Position numbers and translations under genes: made by a program. From Liolophura sinensis (lineage: Eukaryota > Mollusca > Polyplacophora > Chitonida > Chitonidae), in the NCBI RefSeq assembly GCF_032854445.1, contig NC_088302.1, positions 28,049,080 to 28,113,079 of the forward strand: 64,000 nucleotides of DNA, given 5' to 3'. Positions 1 through 64,000 of this stretch are shown here, piece after piece (positions within the stretch are counted from its first letter, which is position 1; each line of letters begins with the position of its first letter). The notes under the pieces were generated by a model. It made no database searches. It was not told where the DNA came from and worked only from the letters and a program-made list of their open reading frames with translations.

Positions 1-340
1 TAGCACTGCGACATGAGCAGCGTTGTCTGTGTTGAGCAGAGTAGCACTGCGACATGAGCAGTGTTGTCTGTGTTGAGCAGAGTAGCACTGCGACATGAGC
101 AGTGTTGTCTGTGTTCAGCAGAGAAGCACTGCGACATGAGCAGCATTGTCTGTGTTGAGCAGAGTAGCACTGCGACATGAGCAGCGTTGTCTGTGTTGAG
201 CAGAGTAGCACTGTGATTTGAGGGGTGTTGCCTGTGTTCAGCAGAGTAGCGCTGTGATTTGAGGGGTGTTGCCTGTGTTCAGCAGGGTAGCGCTGTGACA
301 TGCGTAGCGTTGCCTGTGTTCAGCAGAGTAGCACTGTGAC
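1..340. repeat. 41-bp minisatellite, about 8 copies
   Basis: Unit begins TAGCACTGCGACATGAGCAG and recurs every 41 bp from the window edge to about 340, with the last three units more diverged (GTGATTTGAGGGG variant). It continues beyond the left edge. It lies in the LRRK1 intron preceding the first visible exon. Confidence 0.9.
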
Positions 341-384
341 ATGTTGTGACTAATTATGACTAGGCTGCATGTAGCATTGGGCTG

Positions 385-690
385 AGTAGTGTTGCCATTA
401 ATCCTGAGCTAACAGGTGAGGAGGATAATGCTGCGTAGTGTTGCCATTAATCCAGACTGAGCTAACAGGCGAGGAGGATAACACTGAGTAGTGTTGTCAT
501 TAATCCAGACTGAGCTAACAGGTGAGCAGGATAACACTGAGTAGTGTTGTCATTAATCCAGACTGAGCTAACAGGTGAGCAGGATAACACTGAGTAGTGT
601 TGTCATTAATCCAGACTGAGCTAACAGGCGAGGAGGATAATGGTAGTGTTAGCTCCACACTGAGCTAACAGGTCGTGATCCTGATCATGA
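385..690. repeat. 53-bp minisatellite containing a splice-donor-like word
   Basis: Five to six copies of a 53-bp unit (CATTAATCCAGACTGAGCTA then ACAGGTGAGCAGGATAACAC). Each unit has CAG|GTGAG or the variant CAG|GCGAG. Confidence 0.88.
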
Positions 691-1402
691 AAACCATACA
701 ACAATGTAACTGTTTAAATGTCTGGAGATTATCTACAGTAGCATTCATGTATGTTCCTAATCTGTGTAAGTGTGTAAGTTTAAAATCTACACTTTGTATT
801 ACATGTGCTCAGCTTATGCATGCTTTTATCAGAAAAGTCCCAAGTAAAAAGTGATAAACAGAGATGTTATAGACTCGGAAATTGTTCTGCAGGAAAAAAT
901 ACTTCATATGGGCACATGAAAACATGATGAATTTATGGTAGAAATAAGTTCATAAAAGTACAGCATGAACACTGGGCTGATGGCAGGATGATTACGCCCA
1001 TGATGGTATCGTTTTGGGCCCCCAGTGGGCATACGATTCTGGATACCAGTAGGCAATGGGTCAGGGTCACAGTGGCTGTATGATAGTCGGCTTAGGGTCC
1101 GGTTCCACTGTACCACTGCAGGTGAATGTGGTTGAATACAATACACAATTAAACCCAGAATAAACAGCCATATGGCACTGCATTAATGGGTGTCAGAGCT
1201 AATATCAAACTGCAGGCTGTACTTGGTTTATTCTTGCAAATATTGATACATGAAGGCTTAACAATTGACAATACATGCACATGCCTATTTCTCTAATTCA
1301 TTTTATATGCATATTTGTAAATTAATTGGACATCACTTGTGTACATTGTACATAAATGTCAGATGCAAGTATGTAATATTAATTAGTGAAATCATACCGG
1401 CT

Positions 1403-1951
1403 CTTAAAGGAGAAGAAAACTTGACACTATAGGCTGAAAAGAGCACATCTTTTTTTTGGTGGTGCCTGCTGCATCATTTTGCGATTTTTCCCCCCTCATG
1501 CATGTAAAGCCTGAAAACGGCAAAGCTGGAATAAATCGCAGATTCATCGCGTCCTCAATAACACCCTGTAATTTATGCCGGGGGTGTGTTGCCTCTCAGC
1601 CAATGAGAGTCGTTAAAACTGCCGGCTTGTTAGTGTAAACTCGGAACCTATGTCCAACATTCTGGTTTCCCAATCTTCAAGCTGAAACTTGCTGGGAAGA
1701 AGAGTTCTACCGGAAATGTGTGAACTGCACTTCAGCGGTTTCCAACGGAAATTCTCCTCCTAACACAAAAGACTTCACGACTAGTTCTTAGACAAAATGG
1801 AGTTGCCCACAGCAGATTTTGGTGCTGACTTTATTTATAATTTATCAGTTTGAGGTACGTATTAGAATTTTTTTATGGCATGCACCTGCAAGGAAATGCA
1901 TACTCTTTTAAATGGTATTTGTTTGATATTTAAATTTTCTTCTCCTTTAAG
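1403..1951. mobile_element. MITE-like element with 17-bp terminal inverted repeats (copy 1)
   Basis: Starts CTTAAAGGAGAAGAAAA and ends with its exact reverse complement. The 549-bp interior encodes nothing recognisable. It is largely similar along its length to 14930-15504 (shared blocks such as AACACCCTGTAATTTATGC and GTGTGTTGCCTCTCAGCCA). No clear target duplication was found. Non-autonomous DNA transposon is the likely class. Confidence 0.75.
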
Positions 1952-2006
1952 ACAGTATGTTTAATGACTAGTTGCTGAGGGCAATACATGCATCTGTTTC
2001 TTTCAG

Positions 2007-5000
2007 ATGTGCTGGAAGCTTTGGATCTATCCCACAATGCGATCAGTCATCTTGCCTCACCATCTGTGTGGGCATGTGACTATCTACAGGAGTTGAACTT
2101 AGGTTATAACTGTCTTTCCAATAGTCCACAGGAATCTCCACAGAGGTAAATGCACAAGTAGTTATTTATTTATTTCATTGATGTTTTATGCAGTACTCAA
2201 GAATATTGCACTTATATTACGGCAGCCAGCTGGAGGAAGCCGGGCAGAGCCCTGCGGGAATCCTAAGACCATCGGCAGGTTGAAATATACATGTAGATGT
2301 GGACAGACATGGTTTTAATTTGGATAACCATTTTATTCCACAGCTTTGCCTTCAACATGTTTTTAACTGATTCTATTTAGATTGCGGTTCTTCCTCTGAA
2401 TTAACTCTCAGACCTTACAATCATCAGCTATACATTCAATAAAACTCCACAAGCATTTCTAAAAAATAGTTTAACTTCTATAAAACTTGACTTAGCATGT
2501 GTGAGATTTTTGTTCTACCATGTTTGGTCATGTGTACATTTATTTTAGACAACTAGATCATCATGAGCTACTGATACTTCAGGCAACTTAATTAAAATGT
2601 TTTACAACAGTGCACAAATGAATTGATCTTTACACTGTAAAAAGGTTTCATCTGGGAAATGTTTTTATATTTGTGGGTGTGTACATGTAATTCTAGTACC
2701 ATAATGCATGTAGCATTTTGCATGAGCTGAAAGTCGTGTTGGAATATGTTTTCATTATACAGCCCAAGGTCACCCAAAGTTCTCTCATTTTTGAGGAATC
2801 CACAGTTTGACAGGAACCAAGTACTTGATGAGAAATCCCCAACCCTGGAATTCCCTTCTATTCTGAAGGATCACCTTTGTTATCTGTACCTAAACAACAA
2901 CAACCTGCGGAGTGTACCCACGTCTGTGTTTGAACTGAAGAAACTCAAAATTTTGAATTTAAAATGGTGAGTTATGAATTTACATTCACTGATGACATGA
3001 GTCTCCACTTGTATGCATTTTCTTTGAGGTCCTTAACGAGAGTGTGCACTTTACTAATGGAGAGCTCGAAAAACTCGCCTGTGTCAAGACGGTCCGAAGC
3101 TGTGAACTCATTTGTTGTTTTCTTTATTACATCACTATTATTGGTGTAGGTGTGCTCATAAAACCTATATGAAGTACACACACACTGCAATGTCACAGAA
3201 GAAAACGATGTGTACTACTGTAACATTTAATCAAGCTATCTTAATGTCGAAGGTATTTTCTGTGTAATAGTCTTTTATAGCCTTTGACAGACAAAAGTTG
3301 TGGAGTTCGGCGATGAAAGCCCAAGTGATAAATATAGTTTTCTCGGAAATTGGACATACTTCTTCCACTGCTTAAACCGTTAATACAGTAGGCCCACTAT
3401 GTTATTTACAAGGAACTCTATGACCCTGTTTCAATAACCGGGCACAGCCAGGACCCTGGCTGACATCCTCTTCTCCGGAGGGTTGTGGTGGTCATTTCGA
3501 CCCCAATTAAATGTTTACAAAACTACAATACGAAGGATTGTTGTGAAACTAGATTCATGCTCAATAAATGTAAGTACTACTGAGGTTGATCTAGGTATTC
3601 GAAGGTCACTGGATTTTATGCTTCAACTTTTTAGTGGTGAGATGAAAGCAGTGCTGAACTAATTATGAAAGCACCTCGGCTTCTACTTTTCGTTCTGATA
3701 ATTTTAGTGCATTTCATAAAAGAAAGCAGAAAAGAAAACATCCCTTGTATGCAAGAAAGACGAAGGAGCAAAATTCAAATTCTAAAGTTATAATAAATTC
3801 AGAGAAAAAAAATGATATCATAAGATTTTTAATTAATTTTAAACATTGTCCTGAGAGGTGCTGTCTTCTCATTCCCATAAGCCTTCAGCATCCCTAATGA
3901 ATTTTGCACTGACTCTAATATTTGTTTATTTAGAAACTGTTAAATGCTAAAATGAACGACAAAAAGTGTATCTGAGGAAATGAATGCTGTTAGGGTTGAG
4001 ATGGTATGCTACTGTCTGACATAATTTGTGATTATGTTTTATTTCCATAAATGATACAGACCTGCCCCACAACACTGCCAGATGGCCCTTCAACTACACG
4101 TAACTAAATTGTTATAAACGATCTCAAAATGTTGTATAATGCTGTAGTTTTGTGTTTTCATATGTCGCTTCATGGAGTGAACAGGTAAAGGCTGCGTCAC
4201 AGCTTAGGCCTCACTATCTGATAGCAATGTGTTTGATGAGATAAAAGTCTCAAGATGGTTGCCTCACACCGGCCATTTGGGCAGTTTTGTCATTTTCTTC
4301 TACATCCTATTCAGTTAAATCTCATTAAAATAATGAAGTATGATACTTTTTAGAAAGCTTGAGTATCTTGCTTCAATTGAAATGAGTTTTAGCCAGGTGC
4401 TATCTTGTCCTTTAAACTGCACATAAGTTGACTTGCGACAATAATCAGCTGACATTAGTTTGAAAATGTCTATATATAGGCTTAACGCTTATGTCAGAAA
4501 GTTTGAGGAAACCTCGTTCTCGCGGGGATCTGGTGGCATTTGTCCAGATTCAGTTTGGGAGAGATATCAACTGTGACATGCGATATCCATGTGACCTGTT
4601 GAATTTGATGCATCACAGCGTCCAACTGAGACTGATAAAAAAAAAAAAACGCAGGTAGATTGATTGATTTATTTATTTGTTTGATTGGTGTTTTACGCCG
4701 CACTCAAGAATATTTCACTTATACAACAGTGGCCAGCATTATGGTGGGAGGAAACCGGTGGAAATCCACAACCATCCGCAGGTTGCTGGCAGACCTTCCC
4801 ACGTATGGCAGGTAGAGTGATGCATCTGGGTACAATTACATGAGTAGTTGTTGTTTTTTAGGGACACATCTGCTTAATGTTGTAAGAATTTTTATCCCTA
4901 GTGATGCCAGTAGCCTTGAGTGTGGGAAACTACAATGTTGCAACATCACCTGGAATCTTTTAATACAGAGGTCTGATCCAGCACTGTTATCCACTGAAGT

Positions 5001-6742
5001 ACAAACAACATAAACCCTGATGACTCTGTTCAAAACTTCCATTATTCCTGACTGGTTGTCAGTCCACTAGGGACCTGTCTGACAGTGAGGTTTTTACAAG
5101 ATATTAACGATGAATTTTCATCTGAAAAGTAAACTGTGCTGCCCTGATAAGTTAAAGCTTGGTAATTTTGAAGGTAGGCCCACAAGTATGGTCCCATCTC
5201 AACCATGCCCTCAACACTTCCAAGCTGTCCTTCCACCTCACTGTACCAGTAATCTGTGCCTGGAATCTCAGAGTTTCCCCACTGCAGCCAACGTTACATG
5301 TACATGTACCTATACCTATAAAACAAATCATGTCATATTTTGCTTACTGGCACCAAACAAACATCAAGCGCCCAAAATCTATGTAAACAATGTAGTGATT
5401 AATGTAAACTAAATCTCAAAAGCCCTGTTTGACTTTAAGCGTGCTGCCTAAGCAGGAGTTACATTCACGGAACTGACACCCAACAAGACACTGAACCAGA
5501 AGTGTGTGCCTTACCTACACCGTGTCATGACACCTATCTGACGCTAGCATCAGCAGTCAGAACATTCTTTACAGAGAGTAAAGTAATATTTATACACAGA
5601 TGCAAACATAAACAAAAGTACATTTACTTTACATCATGTTATAATAAATGAATCATGTTATGTGAAGGTCCAATGTATTAATAACCTGTGATAATCTTGT
5701 ACATATATAGGAATAACTGTCAGCCAAATAAACATAATATCATTGTTTTGAATTGAACAATTACACAATAACAATACCTCTGAGTGGAAAGAACTCAGAA
5801 AAACTTGACTAACTTTTGAAAGTGCACATATGTACAGATGTGTACTTTGTGATTAATTCGAGGGACCCATCTGTGATAGCGTTGTATCAAAGCAGACATT
5901 GCAGTGAAGAATGTTATCATTGTGAATGAGCGAGAGAGGTGTATGTACATGTAGGTATGAGAATGCGTATGATACATGTATGTTAATTCATTTCCAGCAA
6001 CCCAAATTTGACATCTGTACCCAATGAGCTGGCCAAGCTGAAGGACTGTGACATGTTAGATTTGGAAGGCTGTTCCATACCTGCATCTGTGATTCCACCT
6101 AAACTTATCGCAGGTAATTTAATGTATGAACTCCTTCACTGTCCTGGCAAAGTAATAAAGAAGATAATGCAAATGCAAACATAAACACACAGATTGAAGA
6201 ACAGATAAACAGTTATCCGCTATACTTACAGTAAACTGTATGCTGGAAATTAAAGGTAAATGATGACTGCATGTATAATATCACCATTGTAAGTTTTTCT
6301 AAACAAAGAACGTCTTTGTGATGTTTGTTAAGAGAGTGAGGAATCTTTTATCAGTTTAATGGGATCACAAATTGGCATCCAACAACATTTACAATAATTA
6401 AAATGCAGTAAAATATCAGTAACTATATAGATGAAAAATGTATATAAAATATAGATGTTAATATGAATGATATTTCATGTCATCAAGTCAAAATTCAGAA
6501 TTTGCAAAGAAATTCTTAATTTTGGGGGGGGGGGGGGTACCTTCTCAAGTATATTATTTGGAATATCATTTAGGTTTTTGGACTACGTGTATACATTTAT
6601 GTGAACTTTCCATTAAGTATCTTAAAAATTTTGTCTTGTAGAAGCCTCGTACAAAGCAGGAGGCCTGCTGGCCTTCCTTAGGCTGAAGCTACGAGAATGT
6701 GATAAGTGCAACAGACTCAAATTGATGGTCTTAGGCAAAGAG
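2007..6742 (+). CDS. LRRK1: LRRK1 exons 1-4: leucine-rich repeats and linker into ROC
   Basis: Exons 2007-2145, 2763-2966, 5998-6113 and 6642-6742. LRR signatures are visible: [14 protein letters not shown] and [12 protein letters not shown] in the first exon, [15 protein letters not shown] and [10 protein letters not shown] in the second, and [18 protein letters not shown] with MLDLEGCSI in the third. The fourth exon reads [20 protein letters not shown], then LKLMVLGKE, which is the beta-1 strand and first half of the ROC P-loop. The exon phases (2, 2, 1, 0) chain without a break. The P-loop is split between exons 4 and 5. In LRRK proteins the LRR block packs against ROC-COR-kinase. Confidence 0.88.
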
Positions 6743-9700
6743 GTGAGTGCAAAAGAATTAAACTGATGATCCATGGTAAAGAGGTGAGTGCAATAGCCTT
6801 TAACTGATTGGTCCTCTGTAAAGAGGTGAGTGCAACAGACTTAGACCGATGGTCCCAGGTAAAGAAGTGAGTGCAACAACCTGTAATGGATTGGTCCTCG
6901 GTAAAGAGGTGAGTGCAACAGACTTAAACTGATGGTCCCAGGTAAAGAAGTGAGAGCAACGGCCTTTAACTGATTGGTCCATGGTAAAGAGGTGAGTGCA
7001 ACAGACTTAAACTGATGGTCTCAGGTAAAGGAATGAGTGCTACAGCCTTTAACCGATTGGTCCTTGGTAAAGAGCTGAGTGCAACAGACTTAACTGATGG
7101 TCCCAGGTAAAGAAGTGAGTGTAACAGACTTACACTGATGGTCCCAGGTAAAGCAGTGAGTGCAACAGACTTTAACTGATGATCCTGGTTAAAGAGATGA
7201 GAGCTACAGACTTTGACTGATTGGTCGTTGTTAAAGAGGTGAGTGAAACAGACTTAAACTGAGGGCCTCGGTGAAGATGTGACTTCAGGCGACTTAAACT
7301 CTTGTCCAAGGTAAAGAGATGAGAGCAACAGACTTAGACTGATGGTTGTAGGTAAAGAGGTGAGTGCAACAGCCTTTAACTGATTGGTCTTTGTTAAAGA
7401 GGTGAGTGTGACAGACTTTGACTGATTGGTCTTTGTTAAATAGGTGAGTGTGACAGCCTTTGACTGATTGGTCTTTGTTAAAGAGGTGAGTGCAACAGAC
7501 TTAAACTGATGGTTTCAGGTAAAGGAGTGAGTTCAGCCGGCTTTAACTCATGTCCAAGAGCAACAGTCTTAGACTGATGGTCATAGGTAAAGAGGTGAGT
7601 GCAACAGATTCAGACTGATAAACCTAGATAAAGAGGACAGTGTAGCAGGCTTTAAATGATAATCTTATTGAAAGAGGTGTGTGCAAGAGGTTTAAAAGAT
7701 GATAGGTGAAGGGGTTGGTACAGCAGACCTAAACTGATGGTCCTAGGTCTCTTCATGGAACATGGGATTGACATCAAGCAACACATTATGGATATCCTCA
7801 ACAACACAGGATTGATATCCTCAAGCAACACAGGATTGATATCTTCAAGCAACACTGCATTGATATCCTCAAGCAACCCAGGATTGATATCCTCAAGCAA
7901 CAGAAGATTGATATCCTCAAGCAACGCAGGATTGATATCCTCAAGCAACACAGGATTGACATAGTCAAGCAACAGTGGATTTATATTCTCATCTAACACA
8001 GCATTGTCGCCAGTGACCCAGAAACCTCTGAGAAATAGATCCTGATTTCAGAGACTAAAGAATTGTGCCCATTCATGTGATACATACACTATAGGTGAAG
8101 TGATACATACACTATAGGTGAAGTGATACATACACTATAGGTGAAGTGATACATACACTATAGGTTTTTCATGACATTAACATTGTACATGTATTTACAG
8201 AACAGCTTCATGCACTTTAATAAAGCTTTATTAAAGCAGATACTTTAATATGTAGGCCTACGTGTACCTACCATTGATTCAAAAAATCAGAAATCAATCC
8301 TTACTGGCAATTATCTTAAAAATGGTTTGAAAATTTTGTTTGTTTGTGTTGTGACCTAGGTTTTACCTCATATTTATACGTATATCAGGAATTATATTTG
8401 TCTTCATTCATTTAAGCACTGTACTGTAGCCTGCAGTTATTACTTTAATCAGTACTAAAGAGTTTAAATTATAATCACTGTATAAATGTTTCAGAGACGC
8501 GGGAAGACCGCCCTAGTGAACGCGTTGATGGGAACTCACGATAGTTCAGGAAAAAATCCCAACCAGATTGTGATTCGTGAGTGGAAGTTAGCCCACAGCA
8601 GCTCTTGGTGGAGGAGGAGAGATGTAGGAGCCTCTATTTATTTATTTATTTATTTGATTGGTGTTTTACGCCATACTCAAGAATATTTCACTTATACGAC
8701 GGTTGCTCACAGACCTTCTCACTTACGGCCGGAGAGGAAGCTAACATGAGTAGGAGCTTCTAACTTGTCTTTTGAAGAATTCTGCCTTTAATAAGAGTAG
8801 TTGTACTTAGCATCTAATAAAATTAGATGCTAATTTGTGTTGTAAAAATGCCCGTTTCTTTTTCAACTCTTAAGAATGTATAACAATGATGTTTTCCTAA
8901 TGAAGTTGTTATCTTGTGAAGAGTGTGAAATACCGCCTCATATAAGTCATTGATGTACATCTATTGGTAGGTTAAATTTATTAATTTTTAGTGAAATCCG
9001 GTGACTGGTAAAGACCGGGATTATCCATTGGACTATCTAGTTAGCCTTGCAGGTATAGATTACATAGGGGGCAGGTCTTGGTCTAATAATTCAAACCCAA
9101 ACTTGGACTTGAATTTGCAGATGCCCCTATTGTCACTGTTTGGGAAGCCTTGGTAACAATAAGTGGTTGGATGTGCTTGTGTGGCCTTGCATAGTTCAAA
9201 GTTCGTTGAAGACCTCTTGTCCTCCACCAATTAGGTGTGCATATCTGTACATCACATGTGGGAAAGTTTGTCAAGGGTCAGTGGTTTAAACCAGGTACTC
9301 TTGAGTCCCTATACGCACAAAACTGATTGCTGTTATATAAGTGAAAACTCTTTGAACAACAATTAGATAAATAGGTGCAAAAACAAATAGTTTAATGTAC
9401 ATGTATGTGATGTATGTAGCTGTTTGTAAGATGTGTGGGGATTTCCCTGAGATTTCCCAACTTTGTGACATACACCTTGAGGTTTGTGGCTGTTTGTAGA
9501 TGCCTGTGGTGACATTGTCTCTGTGGGTATTTCCCTGGGGCTTCCCAACTGTCTGACATACACCTTAATGTATGTGGCTGTTTGTAGATGGCTGTAGTGA
9601 CATTGTCTGTGTGGGGATTTCCTTGGGCTTCCCAACTGTCTGACATACACCTTAATGTATGTGGCTGTTTGTAGATGCCTGTAGCGACATTGTGTGGGGA

Positions 9701-12700
9701 TTTCCCTGAGACTTCCCAACTCTCAGACATACACCTTGAGGTTTGTGGCTGTTTGTAGATGCCTGTAGTGACATTGTCTGTGTGGGGATTTCCCTGGGGC
9801 TTCCCAACTCTCTGACATACACCTTGAGGTTTTGTGGCTGTTTGTAGATGCCTGTAGTGACATTGTCTGTGTGGGGATTTCCCTGGGGCTTCCCAACTCT
9901 CTGACATACACATTGAGGTTTGTGGCTGTTTGTAGATGCCTGTGGTGACATTTTCTGTGTGGGATTTCCCTGGGGCTTCTCAACTGTCTGACATACACCA
10001 GTGTTTCTTCACGGAGAACACGCTCTACCTGCTGGTGTGGGATGCCCAGGACGGCATCGAGGGGGTAAAGGATCTGGACAAATGGTTCAGGAACATACAG
10101 GTGAATATATCGTGTTAACATAAACACGCCCTTATTGGCTCAGCTAGTAAAGCCTTGGTGGCAATGGCTGTTCTCCAGGCACTTCATATTCCTCCACTCA
10201 TAAATCTCGTAACCAAAACTTCTTTAGTATGCCATTAGACACCAGTTAAACAGAATCATGCACAGGTTTATCCTTTATTTGAATTTCCCTTTTAGGAAGA
10301 GTTCTCCTTTTTTGACCAGTACAATGTAGTTTGTAATCTATACTGAAAATGTTCTGTATTTATGTTATCAGTCTCACGCGGCGAGTTGCACCGTCCTCAT
10401 TGTAGCCACTCATCTAGATCATTTACACGAGGAAGACAATCAGCTGGCTACTTACATAGGGGAAATGACTGAGGCTATCCGTGGCCGATACGGCAGGAGG
10501 CGTTGTCCCCGCCTGGGCCCCATTCACTATGTGTGCTGTTTGCCTGGGGTACCTGTAGGGATTACAGAACTACAGGAGGCAATTTATGCCACTGCCTTGA
10601 GCTTGAAAAATCAAGATTCGAGAGGTTTTGTTACAGAAGACTTGATTGGGCGACAGGTATGTTAAAAAAAACATTTATTTATGCCACTGCCTTGAGCTTG
10701 AAAAATCAAGATTCAAGAGGTTTTGTTTCAGGAGACTTGATTGGGCGACAGGTGCGTTAAAAAAAAACATTTATTTATGCCACTGCCTTGAGCTTGAAAA
10801 ATCAAGATTCGAGAGGTTTTGTTACAGAAGACTTGATTGGGCGACAGGTACGTTAAAAAAAAAACATTTGAGCTAGTGTATTGTACATGCAAGTTGAAAG
10901 ATCAGTGTCAGTTTAATAATCTAGGAGTAATAGTGCATTACTTTCATTATAGCTGCATGGAGGTAGAACTGAAGGATTTTCATTTTACATGCATTTATCA
11001 ATAACTACTAATGAAGATGCAAATTTCCAACAATAAAATTGACTACTGCAAAATTCAGTGGAATCGCAGTGAAACGCACAAATTTTAGTTTATGCAAACA
11101 CATTTCTCCTGAACCCTGTAAGTATCCTTCAAGTGAACTAGTTTTTTGCATCTTTTTTTTTTCGGTGTTATTTAGATGCCAAAAAGTTATCAGTGTCTCC
11201 AGCAACTGCTTCAGAAAGAGGCTAAAAGACGCCATGAGACAATGGAACCACCAGTTCTTGTTCAGAATGAATTTGATGATATCATCAAACAGATTCCTAA
11301 CCATGATCTTGACACAGATGAAGAAATGACCTTAGGTAAATCTATAGCAGTTTGCATTTCTGATAACTGCATGAAATTTTTTGGTATGTTCATATTTGTT
11401 TTCCCAAATGTAATTCTCATAAGCTAAAATATAGAATGACTACAGCATGGGAAGCAAACGCAGAGCAGTGACAACAGTGTGATGGTTGTCAGATGGTCAC
11501 ATATAGCCAGTGAAGTACGGTACTCTTCATTTACCTCTTATCTCCATAACTACTGGGCAAATTTCATAAATCTTGTAAATGAACTTACTGGTCACCAAAA
11601 GGGGAGTAAATTTAATGAAGCTTCATTCATGGGCCCACTTGTTGGTGCCCTAATTCAGAATTGATGGCATTCACTGCAACTGACTCTTGATCATTTTCCT
11701 TAGGTCACCGTTCATTTTTGATTTATTAGTTTTTACAAACAGTAAAATATTCAATTAACCTGCTAAACCACAAAATTTTGCAAACTGTACATCTGTATGT
11801 AGTCTGCGAACCCATCCAGTTATATGATGAGTTTTGGAGATTTGGCTTTTTGGTGAGGACGTTGTGTAGGCTTTTTCCATGTTGTATAGTTCCAGCTGGT
11901 AGATTTCTTCATGGGCTTTTTCATTGCTCTACTTGTACATGTGGCCATTAGATTTCTTCACATTCTCTTTCATTGCTTTACTTCAAGCTGTTAGATTTCT
12001 TCACAAGCATTTTCATTCCTGCACTTCATGCTGTGAGATTCCTTCAAGAGCTCTTTCATTGCTGTACTTCATGTTGTTAGATTTCGTCACAAGCTGTTTT
12101 ATTACTCTTCTTGTAGCTGTTAGATCCCTTCAAGAGCTCTTTCTTTGCTGTACTTCATGTTGTTAGATTTCGTCACAAGCTGTTTTATTACTCTTCTTGT
12201 AGCTGTTTTTGATTTGTTCACAGATCTTTCATTGCTGCACTTTGTGCTGTTAGATTTCTTCACAGCTCTTTCTTTCATTGCTGTACTTCATGTTGTTAGA
12301 TTTCGTCACAAGCTGTTTTATTACTCTGTTTTATCCATTATATTTCTTCACAAGCTCTTTTATTGCTGCAGTTCAGACTGTTAGATTTTTTCACAAACCG
12401 TTTTATTACTCTCCTTGTATCCATTAGATTTCTTTCTGAGCTCTTTCATTGCTGCACTTTATGCTGTTAGATTTCTTCACAAACCATTTTATTACTGTCT
12501 TTGTATCCTTTAGATTTCTTTATAAGCTCTTTAATTGCTGCACTTTATGCCATTAGATTTCTTCACCAACTGTTTTATTACTCTCCTTGTACCCCTTAGA
12601 TTTCTTTCCAAGCTCTTTAATTTGCTGCACTTTATGCCGTTAGATTTCTTCACAGGCTGTTTTATTACTCTCCTTGTAGCTGTTAGATTTCTCCATGAGC

Positions 12701-15700
12701 TGGGTGATCTGCTTCACTTCAATGATCAGCTGAAAGGACTGAACAGCTTGTACTTTCTGGACCCAGTCTGGTTATGTAACCTTCTCTCACAAGTTGTTGT
12801 AAGTGAGGTGAGTTCAAATTCTTACCTTCTGCTTTATGACATACAGAACACACTGTCACACATTTCTGATTAATAAATAAATTACATACTGTAAATGAAT
12901 CTTTATTACCTTACATTATACAGTATAGCAGCAATAAATTTCACGTCAGTGAGTGAATTGGTGCAGCAACATACATGAATTAAGTACATCATTTTGTACC
13001 TCTCAGATGGCAAATAAACAATGATTTCCAGTTCATAGTAGTTTTTCCATTGTGCCAAAATCTTGATAATTTTTATCACGTGTCAGTAGATTTTCAGATG
13101 AAAAATATCTGCATAGTATATAGTGTCATCGACTTTCACAGTATACTGCTTTTATTAGCGTTAAACTGAATGTGTACCGCAATGATCATATTCTTTCATT
13201 GGAGCAATGATTGTTTTGTTTCTGATGAAAATTGTTTTAGAAGCTAAATATTGTTCTCTGGAAGTGAAGTTAATATTCAAAATCAGCACAGCAGATTATA
13301 GCTTAAAAAATACATGTATGTTAATGAGTTAATGCAGAAAGTATTTAACTAATTAAATCCCATGCATTGTTTTGCTTTGAAGAAAGCCCAGAAGTACATC
13401 CATAATGGCATAATACAGAGAGAGGACATGAAGTATTTGTTTGATGAAAGCCGATTTCCTCACGTTCACATGGACAAGTACATCCAACTGCTGGAGCGCT
13501 TTGAAATTACACTCATGTTGGATGAAGAAAAGTAAGGCTGACGAGCTGTATTTTCTCTATGTATCTACAGCTACATGTATGTCTACATGTATGTATACTT
13601 GGGCTTTTACGTCGTACTTGAAATTCTTGTGTCATATGACAAACAAGGAGTCATTAGGTGTGTGTACATGTTTCCCTTGCTCTTATAGCAGGGTGAGTTC
13701 ATGCCGCCAAAGTGCTGGCGCCACTGAAGTATCATGCCAAGGACACCCGACATAACACCCCTTAGTCAGATTATGCTGACACCAGGCCAAATAATCCTCT
13801 TTCCTGGTTCTAACTGCTCAGTGCTGAGTAGCAAGGCAGCAACAAGCAGGCTACCATTCTTTAATTTGACCGGACCCAGGTTTGATCCCCCACCTCCTAG
13901 CTGTCTTTGATTTATTTATTTATTTGATTGGCGTTTTACACCATACTCGAGAATATTTCACTTATACGACGGAGGCCACATTATGGTGGGTGGAAACCGG
14001 GCAGAGCCCAGGGGGAAACCCGCAACCATCCGCAGGTTGCTGCAGACCTTCCCACGTACGGCCGGAGAGGAAGCCAGCATGAGCTGGACTTGAACTCACA
14101 GCGACCACATTGGTGATCCTGACTTTGAGGCGGATGCTATAATAATAAGGCTACCGAGATAATCCATGTATTTTCTAAGAAGCCTTTGGAAGTTCTGCAT
14201 TTTCGTAAAACACAAAACCGTATAAATACAAATCCCAGCAATACATATGTGGCATGGCATGGTATCATTTTGCTTAGTTGAGATAGTCACAATGCAATGT
14301 ATAACTCTTATGGAACTGATTGCATTAGATTGAGTATTAGGCTATGCAGTGTTAACTTGGTTTTATTTTTGTGTATTTACAGACTTCTTATACCAAGTAA
14401 AGTGTCCCAGGAGAAATTTGGCAGTGTACAACTCTCCCATAATCTCGGTGAAAAAATCTACCGTTTTTACAAAATGGAGTTCATTCCATCAGGATTCATG
14501 AGTCGACTGATTTCCAAAGTCCTGGGTAGCATTCCACGATTCACTGGCCCTACATGGAGAGTGACGCAAGAGTCAGGCTCAAGGGTCAAAAACTTGGCAT
14601 CGATGAATAGAGGGTCGTTTCAACAGAGCTTGTGAGTGATTGTTGTGTTGATCAATCTTGAGGAGTTACTGATTGATGTGTAATGCTATACTCAACAGTT
14701 TTACACTACAGTATGGCTCATTTTTGTGGCTGGGTCGTCTAGGGTATACATCCCACCTGGCAAGTTAGTCGAGAACTGTTCAGAGCGTGATGTAAGATGC
14801 ACCCCATATTGATGGAAGTCAGGGTCTACTGTCTTCAACAAATGTAAACCATTCAAATTGCCATACCATTGACTACTTTATTGTTGTCATTTCCCATACA
14901 GTGAGAGAGAGAATCTACAAATGGTTATTTTTAAAGGAGAAGAAAACCTAAAAACATGACCCTATGGGCTGAAAAGAGCACATATTTTTTCTATCTGGTG
15001 ATGCCTCTTGCATCATTTTACGATTTTTCCTCCTCATGCACGTAAAGCTTGAAAACGCAAAGCTGACATAAATGGCTGAGTCCAACGCCTCCTCCGTCTT
15101 TAACACCCTGTAATTTATGCTGGGGGTGTGTTGCCTCTCAGCCAGTGAGGGTCGTTAAAACTGCCGGCTTGTTCATGTAAACTCGGAACCCACATCCAAC
15201 ATAATGGTTTCCCGATCGGAAAAACTAACTGTATTGTTCGCTACCTTCTGGGAAGAAGAGTCTACCAGAATTGTACGAACTGCGCTTTGGTGGTTTCCGA
15301 CAACAATTCTCCTCCTAACACAGAAGACTTCAGGACAAAATGGAGTTGCCCACTGCAGGTTTTGGCGCTGACTTTATTTATAATTTATCAACTTGAGGTA
15401 CATATTAGAATTTTTTATGGCATGCACCTGCGATGAAATGCATACTTTTTTTCAATGGTATTTGATTTATATCAAAATTTTCTTCAAACAGTTCTTCCTT
15501 TAAGAACATTCAAATGTGGGAACATTTCAGCTGCTGTTGATATTATTGGTTGTTGAACCCATCAAGCAGTTTCTGACACGACAGTTTCTAATTAATTATG
15601 ATACCAGTTATATTTAAGATTATAAAATGTTTCATTTTAAAAGTCAGTTACTGATTATGTTATTGGTAAAAGATGTGTTGATACCTAGCCTCTCATACCT

Positions 15701-18700
15701 GGATTTTTCTTTTATTATATTATTTTATTATTAAGTGCAGAAATTGTTACATTTATTTCTGCACTTTTTCTAGTTGCAAGAGAAGTGGGAAAGGCTTTCG
15801 CCTGAAACATGTAGAACCAATCTATTGGCAAGAGGGCATAAAGGTGTCTCATGAAGGAGGGCAGTTCATGGTGGAAGCCATCAAGTGGAGCAGCCAAGAC
15901 CCAGATCAGAGCAGCCAATCAAACACAGGCATTCTTATCACCGTGCTGTCTGCCATCGGGGACTTTTCAGCTTTAGGATTTCTGGTGGATGAAATTGATA
16001 ACCTCATAGAAGATTGGTACAGAGGTACACCTAATTCTTCTGTTCGCCCACAGCACTCCTTTAAAAAATAATGAGACGATTTGAACCGTAGGCACACAGC
16101 ATTTATCTTAAATATTCACATGTGCAGTATATAACATTTTGGCATATGACAGATTACAATGGTGAAAGTTGGCTGTGAGTCATTGGGTTTTATCTGACCA
16201 ATCTAAATGACAGGGTATACAGCTAACTTGATCATTACGATTTTTGAAAAACTAACATGCTAGACTAACATGTACATATTTGATGGTAAGCAGCCCTGTT
16301 GTTAAACTATTGTCCAGACTGCGTATATGGCTCTTAAGATCAACAGGTCATAACCAGATTTCATCACTAGAATTTGTGCATCTTTTTTTTTAAAGAATAA
16401 CACTGATGTGACATTAATATCGAAAGCCATGTTCACATAGCAGTTTGCTCTATCAACTCATCAAGTAAATATACAAGCTCTGTGTGGAACAGTTTGTACT
16501 GTCTGACTAAAATTGATTGAAAGTCCACAAGTTTCGATATTGTTGCGATTCCTGAGAGGCATTGTAAAGTTTCCTACACAGTATTTATCCTATCTCATAG
16601 GAGACATTCCAGGCTCAAACTATAGATGTATGCCTTGCCTATCTCTCTTTGACAGGGTTAGAGGAAGGCATACAGTTTGCTCTCTGTCCAGACTGTTGTG
16701 GTGACATCTTCGACCTGGCGCAGGTCAATCATTTTTCAGTGGTGACCTGCGCAGGGGTTTGCCGAACCAACGACAGCATAACCTGCCCTATCACTCACAA
16801 TAAGATTCCGCTGAAGAAACTAGTTCCAGAACTGATCCTAGCAGATTTGCCCAGAAGGTTTCTAATCGATGGGAAAGATCTTGAGATAACAGTTGGGAAG
16901 GACAGTCTTCTGGGAGAAGGCTCATTTGGATGTGTTTACTCAGGAAGCTATAGGGAGGACACTGTAGCTGTGAAAGTGTTCCCCGTAAGTCTGTTTGAGC
17001 TAATCAGAGCCCCATCTGATGCTGGACCCGATGTGGCCAGAGAAACATCCGGCACTTGGCATGGAGAAAACTGTGACAAGATGGACGAAGGTTTAGCTGG
17101 AGGAACCAATGACAGTGGGGCAGAAAGTATCATGTCATCATTAGGCTCTTCCTCCCAGGTGTCCAACCAGTCATATCTCTCCCATGGTTCCTCAAACACG
17201 ACAGATTTACTGGAATCAAAAGGACTGAAGGTACATGTAATGTTTTTAGCTTGCCTGTATAATGTTTAAATAGAAAATAATGTATCTTTATAACATTTGG
17301 TGAACTTGCTTATTTCCACCTTAGTTTCTTTTTACCAAAATAGTGGCCATGTAGGAAGTCTTAAGCAGGATTTTGCATAGATTGGAGTAAATGAATATTC
17401 CTGATAACATGTTCTGTTTGATAATATTACATTTCAAAAGTTTATCAGAATTGATTGTTTGATATTTAATGTTGTCACTGTCACAAAACAGTACGTTCAT
17501 TTTAGCAAATTCTCACACAATTATGACATTTACACACCTTTTTGACATGCGTTGGGCAATCCCCAAACAACACCAAAAAAAATCAAAGTTCAAGTGAAAG
17601 AGGAGAAAAAGTTATTCCTAAATGTGGTCTTCAGTATTTTTTCTGATTTTTCCTTAAGGAGAAAAGGACACTTGAAAATAATTTTTGTATGGTGTGTATT
17701 TGGGACCACCTTTTGGTATTTGTACTCTCTGTTTAATAATGTCATAAATGAGGGTGTAACACAGGTTTAATAAATTCTTTTGCACTAAAATTTGTTCTTT
17801 TTCAGCTACCAAATATATTAAACCTCAATTTGGATCATATTTATATTATTAATATGTTCATAAATATTATCATAATTTAAGTTAGATGCATATGTGTCAA
17901 TATAAACAACAAATTTACATTCATATAAATTATTATGCAACAAAGATAAATACCAAAAGTTGGTCCCAAATACCCATCATACAAAAATATTTTCAAATAC
18001 ACTTTTCTCTTAAAAAAAAAATCCAAAAAATATTAAAGATCATATATGCAAATAAGTATTGACACTCATTTTTATGTTTTCTTCTCCTTTAAGGTTCAGA
18101 AAAAAAAAGAGTAACTGTTGCTGATATATGTTTTTCTTTTTTTTTTTAGGTGTATTATTCTCTGAGTGAAATGAGAAAGGAGGTGGCCATGCTGAGTAAG
18201 CTGATTCACCCCTGTGTTTTGTCCCTGGTGGGCATCTGCCTGTTCCCCACCTGCCTTGTTCTAGAGAGGGCACCCCTGGGCAACCTTAGGGAAGCCATCA
18301 CAGAGCACATGGACCCATACCTTCATGACAATGTCATCTCCAAGATCAAAAATAAAGTCTTCCCTTCTGTATTCTCCAGAAAACTGACCTACAAAATTAT
18401 TTTCCAGGTAAATAGTTGGGTACTATTACTTACCATACTATGCAGATGTAAATAGTAATATTAATTGTTCCTTTAATAATCTAATAGTATTTGTAAAATA
18501 AAAAAAGTAAAATGAAAAAAATCTGTCAATCGCTATCAAGCCCACACGTCTTTATACATGTATGTTGAACCAAAATTTGTACTGCAAGAAAGATTTTTCT
18601 CTGCCCATCCCTTTGTATAATTGTTTGAGGCCAAATAGTCTAAGAGAGAATCCCTCCCCACCTCCCAGTTATAGCAACTGCTTGTGTACACAGCTATTCA

Positions 18701-18753
18701 AGGGAGATAATCTGTCAGCATGATATTCACAGAGGGTTATTTTTCCTACTGGC

Positions 18754-18786
<33 letters not shown>

Positions 18787-21700
18787 TATGTACATGTAGA
18801 TACTGGGTTTCTTGAGTATGGTATAAAACACCAATCCAATAAATAAGTACAAAAAAGTACATGTAGATGATTGTATGGTATTTGGTAAATCAGAGATCAT
18901 GATGTGGCCGTAATAACTCAGAAGCCTCTCACCAATGAGTTTGCCGTGAGTTCAAGTCTTCTTCTTCAGCTGTAAGTGGAAAGGTCTACCAGCAACCTGC
19001 AGATGGTTGTGGGTTTTCACCGGGCTCCGCCCGCTTTACTCCCAGCGTAATGCTAGCCGCAGTTGTTTAAGTGAAATGTTGTTGAGAACGACGTAAAACA
19101 CCAGTCAAGTAAATAAATAAATCATGAGGTGGTGCATATAAATATTTAAAGCCAGTTCATATGGCCCATCATACAGTACTTGAAATAAAGTTTATTAAGC
19201 TGTCTCTAGTCTGGCCACACTCTAATTTGTCAGCGCCTCCAAGTTTGTATGATTAAATGATTGATTATGCAATTCAACCTGTCTGTTCAGATTACCAAAG
19301 CCCTGAACTACCTTCACTCACTAGATGTCATCTATCGGGATCTGAAGCCGGCAAACGTTCTTGTGTGGTCCATGGACACTGCTGACACTGTCAACATTAA
19401 ACTGTCTGACTATAGCATCTCTCAGTTCAGCACCCCCCAGGGGCTTGCCGGTTTCTGTGGCACACCCGGTTACCAGGCCCCAGAAGTCTGTTTTGGTGTG
19501 GCTTATGATGACAAGGTGAGAAAACTGAGGATTTGCCATTTGGATAATCACCTGAAGTATATATTACATGCACTGCCTTTTACATTTTTTTCTGTGAAGT
19601 GTTTACAGTCAGTGAACAATTTGAGCCTCAGTTTGAACATATGTTGTGTAAAGAGATGCTTATTATAATATAGCTATTATGCTTTTCTTTATTAAAGTTA
19701 TATAGGTTTTTTCTCAAGATGTTTTTCTCACATGCCAGGCCAAACAGTTGCACAGCTCCGGTGAAAATAGCTTGGGCCATGTGACATTAAGGTTAATACT
19801 ACAAATAAATACTTCTTGCTGAGGTCAAAGTTCATGTCTGGCTTGCTAAACTTATATCTTAAGACTATACAGGAGGCCTCCGTGGCTCAGTTGGTTAGCG
19901 CACTAGCGCAGCGTAATGACCCAGGAGCCTCTCACCAATGCAATTGCTGTGAGTTCAAGTCCAGCTCATGATGGCTTCCTCTCCTGCCATGTGCGGGAAG
20001 GTCTGCCAGCAACCTGCAGATGGTCGTAGGTTTCCCCGGGGTCTGACCGGTTTCCACCCACCATAATGCTGGCCGTCATTGTATAAGTGAAATATTCTTG
20101 AGTACGGGGTAAAACATCTATCAAATAACTAAATAAATTAAGACTATACAGAGCCAGATACAAAGAAACTTTTCAAAAGCGCTTTCCGTCAGGTGCCTGG
20201 AAATGGAATAATTAGATTTTTGAAATCACACCTCACCTTATTTTCATGAAAAACAAGATTATGCCGCAAGTCAGAATTACATGCTGTACACATGAAGGAA
20301 GTGAAGTCAGTATTTGGAACTGCTTTGTTGTCAGGTGGACATCTTCTCCTTTGGGATTGTGGTGTATGAGATTTTGACAGGTGTTATACCCTATCGGAAT
20401 GAGCCCGCTAGATGCGTTACTAAAGCTGTGCGAGATGGGGTGAGGCCACGTTTGCAGGTAAATATATGATGTAGCCATAAACAACACTTGTATAACTCAT
20501 TATGTATACCAGTTCATGCTGGCTTCCTCTCCAGTCATACGTGGGAAGGTCTGGCAGCAACCTAGGGATGGTCGTGGGTTTCCCCTGGGCTGTGCCCGGT
20601 TTCCACCCACTATAATGCTGGCCGTCGTCGTATAAGTGAAATATTCTTGAGTACAGCGTAAAACACCAATCAAATAAATAAATAAATCATTATGTATAGG
20701 TAGGTATCTGTCATCTTTCTCCCTGGTTCTCTATACTAGAGACCGGTCCAGATAGCACAGTTGGTAGAGCGTCCCGTAGAGCGTCCGCTTTGGGACTGGT
20801 AGATCCAGGATCAATCCTTGATCGAGTCACACCTAAGACTTTAAAAGAGGAAGTTGTAACTTCCTCGCTTGGCGTTCAGCATGAAGGGGATAGTGCAACG
20901 ACTGGTTGACCCGCATCAGTATAATGGCTCGGGTGGGGTGGCTTACTTGCCTTCGGTAAGTCGTCTCAGTGAAGCAGCACTAGATAAAAGAGCGGTGGAA
21001 ATCCGTCCTGCTACAAGGAGGCACATTACACATACATGCACCCTAAGGACTCCTTCGTCGTCATATGACTGAAAAATTGTTGAGTACGACGTTAAACCCC
21101 AAGCACTTACTCACTCACTCACTCACTCACTCTATACTAGAGTCATCGTTCACAGGACTCAGAATCTTGGTGGCTTATGAAGACGTCTTGATAGTATGAC
21201 TTTGGAACAATTGTTTAGATCCAAATTCTTATAGTATAATTGGCTTAATATCTAAGAAGTCTTCCTCATACTGAATTAAAGCATGCAAAATGTTCTTACT
21301 CCTGTGAACCAGATGCGAAGACTACATATATTAAACCCTAAAGGTGCAAGTACCTTGATTATGAAGCTTATTAAAGCCTAAATCTACATGTACTTTGATT
21401 ATGAAGCCTATTAAAGCCTAAATCTACATGTACTTTGATTATGAAGCCTATTAAAGCCTAAAGCTACATGTACAGTGATTATGAAGCCTATTAAAGCCTA
21501 AATATACGTGTACTTTGATTATGAAGCCTATTAAAGCCTAAAGCTACATGTACAGTGATTATGAAGCCCATTAAAGCCTAAAGCTACATGCACCTTGATT
21601 GTGAAGCTTATAAAGCCTATTAAATGCTATGTGTATCATGATTATGAAGCCTATATAATGCCTAATATGACATGTACTTGTTCAGGCTTCAGGTACATGT

Positions 21701-24700
21701 ATTTTATGGGCACAGGTCACAAATGTTCCTGTAGTGATATTTCTGTGGGCAAAGATATGCTACATAGATTGGTCGGTTTGCTTTATGGTGCTGGCATAAC
21801 CTTCAATATAAATCATGTTAAAGATGAAGGAATTTTTAACCACTTTAGCCACTAGTTAAGAATTTCTAGCTACTTTCACAAAATTTCTGTGTTCTAGCAC
21901 CTTAAGGCAATGTGATTTTCCTACAAAATTAGTTTTTGTGAAAGTGGGCCCTGAAATCTCTACCAATAATATATGTAGCCTTGTTTCTGAGTGAGTGAGT
22001 GAGTGTTTGGGGTTTAAAGTCGAACTTAACAATTTTTCAGTCATATGATGACGAAGAATCCTTAGACTGCATGAAATGTGCCTCCTTGTTGCAGGACGGA
22101 TTTCCTCCACTCTTTTATCTAGTGCTGTTTCACTAAGAGGACTTACCGAAGACAAGTAAGCCCCGAGCCATTACACTGATAAGGGTCAACCAGGCTTTGC
22201 ACTATCCCCTTCATGCTGAACGCCAAGCGAGGAAGTTACAACTTCCTCTTTTAAGGTCTTAAGTGTGCCTTGTTTCTGCTGCATATACATGTGTAATATA
22301 TGAAACGTAGTGTTTTAAAGTGAAGAGAATGAAGATGGCTACAAATGCTGACTGTTTTTATCATGTTCAAACAGGCCAAGGACTACAGTTTCGATACAAG
22401 AATGCCATTTTTTGAGGCTCTTATGGAGAAGTGCTGGCAGCAGGACCCCATGTCTCGACCTAACACAACAGCCATCCTCACTCAGATGAAAGATTCTGCA
22501 TTTCTCTGTCTGGAAAAAGAAATCCACAAATCAACCGACCAGAAGCATGGGAGTTTAGACTGCATTTTCCTCTACTGCTCAGAGGTAGGCCAAAATGACA
22601 TATTTTCACTTGAAATTATCATGCTTCTGGGTGACAGGTGATAATTTTGTGGCTATCTCAAGGTGCTGGATGCAAAATATTATATCGGGCTTCCCCAAAA
22701 ATTTTTCTCAATAACCAAATGTATAGGTGAAGAAAGTGCCTGTGAAGGTCATTGATGCCCAGAGGTAAAGCATGGTGAGATGTGCACATCTTAATTAGAA
22801 TGGGCACATTTATATGTAATTGTTTTTTATTTCCAGTAAATATTTTTTTTGGCTTCATATTGGCATGCATGTATTATATTTATTTATCATTTTACTTTTG
22901 ACTTTTATCATTTTAATGAATTCAATGGGGAAAAATCTGGAATGTTTTCTCAGCTATAGATTGTAATGGTATTTTCTTCTGATGCTTTTCCTTCCCTTAA
23001 AATGTATATACATACATGTATATGCCACCAATTCCAAATAGAATTTCATCTAGTCTTCCAATCTCCTTCATGCTCAGTGTTTGTCTCCCCCCTACAGGTG
23101 AAGAACTGTGACTTGGCATGGCTGTGGGAGGGTTGGGGGACGTGCAGAAAATATCATATTGTGGACGTCAGCCATGGTCAGTATGTGGTGCCGAGTGAAC
23201 CAGCAGCAGGGCCTCAAGTCACTTGTGCCACCAAGGTCAACGATTACATATGGGTTGGTAACAAGGTAGGACGCCATGCTATTTAATGTTTTGTACTTTA
23301 ATTAATTTTCGCTCTTCTCTCTGTCACCAAACCTGTCTGGCATTCCTGTCGCCTCATTTTAGCTTTTAAATGAAATTTTCCCCCGTGATATATATGCATG
23401 TACATCCCGAAGTCACATGAACACAATCTGGATAAAGACATAGACACGAACATAAACCTTTTATTTAAGTTTCATTTGAGTGCATTTTGACGCAGTAATA
23501 CCTTAATAAAGAGCAAATTTCATAATGAGTGGACGAGGTTACCAAGGTTTTGTCTGATGGCAGACAGGGAGGTGAAAGGTTGACTGCTCAAGCCTGTAGC
23601 GCCCTCTGAGTTGCCATGGCTTTTAGCATTGCAGCCTTTTTGAGTGGAAAAAAAGGGCAGTATGAGAGTTTGATATGGGCCAAAGCAAAGTTACATGTAC
23701 ACGTAAGTGTTAAAAGATCATTGACCATTAAATGTACTTAACCGTGGTGATTCAGCTATAATGTTGCTATCTAATATTGGACAGTTTTAAAATCTTCGGC
23801 ATGTCCTTAAGAGAACATAATTATTAGTGCATGGAACTAGCTTGTATGGTAAACATATCTGACATCAGCCTCCAATATTGATTGGCTTTGGTGTGAGTGA
23901 TGCCTCAGTGTGATGATCAACCAACGAGGGCTCAGCAGGGTATTCAATTTAATGAGCATATTACATGTATGACAAAAAAAAAACAATTGATGTGTGTAAA
24001 ATATCAGATTTTACAAATAAAATAAAGTCCACTTTTGTTGTGTGATACCTGGTAGGAAATATTTATTTTATCTTTCTGCTGATCAAATTAGAATTTATTT
24101 TATAGTGGTTTTTATTTCCATCCTTATATTTCAATCATACACTGTTACTGCCTAATTATAAAGCAAGTCAACAGGCCCATTAACTTGTTGCCACACTTAT
24201 AATATCTTATATACCACACATATCTAATGTCCACAATGCATGTAATAAAATGGACAGCACGTGTAATAGTATTGACTTGGCACGTAATAATATTCACAGA
24301 ACATGTAGTCATATGCACAGTAATAATGTCATTATGCACAGTAGTAATAATATGCACAGTACCAATCCATGCACAACTTGACTGAGAACGTGGTGAGACC
24401 AACAGAGCTCATGGACATCCATGTTGGTCAACAGTAAGCCTTAGGTAGAACTGTTATGCAAATTACCTACTCTTTTAACTGTTCTTCTTATTTTCTTCAA
24501 TTCTTTGAAAAAAATTGTCTTTAAATATTTTTCAGTGTATTTTTTTTTATCTGTTAAAGCTGATGTCAAGGGGAATGGTCAACTATTACAGATTGTATAG
24601 CATTGTTACCAATGTACAGTGTTTCATTCACGCCCTCAGGTAGCCATGTCCGTCGTACCAGAGGTATTTCATACTTCAGGGTTTCACAGGATACTTTCAT

Positions 24701-27700
24701 TTGAAGGATACCAGCCACTTTTTGTTCTCTCTTATGATCATAAACGTTGCTTTCACAAGTTTCTAAACTGTAAGTCTTTTGCAAAACACGTAAGGGGTCT
24801 CTCGGTGCAGCATACATAGACCCCAGAAAAGGACGCATTTTTGTGGGGAAAATCAAGCCTTTTGTGTAGCTGAATGATTCATTGTACATTGGATCACTGT
24901 CCCAAATGTGGGTCTCATTTTCCTGGAAAAAGCTAATATCAAGAAAGGGCCATTCCCATGGAATTCCTTTAATGGGCCTTGATAAACTGGAATAAAATTT
25001 CCATCGATGCTTCTGTAATGTACATAAGTAGAAATGCGGTTTGATGAGTTCCACGGCATGGTAGAGTTTTCTTGACTGTGTCATGTTGATGAGGACGTCA
25101 ATGTCGTCATCCCAGGGAACCATACCATGGTGACGGTAAGACCCAAGTAAAGAACCAGCATAGAGAATGTAGGTAATGCCGTGGACACTGCAGATTTTGT
25201 GGAAGTTTTCCATAAGTTCTCGAAATATCCTTTTCTGTGTGCTGGAGAGAACTGGCAGAAAGTGGTTATGAATCAACCCAGGGTAGTTCTCTTTGTACTT
25301 CCTGATCGTTCTGGAGTTTAAACTGAGAAATTGTAGAAAGACTTGGAATTTCCGTCTGCTTGTAACTGATTTTGGAGTTGCAGAAAGTGCCACTGTCTTT
25401 CTCCATGTCGTTATTGCTTGAATGTTCTGTTGGCTTTCAGCATCTCTAGTTAAATTACCAGTTGATACTGGGCAAGTTTTATTCGCCGTTGTTGTCACAA
25501 ACGTCACCCCAGTGGTACTGGTCTTCAGTAACCAAACTGTCATTAGGATCCCGTACAGTATACAGATTATCTGAAGTTTCACCGGTGTAGACAGGAAACG
25601 CTTGGAACTTTGACTTGCTGATGTGATACCAAACATTTTGTAAAGAATATTGTACAGCTTCTATATCTGATGTTTTGCGAACCAACAATTCCCTTGTTGA
25701 TATTCCTGTATGAGCAAATTTCACCAGCGGCCCTGAGAACATCAAAAAGACAAAGAGAAGGTTTGAGAAAGCTAGTATGTGTCAAAGTTTTCAGACTTCT
25801 ACCTGCCTGGCAACCTGGCCCATGTTGTTTAAGCTACAATCATACTATCCTTATTGACCTACTTTGCAACAAACATGATCATATAAAACATGAAACAAGT
25901 TCAGATATTAATTTTGATCAAGTGAATAAATGAAAACATGATTTGGTACATCCTGTGTTTGCTTTACCACTGTAGGAAAAAATGAATTTACGTGCCAAAT
26001 AAGGATGCAGGCCAGTCACTGACTCTTTGCTCTATAAGTACATGTACGAACAACAAAACAGTGGTCATACAGGCATTTGCCATTTACCTGTGCCAACAAG
26101 TTTACTTACTCAAAACGCTGCTTCACAGCCTAATAAGTCCAAAACCAGAATGTGTTGAGTTTCACAATTTATATATGCTGTGCACATCTTACATGCTGTA
26201 ATTTCAGGTTAATATCAGCCATACTTCCTACTATAGTTCAGTATTGTTCATTTCTCTATACCTTCCCATCTTGTTATTCTTAGTCAACTTGTAAAATTGA
26301 AATATCTCAGTGGTAAAGGTATTAACACCAAACTTTGGGGTCTTAATGAGGAACATATGAAGCAACTTTTGACATTTTGTGCTGTTTTGAAAGTCATATG
26401 ATTTGGCCGCCATTTTGAATTTTATTGATTATGCTAAAAAAATCTTCTTCTCCAAAACGGCTAAGCCTATCGAGATAAACTTTTCGTGTACAGTTTTAAG
26501 GTGAATCACCCTATCCATATTGTAAAAAACTTTCGGTTTGGTATGCAAATAAAGCCAAAACTGACCAATGAACTTGGCCCAAAAGTAGGCCAATTTTTAA
26601 AACTGTTTAAAATCATTTTACACTCAAGTGTCTGGTGCCCTCAATTTCAAAACTACAAATCTGCAAGAATTATTTTTGTACTTTGTGTTGTTTTCATGTT
26701 ATGACCCAAAAAACCAACATAAATTTGACAAAACCATCCTATGTAAATAACACGGGAGCTTTGTGCTAGACTGCATGAAACCATTGGCTGTAGTTTACCC
26801 TTGGAATGGTCATCAGCTGTGCAGCAATGCATTCTTTCTTTTGATCTCCTATCAGCAGAAGATCAAAGCCGCCTATGCTCTATGCTAGTTCTCAGTATTT
26901 GGCCAATTGTAAATGATGCCTGGCCATCTAGGGTTCATATCCAGTACATTCCTTTCTATTTTTTCTGGGGTTTTTGCATGTTTTTTCCCATTATCATGAA
27001 ATTTATAGACATCAAGCTACCAGAAGCGTTAAAAATCTAGAGCGTGGACCTCGACAACACTGTTGGATAACAACTTTAATTTTATTTTGGAATTTTAGAT
27101 GGTAATGAAAAATCATTTGCCATTCCCATATTTCACCTATAATATGGATGGATAAGATTTTATTACTAAAAAAGATAAGGACTACACATATATATTGCAG
27201 ATTTATTTATTTATTTATTTGATTGGTGTTTTACGCCGTACTCAAGAATATTTCACTTATACGACGGCAGCCAGCATTATGGTGGGAGGAAACAGGGCAC
27301 AGCCCGGGGGAAAACCACGACCATCCGCAGGATGCTGCAGACCTTCCCACTTACAACCGGAGAGGAAGCTAGCATGAGCTGGATTTGAACTCATAGCGAC
27401 CGCATTGGTGAGAGGCTCCTGGGTCACTACACTGCGCTAGTGCGCTAACCGACTGAGCCAAGGAGGCCCCTATATTGCAGATTTAATAGAACATTGCACA
27501 AAGCTAATGAAAAGGAGATGCATTTAAAGCCATGTATAGAATATATGCCAAAGCAAATCTTGAAATATTGGTAGCATTTTTTAGTTAAGAGAACAGAATG
27601 TGTTGCCTTCGTATCTTTAGAATTAGTAGGGTAATTGTAAATGTATTGTGCTGGTTACGTCCTGCTATACCCTCTGTAATTACATTAATTATAACATGCT

Positions 27701-30700
27701 GTAGGCTACAGCTGTCATTAACTCATCTTACACTTGCTATCTTAATGAATTACGGCCTAATGCCAATGAGATTTGGTTCATGCCTGGGACTGCTAATACA
27801 AATAAATAGACCAGTGTGTGCATGTGGTGTATGCACATTACCAGTGTACCAGTGTTACCTGTATAATATGCACATTACCAAGTCTAACAAAATAACTACT
27901 ATTATGTGTACTAAAAACTAGCTTTCTTTGCACAATATTATTCACATTGTTCAGGCACACACCTGTACAGTGTATGTTGCAAAAAATTAACTTAGCGGTA
28001 ACAGTTAAATGAAGTAGTATAAGTGATATATTACGGTAGAAAGATCAACGTGAAATGTAGTGGCACGCTGGTCAAATTATAGTTAGTATCGACTGGGACT
28101 TATAATGTAACATATATTGTTATATTAGCCCTAGGCATTGACAATATACATATCAAACACGTCGTTAAATTGCATAAGAAGTGATTTGCTGATTGTACAT
28201 GTACCCTATATGTTCTAAAATATGACACACCTTGTCTTCTCAGTTTAGCAAATATGTATGTAATTCTAGCAGGAATATTGAGTTTTTTTTTTATCTCACA
28301 GCATGGTTAAACCATTTAATGACCATCATACCCTTTTCAAAAAAGGCTGGAGAAGAAATGTAATATTCTACTTTCAACACTACTAATATCTGTCCGAAAT
28401 TTTTAGAACAATTAAGATATGTGCTATAGATTTACAGTAAGAAAGGGCCAAACTTAAATTATCGGTACCTAAAATTCCCCCCCCCCCCCCCAATAAAATG
28501 CATTTTGATAGAATTATAAATATCATATTATGTTACTGTTGGTCATGACTTAGTTGTTTCCAACAAACCTCAAAACACCTTACTGAGATCAATATAATTA
28601 ACTCTCAGAATAATGCAAGATGCCATTTGTTGTATATGCTATTTCCTTATTTCAACCATAGTATGGTTTTGCATAAGATTTTGTTACTAAGAAAGATGTA
28701 GTACTCACATGCAGACCATCACAGTCACCTCTCACGCTCTGTCCTGTAATCTGTCAGCTTGTCCCTCATTGATATCACAGCCATTCTCTGAAGTTGCCCA
28801 CAGCTTAGGCAGATATGACCAGCCTGTTTGTCTCTCCCCTAATCATTGCATAGTGGATAATAAGGCAGTAGAGCTATAAACATGTATGATAACGCTTTAC
28901 ATCACTACAATCTACCAGTGTTTGACCTGTTCTCAGTACAGTCACATGAGTCGGCCTGGTCCGGTAAGCTAGCAAGTCTTTCTGTCATCTCCCAGTGGTT
29001 TGATCCCCCCCCCCCCTTCACCCTCCTTCTATCCACTCCTGATGGGAGTATTATGTTGCCCACCACCCCTCTTTCTTCTCCTCCCTCCAGAGCCCACATC
29101 TGTGATCAGTCCCTGGGTAAACACTTATTCCCGCCCCAGACTGTCTCCCCCAGGCTCATTAAGGCCTGATAAAAGCCAGCCTGATTGTCCACTAAGTCCC
29201 TGTGCCTCTTAATCTATGGGAACTATGTCTGTGTAAGGTCTTAACTACAAGGACTCTTCAAGGACTAAACCCATCCATTAAATGCATTAAAAATGTGTCC
29301 GTTAAATTGTACTCTTAGTTTGAAACCTCATTATCAGGACACATTTTCAAGACTTATCAAGGTAATGGTTAATATTGTAAGTTGGCCAAAATGATGTTCT
29401 CAAATATGGACTGTGTTAGCTCTCACAATGTTGAAGAGCTTTACTGCTAGCTGGAAAGAAAAATACTTCCTTTGCTGTAGGTGTGGACTCTTGTCTAGGG
29501 CCATTCCTTAACAGGCTAAAGCTGGACTCCTGATTTGAATTTAGCTGAGATGTAACATACACGTTACCTTTGAAGGTTAGATGTATTGGTTTGTAATGAG
29601 AGCTTATAACTTCTTGGCCCTGGCTCTCTTTCTCATTATTCTCTATATGCTCTGTTGCATTATCAATAATGTGGCTTGATTCAGTCAGGGATGTATTATA
29701 TCACAGGCCCACTCCAACCAGATTATTTCAGAAGAGGGGTCCATACAGACCTAAACGAGCACAGACATTTTGTTATCACATGCTTGGTAATTCTATAAAA
29801 TAATCACTTTTTAATCTGGAATTCTCTCAAGGCCATTGCACGTGCCATTTTAGAGAAACCGTAAACACGATTTCGGTGTCATGAGTACCTACGCTCTTCA
29901 GTATTACAGGCAAGATACTTGATACATTTGTAGTTTGAAATCTGGTCCCCTGTATTATTACAATCGAAGGCCCCGCGACCTTGGGGAATAACGCCAGATG
30001 TATATTCCATTACCACTTTCTCATTGAAAATAAAGTACATCAGACTGGCCTCATAATCAGGAGAAAAACAACTGATTTCACACTACTTCTACATGGCAAA
30101 ATGGTGGACTGTAGGAACAGGTGACGTCACAGCGGAACAGATACCTTCCCTGGTGGTAGAAATACCTCGCCCATCATTGGTTAAAACTGAGAGCATGGTG
30201 GCCCATTCGATTTTCCCTGCGTGGGCGTTTCTGCTGACTTTTTACTGCGATATCTTGGTTATCCTACATCACAAAAATAAAAAGTGATGTTTTTTTGAAA
30301 TGTGACTCTTTTACCCATACATTTATACATTTGGTCTAGTTTTGTCTTTTCTTTTAAAGGATACATGAAATGATGTATACAAGAAACATTCTTCAGTGCG
30401 GCGTCTTACCAGCTTCCTTGTCTTGCTATATTGCCAGCATGATATTCGATATTCAAATAACAGATGTGATGCTATCACGATATTCGACATTTGAATAACA
30501 ATTGTGGTGATAATGCAATATTCCTTATTCAAATAATGAAAAACAAATCGGGTGCTAACTTCTATACTGCCTGCAGGTTGTCTGAGATTCAAATGATACG
30601 CTAGTGCCAAATTCGAGGTAGAATTAACTGAAACATTGAATAGCAGGTTTTGAACGTTGTGGCACAAAATTCAAGTAAACTTCTTATTTCACATCTGAAT

Positions 30701-33700
30701 AATGTGCTGGCACCATATTCAAAGTTATATACGGAAGTTATGCATTGAAAAGATGAACACTGTGCTGAATTCTGTACATCCAGTAGGGCATTTGAGATCT
30801 GAATGTCAAATTTGTTGCCATGCAGCTTCACACATCCATGTCATTTTCTTTATGGGACATGGGGCCTCCATGGCTCAGTTGGTTAGCGCACTAGCGCAGT
30901 GTAATTACCCAGGAGCCTCTCACCAATACAATCGCTGTGAGTTCAAGTCCAGCTCATGCTAATGGGAAGGTCTGACAGCAACCTGCAGATGGTCGTGGGT
31001 TTCCCCCAGGCTCTGCTCGTTTACCACCCACCATAATGCTGGCCGTCGTCGTGTGAGTGAAATGTTCCTGATTACGGCGTAAAACATCAATCAAATAAAT
31101 AAATAAATAAATTTATGGGACATAGTTTATCTTTGTCCATAAGACTGGCAGATTCTTTTTTCTTTTTTAGCAGTAGTGAAAGGTCGATTTCCTGCACTTC
31201 ATTCATATATACATATATATTCTTATATTATACATATTGATTAATAATGTTAATGACATACATGCAATTTGGTTGCATTAATATCATTTTGTTGATTTGG
31301 AATATACATGTAAAAATGTTGCTACTTGTGTCATATTTTATTATAATTTTGTTATGCTGATATGCTGAAGTATTACACGTATACTTTCTCCATGGCACAT
31401 CGGTGACCTAGGGACGATCGTGGGTCGCCGTCATATAAGTGAAATATTCTTGAGTACACCGTAAAACACAGTCAAATAAATAAATCTATGGCAGATTGAC
31501 ATGAAGCTTTAAATTTTGTTACAATTTTACTCATGAAAATTGGTGTGACTGAATATTATCACTTAGCCAGATGTAGCACAGAGTATGTTAGTGTTCCCCT
31601 GAAGGACATGCTCAACACGGGTACTGATCTTGATTCTTACTGGTCAGGGCAAATGGACAATGTTGTTATAGTTTGTTACTGGATTGAGTCAGATACATGT
31701 GCATGTACGTATTTAGTGCATCACACTTCACCAGAAATAAATAAAAAAAATTAAGAATGAATATTTCCAGAATACACATCTTTGCAATCTCTCATTGCGT
31801 TTGTTTCTGTTGTAGTCATCTCAGATAGAGGTATTTGGACAGAAAGGCGCTGGTGTTCCCACCTGCCTGGGAAAAATTGACACACCTGCCTCTCCCACCT
31901 GTTTGCTGTATCATAGAGTGGCTGACCCAGATCATAAACTACCCTGTCAGACTCCAAGACCCTTACAGGTATTATACTAATCCATGTATCTACATGGGTA
32001 TACACTTCCAGCTATCACTGTGGCTCAGTTAGTTAGCGCGCTAGCACAGCGTGATGACCCAGCAGTCTCTCACCAATGTGGTCGCTGTGAGTTCAAGTCC
32101 AGCTCATGCTAGCTTCCTCTCCGGCCATACCTGGGAAGGTCTGCCAGCAACCTGCGGATGGTCGTGGGTTTCCCCCGGGCTCTGCCCAGTTTCCACCTAC
32201 CATAATGCTGGCCGCTGTCGTATGGGTGAAATATTCTTGAGTACGGCGTAAAACACCAATCAAATAAATAAATAAATAAACTTCCAATTACCAAATCACA
32301 GACCAACGGTAAGCTCACATATCCAAATAAATACTCTTTATTTTATCATAAGAATTTCTTGGCTTCATTCAGCTACTAATGTATTGTTAATCTCACCACA
32401 GCCCAGTGGGCCCTCACCATGCAGTGAGGCCACAGTCTCAAGTCCAGTTTCATAACCTGTGGAAGCTTGGCTCAGATTCCTCCCACCACAATGCTGGTTG
32501 CTGATGTGCAAGTGAAATATTCTTGAGCACAATGTAAAACACCAATCAAACAAATGAAAGAAATCCAGATTTTTTGGGAAAGGTGTGACTTTTAATAAGA
32601 TGGTTCGTCAGGTAATTCTTGAGTACAAATTGACCATTACTCACCTTAGTTTTTATCCCCAAAAGAAAACCGTGTGAATATTACATGTAGGGGCCTGTAG
32701 GGCATGTTTGTCTGAAGAACATGATCCCTCTGCCTAAGGCAGAAACTTGTACTCATTTATTTGATCTCACACTTTTGCTCTTTCTGTACCTCTTTTAACT
32801 GCCACTTCTTTTCCGTTCACTTCACATGTTCATGAGTAATTTGGAATGTGAAACTGTTCGTTTTTTGAAGGCCTACGTGGATTATGTGTACTGTGGTTTG
32901 GAAGATGCCAGACTGGTGGTGTTCTCTTCATATGAACAGAATCCTTTGCTGCGTCAAAAAGTCTCAAAGGAGCTTCGCTGGAGCCCCATTAAAACTCTAA
33001 GATTTGCCCATGACAAGCCTGTCACTAAAGCAATACAGTTGAATAATGACACCGAGTTGTGGTTGGCATGTGGGAGTGCTGTCGTTGTTGTTGGTCTTAG
33101 CACTCTCTTGGTAGAACACACTATTTCTGCAGTTTTACCGGAAACAGAATGGGACACCACAGTCACTATTGCAGACATGGCCTTTTCTGGTAATAGAGTG
33201 TGGTGCTGTTGTCAAAACAGTTGCAAAGTGTTGGAAATAGATCCCATCCAAAAGTTACCTTTGTTTGTGTTTTCCTGCAAGGATGCAGCAGTTTATGACA
33301 ATATTTCATCTCCCATCTCCAGCATTAAATCTCCAAAGGATGATGTAGAAAGCAAGGAACAATCAGCTGATGGTATATGCCAGTCTGTCCCAAGTTCCTC
33401 TGCTGGAGGAGACACTTCACAATTTAAAAATCCTGAACCCAGTGACTCGGCACTTTCCAAGACTGAGGATTCATCCCCTCCTCCAGTCTTACCCAGAAAA
33501 CCAGCACTACCACCAAGACATTTGACAATGATAGATTCACAAGGGATCCAAAGAAAGGTCATAAAAACGAGGCCAACAAGCTTTGCTGCCTCCATGGTGA
33601 CACCGCCATCGGATGAAATGGTAGCTGCAGACGCTCCTGATATTCCACCACGAGTGCCGTCCAGAAGCAGTAAACCAGTTCTGCTTCGAGGTCCAAACAA

Positions 33701-34160
33701 GAAAAGCTTTACTTTGCCACGTACTGTGGAAAACAGTAGTGGTTCTGCACATGGAAGCCTTTCTCGAAAAGTGTCCCGCAGCATGGTAGAGAAATCGTCT
33801 GATAACTTTTCAAAAGAACCGCTGAGTAATACTTGCTTGTTGGTGGTGAAGGATACGCTGTGGATCGGCCAGAACAATGGTAATATTATTGCTGTGTCAA
33901 CGTACCCTGTGTCAGACCATGGCAAAGTTATGTTTCTCATAAACCATTCTTCAGAAACTGCAGAAAACATTCCCAGAAGAATGGTTACAATGGATCACAC
34001 CAGTAATAACTCTGTTTTATCTACCCATAAATTGGCTGATAATAGAACGGGACTGCTTTTATGGGAAGCCTGGGGTGCTGAAGAAGTGGAGGAAACAAGA
34101 GGTTATGCAATAAAACTACATAAATTGGAAAACGAACTTAGCAGAATGTCATCAATATGA
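2007..34160 (+). CDS. LRRK1: LRRK1-like leucine-rich repeat ROCO kinase (5' partial, 20 exons)
   Basis: Large multidomain Ser/Thr kinase with an intrinsic ROC GTPase, of the LRRK/ROCO family. Exons read from sequence: 2007-2145, 2763-2966, 5998-6113, 6642-6742, 8495-8623, 9936-10100, 10372-10656, 11176-11335, 12680-12807, 13383-13531, 14383-14631, 15774-16024, 16656-17230, 18150-18407, 19291-19515, 20335-20457, 22375-22584, 23098-23265, 31816-31968, 32871-34160. All have AG/GT borders and compatible phases; together 5078 nt, giving 1691 codons plus TGA from the first full codon. The first exon enters in phase 1, so the start and N-terminal part (ankyrin repeats in the family) lie upstream. 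LRRK1 rather than LRRK2 is favoured by QCFFT in [11 protein letters not shown] and INIKLSDY-type kinase text, [14 protein letters not shown] after the kinase, and a C-terminus with [11 protein letters not shown] resembling the LRRK1 tail. Exon borders are predictions without transcript data. Confidence 0.93.
4665..4817 (-). mobile_element. SINE family A fragment
   Basis: Reverse tail and body only. A more diverged fragment of the same family is at about 2160-2283. Confidence 0.85.
6642..10656 (+). CDS. LRRK1: LRRK1 exons 4-7: ROC (Ras of complex) GTPase domain
   Basis: G1/P-loop G-K-E-R-R-G-K-T is completed by joining exon 4 (Gly codon 6734) to exon 5 (GKT 8501-8509), fitting GxxxxGK[ST]. 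G3 (switch II) is WDFPG in exon 6, with Asp at 9963 and Gly at 9972, followed by [16 protein letters not shown]4 is THLD in exon 7 (10408-10419). These are the nucleotide-binding motifs of an active-type ROC. Exon 5 ends at 8623 (phase 0) and exon 6 starts at 9936, which is the only join that keeps both frames. Edges of exons 4, 6 and 7 are each copied into tandem arrays in the neighbouring introns (see repeat entries). ROC binds GTP and regulates kinase output through COR. Confidence 0.92.
6707..7650 (+). repeat. 41-bp tandem array seeded from the exon 4 / intron 4 donor
   Basis: The last 36 nt of exon 4 plus the donor (TGCAACAGACTCAAATTGAT ... AAAGAG|GTGAG) recur about 22 times through the intron as TGCAACAGACTTAAACTGAT ... 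AAAGAGGTGAG. Most copies keep an AG|GTGAGT donor-like word. Units vary by small substitutions and some alternate with CTGATTGGTC forms. Confidence 0.9.
7770..7990. repeat. 24-bp tandem repeat, about 9 copies
   Basis: Unit GGATTGATATCCTCAAGCAA plus CACA. Being 24 bp, it is open in several frames on both strands, but no gene is supported. Confidence 0.9.
8078..8166. repeat. 23-bp tandem repeat, 4 copies
   Basis: Unit TGATACATACACTATAGGTG plus AAG, nearly identical copies, in LRRK1 intron 4. Confidence 0.9.
8634..8749 (-). mobile_element. SINE family A fragment abutting the LRRK1 exon 5 donor
   Basis: Reverse copy, shortened internally and lacking the tRNA head. Flanked by GTAGGAGCCTCT (8624-8635) and GTAGGAGCTTCT (8750-8761). 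The left repeat is the exon 5 donor sequence. Confidence 0.85.
9415..9990 (+). repeat. About 87-bp tandem array seeded from the intron 5 / exon 6 acceptor
   Basis: Acceptor plus exon start TTTGTAG|ATGCCTGT occurs with the exon-like side beginning at 9500, 9588, 9675, 9759, 9848 and finally the true exon at 9936. Each unit also copies the switch II codons (TTTCCCTGGGGCTTC). The upstream copies carry an extra base in GTGGGGATTT or an equivalent shift, so they lose the WDFPG frame. Confidence 0.92.
10581..10868 (+). repeat. 96-bp tandem triplication of the exon 7 / intron 7 donor
   Basis: The last 76 nt of exon 7 with its donor (GGGCGACAG|GTATGTT) is followed by two near-identical copies ending in GACAG|GTGCGT (10752) and GACAG|GTACGT (10848). 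Very few mismatches, so a recent event. Confidence 0.93.
11176..16855 (+). CDS. LRRK1: LRRK1 exons 8-13 (start): COR dimerisation domain and Cys-rich linker
   Basis: Exons 11176-11335, 12680-12807, 13383-13531, 14383-14631, 15774-16024 and the start of 16656-17230. COR text includes [60 protein letters not shown] and [18 protein letters not shown], matching the COR-A/COR-B order of LRRK proteins. Between COR and kinase lies a cysteine-rich stretch (CPDCC at about 16682, then C-x3-C and later [11 protein letters not shown]) followed by PELILADLP. The cysteines could bind a metal; that is inference. Exon 9 has two overlapping donors 9 nt apart (GTAAGT at 12799 and GTGAGT at 12808), both in frame. 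Confidence 0.88.
11885..12725 (+). repeat. 43/86-bp tandem array seeded from the intron 8 / exon 9 acceptor
   Basis: Units alternate between TTAGATTTCTTCACAAGCTG TTTTATTACTC and GTTAGATTTCTTCA..GAGCTCTTTCATTGCTG. The acceptor context CTTGTAG|CTGTTAGA of exon 9 (true at 12680) recurs at 12117 and, partly, 12203. The exon start itself (CTGTTAGATTTCTCCATGAG) is one unit of the array. The last roughly 270 nt stay open in the exon frame. Confidence 0.85.
13905..14112 (-). mobile_element. SINE family A (reverse, head partly lost)
   Basis: (TTTA)n start and body with CGCAACCATCCGCAGGTTGC; the tRNA head is cut after the B box. Preceded at about 13600-13870 by a diverged different SINE-like repeat also seen at 40860-41110. 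LRRK1 intron 10. Confidence 0.85.
14930..15504. mobile_element. MITE-like element (copy 2, degraded right end)
   Basis: Same family as 1403-1951. Left end TTAAAGGAGAAGAAAACC is intact; right end TTCTTCCTTTAAG carries an insertion in the inverted repeat. Lies in LRRK1 intron 11. Confidence 0.75.
16656..22584 (+). CDS. LRRK1: LRRK1 exons 13-17: protein kinase domain with D-Y-S activation motif
   Basis: Gly-rich loop [10 protein letters not shown] (from about 16910), VAVK lysine codon 16973-16975, alpha-C glutamate in EMRKEVAML (exon 14), catalytic YRDLKPANV with Asp codon 19339-19341, activation-loop start D-Y-S (19408-19416), [23 protein letters not shown] (exon 16), and the C-lobe ending [16 protein letters not shown] (exon 17). 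All catalytic residues of an active kinase are present. The DFG-equivalent, D-Y-G in human LRRK1 and LRRK2, has Ser (AGC) in place of Gly. Between beta-3 and alpha-C there is a serine-rich insert of 82 residues (16985-17230), preceded by an internal GTAAGT donor in frame. Confidence 0.93.
17593..18093. mobile_element. Related terminal-inverted-repeat element with an internal fold-back
   Basis: Right end GTTTTCTTCTCCTTTAAG matches the TIR of the two MITE copies; left end GAAAGAGGAGAAAAAG is a degraded match. The interior differs. It contains two inverted arms, about 17650-17730 and 17945-18020, sharing TATTTGGGACCA on one arm and TGGTCCCAAATA on the other. It lies just before LRRK1 exon 14. 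Confidence 0.6.
18803..19123 (+). mobile_element. SINE family A: tail fragment plus diverged copy
   Basis: 18803-18852 is a tail fragment; 18905-19123 is an older full-body copy ending in AAATAAATAAAT. A (TA)n microsatellite lies just before at 18756-18790. Confidence 0.75.
19871..20141 (+). mobile_element. tRNA-derived SINE, family A (full length, with TSD)
   Basis: tRNA-like head with A box (GTGGCTCAGTTGGTTAGCGC) and B box (GTGAGTTCAAGTCC), a body, and tail TTGAGTACGGGGTAAAACAT ending in AAATAAAT. Flanked by TTAAGACTATACAG on both sides, a target-site duplication of LINE-type insertion. Lies in LRRK1 intron 15. Confidence 0.92.
20505..20688 (+). mobile_element. SINE family A, 5'-truncated with TSD
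   Basis: Begins in the middle of the head at CCAGTTCATGCTGG and ends in AAATAAATAAAT. Flanked by TCATTATGTATA, so truncation happened at insertion, as in LINE-driven retrotransposition. Confidence 0.9.
20739..21130 (+). mobile_element. tRNA-derived SINE, family B
   Basis: tRNA-like head (AGCACAGTTGGTAGAGCG, later GGTAGATCCAGGATCAATCC), unrelated body (GAGGAAGTTGTAACTTCCTC palindrome, TGGCTTACTTGCCTTCGGTA), and tail TTGAGTACGACGTTAAACCC then (CTCA)n. Head carries a short internal duplication (GAGCGTCC). LRRK1 intron 16. Confidence 0.88.
21340..21670. repeat. 40-bp tandem repeat, about 7 copies, LRRK1 intron 16
   Basis: Unit GATTATGAAGCCTATTAAAG then CCTAAATCTACATGTACTTT. Confidence 0.92.
21986..22265 (-). 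mobile_element. SINE family B (reverse, head-truncated)
   Basis: Starts (GAGT)n and ends near the AACTTCCTC palindrome. Inverted relative to the copy 0.9 kb upstream in the same LRRK1 intron. Confidence 0.85.
23098..34160 (+). CDS. LRRK1: LRRK1 exons 18-20: C-terminal WD40-like region
   Basis: Exons 23098-23265 and 31816-31968 and the 1290-nt terminal exon 32871-34160. Beta-propeller style text is seen: [73 protein letters not shown] and the terminal [11 protein letters not shown]. Within the last exon (about 33300-33800) lies a low-complexity Ser/Pro insert with PxxP patterns such as [14 protein letters not shown] and [12 protein letters not shown], possible SH3-binding sites (inference). 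Exon 20 start is taken at 32871 after TTTTTTGAAG because it is in phase 0. TGA is at 34158-34160. Intron 18 (23266-31815) is the longest seen and hosts an antisense gene. Confidence 0.85.
24566..25636 (-). CDS. LicD-family type II membrane protein (intronless)
   Basis: Single open frame of 356 residues on the strand opposite LRRK1, wholly inside its intron 18. The N-terminus has about 19 residues and then a membrane span around residues 20-37 ([17 protein letters not shown]), giving a type II Golgi/ER topology. The luminal part has several N-x-S/T sites. Residues 161-181 read [11 protein letters not shown] then [10 protein letters not shown], the hallmark of the LicD domain (nucleotidyltransferase fold; bacterial LicD and animal FKTN/FKRP phospho-sugar transferases). 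Acidic DDDID would bind metal. The natural acceptor cannot be told from sequence. TTTATT motifs on the plus strand near 24062 and 24093 could be its poly(A) signals. Being intronless and nested, it may be an old retrocopy; lophotrochozoans often have many LicD paralogues. Confidence 0.88.
   Translation of the reverse strand: MFGITSASQSSKRFLSTPVKLQIICILYGILMTVWLLKTSTTGVTFVTTTANKTCPVSTGNLTRDAESQQNIQAITTWRKTVALSATPKSVTSRRKFQVFLQFLSLNSRTIRKYKENYPGLIHNHFLPVLSSTQKRIFRELMENFHKICSVHGITYILYAGSLLGSYRHHGMVPWDDDIDVLINMTQSRKLYHAVELIKPHFYLCTLQKHRWKFYSSLSRPIKGIPWEWPFLDISFFQENETHIWDSDPMYNESFSYTKGLIFPTKMRPFLGSMYAAPRDPLRVLQKTYSLETCESNVYDHKREQKVAGILQMKVSCETLKYEIPLVRRTWLPEGVNETLYIGNNAIQSVIVDHSP
27203..27468 (-). 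mobile_element. SINE family A (full length, reverse)
   Basis: Reverse orientation: starts with (TTTA)n and ends at the tRNA head. Flanked by TATATTGCAG. LRRK1 intron 18. Confidence 0.9.
30861..31112 (+). mobile_element. SINE family A (full length)
   Basis: Head, body and (AAATA)n tail as in the 19871 copy. Flanked by TTTATGGGACAT on both sides. LRRK1 intron 18. Confidence 0.9.
31397..31487 (+). mobile_element. SINE family A tail fragment
   Basis: Body end and TTGAGTACACCGTAAAACAC tail in LRRK1 intron 18. Confidence 0.7.
32010..32281 (+). mobile_element. SINE family A (full length)
   Basis: Complete copy in LRRK1 intron 19 with imperfect flanking ACTTCCA. A diverged partial copy follows at about 32445-32560. 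Confidence 0.88.
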
Positions 34161-36957
34161 AGATCATCTTCTGCTTTACAGTTGAAGAATTACAGATAAA
34201 ACCACTGTCTTGACTAGCATTAGATGAAAATTTCAGTATATTTTGACATTGAGGATGTTTTCGTATCATTAGCATCTGTGCAGCTGTCAGTGGATAAATG
34301 ATGAATGTATATATATATTATCGGACTTGTGATTTTGTAACGGGATTTTTTTTTTGTCTCTTTTTAACTTATATGCATTTGGTTATGTTATCAGATTATC
34401 AGATTTCCATGTGGAATGAGAACATAAATAACATCACTTTATACATGTGGTGTAAATGAATGATACGACTTGACATTGACCTTTTTTTGCATGCATGTTG
34501 CATTGCACCTGATTTGCAATATTTCATACCATTATCGTACACAGATTTAGGATAGTTCTTTACATTTTAACATCAGTCCTTGGCCAACTTCATTCATGTC
34601 TGATCCTCCAAATAATGAAAGCAGATTCATGTTAATGCATGTTTGTAACATTTGCTTTTTATATCCTCTCATGAGTGACAAACTTACAAAAAATATAGGT
34701 TGGTGGACAGTGAATGAACAGGAGTGTCTTTTCGACCCTCCACTCCCACCCCACACTGGCTTTGATCGTGGGAATTCTCCACTTGTTGACATCAGACTTG
34801 GCGTAACTGGGACATGTATTTTTTCTAGTTAATGTCTGATATGCCAGTCATACAACACCATTTGACTTATTCACTACATTGCGCAAAAATGGGCAAGAAT
34901 ATGTCTCCAGTGCTTATGAAGTGAAGGTTTCCTTGACATAGACGTTTTCTGGACTCTTGAGTGCAGGTTCCTGTGATAATCAATCTGACACAAGAAATGT
35001 AATGGTTAAACCAAGACGTTAAATTTACATTTACCAGCAAACTTTTATATAAATACCAGAAATTTCGTCCAAGATAGAATTTTGTTCAAGTTCACATGAC
35101 TTTTCATGACGACCCACTCTCAAGTATCGACGTAGTCTATACTAGTCGGGACCGACGGAACGTTATCATTTCCTGACCTGGTCATTAGAGTTTTGGATGT
35201 AATTTTGTTTTGGACAGTATTTTGTGTCTCTGTGCCTGGGTGAGTATTCTTGGATTGAAAAGTGTTTATTTTGAACAGTAAACAAGTGTTGAATTAAAAA
35301 GGGTATTGCATCAGGGAGATAGAATATTCCAACTCTATGATTGGATATACATGTATTATTTTAACATCTGCGACGAAAATGTAACTATATCAAAAGGAAG
35401 GTTCACATTTATAGCTCATATTTCTTGTTTTGAATTTCTCCGCGTATTAACTCCTTAAGGAAGCATATTAAGGAACATACAGAATAAATGTCGTCAGACG
35501 ATTTCCGTCGCTACGTCATGTTTAATAACTTCTAGTCACTCAAAATGGAACACCAAGGAAACACCGCTAGTTCAGCCATCCATCCAAAACTTTACACCAT
35601 ATTTCATGGCCCGCTTGGCAAAAGTGATAAATGCAGCAAGTTACTTGGGATTAATATACAAGTAGATATCAAGAACAACTATTGTTAAACAATTGTTCTA
35701 GTAAGTTTAGTAAGAGAATTTTATAACACGGTGTACCGTAATGTAAGATTGTTTGTAGGAATTCCCTGTGAGGATTTATGGATTTGCGGATTGTACCATA
35801 TACATGTACACACATACTTCTTGTTATCGCGACTTTAAGATACCCAAAAGATGGTAAGGAAAACAGTTTGTGAAAAGCGTTTTTTGAAGATGTTTTCACC
35901 GAAGCCCATGTAAAAGGTGTCCCAGTTGACGCCATAAATACTTTATTTTCATCCCTTGTTTGTAGAAGCGATCTAAGGAGTCACTCGAACCAGACATGGT
36001 GAGTGACTACGATCTTCGTGAGTTTCTTCCAACACCCATGTGTAAAATTTAGTTTAGTTCATTTAAAACATGATCATTTTGTGAATGTCGAAGAGAAACA
36101 TTTAGTGTGGATGTAATGACCCAGTATATGGCGTTTTACTTGTTGTTAACAGAAGTACAGTAATTGTTAAAGTGGTTCCCATTATTATTGTCCTGTGGCT
36201 AATTGGCAAGCACATCTGTTTCTCTCAGTTAACTCATTCTGTTTTCAAACAGCGTGCCTTAAGTGCTTTGAACTCTTTCTTAATAGAACTAAATGTTAAA
36301 TTGGTCATCTTTATTATTGCTCTATGGCCGATTAGAAAACACATCTCACCTATAAATCTCAAGTCGCATGCTTGAAGCGCTGTGTGGAGTTTAATTGTGT
36401 GTATTAGTGGATGAAAAGACTTGACTTTTTGTACCACATTGTGCATCAGGGTAGATTTTTTGTTCTTGTAATTTATGATGTCTGAACGTAAAAATGGTTT
36501 TCAAAATGGCATTTAATATATGTTTACATGTGATCTCTACGAACTTTCTCAATTGGTTACATGACATGGTATAAATGCTACATGACATACTGTATAAATG
36601 ACACATGGTATAAATGACACATGACATACTGTATAAATGACACATGACACGTGGTATAAATGTCACATCACATGTGCTATAAATACCTACTAAACAACAT
36701 GTACTTGCCAGTTGTAACTGACAAGTGCATTGATTTTAAACAGGTGTCACTGTGTATGTTGAGAGTGGGAGGATACGCGAATTGTACAGAAATGAACGAT
36801 ACGCCTTTATTAGTTTGATATTACCAGCACATGGAATATTTATTGACGGGAGTGGAAAAGTGGCCATGTATTTTGCCAGAAAAGACACGCGTGGGTTTTG
36901 CAATGTTGAAGAATAAAAACTAATAATGAGAAAAAAACAGACTTTTGAGTGGCTTGT
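34161..36957 (+). other. LRRK1 3' UTR and convergent intergenic region
   Basis: No further coding exon is convincing. A canonical AATAAA is present on the plus strand at 35483-35488 and would give a 3' UTR of about 1.3 kb; this use is inference. A short AT repeat lies near 34309-34320. A possible 33-nt exon at 35966-35998 is described in the findings. Short TGACACATGACAT-type repeats occupy about 36560-36690. The end of the opposite-strand amine oxidase gene bounds the region. Confidence 0.5.
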
Positions 36958-36963
36958 TTTATT
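36958..36963 (-). terminator. Candidate poly(A) signal AATAAA overlapping the amine oxidase stop codon
   Basis: On the minus strand the stop TAA (36964-36962) runs into AATAAA (36963-36958). If used, the 3' UTR would be only tens of bases. Another AATAAA on the same strand near 36804-36809 is an alternative. Confidence 0.4.
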
Positions 36964-39900
36964 AATTAAATATCATGTCTGGGTCATTCAATAAGCGTTC
37001 ATAGAAACTGGTAGGTTTTGGAACACATTTTCTAGTACTGTTCATGCCATAGCGGTTTATCACCAGGGGCAGTTTCCCGGGCTTGCCGTCGTCCTCAGCT
37101 GGTTGTATTCGAATAGCATTTCGGGAAGCCATGGATGGATCTTCGTCAAAGTAGTTGTAGGGCAACAGGAAGAACTGGAGATGCCCGCCAGGCGTTGGGG
37201 TCACCGGAAGGTCCTCTGTGTGGGGTATGTGGTGAACACCCAATGTCACCCATGCTACAAGGTCCTGGAAATATAGCATGTTCGTGTAAACCCAAACAGT
37301 ATTGGCCGTATGATATGTAAATAAAGAAACGCCTTCTCAACCTTGAGTTACAGTGGTATCCCATGGAAGCGTTACCTGGTGAACTACCGTGGTATCCCAT
37401 GGACCCGTTACCTGGTGAACTACCGTGGTCTCCCACATATCTGTTGTGATATCCTCTGCAGGGCGTCAGACACCAATCAAAAAACTAAACAAACCCAATC
37501 TCTGTTTTATGGATGATCACAATATTCATGTTCACTAAATAACTAGAAACGTTATCAATCAGTTTAAAAAATGTAACTACATGTATCAAAGTTTTACGAC
37601 ACTGTAGACGAGTTTAACCATCCCAAAATTAGGAACGAGCAGACTACATGTGCTTTCGTTGATTGGGCAACCCTATAATATTTCCCAGGGCCATCGATTT
37701 TCCACAATGTCCAGGGCTTCGTTGGGAGTGTCGCGAACTTACACTTAGATGTAATTTTCCTTGGAACGTAACCCACGTACAATGTACAACACGTCCATTT
37801 ATCTGAGGATAAATAGAGATTTTAATGTCACGATGGCTGTTCTTGTAGCGGGATTACAACAAAACACGCTACTCTCTAGTTAAATGGCAACAAACAAACC
37901 AAATAATCTTACCTCGTCTACTATGTTTTCGTCGTCATCGAGGAAATTTTGGAAGTTGTTCACCGGATCGTAACTGTCCCATATAGCATACACAGAGCTA
38001 CTTTGAACCTCAGTTTGTCTGAATTTCGTCACGGCCATCTGATAACGAGACCAGGGTATGGAGGGTTCGTGTCCTTTGCCCTCTGGAAGTAGTTGCTTCG
38101 ACATACCGTTTATGGCGATTCTGTAAGCCCGAGAAACTCCTTGCTTAGTTTTGCGCTTTTCGTTGTGAAACAGGAGATATTTAGGGGTGCTGAAGTTGAA
38201 TTTGTAGGCAGCCTGTATCTCCGTGTGATGAAGAGTTCGCTTAAATTTAAGTTGATTGTAGACGGTGACATCTGGTAACGAGGACCAATCCCCGTTAGGA
38301 GTCTCATCCACGCTTATGTCCAAAGTTTCAAATCTGTTTGATGTTCCAAAAATGTCCATGTCCACCTTGAAATTGAACATATGATGGTGAATATTGCCCA
38401 AGAGATTTTTGTGTATCTGGAACCCGAACTGTCTCTCGTTCGGAGAGTACGCACTGGCCAGGATATACCCAGTTGCCATGACCTTGACTTCGACGACCCC
38501 ATTCTGATGAAATATGTAGTCGAATATGTAATCATAATTTCCAACAGTGAGCACCGTCCTTAGAACAAGAACGTCGTCCATCAGTCCCTCGTAGAAGTGG
38601 CCCTCGTATCCTGAAAAGGAATGATGGCGACGTAAAGGATTTCCCGTCTCTAGTTCAAAGAGACACAGGGCGTTGTCATATGTGATTGGTGCATCCGACC
38701 CATCGAATAGATGTGTCGCCGGAAGAAACGTAGCGTGACCAGGGCAGTCGGCTTCTGGGATGAGAATCTTTGAGAGGGTACCTATCATGGAAGCACTGTC
38801 GACAATGTCACTAAAACGACTGGCGGGGCCGTATCCAGAATAGAATACTGCGATTTCCTGTAAGCTGATTTCATATGCTATCCGTTGGTGTTTATACCGT
38901 ACATCAAACAGCATTGGCCCGCTGTTGGTGGACATCCTGTAATTGAAGGACCAACCCATGTACTTGATGCGCTGCCCTGAGATGGAGTATCGTTTCCCAT
39001 CGGGTTCTACCTGGAAAGGACGTCTTTGTTGTTTTTTAGGGAACGGGTCACCACGCAGGTTTAAGGTAGAAAATAAATTCTTGTCCACTTTGGGGAATGT
39101 GAAGTGGAGTTTTTCAACCTTTCCTGACCTATACGCATCCACAAGGTCGCCAAGACTGTTGAATACCTTTTGGTTGTACCACACTTTCTCAATTCGAAAG
39201 TTCTCCCTATGAACACCGTCTAAGTTGACCAAAATTTGAAAGTCTAGGGGATGAAGAGTCATGAAGTTCACGGCATGACTAAACCGAATCCAGAATTTTC
39301 TGACCACCTCTCCCGAGAGTGAAGTGGACACAGGACCAGCTGAATATGTCACACATTTCGAGCCGCAATCGCGCAGTTTGGCTCCGAAACTTTCAACAAT
39401 GATATCTTCTGCTTTGTCAAAAATCTCTGGAAATATGTGGATGTTGATGAGCGCTATATCTGTCCCTGACAAGGGTCTGTAAGCAAAAGGAATAGGGTTT
39501 TTACGGCTACCTTTGTAGTCAATCAGATCATGGGTACTTGGTTTGGGCATTGGTCCCACTCTGTACTCCTGAATCAGCGGCGTAGGCAAATCTCCCCGGA
39601 AAACAATCACCTTTGCCCAACGCTGTGGTTTTCTGCCAGCATTATCCAGGTGCTGTAAAACTAGTGACTTAGTCGGTGGAAGCAATTCGATGGAGTAGAT
39701 GTAACTGGATGATACGATGACTTTGTTGATATCAACCAGATTTAAGTCAGATTGAGATTTCAGGTAAGCTCTAGTGTTTTGCAACTCCTGCTTTGTAAGG
39801 TCAGCAAATACAGGCGGGTCCTCTGGCACGTTGAAGTCTATGCTTTCATGATAGGTGTCACACGTCGAGTCAGAATGAATTTCCACAGGCCCCGGATTTC

Positions 39901-40015
39901 TGGCGCTAGAGACTACTATGAGAGCTACGAGCAAAATTGCAGCAAAAAGCCCCAAAGCAATGCAACCTTCCTTCCAATACCCACGCCATCTTCGAGGATA
40001 CGACTCTTCCAACAT
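36962..40015 (-). CDS. Copper-containing primary amine oxidase (AOC family), two exons
   Basis: Exons 40015-37913 and 37264-36962 join in phase 0 (..IVDE + DLVAWV..) to give 801 residues, close to vertebrate AOC3. A short cytoplasmic tail and one membrane span (about residues 18-37) suggest a type II surface enzyme. Catalytic features: the topaquinone precursor Tyr494 in VGNYDYIFDY; candidate catalytic base Asp406 in SDIVDSASMIG; copper ligands His543 and His545 in GNIHHHMF; third ligand His in GVHHIPHTEDLP of exon 2. The enzyme oxidatively deaminates primary amines to aldehyde, H2O2 and ammonia. Donor (GAG|GTAAGA) and acceptor (TTTCCAG|GAC) are clear. Paralogue-level naming (AOC1/2/3) is not possible. 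Confidence 0.95.
37265..37912 (-). other. Amine oxidase intron with a short tandem repeat
   Basis: Intron of 648 nt. At about 37340-37440 there are nearly three copies of a 36-bp unit (GAACTACCGTGGTATCCCAT core). No coding sequence or other element seen. Confidence 0.7.
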
Positions 40016-40518
40016 GGTAATTATAACAATAAACAGGTTATCCTGGGATATTTAGCACGGCGTTAATACATGCACTTCTACATGTCCGAATCCCTTTGCC
40101 AAGAGAACATGCTCACTTCCGTGATGCGGTTTTGAACACCAGTGATTGCACAAAAGATTAGATCCATGCAGGTTTTGTCACCAGCGTCCGCGTATACATG
40201 TGCCAAATTATCTTGTTTCTGTATCGGAAAAGCGAAAATGACAATGTGAACTGAAAAAAAGGCTTTTAATTAATACAACGACTCCAAAAAACACCTGTCG
40301 GGCTAGTTTAAGTCTGAAATCGATCGTCATGTGTATAAATCCATCCCACTGTTTAATATATAACAGGTGACATGACCATATTAGTGTATATAGCAGATGA
40401 AAAGAATGAAAGGGTTTTACTGACAAAAGAGCGATTTTTCCGGTTTTATGGCCTCTTTGAGTTCATAATAGTGAAATAAGCTGTAATCACATCGGGGAGG
40501 GTCTCTTGTCTTTTTTTC

Positions 40519-40526
40519 TGACGTCA
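40519..40526. promoter_or_regulatory. CRE palindrome TGACGTCA upstream of the amine oxidase
   Basis: Perfect palindrome about 500 bp upstream of the amine oxidase start codon. A regulatory role is inference from position. A further copy at 30122-30129 lies inside LRRK1 intron 18. Confidence 0.3.
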
Positions 40527-42198
40527 GCCTTTTTTCTTCTGTTTTTATCGTTACCATACCGTAACATAAGGAAAAAATGACAATCAAAGTTACACATCGC
40601 CAAATACAAGCCGTTTAGTCTTAAACAATGTACTAAAATGATTCCAACAACAATGACTATCGCTACACTCAAAAATAATAGGCATGTATATATCACTTTA
40701 ACAACACCCTGTTAAAAATACATATATGCCTTACCGCACCATGTTACACGTGCCTGTACATTCTAGCGTGATTTAAACTACCAGATGCATGGGTTCATTT
40801 ATTTATTGGTGTTTTACGCCGTACTCAAGAATATTTCACTTATACGACCTAGGAATGAATAAATGTTTGCATGGGGTTTGAAGTCGTTACGTAAGAATTT
40901 TTCAGTTATATGATGACGAGGAGTCATGTGTGTGTACATATACCATGTCTCCTTGTGGCATGCCGAAGAAGTGCTGCCGCCACTGAAGTATCATGCCGAA
41001 GACACCAGACATGACACCAGTCACATTATACTGATACCGGGTGAACCAGTCCTGTTTCCTTGCTGTAACCTCTCACTGCTGAGCGCCAAGCGAGACATCA
41101 ACAAGTACCATTTTTGAAGTCTTTGATATGACCCGACCTATAAGACCTCGAACAACAGGGATGGAAACCTGACAGAGTTTGCGGGATACCGACGACCATT
41201 CGCTGGTTGCCGGCAGACGTTTCCACGTAAAACTGCAGAAAAACATGCCGGACTTGAAATCCCATAGATGAGATGCTCCGGTATATTATGCTGCGTTAGC
41301 GCGCTAACTACTCGGCCACAGAAGCCCATGTGCTCAATCCGAACGTTTGTCGCCAGGACAAGTTCTCCCAGCTGTCAATCAGTCTCCTGGAAATTGTGTG
41401 CCCCGGGTCAATGAGCACCACTCAAATACGCAGTGTTGGTACTTCAAACAGGCATATGTTACTATAGCGTATTTCTCTTAGCCATTCGCCTATTTTCGGG
41501 TGTCTGTGAAATTAGTCGTACTCATAACCAAATTGTCTTCAGTCAGTGACAGGTAACAATTCAAGCTCTATCCATCATTACGCTGGAAGTCCATATTTTA
41601 TAGAAAAAGTCTCTATTAGCACACCACCAACTGATATGAGTAGTGGTACATATACTGTCATTATTGTGTGCCACTTTTTATAGGTGCTGACGTTGTACCT
41701 CAGGCGCATCATGCAGAAGATAATTTAAAGTTTTGCATTAAGGGACCAAGCTGAGTACAATCGTCGAACACAAGGTATGTGTATTTGCCGCATTCATCGA
41801 TCTTCGGCACTGGTAGAAGCCAATTAATCCTCTGGCAGCTGGCTAATGGTGAAGAATGTAGTCTAAAGAGGTGTATGTAAAATGACGCAGAGCTATACTG
41901 AAGGGATTTTTTTTTTGTCTTTTCTATATTTATTTGATGTTGCTTAACTCCATGTACAGACCTAATTTCGTTACTTTTCAAGGAAAAACACATGTCCAAT
42001 TCCAACTTATTTATATACATGTATATACAGTGCATCTTTAAGGCACAGGAACAACACATGGCTATCTTATGAAAGAGGAATGAACCCACTGAAGCTTGTG
42101 CTAAGAGTGACGATGATCGATACAATATGAAGTCACATAAATAAGGTCAAAGGTAACTGATTAGAAAGAAACTATTACATTTTTCCCTCATTTTCCAG

Positions 42199-42430
42199 TT
42201 AAACGAGAGAGAGGTCAAGTTAATGGATATACACTTCACATATTCCTCTACTAAAGTATGTACTTAGGTTGGCTCTAGTGGCAACAAGGTGTGGTAACCT
42301 TAGCAATACAACAATTAAACGAGAGAGAGGTCAAGTTAATGGATATACACTTCACATATTCCTCTACTAAAGTATGTACTTAGGTTGGCTCTAGTGGCAA
42401 CAAGGTGTGGTAACCTTAGCAATACAACAA
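42199..42430. repeat. 116-bp perfect tandem duplication
   Basis: Two essentially identical copies beginning TTAAACGAGAGAGAGGTCAA. Intergenic; the identity implies a very recent event or an assembly artefact. Confidence 0.9.
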
Positions 42431-44484
42431 GGCATGTAGAGCTCCATTTTCTTTTCAAAGTTATAGTAAACTTATAGAAAGATTACTAATCCTAAATATT
42501 TATATGTATATAAAATGGCAACACCGTTATACTGCTTTTTATCTGAGTTGTATTGTTTAAACATAGGTAAAGGAAATACATGCTTTTGATTTCTTATATA
42601 CATGTCACATCAATAAACTTGTACCAGTGCATTAACTTACTACACAGAACTGCCAGTAAGTGGCATCACATAAGCATTTCAGGGAATTCACAACACAATA
42701 ATTTCAGATCTATCAAGCACTTAGCACAGGCTACTGCTTGGGACATCTCTAGACTTTCGTAAGCTCCGGGACATACAGGAAATGAACATAATAATGTTTT
42801 GACAGCTGATTCGCTGAACACCAACTGACAAAATAATATTGAGACTGGATCAATATCATTTGGAAAATACTTTTCGAACTCAAGAAAAATTACATGTGAG
42901 ATAATAATATCTAAGCATTGGGAAAAAAACATTCCACCAATGGTACTTTAAACCGAATATAACATGGTTATTTATTTAACATTTGGTGACTTTTATCAGT
43001 ACCTCTGACGTATTTCTTATAATCTGCAACTACTCGAGGTTGGGTTAATTTTTTTCTTCCTCCATCCATTCCTGTCTGACAGTGTCCTCTCATATTTAAT
43101 CTCTTTAGAACCAGGATCTTATGTAGACAGCAACGACCCTTTTGCTGTCCTTCCACTGCACCCCTACCATACAATTTTCTCTCTGCCACCGAAAATCTCC
43201 CCTCAAAGCACATTTCTTCCACTTTCTGACATCTGTATAACACAGAGGCAAAGCTTTACCCTTTGATTTTAGCACACCAACAATACGCATTCCTTATTGA
43301 ACAACTCAATATAAGTGTAGAAATAATCCAGAAACAAAATGTATCTCTGGCATTCTTAATACTGAAGGTGGTAAACGGGTTTCCCAAGTATAGAATGAAT
43401 TCACACGTTTATCCTGCCTGCACCCACATCCAAACTGGTTTTCTCCCGTGAAATGGCAACATCAGCTCATCGGCTGTCTGGTTAGTAGTACTAGTACAAA
43501 TCCTGAGACAGAGTTCGGACATGGTGAGGGAGCAGCCTGATTCGTGTAAGTTTGTCACCTAATAGCCGAAACAAAAATTAATTCCAAGAAATCAGACAGC
43601 CACATAGTGTTTACAAAATAACTAAGAAGCTTTTTTCTCCTATAAGGAGTTATTCGTCCAAGGGAGATAATCAACAAGGTTTATAACACTTGTCAACATC
43701 AAGTAGAGGAGGTGAAACTTGTAGAAACGCGTGGAGAGCCTTGAATCGTCACCTTGTCATTACGTTCATCACAGGGTTTGATCGATAAAGAGGACAACTT
43801 GACCAGTACACAGAGGCTCTGTTATTTGGCAACTGACGTCTATAGCGTCACAATGCCCAAAAATCTATAAGAACTGATTAATAACTTCTTAGCATGTAAG
43901 TAGGCCTACAAGTTATGTATTTGTGGACATTTAGTCTGAAATGAATCAAAATGTATTTCCATTTCACTATCAGATGCCTGTTTTGTGTAAAAATCAATGA
44001 TTAATATCATAGACCTTCCAATTATTGCAGACAAAACAATGCGACTATAGCTGGCCTACATTTTTTACTGTCTTCATAGCATATGTAAATGCTATGAAGA
44101 TGATAATTCTGTTCAGAGCTGGTTCGTACTTATCCATTTTCCCCACAGTTACCCTACCCCACTCCTTCAGCCTATTTACATGACTCAGGTAGTCACCCGC
44201 CCCAATAAGTTGCTCCGCAAATTGGCTTGCGGCAATGTAGATTTGCTTTACCAGACAACTTAAGAAAGTCAAGAGGCATCATAATGTAATAAAATCTAGA
44301 AATATAACACTCTGAGTAACACGTGCTACGCATAAAGTAACATTATTACATTACAGGTAGGCCCTATAGCATGTGCTAGCCATAGTGTAATAATTGTGTT
44401 GTATTACATGCATGCACTGCGGATAGCACATTATGTAAAAAAAAATTATTCACTACACGAATACATTTTGTAAATAGACTTCTG

Positions 44485-44990
44485 TTTGCAGATGCGTGAG
44501 TGCCTGTTCAAGGCATGGGTAAGTGTCTGTTCAAGGCATGAGTAAGTGTCTGATCAAGGCATGGGTAAGTGTCTGATCAAGGCATGAGTATGTGTCCGAC
44601 CATGGCATGAGTAAGTGCCTGTTCAAGGCATGTGGTAAGTGTCCGGCCATGGCATCCTTTGAAAACCATGAAAGATTCGGTTAAGCTACAGATACTCTAA
44701 TAATGTCAGCCGAGTTTGTCCTCACAGATACACATTACATGGTTAAACATTTACGGTGTTTAGAAATGTTACACGATTGGGAGCTGTTACACGATTGGGA
44801 GCTGTTACACGATGAGATGCAGAGTTTTTCCTCGATCAGGCGCTCTTACACGATTAGGTGCAGATTTTTTCCACGATTATGCACTATTATACGATTAGGT
44901 GCAGATTTTTTTCCACGATTAGGCGCTATTAAAGGATTAAGCTCAGCGTTCTCCAGTATTTTGGCGTTTTAACCCGATTAGGCCCAGTGT
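44485..44990. repeat. Two adjacent short tandem arrays
   Basis: First array (44485-44655): 23-bp units GTAAGTGTCTGATCAAGGCA TGG, about 7 copies. Second (44755-44990): degenerate TTACACGATTGGGAGCTG and CACGATTAGGTGCAG units. No gene. Confidence 0.8.
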
Positions 44991-47900
44991 TTTTAGACTT
45001 AAAATTTTTTCCATGTCAATAATACTCACTCTCAGTTGCGGGGAGGGGTAACTCTCATTTCGAGCAATGCATTTGCGGGAGAGAGGATGTGAAACTGTCC
45101 CAAATATGTCGGACTGATTGAGGATAAAAGGAACATTTACCCTGTCTACAAGGGCATTAAAAAGTCACAGCATGATAACCTGATGAGGGAAAAACAAGTT
45201 CCAGCAGCAAAATATTAGTTTATGACATTGTTTGCCTATAATACTTTTGGGAGATTTTTTTGTCGTAAGTAAAGTCCACTGCTGAAGAACCATACGGTTT
45301 GGCACACTTGAGTATCGTCTACTGCAAGCCGTCAGTCAGGAGGAACAAAAACGCCGAAGCTGGAGTAACACAGAGAGCTTTGTCAGCTTAATTAGCATGT
45401 TTACATGTACAGACCTGCATTTAATTGACTTCGTGTTTTAGGTCTGGTAATGATAGAATGTATATATCATTTCTAACACGGAATTAAATTTAGGCTAAAA
45501 AGAAAAAGAACATGAGCTCAAGTACGTGACTCACTGCTGCTGGAGATATAACTGTGGAGTACATGCATAGACAGTGGTGGGGACACATAAACACTCAAGC
45601 ACAGTGTTGTGTGAGGGAATGTTGTAAATCAGCAGGTTAGCACACATAGATGCAATGCCGACTTGCACGTCACCCTAGCTGTAAACGTCAGACGAGCTTG
45701 TCTTCAAGTGATATAAGGCCTGTCCAAACGGCCCCAAGAATGCTGCCGACAGCTTATTGTCACTCTCACCAATATCGCACAGGCAACATAGCTTTTGCTT
45801 TTTAAATTATTAAAGACGAGCTACCTTTTTTAACAATAGCAGGGTGATGGCGGAGCAGTGGCAACAGGTGAATTCACGTGAAATCCAGAATGCATGGAAA
45901 TTGATGATTTATGAATCTTGTACATGTATAATGCATACCTTTCCCAACTTATGCACATGAAAAATAATTTCTGTTCTGCTAGATACTTATTTATTTTGGC
46001 AGGTGTTCAACTCTACTCAAAAATATTCCATAATGTATAACAGCATTCAGGCTTAACAAGGGTGTAAGCCAAGAAATACTTGGCAGTATGCCAGGAGTAT
46101 AAGCTTACGTGACAAATGTTACTTTTAAGCCACCGTCAAATCAACCGGATCTGGACTTCGGTGTGTGACCTCATTAAACAAGTGGGAAGTGAACTGTTCC
46201 AGCTTTTCGCACCTTTTTTTTTTTTTTTTTTTTTTTAAATAGCACCCAGGTTAATATGTTCAGCACTTTACAGTTGCATATTCCTATATAAAACCAGTCA
46301 GAATGTATGTTAAGTACACGAACATGACGACTGATAAGTGTTACGGCAGTACATGGTTTACTCCAATCAGGTTTCCTCCACCAATATTTCTCTTCCTGTG
46401 TATCAGTGATTCTCGAGTATGTCATTAAAATTAAGCAAATAAACCATCTCATTTTGATATTACAATGTGAAGTCTTCCAAGGTCTTGTTGAGAACCCTCC
46501 AACTCGTCTGACATTCTTTTGCATCTAGAAGTATTGAGCATGTGAAAATTAAAGTCTTGAAAAAGTGGCAATTTAAGCCTGTCTCAGGTGACAGTTTTAC
46601 TCTCAGTAGCCCTTTGGAATAACCAGAATCAATATGTACTACCATTTTTGTTAATTAGTTTATTTATTTGATTGAACACTAACTCCATACTCCATAGTTT
46701 TTTTCATTTAAACCATGGCAGTCAGTGTTTGGATTAGGTTCTGCAGAATGACAAGACGTGCAAAGCCTGAAGTACCAAGGAGCTAAACTCCAGAATGCAT
46801 TGACTGCAACTATCCAAACAGCTGACTCCCATGAAAATTTTAAAAAGTGGGTATCAACTGAGAAAGGAATCAAAACCTACCTCCTCAGTCCCCATACCTC
46901 CTTTTTCTTTTCTTTTTTTATTCTTATCATCTAACTGTGCACAATTACAAAACCCAAGAAATTATTTCCATAGAATAAAATACAACTGATGTTTGTGATG
47001 TTAATCTTGAATTTTCTGCTGCATGTATTCATTAAGCATTTCTTAGTTATAATTTTTAACTATGCAAGGCAACTATCCTTAATATGTATTTTGTGTCTAT
47101 TGTTATTTGTGCGTATATATGTATGTGCATGTGTCAAACAAGTTTGTTTTTTCTTCTTAATGTGCTGTTTTCCGTTATGTTGAAATCCATGTGTATGTTT
47201 TCATAGATATAAGGTCGGTGATAACAGCTCCATTGCCAGCTTATGTTTATTTATTTTGTAAATCGAAGATAAATAAAGTATATCTACCTATTGTTCAGAG
47301 GATCCGAGTCATGTTTGTTAATTAAGTCAGTTATAAACATGCACACGTCTTACCATAAATCATCATTAATGTTATAATGTTCTCATGACATCTCCAAATA
47401 ATGCTCTCATTTCCTTAATTTTACCACTCTTAGATCTTATGAAAGATATTTTTCATGCTCAATATACATATGATTAGTTGATGAATACAATGTGATGCAT
47501 ACTATCATTCTAAGAAAGACTGAAAATACACACAATCATTAATTCATTATCATTCTTTCTTTCTGTTTATTACTAACTATATTTACAACATTCAAATAGA
47601 GTTACACACTATCAACATTCTGCAACCTGCAAAAGGTGCTGAACATGTAAAATTAGTGACACAGGATAGTTATGTAAAAGCTGGATTTCTGGAGACCAAA
47701 CAATTTGTTTGTTGTTATTTAACCCCAAATATCATCACATACACCACTAAGTGTGCCTTACTAAGACAATAAAAACTTGCATTCATCTTTTAGGAATGTC
47801 AGAACATATATAATGATACATATTTATTATATCTGATGACTTGGTTGAATCAGGCCTTATAATACAAGTATAAAACAATTAATACAAGTAAATAAATTCC

Positions 47901-48284
47901 ATTTGAAGTCGACATTTGACCTATGCTCTCCTTTCACACTATGCATGCAACTGTCATGTCTTCCCAATGAATATACCGGGGAGAGTGGGGGGGTGGGGAA
48001 CCAAAAAATCCTGTTTCCTGATAATAGCCATCAGAAAAATAAGGACTTCCTCCAACTCTAACCCAATGGACATGAGAAGATGCTTTTCTGGTGTCTATTC
48101 TGATAGCTAATATTAACACACATAAGAACAATACCATCTGTAATAATATTAACCTGCTTATGAACATTTTTAATTAAGGTTTACTCTATTATCAAATATC
48201 CTGTTATTTTGTGAAAGTCAGTCATTCACGTCCAAAACAATTTTTTTTTTTTTTTGCAGTTTTCCTTTATAAATGTCCTATGAA

Positions 48285-48480
48285 TTTATTTATTTATTTG
48301 ATCAGTGTTTTACGCTGTACTCAAGAAGATTTCACTTATTAGACGGCAGCCAGCATTATGGTAGGAGGAAACCGGGCAGGGATCAGGGGGGAAACCCATA
48401 AGTTGCTGGCAGACTTTCCCACATATAGCCGGAGAAGAAGCCAGCATGACCTGGACTTGAGCTCACAGTGACTGCATTGG
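48285..48480 (-). mobile_element. SINE family A (reverse, partial)
   Basis: (TTTA)n start, body, ends near the B box. Downstream of the JmjC gene. Smaller fragments of the family are at 40797-40850, 46655-46700, 53115-53160 and 58085-58180; a diverged tRNA-headed relative is at 41140-41328. Confidence 0.85.
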
Positions 48481-48873
48481 TCACAAACTTTTAAAGACAT
48501 AATTCACAGCTTCTAGTTTGCAATAAATGCTTGTCTTGTTAACATCCTACAATATTACCAGCTGTAGTCATAATTCAATTGCCTCTCCATTCAGGATCAT
48601 TCACACATGGACAGGCTAAACAATAAACACAATGCAAGGTTTAAAAATTTACCATTATTGATGATACATACAGGTTTAATGCCAGATGAGATATATACCT
48701 TCACAATATCTCAGCTACATCAGCACACACAAAATGCAGCATTTCTTCCTCATTTAGGAAGTACTGATAAGCTATGCACATCAAGAGCGGCCGGAGGTTA
48801 ACCAAAACTTTTCATCAGTATACATTTAAAATTACATATTTACTTATTTCAGTTGATAGCATGCATCCAATTG

Positions 48874-50166
48874 TTATAGCTCATCTCTGGTTTCTAAGAT
48901 TTCCGCTTCCTCATCGAAAGCGTCTGGATTCTCATCATACTCCTCCTCAAGATCTTTTTCTATTTCATTTAACAAAGTTTCTAGACGCAACAAAATATCC
49001 CTAGCATTTTCCCATATTTCTTTGTCAGCATCATTAAGCTCCTGTTTTGTTAAGGCGGTGTCTTTGTTTAAATCTAGAAGTTTAAATATCTGGAGAAGCA
49101 AATCTTTATAACCAACCCCAGCGTGCGATTCGTCAGGTTCATCTTGCCCCAGAAACTGCTCCATGAATTTTTTTTCTGTTATCTCAGAATGGATCCCTAT
49201 CATCTGAAGGATATGATCCTTCAATGATTCCTCACTGTTCAGCGCAGCTCCAAAACCAATGTAGTTGACTTTATCCAAGGTCAAATCGTAGTCACATTTT
49301 TGTGGGCATAAGCTTGAGTCTATGTCTGCCGTTTTGTGATGGTCCCACCAAATGTTGACGGCTAGGTTACTGTTGTAAGAGCGTACCTGGTGTATCCAGC
49401 GGTATGGGATGTAGAGACAGTCTCCTGCAGTCATGTTAACATATACAAACTCTACTTCAGCCAGGCCTGGGTACTTTGTGTAATCAACAGCGTCAACATC
49501 AACGTCAGAGTAAGAGCCTTCAGGATGATCCATGTCAACTTTGTCACCATAAAGCAAAGGATCTATCATCACAAATTCCTTATCCCCACGAATGAGACAG
49601 TTTATGTTCTCCACTGCATCTGTGTGAACAACAGATTTCGTACCTCCACTGCTAAACCACATGAGAGCGTCTACCACCGCACCATTAACAACAGACTCGC
49701 ACTGTGCAGGACATGGAAACACCATGTCAGGCCTTAGGGCTCGAGGAACACTGTTGACCATGTACTGATCAGTATCATTGTAGATCTTTACAAACTGTCT
49801 CAGTGTCATAAACGATGTTGGATTTGTGCGATTCTCTTTCTTTCTAGACTCGATCAGAACATCCTCGGCATCGAGTTCCTGAAGGCTGGTGAAATAGTCA
49901 TCTGTCCACTGATGAAAGGCTCTTGACAGTTTAGCTGCGCCTGTCATTTTCAGTGGACGAAGAACAGAAACATAATTGTGAAAAAACTCTTGCGCGGACG
50001 GGAATCCTTCAACCTCGTCCATTAGCTTGCTTGGTCGTCCAGTCCCAAACTTTTGCAAGTGACCTGGCTCCAGGGTCAAATCTTTGGATATTTTTTCACC
50101 ATTTGTGCAGTAAATATACACAGCGAACAACGTTATAACCAGACTGCTGCTGACTTCAAACGACAT
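48874..50166 (-). CDS. Secreted/ER-luminal JmjC-domain protein with EF-hand and C-terminal RDEL
   Basis: Intronless frame of 430 residues. Residues 1-23 look like a signal peptide (hydrophobic SSLVITLFAVYIYC). The JmjC (cupin) core carries the Fe(II) triad His181, Asp183 (SVVHTDAVENINCLI) and His259 (GDCLYIPYRWIHQVRS), typical of 2-oxoglutarate-dependent hydroxylases. An EF-hand-like loop DLNKDTALTKQE lies near residue 360, followed by an acidic helix. The protein ends RDEL, a KDEL-receptor retrieval signal, so it should reside in the ER lumen. N-x-S/T sites and paired cysteines agree. Related small JmjC proteins are protein hydroxylases or demethylases; the ER one in humans is JMJD8. Substrate is unknown. 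Start chosen because the signal peptide begins there; the gene is head-to-head with KHDC4. Confidence 0.9.
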   Translation of the reverse strand: MSFEVSSSLVITLFAVYIYCTNGEKISKDLTLEPGHLQKFGTGRPSKLMDEVEGFPSAQEFFHNYVSVLRPLKMTGAAKLSRAFHQWTDDYFTSLQELDAEDVLIESRKKENRTNPTSFMTLRQFVKIYNDTDQYMVNSVPRALRPDMVFPCPAQCESVVNGAVVDALMWFSSGGTKSVVHTDAVENINCLIRGDKEFVMIDPLLYGDKVDMDHPEGSYSDVDVDAVDYTKYPGLAEVEFVYVNMTAGDCLYIPYRWIHQVRSYNSNLAVNIWWDHHKTADIDSSLCPQKCDYDLTLDKVNYIGFGAALNSEESLKDHILQMIGIHSEITEKKFMEQFLGQDEPDESHAGVGYKDLLLQIFKLLDLNKDTALTKQELNDADKEIWENARDILLRLETLLNEIEKDLEEEYDENPDAFDEEAEILETRDEL

Positions 50167-50787
50167 CCTGATTGCGACAAGGCAATTTCCAAAAATATTT
50201 CGCTAACTATAAAAGCTGTCGTTGTGATAGACTCTAGTGTATGCCAGCTGTCTGCGCTACGCCGGTGTTAGACGCTTATCTTCTACATGTACCTTTCAGA
50301 ACTGGAACAGTAAGTAAGCACTCATCCTTGTTGACGTGTCAACTATAACCTCTTTGATAGTGTTGGATGTTTATTTGTAAAAAAGGACATCCTGCTAGTC
50401 TCCCATTTTGCACAAGCCAACTGGAGAACGACTTGAAATACAACCCTCCATGACCTAACAACCCTATGTAGTTCCTTCTTCCGGGTTAATATGGACTCGT
50501 CTAAGGTAGTGGGGGTGCAAGAAGCTCCGATTTACTACTCGTGTGACAGGCAAACCACAGTGGATAAAAAATCCGTCACTAACCTTCCAGGTATAGGGTG
50601 AATATTTGATTTCTTAGTGTTTAGAACATTGTCGATTTGAAGTGCGTATTCTTTTATAGCAATTCCGGCCCGCGAATACCCCCACCACAGAACATGTGCT
50701 TCTGCCGTAAATCGACAGAATTCAATGAGATGATGTCGCAAACGGGTCCAATATCAGAATGTGACGTCATGACGGTCGTGCTAAGAT
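50167..50787. promoter_or_regulatory. Divergent promoter region between the JmjC gene and KHDC4
   Basis: The start codons of the two genes are 621 bp apart and point away from each other, so both promoters must lie here or overlap it. No TATA box is evident in either direction; the region is less AT-rich than its flanks near both ends. A full CRE palindrome is close to the KHDC4 start. Confidence 0.6.
50762..50769. promoter_or_regulatory. CRE palindrome TGACGTCA upstream of KHDC4
   Basis: Perfect 8-bp CREB/ATF site 18 bp upstream of the predicted KHDC4 ATG (50788). In animal promoters such sites usually sit within 200 bp of the transcription start, so the 5' UTR may be very short or the site lies in it. 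Confidence 0.6.
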
Positions 50788-53700
50788 ATGGCTGAAACAA
50801 TAGACAGGTAGGTTTGAGACAAGTTTGTTCGAATTATGACAACTCGGGTCTATATTTTGAATAAAAAAGGTGTATATTAAGTCGTTGTTAGTGATGGCCT
50901 CTGGGTTCCTACCAAATAAAGGCACAGCGACCGCATAACACTTAAAACTGATAAATAATGCACGCCGACAACAACAACAACATTTTGTTCCGCAATTTTT
51001 GACCGAGTTCTGAATGAGAAAGCAGTCATTGCAGACTGGGGTCACCTAGATAGTTACTGCGGGAAACCTTGGATGTTGTAAAGGCTAGGTTGCTGTCACG
51101 TGGTATAGTTTAGTCTTCATGAAGAATCTCCTTTTCGCAATGAACGACTAACAAATGCATCAACTTCGTCTTTACTACTCCTATACATTCATTAATGTGC
51201 AGAAAGAACAGATTGTAGCAGCATTAGACACTGTGCACCATTAGACACTGTGCACCATCAACACTTTCTGATGTTCTGCCAGCATGATTGAGGGCACAGA
51301 CTCTTCATTAGACACTGTGCACCATTAGACACTGTGCACCATCAACACTTTCTGATGTTCTGCCAGCATGATTGAGGGCACAGACTCTTCATTAGACACT
51401 GTGCACCATTAGACACTGTGCACCATCAACATTTTCTGATGTTCTTCCAGCATGATTGAGGGCACAGACCCTTCCATGTTAAAACTGTCAGTTTTTTCAA
51501 AGAATCCATCACGTAGTGGTATTTAAGTTGTACATAATTCAAATAAAAAGCGCTGTTTGATGATTTGACTCACTTGAAACATATAGAACTGGCTAATAAT
51601 GCAGTGCATGTGAGAATGGTGAAGCAAAGAGTTTGGGTCTACCATACACTTACTGGGTGAATGAGTGATTGCTTGGGATTTAACAGACACTAACAGTTGA
51701 CCCTGGATCTGCAATGTGAATAACACCAACATAACATTAGAGAGTGCTTGATGTTGCAGAATGTCCAAGCAGAATGCCGAACCTGGATACTGTACGTGCA
51801 TCTTTTACTGTCTTGGTGTATTGTAATGACATGAATGAGGTCGATGTAGATGCTGGCTCTTCCATCGCAAATCACTGAGACCATCAGCAAAGTTTCTCTG
51901 TTTCCTTCCTGGATTTTTAATTGTGATGAATAGGGCGTGCCTACATTGCCCAGCATAGCTGCATGGCCCATTTGGGAATACCACTCAGTGCAGGCTGTAA
52001 TTTACTGCTCTAGTAGTTGGGTTATCCAAAAGTCTCACCATGATACCTAGTAGGCTGTCTTTCTTGACATACACATTTTCAACTCTACCACAAAGCATCA
52101 TTCTGACAACATTTGGGCAAGTTACATCATGCGTGACATACATTGATAGAAATTAAAAGTAAAGCCAGCAGGAGAATTGTCCAGTTGATCACTAAAAGTT
52201 GCCGAACATTTTTGCAACTCACAGGACAAAATTTCTCCACACTGAGCTGTTGTCCAATATATGAATAAATGCTCTGTGTACTTTAGTTTTGACATGGTAC
52301 AGTTTTAATAACTGACAGGGGGTTATTTGCGGTCAACATAATTTTTACATGAAGTGCAATTCATTGCTTCTAACCTTCCTTAAAATGTCGTGTTGTTGCA
52401 GACGTTGTTTTGAAATAGCTTCATTGCTTGGGTTGGTTATTGGTCCATCAGGCGATTGCTTGGTAAACTGGAATTTAAATAGGCGGGTTGTTTTGAGCGA
52501 TCAATATTTTTGGTTTGGCTGCCAACAGTTACAATATTCCTAGAGTTGCACTCCGTCTCTGTGAACTTCTCGTCACGATATGCAGCCTTGGCAGGTTGTA
52601 TCGATTTGCTCAGTGAAAAACTATGGGAACAGGGTAATTTTGATATCAAGGGAATTTTCATACAGGAAGTTTGTTAAATTTTATGGAAACACGATTTTCC
52701 GATGAAATGATGTTTTTAAGTGGTTTGTTGTTTTCTGATGAATAAAAGGCCTTGCTATGAATCCACTCCAAGGCCAGTTTGGGAAATCGATGAAAGTAGC
52801 AAAATTTAATGTATGCGCAAATTTTCATTGCCAAACATTCAACCAGACACTTGTCCGTGCTGCCTATATGTTTTGATGGACAAGACCATTTGTTTGCTGG
52901 ACATGTCCGACAAGTCAATGGTAATTTCAAACCATGACATAGTTGGTCAGAGTAAAAATGACAGCCAATTAAGCTGTGTGCAAGACTTTTGGATCAACAA
53001 ACAGCACAACTACTTGAATGACAAGTCACCGCCTGTACTCAGGACTAAGCAGAGCAGGTATGTTGAGCAATATCTGCACAATGGATTTATCAGGAGTAAA
53101 CGTTCTATCGTTTCTTTTTGGCTTGGTGTTTTACATCATGCTCAATACTATTTCATAGAGGAAGCAGATAGACTTGGCTAATGGGTTCTCGCTGATTTTC
53201 GGGGGAAGAGGCAGCATCTTAAATGGTCGCAGTCCAATAGAGCACATCATTATGCATTCACAGTATCTAGCTGAATCTGATTTTTGCACGTCACATAATT
53301 TTCATCTAGAACCGAACTTTTCATATCAGTGTGCTGTGGAAACAATCTCAAAGACAATCGATTCAGAATCGTCATATCTAAAGGTTGCCTTGGGAACTCC
53401 ATATCTGTTGTTTTGTCGTAACTTTTTTTTTTATGACAATATTATCCCCCGTCAGCAAATCTAAACGACTTGTTGTGGAAGGAAAAGAAAATGAAAGGCT
53501 TTCCCATCAATTGTTTGCACCTTGTCTTTCCTGGCCGAACAAGGGTATGTGGATTGTAGATTTTCAGAGGACACATAGACATTTCTTTGAACTGTTGACG
53601 GCGCTAGTCAAAGCAGAACAATAGGATAATTTGAAATTTGAGTGAATGACCCATGCTAATAATAGAATGTCAAAAATTTGACTAACTGAGACAGACAGAC

Positions 53701-56700
53701 TCCTAGAGCTGAATATGCACAAGATGATTATGGGTAAATATGTGAAACTTTTGAATTATAAGGCGGAATTCAGGTTGTGACTTTCAGAAAATGTTAATCA
53801 TGTGCGTTTATGAATGTTGAGTTATTTATTTCTGATTCTTCTGACAGGACCAGAGCAACAAAATGGGAAGATCCTCAAAATCATCTGTCTAAAAGTAGTC
53901 TAGAAGCAGCTGCCGAAGCAGCTGCCAGAGTGAATGCAATGCTAATAGCTAAAGGCAAGCTAAGACCCTCAAGAATTTCACAGCAACAGGCTTCCAGAGT
54001 AAAGGTAATACACATACCTGCCATGTTAAATACATGTGCACTAGATAATTGATTTTGGTGTTAGCATGGTCCTGCATTTTGTGTTAGTGTCATCTTGAGA
54101 TTCAGTGTATACCAGTTTAAAGACTTCCATGGTACACAGGTGGTTGGCAGCTACCAGCTATATGCAGACTGCAGCAGTCTGCAATGACTGAGGAGGTGAC
54201 AAAGAAATTGATTCACAGTTGATTTTATTTTAAACCATAAGCTAAACATTTCAGTGTATAGAAAAGTGGAACGCAGTGATAAATTCGCAAAAATGCCTAT
54301 AAACAATGATGTATGCCCTAAAGTTTATGTGTTATACATGTATGTAAATTTTCCTTTTTCCTGCTACCTTGTAGTCTATTTATGATCTTGAATATAAAAA
54401 TATGACCGTACATGTGTCTATGTGAAAGCTATTGTTAACAGTTGTCATGGTTTTGCTCATGTGTGTTTTTTACAGTGTGGTATTTCAGTTCCTGCTAACC
54501 CGATGGTGGCTGAGGTAGAAATAAATGACGTGCCAATAGGCTGCAGGAATCTGCTGACAAGAGGATCCACACAGGATGAGGTTAGCACAGATCTGAACCA
54601 CCAGTCATAACATTTGTTAGACGTGTATACATTTAAATCTATAATGACACGCTGATCATCTTATGTGATTCACCATAGGATTGATTGTATACAAAGCTAC
54701 ACTCAAAATTGTTTTATTTATATTAGGTACTATGGCAGCCAATGGGATTCATCATAGAAAGACTGAAAATCCTGAGTACTGTCACTAGCTTAAGTAGCAA
54801 CACAGAAATAACCTAGAAAGGCTGTACCAGTTATTCTTCAGTTTTAAGTTTTGTTCTTCACTTTGCCTCTTAACTCAGATATGGATAATATAACACAATT
54901 TTTCTGTTTCATTCAGCTTTAATTATAGTGAGTTTCTTGGTGGATGGCCTAAAACATTCTAAGAGTTCTGTTGATCTTAGAAAGGTGTTTTGAGGATTGT
55001 TTGAAATGTAGGGTGATATCCCAGTGGAAAAAATGTAATTTTCTGCTCTGAAAATTGTATTGTATGACCTTAAATTGCCATTAATTTAAAAATTCAATTT
55101 TTGAAAAGGAATTTTAGGTCTTTTGCTATGCATAAATAGATGCCTCTACCAACAAAAAGTACCTGTACAATATCCTTATTTACAAACTGTTTCTCACATA
55201 CAAATAAACATAGCTAACTTACCTGTAGTTTCAAACATAATTCACTGGTACAGTATGTATGGAAACAATCCATATTAACACAGGTACACTTCATTGTTTG
55301 CCTGAGTTTGGTATTAAGTTTACTTGTGTTGATTAACTGATACTGGCCCCAAAAGCACAGTTGGTAGAGCATCCCCTTCGGGAGCGGTAGATCCAGGGTC
55401 AACCCTGGGTCTGATCACACCTAAGACCTTAAAAAAGACTAAGTTGTAGCTTCCTCGCTTGGCATTCAGCGTTAAGGGGATAGTACAATGACTGGTTGAC
55501 GGGTAACAGTGTAATGACATAGGCGGGGTGGCTTACTTGCCTTTGATAAGTTGTCTCAGTGAAGCAGCATGAGATAAAAGAGTGATGGAAATCTGTCCTG
55601 CAACAAGGAGGCACATTACATACACTCTAAGAACTCCTTCGTCTTCATATGACTGAAAAATTGTTAAGTACGACATTAAAACCCGAATCACTCACTTACT
55701 CACTCTTTCCGCTTCCCTGTCAGATATCCAAGGCAAGTGGAGCTGCAGTATCTACAAGAGGAAGGTACATGACAGCAGAAGACCGTATGAGGAATACCGG
55801 GTATGTAAGCAAGTTCAGAGATAAGATAAGATATAAGTATTGTTTTCAAGCAATGGAATGACATCATTATTAATTAGATGCCACAGTGTTAAAAACTGGA
55901 ACTGAAATGCGCATAATTGTCAAAAGGGATTAGGTGTTGAGGAAATGAACTGCCCCCTCATAATAGGAAAGGCTTATAGAAGTGGAAATAAATACTGTAG
56001 CATTGTTTCAGATAACAAACATACAGTCATAGTAATTGTCATGGACGCACCCTATTACATTTGTGGTCTGTGCCGTGCATTATAAACTTTTCTGTTGTTG
56101 TTGAATTTGAGAAGGGAAGTCAAACTGTAAAGCCACTCGTGACTTCAAACAATTGCCATCACCTTGCTTATGGTGGTTACTGAACTGTAGAAATTGCCAC
56201 TGATAAGTATTTTGTAGAATGATTGAGTATGGCTTAATGACACTCTGGCAATATTTCACCAATTTGGTGGCAATAGTTAGTGGAAAGTCACTGAACAACA
56301 TATTGAAGAGTGTAATAATTGTTTGTTTCTGTCTGATTCAAATTTACACATGCCGTTTTTATGAATGGTGAATTGCAGTCCAGGTCCTGCTTGCACAGTG
56401 GCATTGTCGCATGTGTCATGTATTGCAAATCTTTGACTTTATTTGACTTTACAATTGATTGTATAAAATAAGTTACGCTGCTTACACAATGGTGTTATGA
56501 GGTGACACAGTGACTTTTCAGAGTTATGATCACAATTGTAGGCCAATTTGACTCATACATAATGGGGCCTGCATATATGGAGAATGATACCAGTCATTAG
56601 CTTTTCTTGCCTTCATTTCCAGAAGAGTTCTGCATCATAAAAATTCAGCACATAAGAACAACAATATGTGGAAAAATTCTCCTGACATCTTTTTGAGACA

Positions 56701-59700
56701 ATTAGATTGCACAGCAACCCAAGTCGAAAATTATTAACTAGCATCTACATGTACCTAACTCAGTTTTAGGGCGACTGTAAACATTTACAACAGGGTTAAC
56801 TCGATTGTAATTTCTGATTTGAAAGTTATAACTATCATACCTTATAGTATCTTGATGAAGGAGTGTTAGTTGTAAGCTAAGGCTATAATCATCATCTTGC
56901 TGATTTACAATTATCTTATGCTTATGATCCCATTGTGCAAGCGACCCCAGGGGAGCAGCAAGATGCTCATTGGTAAACTTTTGCAAACTTCTGACACACA
57001 ATGTGTGGGCTCAGTCCGGCGCATGGGAATTTTTACATTTGTGTTCTGTCATTTTTTTTACATTAGTCTTCTGTCATGTTTCATGGGTTCTTGATGATAG
57101 TAAGCGGTCAACAGTGCTCATGGGTTTTTTTAGTGTAGTATGTAACAGGCAAGTCAGGAACTGATGACAGGTTTTCCTTTTCGCCAGTCACAAACTGGCA
57201 TTTGTTTGTATGACTTACATGTAGTAAAAATTGGTCAGTTATCAATACTTGAGAGCAATGAAAAATGGACATGATGATTCTTCATAAATGAGCCTAGACA
57301 TGTTACAGTGGAAAATACCACTCCTGAAGTATGTTATGTTATTTATTAATATTATATTATTTATGTATTTGTTTATTATGATATTTATTATATGTTATGT
57401 AAGAGAATGTAGGCATTCAGAAACTAGAAGTTGTGTGGTTGATTTGTTGACAGCTGCTGGCTGGAGGCATAGTACATCTACCATAAAGATTTCATGGTTT
57501 TCTTACATCATTTGAAATTTAGTCAAATCTTAGATATGACAATTTATCTATTTGCATATTAACAATGAGATTGATAAAAATTTTGATAAAACAAGTTTAA
57601 AGATAAACCATCAGCATATAGGTCGTTTTGCAAATTAAATGGTCATTGTGAGTTCATCAAGCAGTGCATCAGTTTCAGGAGATCACTGCTAGTATCGTTT
57701 TTTTGTTGAAGTAGAAAAATGTAGAGTTCAAGAGTTTTCTCTGTTGATTTAGTCCAGCATGCATGTTTAATATAAACATGCAGTGTGTTATATCCATGTT
57801 GTATAAGACAGCTCTTTGATTGGCTTGGTCTATTATTGATAAAGGCATTTCCCAAGACTCACTCCTTTCAGGTTACTCTGATGTCATGATATCTGTTTTA
57901 CAGTTCTGGTTTTCTGTTATGTTTTAGGGAGCGGCCATTATATTTGTATGTGCAGGGTCCAACTCAAGACAGTGTGGATTGTAAGTATTTGCCTTAGTGT
58001 AGTGACAACAGGTAATGCTGGGAAGGAAAATAAAGAGTTGAAAGCTAAGATGATAAAAGCATGTGTAAGAAAAACCATGAAGTTTTATTTATTCATTTAT
58101 TTGATTGGTGTTTATGCTGTACACAAAAATATTTTTTCCCCTTGTGTGACAGCGGCCAGCATTATGGTGGAAGAAAACCGGAAGTTTTATTTAGCACTTC
58201 TTGTGCACTACATTTGTCACTTTTGCTCTAAACAACTGTTGACTTGAGGGTAAAAGTATATTGTTTGTTTGTGGGTAAATACAGCTGTATGGTCTATCTG
58301 GAAAACAAGAATAACATCAATGCCTGAATCTCACATATTTGTCCGTTTATTAATGTTGATGTTTACAGTCCAAAACAGTTGAATGTGATAAGTGAGATAA
58401 GCACTATCAAATTTTATATCTTGGAAATTTGTGGGAGCAGCTGTTGTATCCGTTGGTCATTACTGATGAGCATGTACTTTCTACTCCTCCTTTCTGACAA
58501 ACGCTCAAATACTCAAAACAAGAACCAGCCGACTGGAGCTGTCGTTAGATTGAAAGTTGATGTAATAAGATTGACCAAAAATGGGACCTCAGCTGAGATC
58601 TGGCTGTCTGTATATGACTCTTGAGTGCTTTGAAAACTCATTCTGATTCTGGCCGTACGAAGACAGTGTTTCATGGTGCATGCATGCATATTTCTCTAGC
58701 ATTCAGTATGTCCTCAGAATTGGGTATTTTTTTGGAACTATTGCAAAATACTTTGTTACCCTTGTAGTGGCAGTGAAGCGAATCAATGACATCATAACGA
58801 ATGGGATGAAACCTCGTAACACCCGATTCTCACCAGCGATTCCTCCTCCGGGTGTGCCTGGGCCCCGCCCACCAATGTTAAACCAGCCTCCCCCACTCAT
58901 GTCAATTAATGCTCAACCTACTGGGGTAAGTCCACTGGATTTTGTCACACTTGTTAAATGGAATGTATTGTTTGTTGGAGAGTGATCATTTTAGAAGTGT
59001 GAACAACTCCTGTATGTTATATGAAGTATGAATTGTTAACAGCGTAAACTATATAAGGTAAATTTTTGGTTGAATGGTAGAAAAAGTTTTTGTATAGAAA
59101 TACAATCAGTATCTTTAGTCTGGATCTTCATCTTGTTTCTTCAGTTAAACATTGTCATGTAAGTAGACTCACATATTACTGAATTCAAGTTTTAGACACT
59201 GACAAACCAAATCGTTGCACAGATAATAACTTCTGTTTAATATGTGTTTTTCTGTTTTAGCTGGCCTACGTCCAGGAAAAGTTGTTCATTGGACTAGAAC
59301 ACGCTCCTCCAAATTTTGATGTTAAAAACAAATTACTAGGACATGGGGTAGGTGGTATGTGGATGTGATACACAAAGTGTTGGTTTAATCCCATCCTTAG
59401 ACATTTTTGAGATCCCACTGCCTCCACTATGCCCAAGGCAGTTGACATTGCTGTTGGAAGACATCCACCAATGTGGTATGCATATTAAGCTTGATCGATA
59501 GTGAAAGTTTGTGTGTCACATGTATGAATCCCAAATTATATCTAAAGCCACAATAATCTTGGCTTGACCTTATTTAGCTCTCAGCATAAGAAGAATAGGC
59601 CAAGTGTTTGGTTGGCCTGGTATCAGTATAATGTGGTTGCGCAGTTTATTGTGGCTGGTGTCTTTACCATGGCCTTGCAGTCAGGCAGCACAAGAAAGAC

Positions 59701-62700
59701 TATCAGCATTGAGCCCGGCCTATCACAGTGAGACACTTCCGTGATGCGACGGAAATAATGTTGAAGGCAAAGTTAAACCCCAGTCAAACAAATGTGTAAA
59801 AAAGGTAATCAGTGACCTGCAAAGTTCACCTGGCTTACTCTGTGCATTCCCATTTTTCCAACCATGAAATGGTTGTATGATTAATGAGTACAAGTCATTC
59901 ACTGTGGTATCTGGGTATGGCATTGGTTGTTTGATTTATTTGTTTATTTATCTATTTATCTGAATGGTGATTGGTTGATTATTGTCTGATTGGTCAAGAA
60001 TATTTCACTTATACGACAGCGGCCAGCATTATGGTGGGAGGAAACTGGGCAGAACCCAGGGGAAACCCATGGCAATACTCGGGTTGCTGGCAGACCTTCC
60101 CCCTTACGGCCGGAGAGGAAGCCAGCATGAGCTGGACTTGAACTCACAGCGACCGTTGGTTGTTTAAACTTCAGGGGCCTCCCTGGCTCAGTTGGTTAGC
60201 CCGCTAGCGCAGCGTAATGACCCCGGAGCCTCTCACCAATGCGGTCACTGTGAGTTCAAGTCCAGCTCATGCTGGCTTTGTCTCCAGACCTTCTACGTGG
60301 GAAGGTCTGACAGCAACCTGCGGATGGTCGTGGGTTTCCCCCGGGCCCTGCCCGGTTTCCTCCCACCATAATGCTTGCCGCCATCGTATAAGTGAAATGA
60401 TCTTGAGTACGGAGTAAAACACCAATCAAATAAATAAATAAATAAATTGTTTGAACTTCAACAGAACTATAAATACCTGTACTTATTGATCAATGTAACT
60501 TTATGTGGATTCTGTTATCTGCTCAGGGCTCTTACCTGCAGCACATCCAGAGCGAGACAGGGGCTAAGGTGACACTACGAGGGAAAGGTTCAGGTTTCCT
60601 GGAGCCCACATCAGGCAGGGAGGCATTTGAGCCGATGCATATTCATTTACAGTAAGATACCCTTTACTCCCCTTTCATCTTTTCAGAAACTTACATCCCA
60701 TGTTTTCGCTAAAGAAAGGATATTAATTTGAGTTTCTCAGTCCTTTGATTTCTGTGCTGTAACTTATTCAGATGTCTGATTTTGATGTGAAGGTTGAGTT
60801 TGGATCCTCAGATCAAATTTGAAAACCATCCTAATGATTTCATAAGTTTCGCATATTTAAGGAATTGTGGTTTTCATTCATTTACAGCTTCAGACTTTAT
60901 CTGTTTTTGATACGTTGAGTTTCGGCCTTTTTCTTCCATTTTTAACAAAATTAGGGTCATTTTTGTCCTGTTTTTAAGGCCTTCAGTTTTTCGGACTTAA
61001 TGACAGTAAAATGATTTATTGTCTTTAATTGAAACTTAATAAATACAGTAGGTTAACTATCACAGCATATCCTAATCTTTTCTAGCTTGTGTCCAGTATA
61101 AAGTATGTACATTGCAAAGTTTAGTTTCTCAGTTGTTTAACTGTAAATGCTTCTTGTTGCAGACATGCTAACATGATGGGCCTTCAGCAGGCTAAACACC
61201 TGGCAGAGAATCTTATCCTCACGGTAAGTTGAGTCAACTTGCTGTTATTGCTTGACAGATATTTTCTCATTGATACAGCATTGTAAACTTGGTTCTTTTT
61301 TCAGGTGCCTTGAGAAGAGGAAAAAATCATCATTTCTGTCCTATCTAAAAAATTTTTTTCTTTTTTTTTTCCAGTTTATTTGATAGTTTATGTCATATTT
61401 GCTCAATATTTTTGGCTTAAACTAAATGTTTTTTTTCTTCCGTTTGAAATCGACACTGTGGAGTGATACAACATTGTATTTCAGTGTGGACCAAACCTTT
61501 AGGATAGTTGAAGTTTAGCTTCCCTTCTAACACCCATGTGTTTTAGCACAAGAGACTTTTATTTAACCTTATCAACCATAATCTGTGTAAAAATTTATAC
61601 CAAATCTAGATGCATGATGTAACATTTTATTTCAGACTGCTGACAAGCACAGAGGTCACAGCATATCAGAGCTTGTTACCCACAGCTTATAATTTGATTT
61701 CCGCCTAACCACTCATGAAAGCATACCATTTAAAAAAATCATTAAATCTGGTAATGGTCCTTATCAATGTCTGAATTCTTCTAATCCTTAGATGAAAAAC
61801 ATCTGTGATTCTGTAATTGTGGCATTTGAAATGTGGAGGTCATATGTTTGAAAGGATATTTTGGGTATATTTTGCAGACCTATGCAAATGGTGAGGCATG
61901 AGTGACTATGGCCGAGTTGTGAAAGAAATCGAAACCAAATTATAACTAGACATAAAGGAGACATCACTTCTTCACAGCTGGTGATACGAGTCCTGACACA
62001 TATACCATTTCAGATGATGTTATTTCTCCTATGAAAAGCAAATTCTGCACCTTCTAGGACAAGAGAAACTGGAAATCAGACAAGCACAGACTTGAATATC
62101 TGCAAAGTCCTGCAAAAAAGTTGAGGTCACCTTATACACTAGCCCCATCATAACCTCGTAACATTCAAATCCAACAAACTGACAGACAGACAGACAGCAT
62201 ATTATTGCAGCTAAATATGAGACGACAAGTTTAATAGGATTGACTTGTTCAGTTCAAACTATAGCAAAGTTTCAATGTTATAGCGTATGGGACTCTCTAG
62301 TATTGTACAGGCATGAAATTTTTGTCACAGAAACATCCTCAGTCTGACGCGAAAAAAGACATGCGATATAGCTTCTCCTTTCCGTGTATAAGTTGCATCT
62401 GTATGTCTTATATTTTTTACTATTCACAAGGAACCAAGTATTTAAAAAAAAAGCTTTATTAGTTCTGTCTTCTTTGTGTTATGTAACTATATGTACAACA
62501 AGCTTTCTAGGTAGTGGGTCAGGCGTGTTTCTTCCAGGTAATGAATAAGAGCAGCAGTCTGTGTTTAGTTGGTCATTGCTTGTGTAGGAGAAGTGTATAA
62601 GTTGAGTCGTACCTTGTTCTGTTTTAGGTACAGCACGAGTACTCTCAGTTCCAACAAGCCATAGCTGCAATGCCTCCAACAATCTCGGCCGGGACAGCCA

Positions 62701-62923
62701 CCTTACTGGCTGGCATACAGCACCCGAGTAAGTCCGTCACTAATCAACCCATACTGCTTTGATTTCCCTTACAGGTCGGTAATCTCTTGTGCCTCTTCTC
62801 TTCTGTTTATTTCCAGCCCATCCCTCACAAAGAAAACGGAAGATGCCAAAGAAGGTGGCGTGGAAATGCCTGGGTTCTTTGGTCAGCAGTCACTGTCAGA
62901 CATTTTTTTTTTTTTTTTGGTGA
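50788..62923 (+). CDS. KHDC4: KHDC4 (BLOM7-like) KH-domain RNA-binding protein
   Basis: Exons: 50788-50807, 53848-54004, 54476-54580, 55724-55800, 57928-57980, 58768-58925, 59261-59347, 60527-60651, 61163-61223, 62628-62727 and a last one from 62817. Phases chain throughout. Exon 1 gives MAETIDR, joined to [10 protein letters not shown], like the RSKWDQP start of human KHDC4. KH1: [63 protein letters not shown] proline-rich piece follows in exon 6. KH2: [20 protein letters not shown], then [20 protein letters not shown] and [11 protein letters not shown]. These match KHDC4 closely. The family acts in pre-mRNA splicing with the PRP19/SNEV complex. Exon 11 read through reaches TGA at 62921-62923 inside a T-tract (349 residues, far short of human), so the true 3' structure probably differs or continues beyond the window. 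Confidence 0.92.
50808..53847 (+). other. KHDC4 intron 1
   Basis: Holds the 87-bp tandem repeat and a SINE scrap. Between about 52340 and 53640 there is an unusual density of medium-length plus-strand open frames in shifting phases, interrupted by stops, which could be a decayed gene; no family is recognised. Confidence 0.5.
51205..51475. repeat. About 87-bp tandem repeat, 3 copies, KHDC4 intron 1
   Basis: Unit contains a doubled ATTAGACACTGTGCACC, then TTTCTGATGTTCTGCCAGCA and TGATTGAGGGCACAGA. Confidence 0.9.
55343..55702 (+). mobile_element. SINE family B next to KHDC4 exon 4
   Basis: Full copy from AGCACAGTTGGTAGAGCATC to CACTCACTTACTCAC, ending about 20 bp before the exon 4 acceptor at 55723. 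Confidence 0.87.
59935..60155 (-). mobile_element. SINE family A (reverse), left arm of an inverted pair
   Basis: Flanked by TTGGTTGTTT. Followed within 25 bp by a forward copy of the same SINE. KHDC4 intron 7. Confidence 0.88.
60175..60448 (+). mobile_element. SINE family A (forward), right arm of an inverted pair
   Basis: Full-length with head CTGGCTCAGTTGGTTAGC and AAATAAATAAATAAA tail. Flanked by TTGTTTAAACTTCA and TTGTTTGAACTTCA. Confidence 0.9.
62817..62923 (+). CDS. KHDC4: KHDC4 exon 11, end uncertain
   Basis: Acceptor TTATTTCCAG at 62807-62816. In the frame set by exon 10 (phase 1) it reads [13 protein letters not shown], a basic NLS-like patch, then less protein-like text to TGA at 62921. 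A possible donor AAG|GTGGCG at 62855 would end it after MPKK in phase 0. Another frame of the same DNA reads [20 protein letters not shown], which looks more protein-like but is not reachable from exon 10 by a GT donor I can see. Confidence 0.45.
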
Positions 62924-63179
62924 TTTTCACATTTAACCTGAAAGTTTGTTTCTATTTCATTGCTGCACAACCATTAGAGTGGGTGTATAAAGTCCTTGGT
63001 TTCAATGAAAACCTGTCTAACACCAGTTTCACAATGGCGCTTAAAAAAAAAATGTATTTCTCTTTTTCACTTTTTTTTTACTAATTTTTACTAATTGAAC
63101 TTTTTAAAAACTTGCTTCTTCATTACTTCTGCAAAATTTTTTTAATATTCTATCTACTCCCATCATAAAGTTAATCCCC

Positions 63180-64000
63180 AGCTTTCTCTTCCATTAGCAT
63201 ATACCCTTTCCCACATTGCCCTCTCTCACCATGCCTATTTTTAACCAACTCCTCTTCTCCAACCATGTCTGTCTCATCAACTTGCTCTCTCCCACCATAT
63301 CTCTGTCTCACAACTTCCATTATCCATGTCTGTCCCACCAACTTTCTCTGTCCCACCATATCTCTGTCTCACAACTTCCATCATCCATGTCTGTCTCACC
63401 AACTTTCTCTCTCCCACCATATCTCTGTCTCACAACTTCCATTATCCATGTCTGTCTCACCAACTTCCCTTCTTCGACCATGCACATCTTCGCAACTTCC
63501 CATTCCCATCATGTCTCTTTTTTATCAACTTCCCTTCTCCGACCATCTGTTTCTAAATTTCCTTTCTCTAATCATATCTGTCTCACCAATGTCCTTTCTC
63601 TTATTATGTCCATCTCATCATCTTCCCCTCTTCCACTATGTATATTTCTCACCAACTTCCTTCTCTGACTATGTCCATCTCACCAACTCTCCCTCCCCTC
63701 CCCCCCTCCCCCACTGTGTCTATTTCTCACTGACTTCACTTCTCCAACCATGTCTGTCTCAACAACTTCTCGTCTCTCACCATATCTCTTTTTCATCAGC
63801 TTCCCTTTCACAAAGTCTGTCTAACCAACTTCCTCTCTCGCCATGCCTGTTTTTCACCACATCACTTCTCCAACCATGTTTTGTCTCACCAACTTCCCCT
63901 CTCCCACCATGTGTCTTTCTCACTCGCTTCCTTCTCCGACCATATCTGTCTCACCAGCTTCGCCTCTCCCACCATGTTTCTTTCTCACCAGCTTCCCCTC
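63180..64000. repeat. Pyrimidine-rich 61-bp minisatellite running off the right edge
   Basis: Units such as CCATGTCTGTCTCACCAACT and CCACCATATCTCTGTCTCAC recur; near-perfect 61-bp period at 63300-63450, looser elsewhere. Strand-asymmetric (C+T). It lies downstream of the last KHDC4 exon seen. Open frames here are repeat artefacts. Confidence 0.85.

Follow-up and report, generated by a model that had tools for sequence, protein, structure and literature searches.

The window, a stretch of 64,000 nucleotides of the Liolophura sinensis genome (NC_088302.1), harbours the LRRK1 gene, whose spliced segment matched human LRRK1 (8e04) with an E-value of 3.3e-65 and LRRK2 with one of 3.8e-56, and presented the Roc and COR-A domains. 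The exon model, built from splice scores and reading phase with splice weight tables written from general knowledge, comprised 24 exons, 23 introns and 46 junctions; it starts upstream of the window, and exons are very likely missing from it in the last 9.6-kb intron and perhaps elsewhere. Introns are numbered here after the model exon that precedes them, introns 9, 10, 12 and 13 being introns 4, 5, 7 and 8 of the original prediction. Moreover, open frames for a copper amine oxidase (37883-40051), a LicD-like protein (24569-25660) and a cupin/JmjC-like protein (48877-50202, minus strand) were found in the window.

Coordinates in the window of the LRRK1 exons and tandem arrays around the four junctions
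Feature	Position	Strand	Evidence
Model exon 9, end of LRR/start of Roc	6642-6742	+	exon model, human LRRK1 collinearity
Donor-side array, intron 9, 41/83-bp unit	6705-7548	+	TRF and copy alignment
Second array of intron 9, wholly intronic, 24-bp unit	7774-8006	+	TRF
Third array of intron 9, wholly intronic, 23-bp unit, 3.9 copies, 100% match	8077-8165	+	TRF
Model exon 10, Roc P-loop region	8495-8623	+	exon model, homology, domain match
Acceptor-side array, intron 10, 88-bp unit	9432-9999	+	TRF and copy alignment
Model exon 11, Roc domain	9936-10100	+	exon model, homology, domain match
Model exon 12, end of Roc	10372-10656	+	exon model, homology, domain match
Donor-side array, intron 12, 96-bp unit, 3 copies	10582-10869	+	TRF and copy alignment
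Model exon 13, start of COR-A	11176-11335	+	exon model, homology, domain match
Acceptor-side degenerate array, intron 13, 43/86/172-bp unit	11948-12692	+	TRF and copy alignment
Model exon 14, COR-A	12680-12807	+	exon model, homology

Tandem arrays across four LRRK1 splice junctions

Arrays were detected with TRF, and their overlap with exons was read against the LRRK1 exon model. Both the TRF calls and the copy scores of the exon edges bore out the original observation of four introns with junction arrays, two at donors (6742/6743 and 10656/10657) and two at acceptors (9935/9936 and 12679/12680). The exon overlap amounted to 38, 64, 75 and 13 bp for the arrays in introns 9, 10, 12 and 13, respectively. 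When the 50-bp exon edges were aligned to the same strand of their own introns (up to 1,500 bp searched), scores of 29, 41, 50 and 18 were obtained, while the reverse-complement controls gave 11, 8, 7 and 8; when sampled exon edges were aligned to foreign intron flanks of 615 bp, 10 of 3,520 alignments reached a score of at least 18. The four units were unrelated to one another, with a best pairwise score of 10. Furthermore, the start of the intron-9 array (window 6700-7000), the one array searched in this way, matched only its own array in the genome, in a search that skips common words; an introner-like dispersed element would instead recur with a similar unit at many unrelated loci.

In intron 9, the last 38 bp of the exon form part of the first unit, which is followed by 22 further intronic copies, 17 of them with GT and 9 matching the strength of the authentic donor, and decayed copies run on to about position 7748. 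The copies in intron 10 consist of the acceptor and 64 bp of exon; AG was found at authentic strength in all five intronic copies passing the length filter, and a sixth, shorter copy had AG with a lower score. The intron-12 unit joins 75 bp of exon to the donor and the start of the intron, both intronic copies having GT. Moreover, a short ATTT is common to both ends of this duplicated tract, which in this one case may reflect slippage or microhomology-mediated duplication. Finally, the intron-13 array enters the exon by 13 bp according to TRF or by 22 bp according to a profile match reaching 12701, and AG was present in only 5 of 12 site-covering copies, compared to 7.8 expected; under a more permissive filter, 17 copies remained, 5 of them having AG. 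The acceptor of model exon 14 (12680) was placed by hand on homology, which favours it over a second in-frame candidate inside the array, 12656, favoured by splice scoring.

The predicted protein was collinear with human LRRK1 through the four array junctions (residues 72, 115, 265 and 318) and showed no decoy-type insertion; a 2-residue gap in the human chain lies near residue 108 of the alignment. Given this collinearity, the exon-proximal splice sites look authentic and, as far as protein homology can indicate, are probably those used at the arrays.

Two adjoining intronic arrays with units of 41 and 53 bp were found in the intron after model exon 5, one running from L001 position 8676 to window position 343 and the other spanning window positions 382-640. 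A donor-like CAGGTGAGG lies within the 53-bp unit. The same intron has, about 120 bp in, a 24-bp near-copy of the last part of model exon 5 (score 16), a possible fifth LRRK1 case.

Junction arrays in kinesin, myosin and kinase genes

The genome searched comprised 609,464,459 bases in 632 contigs, where eight matches to the molluscan hemocyanin domain PF14830 agreed with a mollusc host. A sample of 187 exons in 143 regions (245,887 bp) was assembled from exon matches to three Pfam families. Among the stop-free rows, 88 of 90 were taken for kinesin and all 62 for myosin, while the kinase list contributed 37 of its 138 rows, chosen as stop-free partial-domain matches. Matches reading through a stop were excluded, and all loci were chosen before any array in them was inspected. 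Tyrosine phosphatase matches were left out because their list was dominated by clustered genes: among the matches listed, contigs C7, C15 and C3 presented clusters of similar-scoring domains tens of kilobases apart.

A total of 352 domain-internal junctions were considered, 345 with a splice site found and 7 set at the end of the match. TRF arrays crossed 14 of them by computation; these and a further 15 arrays, whose starts lie 0-60 bp past the junction in the intron, were checked by eye against the reading frame. A spanning case at L003 was rejected, the true acceptor falling, by the kinesin reading frame, 24 bp into the match, and a weak array at L141 (2.4 copies, 78%), from which no copy was recovered by alignment, was not counted. 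After this checking, 12 junctions (3.4%) were spanned by arrays, seven at donors and five at acceptors, in 11 of 88 gene groups (loci L065, L004, L085, L068, L122, L052, L053, L010, L058, L059, L138 and L037). A gene bootstrap on the 14 uncorrected junctions gave 1.9-6.1% of junctions. Arrays with a period of at least 10 bp occupied 24,999 of the 245,887 sampled bases, approximately 10%.

Kinesin, myosin and kinase genes thus present the same pattern as LRRK1, which, together with the unrelated units, supports the earlier idea of independent events sharing one logic. A pattern special to one gene finds no support, since the 4 of 46 junctions in LRRK1 were not significantly above the sample (Fisher P-value of 0.14 against 14/352 before hand checking; binomial P-value of 0.07 at a rate of 12/352), and an LRRK1-specific cause is likewise unsupported. 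Moreover, the exon part of the unit was 5-72 bp long in the sample and 13-75 bp in LRRK1; arrays were originally described as beginning exactly at the junction, but they start inside the exon instead, by 5-75 bp.

Alignment of the sampled exon edges, with a score of at least 16, gave matches in 12 of 352 own flanks, compared to 17 of 3,520 foreign flanks and none of 352 reverse complements. The 12 matches corresponded to eight verified arrays, two from an exon pair at L010, one at L028 and one at L133. In the remaining four verified arrays, the stretch shared with the exon is too short for the alignment to reach the score. The L010 pair, not counted as a case of the pattern, consists of two similar myosin exons in tandem, which match residues 118-152 and 121-152 of the myosin head and are probably mutually exclusive; about 1 kb downstream of them, a further exon has a donor array of 31 bp. 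Additionally, at coordinates 798-1000 of L065, the end of a myosin exon was found duplicated together with its donor over 104 bp; on inspection, the coding frame stays open in the second copy and an AG stands just ahead of it, so that this copy might serve as an alternative exon or be on the way to a new intron.

Array edges and decoy splice sites

Exon-facing array edges were more frequent near junctions, with 34 per 160 bp (from -60 to +100) compared to 51 per 500 bp at 100-600 bp away, L141 being omitted. This represents a density ratio of 2.1, with a P-value of 9e-4 that treats edges as independent, and a gene bootstrap on uncorrected junctions gave 1.5-3.1. For the exon side alone, the counts were 11 vs. 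51 (ratio of 1.9, P-value of 0.044, edges again treated as independent). By side and before corrections, acceptors had 18 edges near and 31 far, and donors 17 near and 20 far. The G+C content was 40.7% in arrays, 37.1% in the non-array flank and 34-37% in the first 100 bp of introns, and does not explain the peak. One SINE family was sparser near exons (1.4% vs. 3-4%), which accounts for only a little of it. The measured ratio is an overestimate, since transposons are thinner near exons and neighbouring exons were left unmasked in the far zone. Overall, the anticipated excess of arrays at junctions over intronic positions fell between confirmation and refutation: edges were about twice as dense as 100-600 bp away, a significant but modest effect. 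A SINE-like dispersed repeat (e.g. window 8642-8757 and 13911-14125), scarcer within 100 bp of exons, had 19 profile matches in the window and 45 in the sample, one copy beginning about 18 bp past the donor of the LRRK1 intron with the 88-bp array.

The peak bears on the possibility that exon edges are hot spots, where a process coupled to transcription or splicing (R-loops, pausing, break repair) would duplicate DNA preferentially. The roughly 2-fold enrichment, at acceptors and donors alike and not attributable to G+C, speaks for this explanation; yet the peak extends broadly from -60 to +100, the position of the junction within the unit varies, the ratio is 1.9 (P-value of 0.044) when only the exon side is counted, and the true ratio is lower than that measured. 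We thus regard such a process as unlikely, although it is the best placed of the alternatives. It is similarly doubtful that exon edges are true amplification hot spots in the fuller sense, with about 1 in 30 junctions having full-strength duplicate sites and the edge itself evolving as a member of a minisatellite.

Decoy sites were counted in 16 arrays (the 12 sampled and the four of LRRK1), after dropping copies aligned over <60% of the query. The GT or AG was kept in 125 of 143 site-covering intronic copies, while 117.3 would be predicted from flank identity, with copies within an array not being independent. Furthermore, 78 of the 143 scored above the authentic site or no more than 0.5 bit below it. 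Decoys are thus not purged, nor is there clear selection on them. Where the two kinds of identity were measurable, the copy at the exon edge resembled the intronic copies, in most arrays, about as much as the latter resembled one another, for example with identities (exon-edge vs. intronic; among intronic) of 0.77 and 0.75, 0.89 and 0.90, and 0.97 and 0.97. The exceptions were L004 (0.82 and 0.95) and intron 13 (0.70 and 0.76).

These counts provided no evidence for the selection of decoy sites that had been raised as a possible cause. Arrays retained because extra donors or acceptors help or regulate splicing, as decoys or as redundant sites, might account for the many strong copies and the frequent core dinucleotides. 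However, retention lay near the prediction from flank identity, site strengths scatter, most AGs are gone from the intron-13 array and LRRK1 is not enriched, so that a splicing function appears improbable.

A still weaker case can be made for the introns themselves having arisen when an exon segment containing AGGT was duplicated in tandem. This refers to the Rogers model of intron gain from AG/GT proto-splice sites, which PMC3087553 discusses in connection with mirages (splice-junction minisatellites described in amphioxus), and in which, as in the chiton arrays, exon sequence is tandemly duplicated along with a splice signal. Nevertheless, the model requires exon-derived copies at both intron ends, and in four of four LRRK1 introns they occurred at one end only, the opposite ends having no exon copy (scores of 8-10, like the reverse-complement controls), which makes intron gain very improbable. 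Finally, an assembly artefact, for which no support was found in the arrays examined, is the least credible source, as the copies are diverged (mean identity of 0.75 among intron-9 copies), the same arrangement was seen at 12 junctions of the sample and the assembly was made, according to PMC11068029, from HiFi reads averaging 8.3 kb.

Relation to amphioxus mirages and a probable origin

The original prediction knew of no named process behind this pattern, but one had already been given a name: in the amphioxus Adh3 and globin genes, tandem repeats across exon-intron boundaries have been called mirages, according to passages of PMC3087553. There, mirages occur at either boundary, with AG or GT in many but not all copies and with apparently normal splicing. 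Lancelet mirages are also described for the PGBD5 and troponin C genes (PMC3902484). Like these, the chiton arrays have boundary-spanning units of varied length in several unrelated genes (PMC3087553, PMC3902484). Such units were found at 4 of 46 LRRK1 junctions and 12 of 352 sampled ones, and at both kinds of boundary, with two donors and two acceptors in LRRK1 and seven and five in the sample. The AG or GT was likewise present in many but not all copies (125 of 143 in the 16 arrays), so that the arrays agreed with mirages in every structural feature compared. The protein homology of chiton LRRK1 fits the exon-proximal sites. On the other hand, the chiton arrays differ in their host, in having a sampled junction frequency and in reaching up to about 22 intronic copies per array. 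Length instability between haplotypes or in somatic tissue is reported for amphioxus mirages; the chiton arrays come from one assembly.

Human segmental duplications also present internal tandem repeats at exon-intron boundaries, as described in a portion of PMC2812944, and share with the chiton arrays a minisatellite expansion touching the boundary. However, the human repeats lie in recent gene paralogs and are linked there to novel introns, whereas the chiton arrays lie in ordinary genes with an apparently unchanged frame.

Considering the above, the chiton arrays are probably mirages, that is, random tandem duplications straddling junctions and tolerated because the exon-proximal sites win. 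A local tandem duplication would happen to straddle a splice junction and found a minisatellite, the founding copy consisting of the exon edge and its donor or acceptor. The duplicate would sit on the intron side while the exon-proximal site is still used, leaving the mRNA unchanged and the duplicate, presumably nearly neutral, free both to decay and to grow through slippage or unequal exchange. Exon definition is the established reason for the exon-proximal site to win, and would apply to these arrays; under it, the exon-proximal sites may be the only ones used. Moreover, in a genome so rich in such arrays, a few percent of junctions would be struck by chance, and the freely varying exon share of the unit is expected if breakpoints ignore the junction. 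Against founding by chance alone stands the edge peak near junctions (ratio of 2.1), since pure chance predicts none.

No report of mirages in a mollusc or in any other non-lancelet was found, judging by titles in the open-licence literature, so that mirages in a mollusc and a sampled junction rate are probably new. The likeness between exon-edge and intronic copies in several arrays raises the question of conversion between the array and the coding edge. Furthermore, the arrays can be seen as natural experiments on splice-site choice, with near-identical donors or acceptors in a row, among which the exon-proximal one must win. Finally, the occurrence of mirages at about 3% of the sampled mollusc junctions suggests that they originate wherever intronic minisatellites abound.
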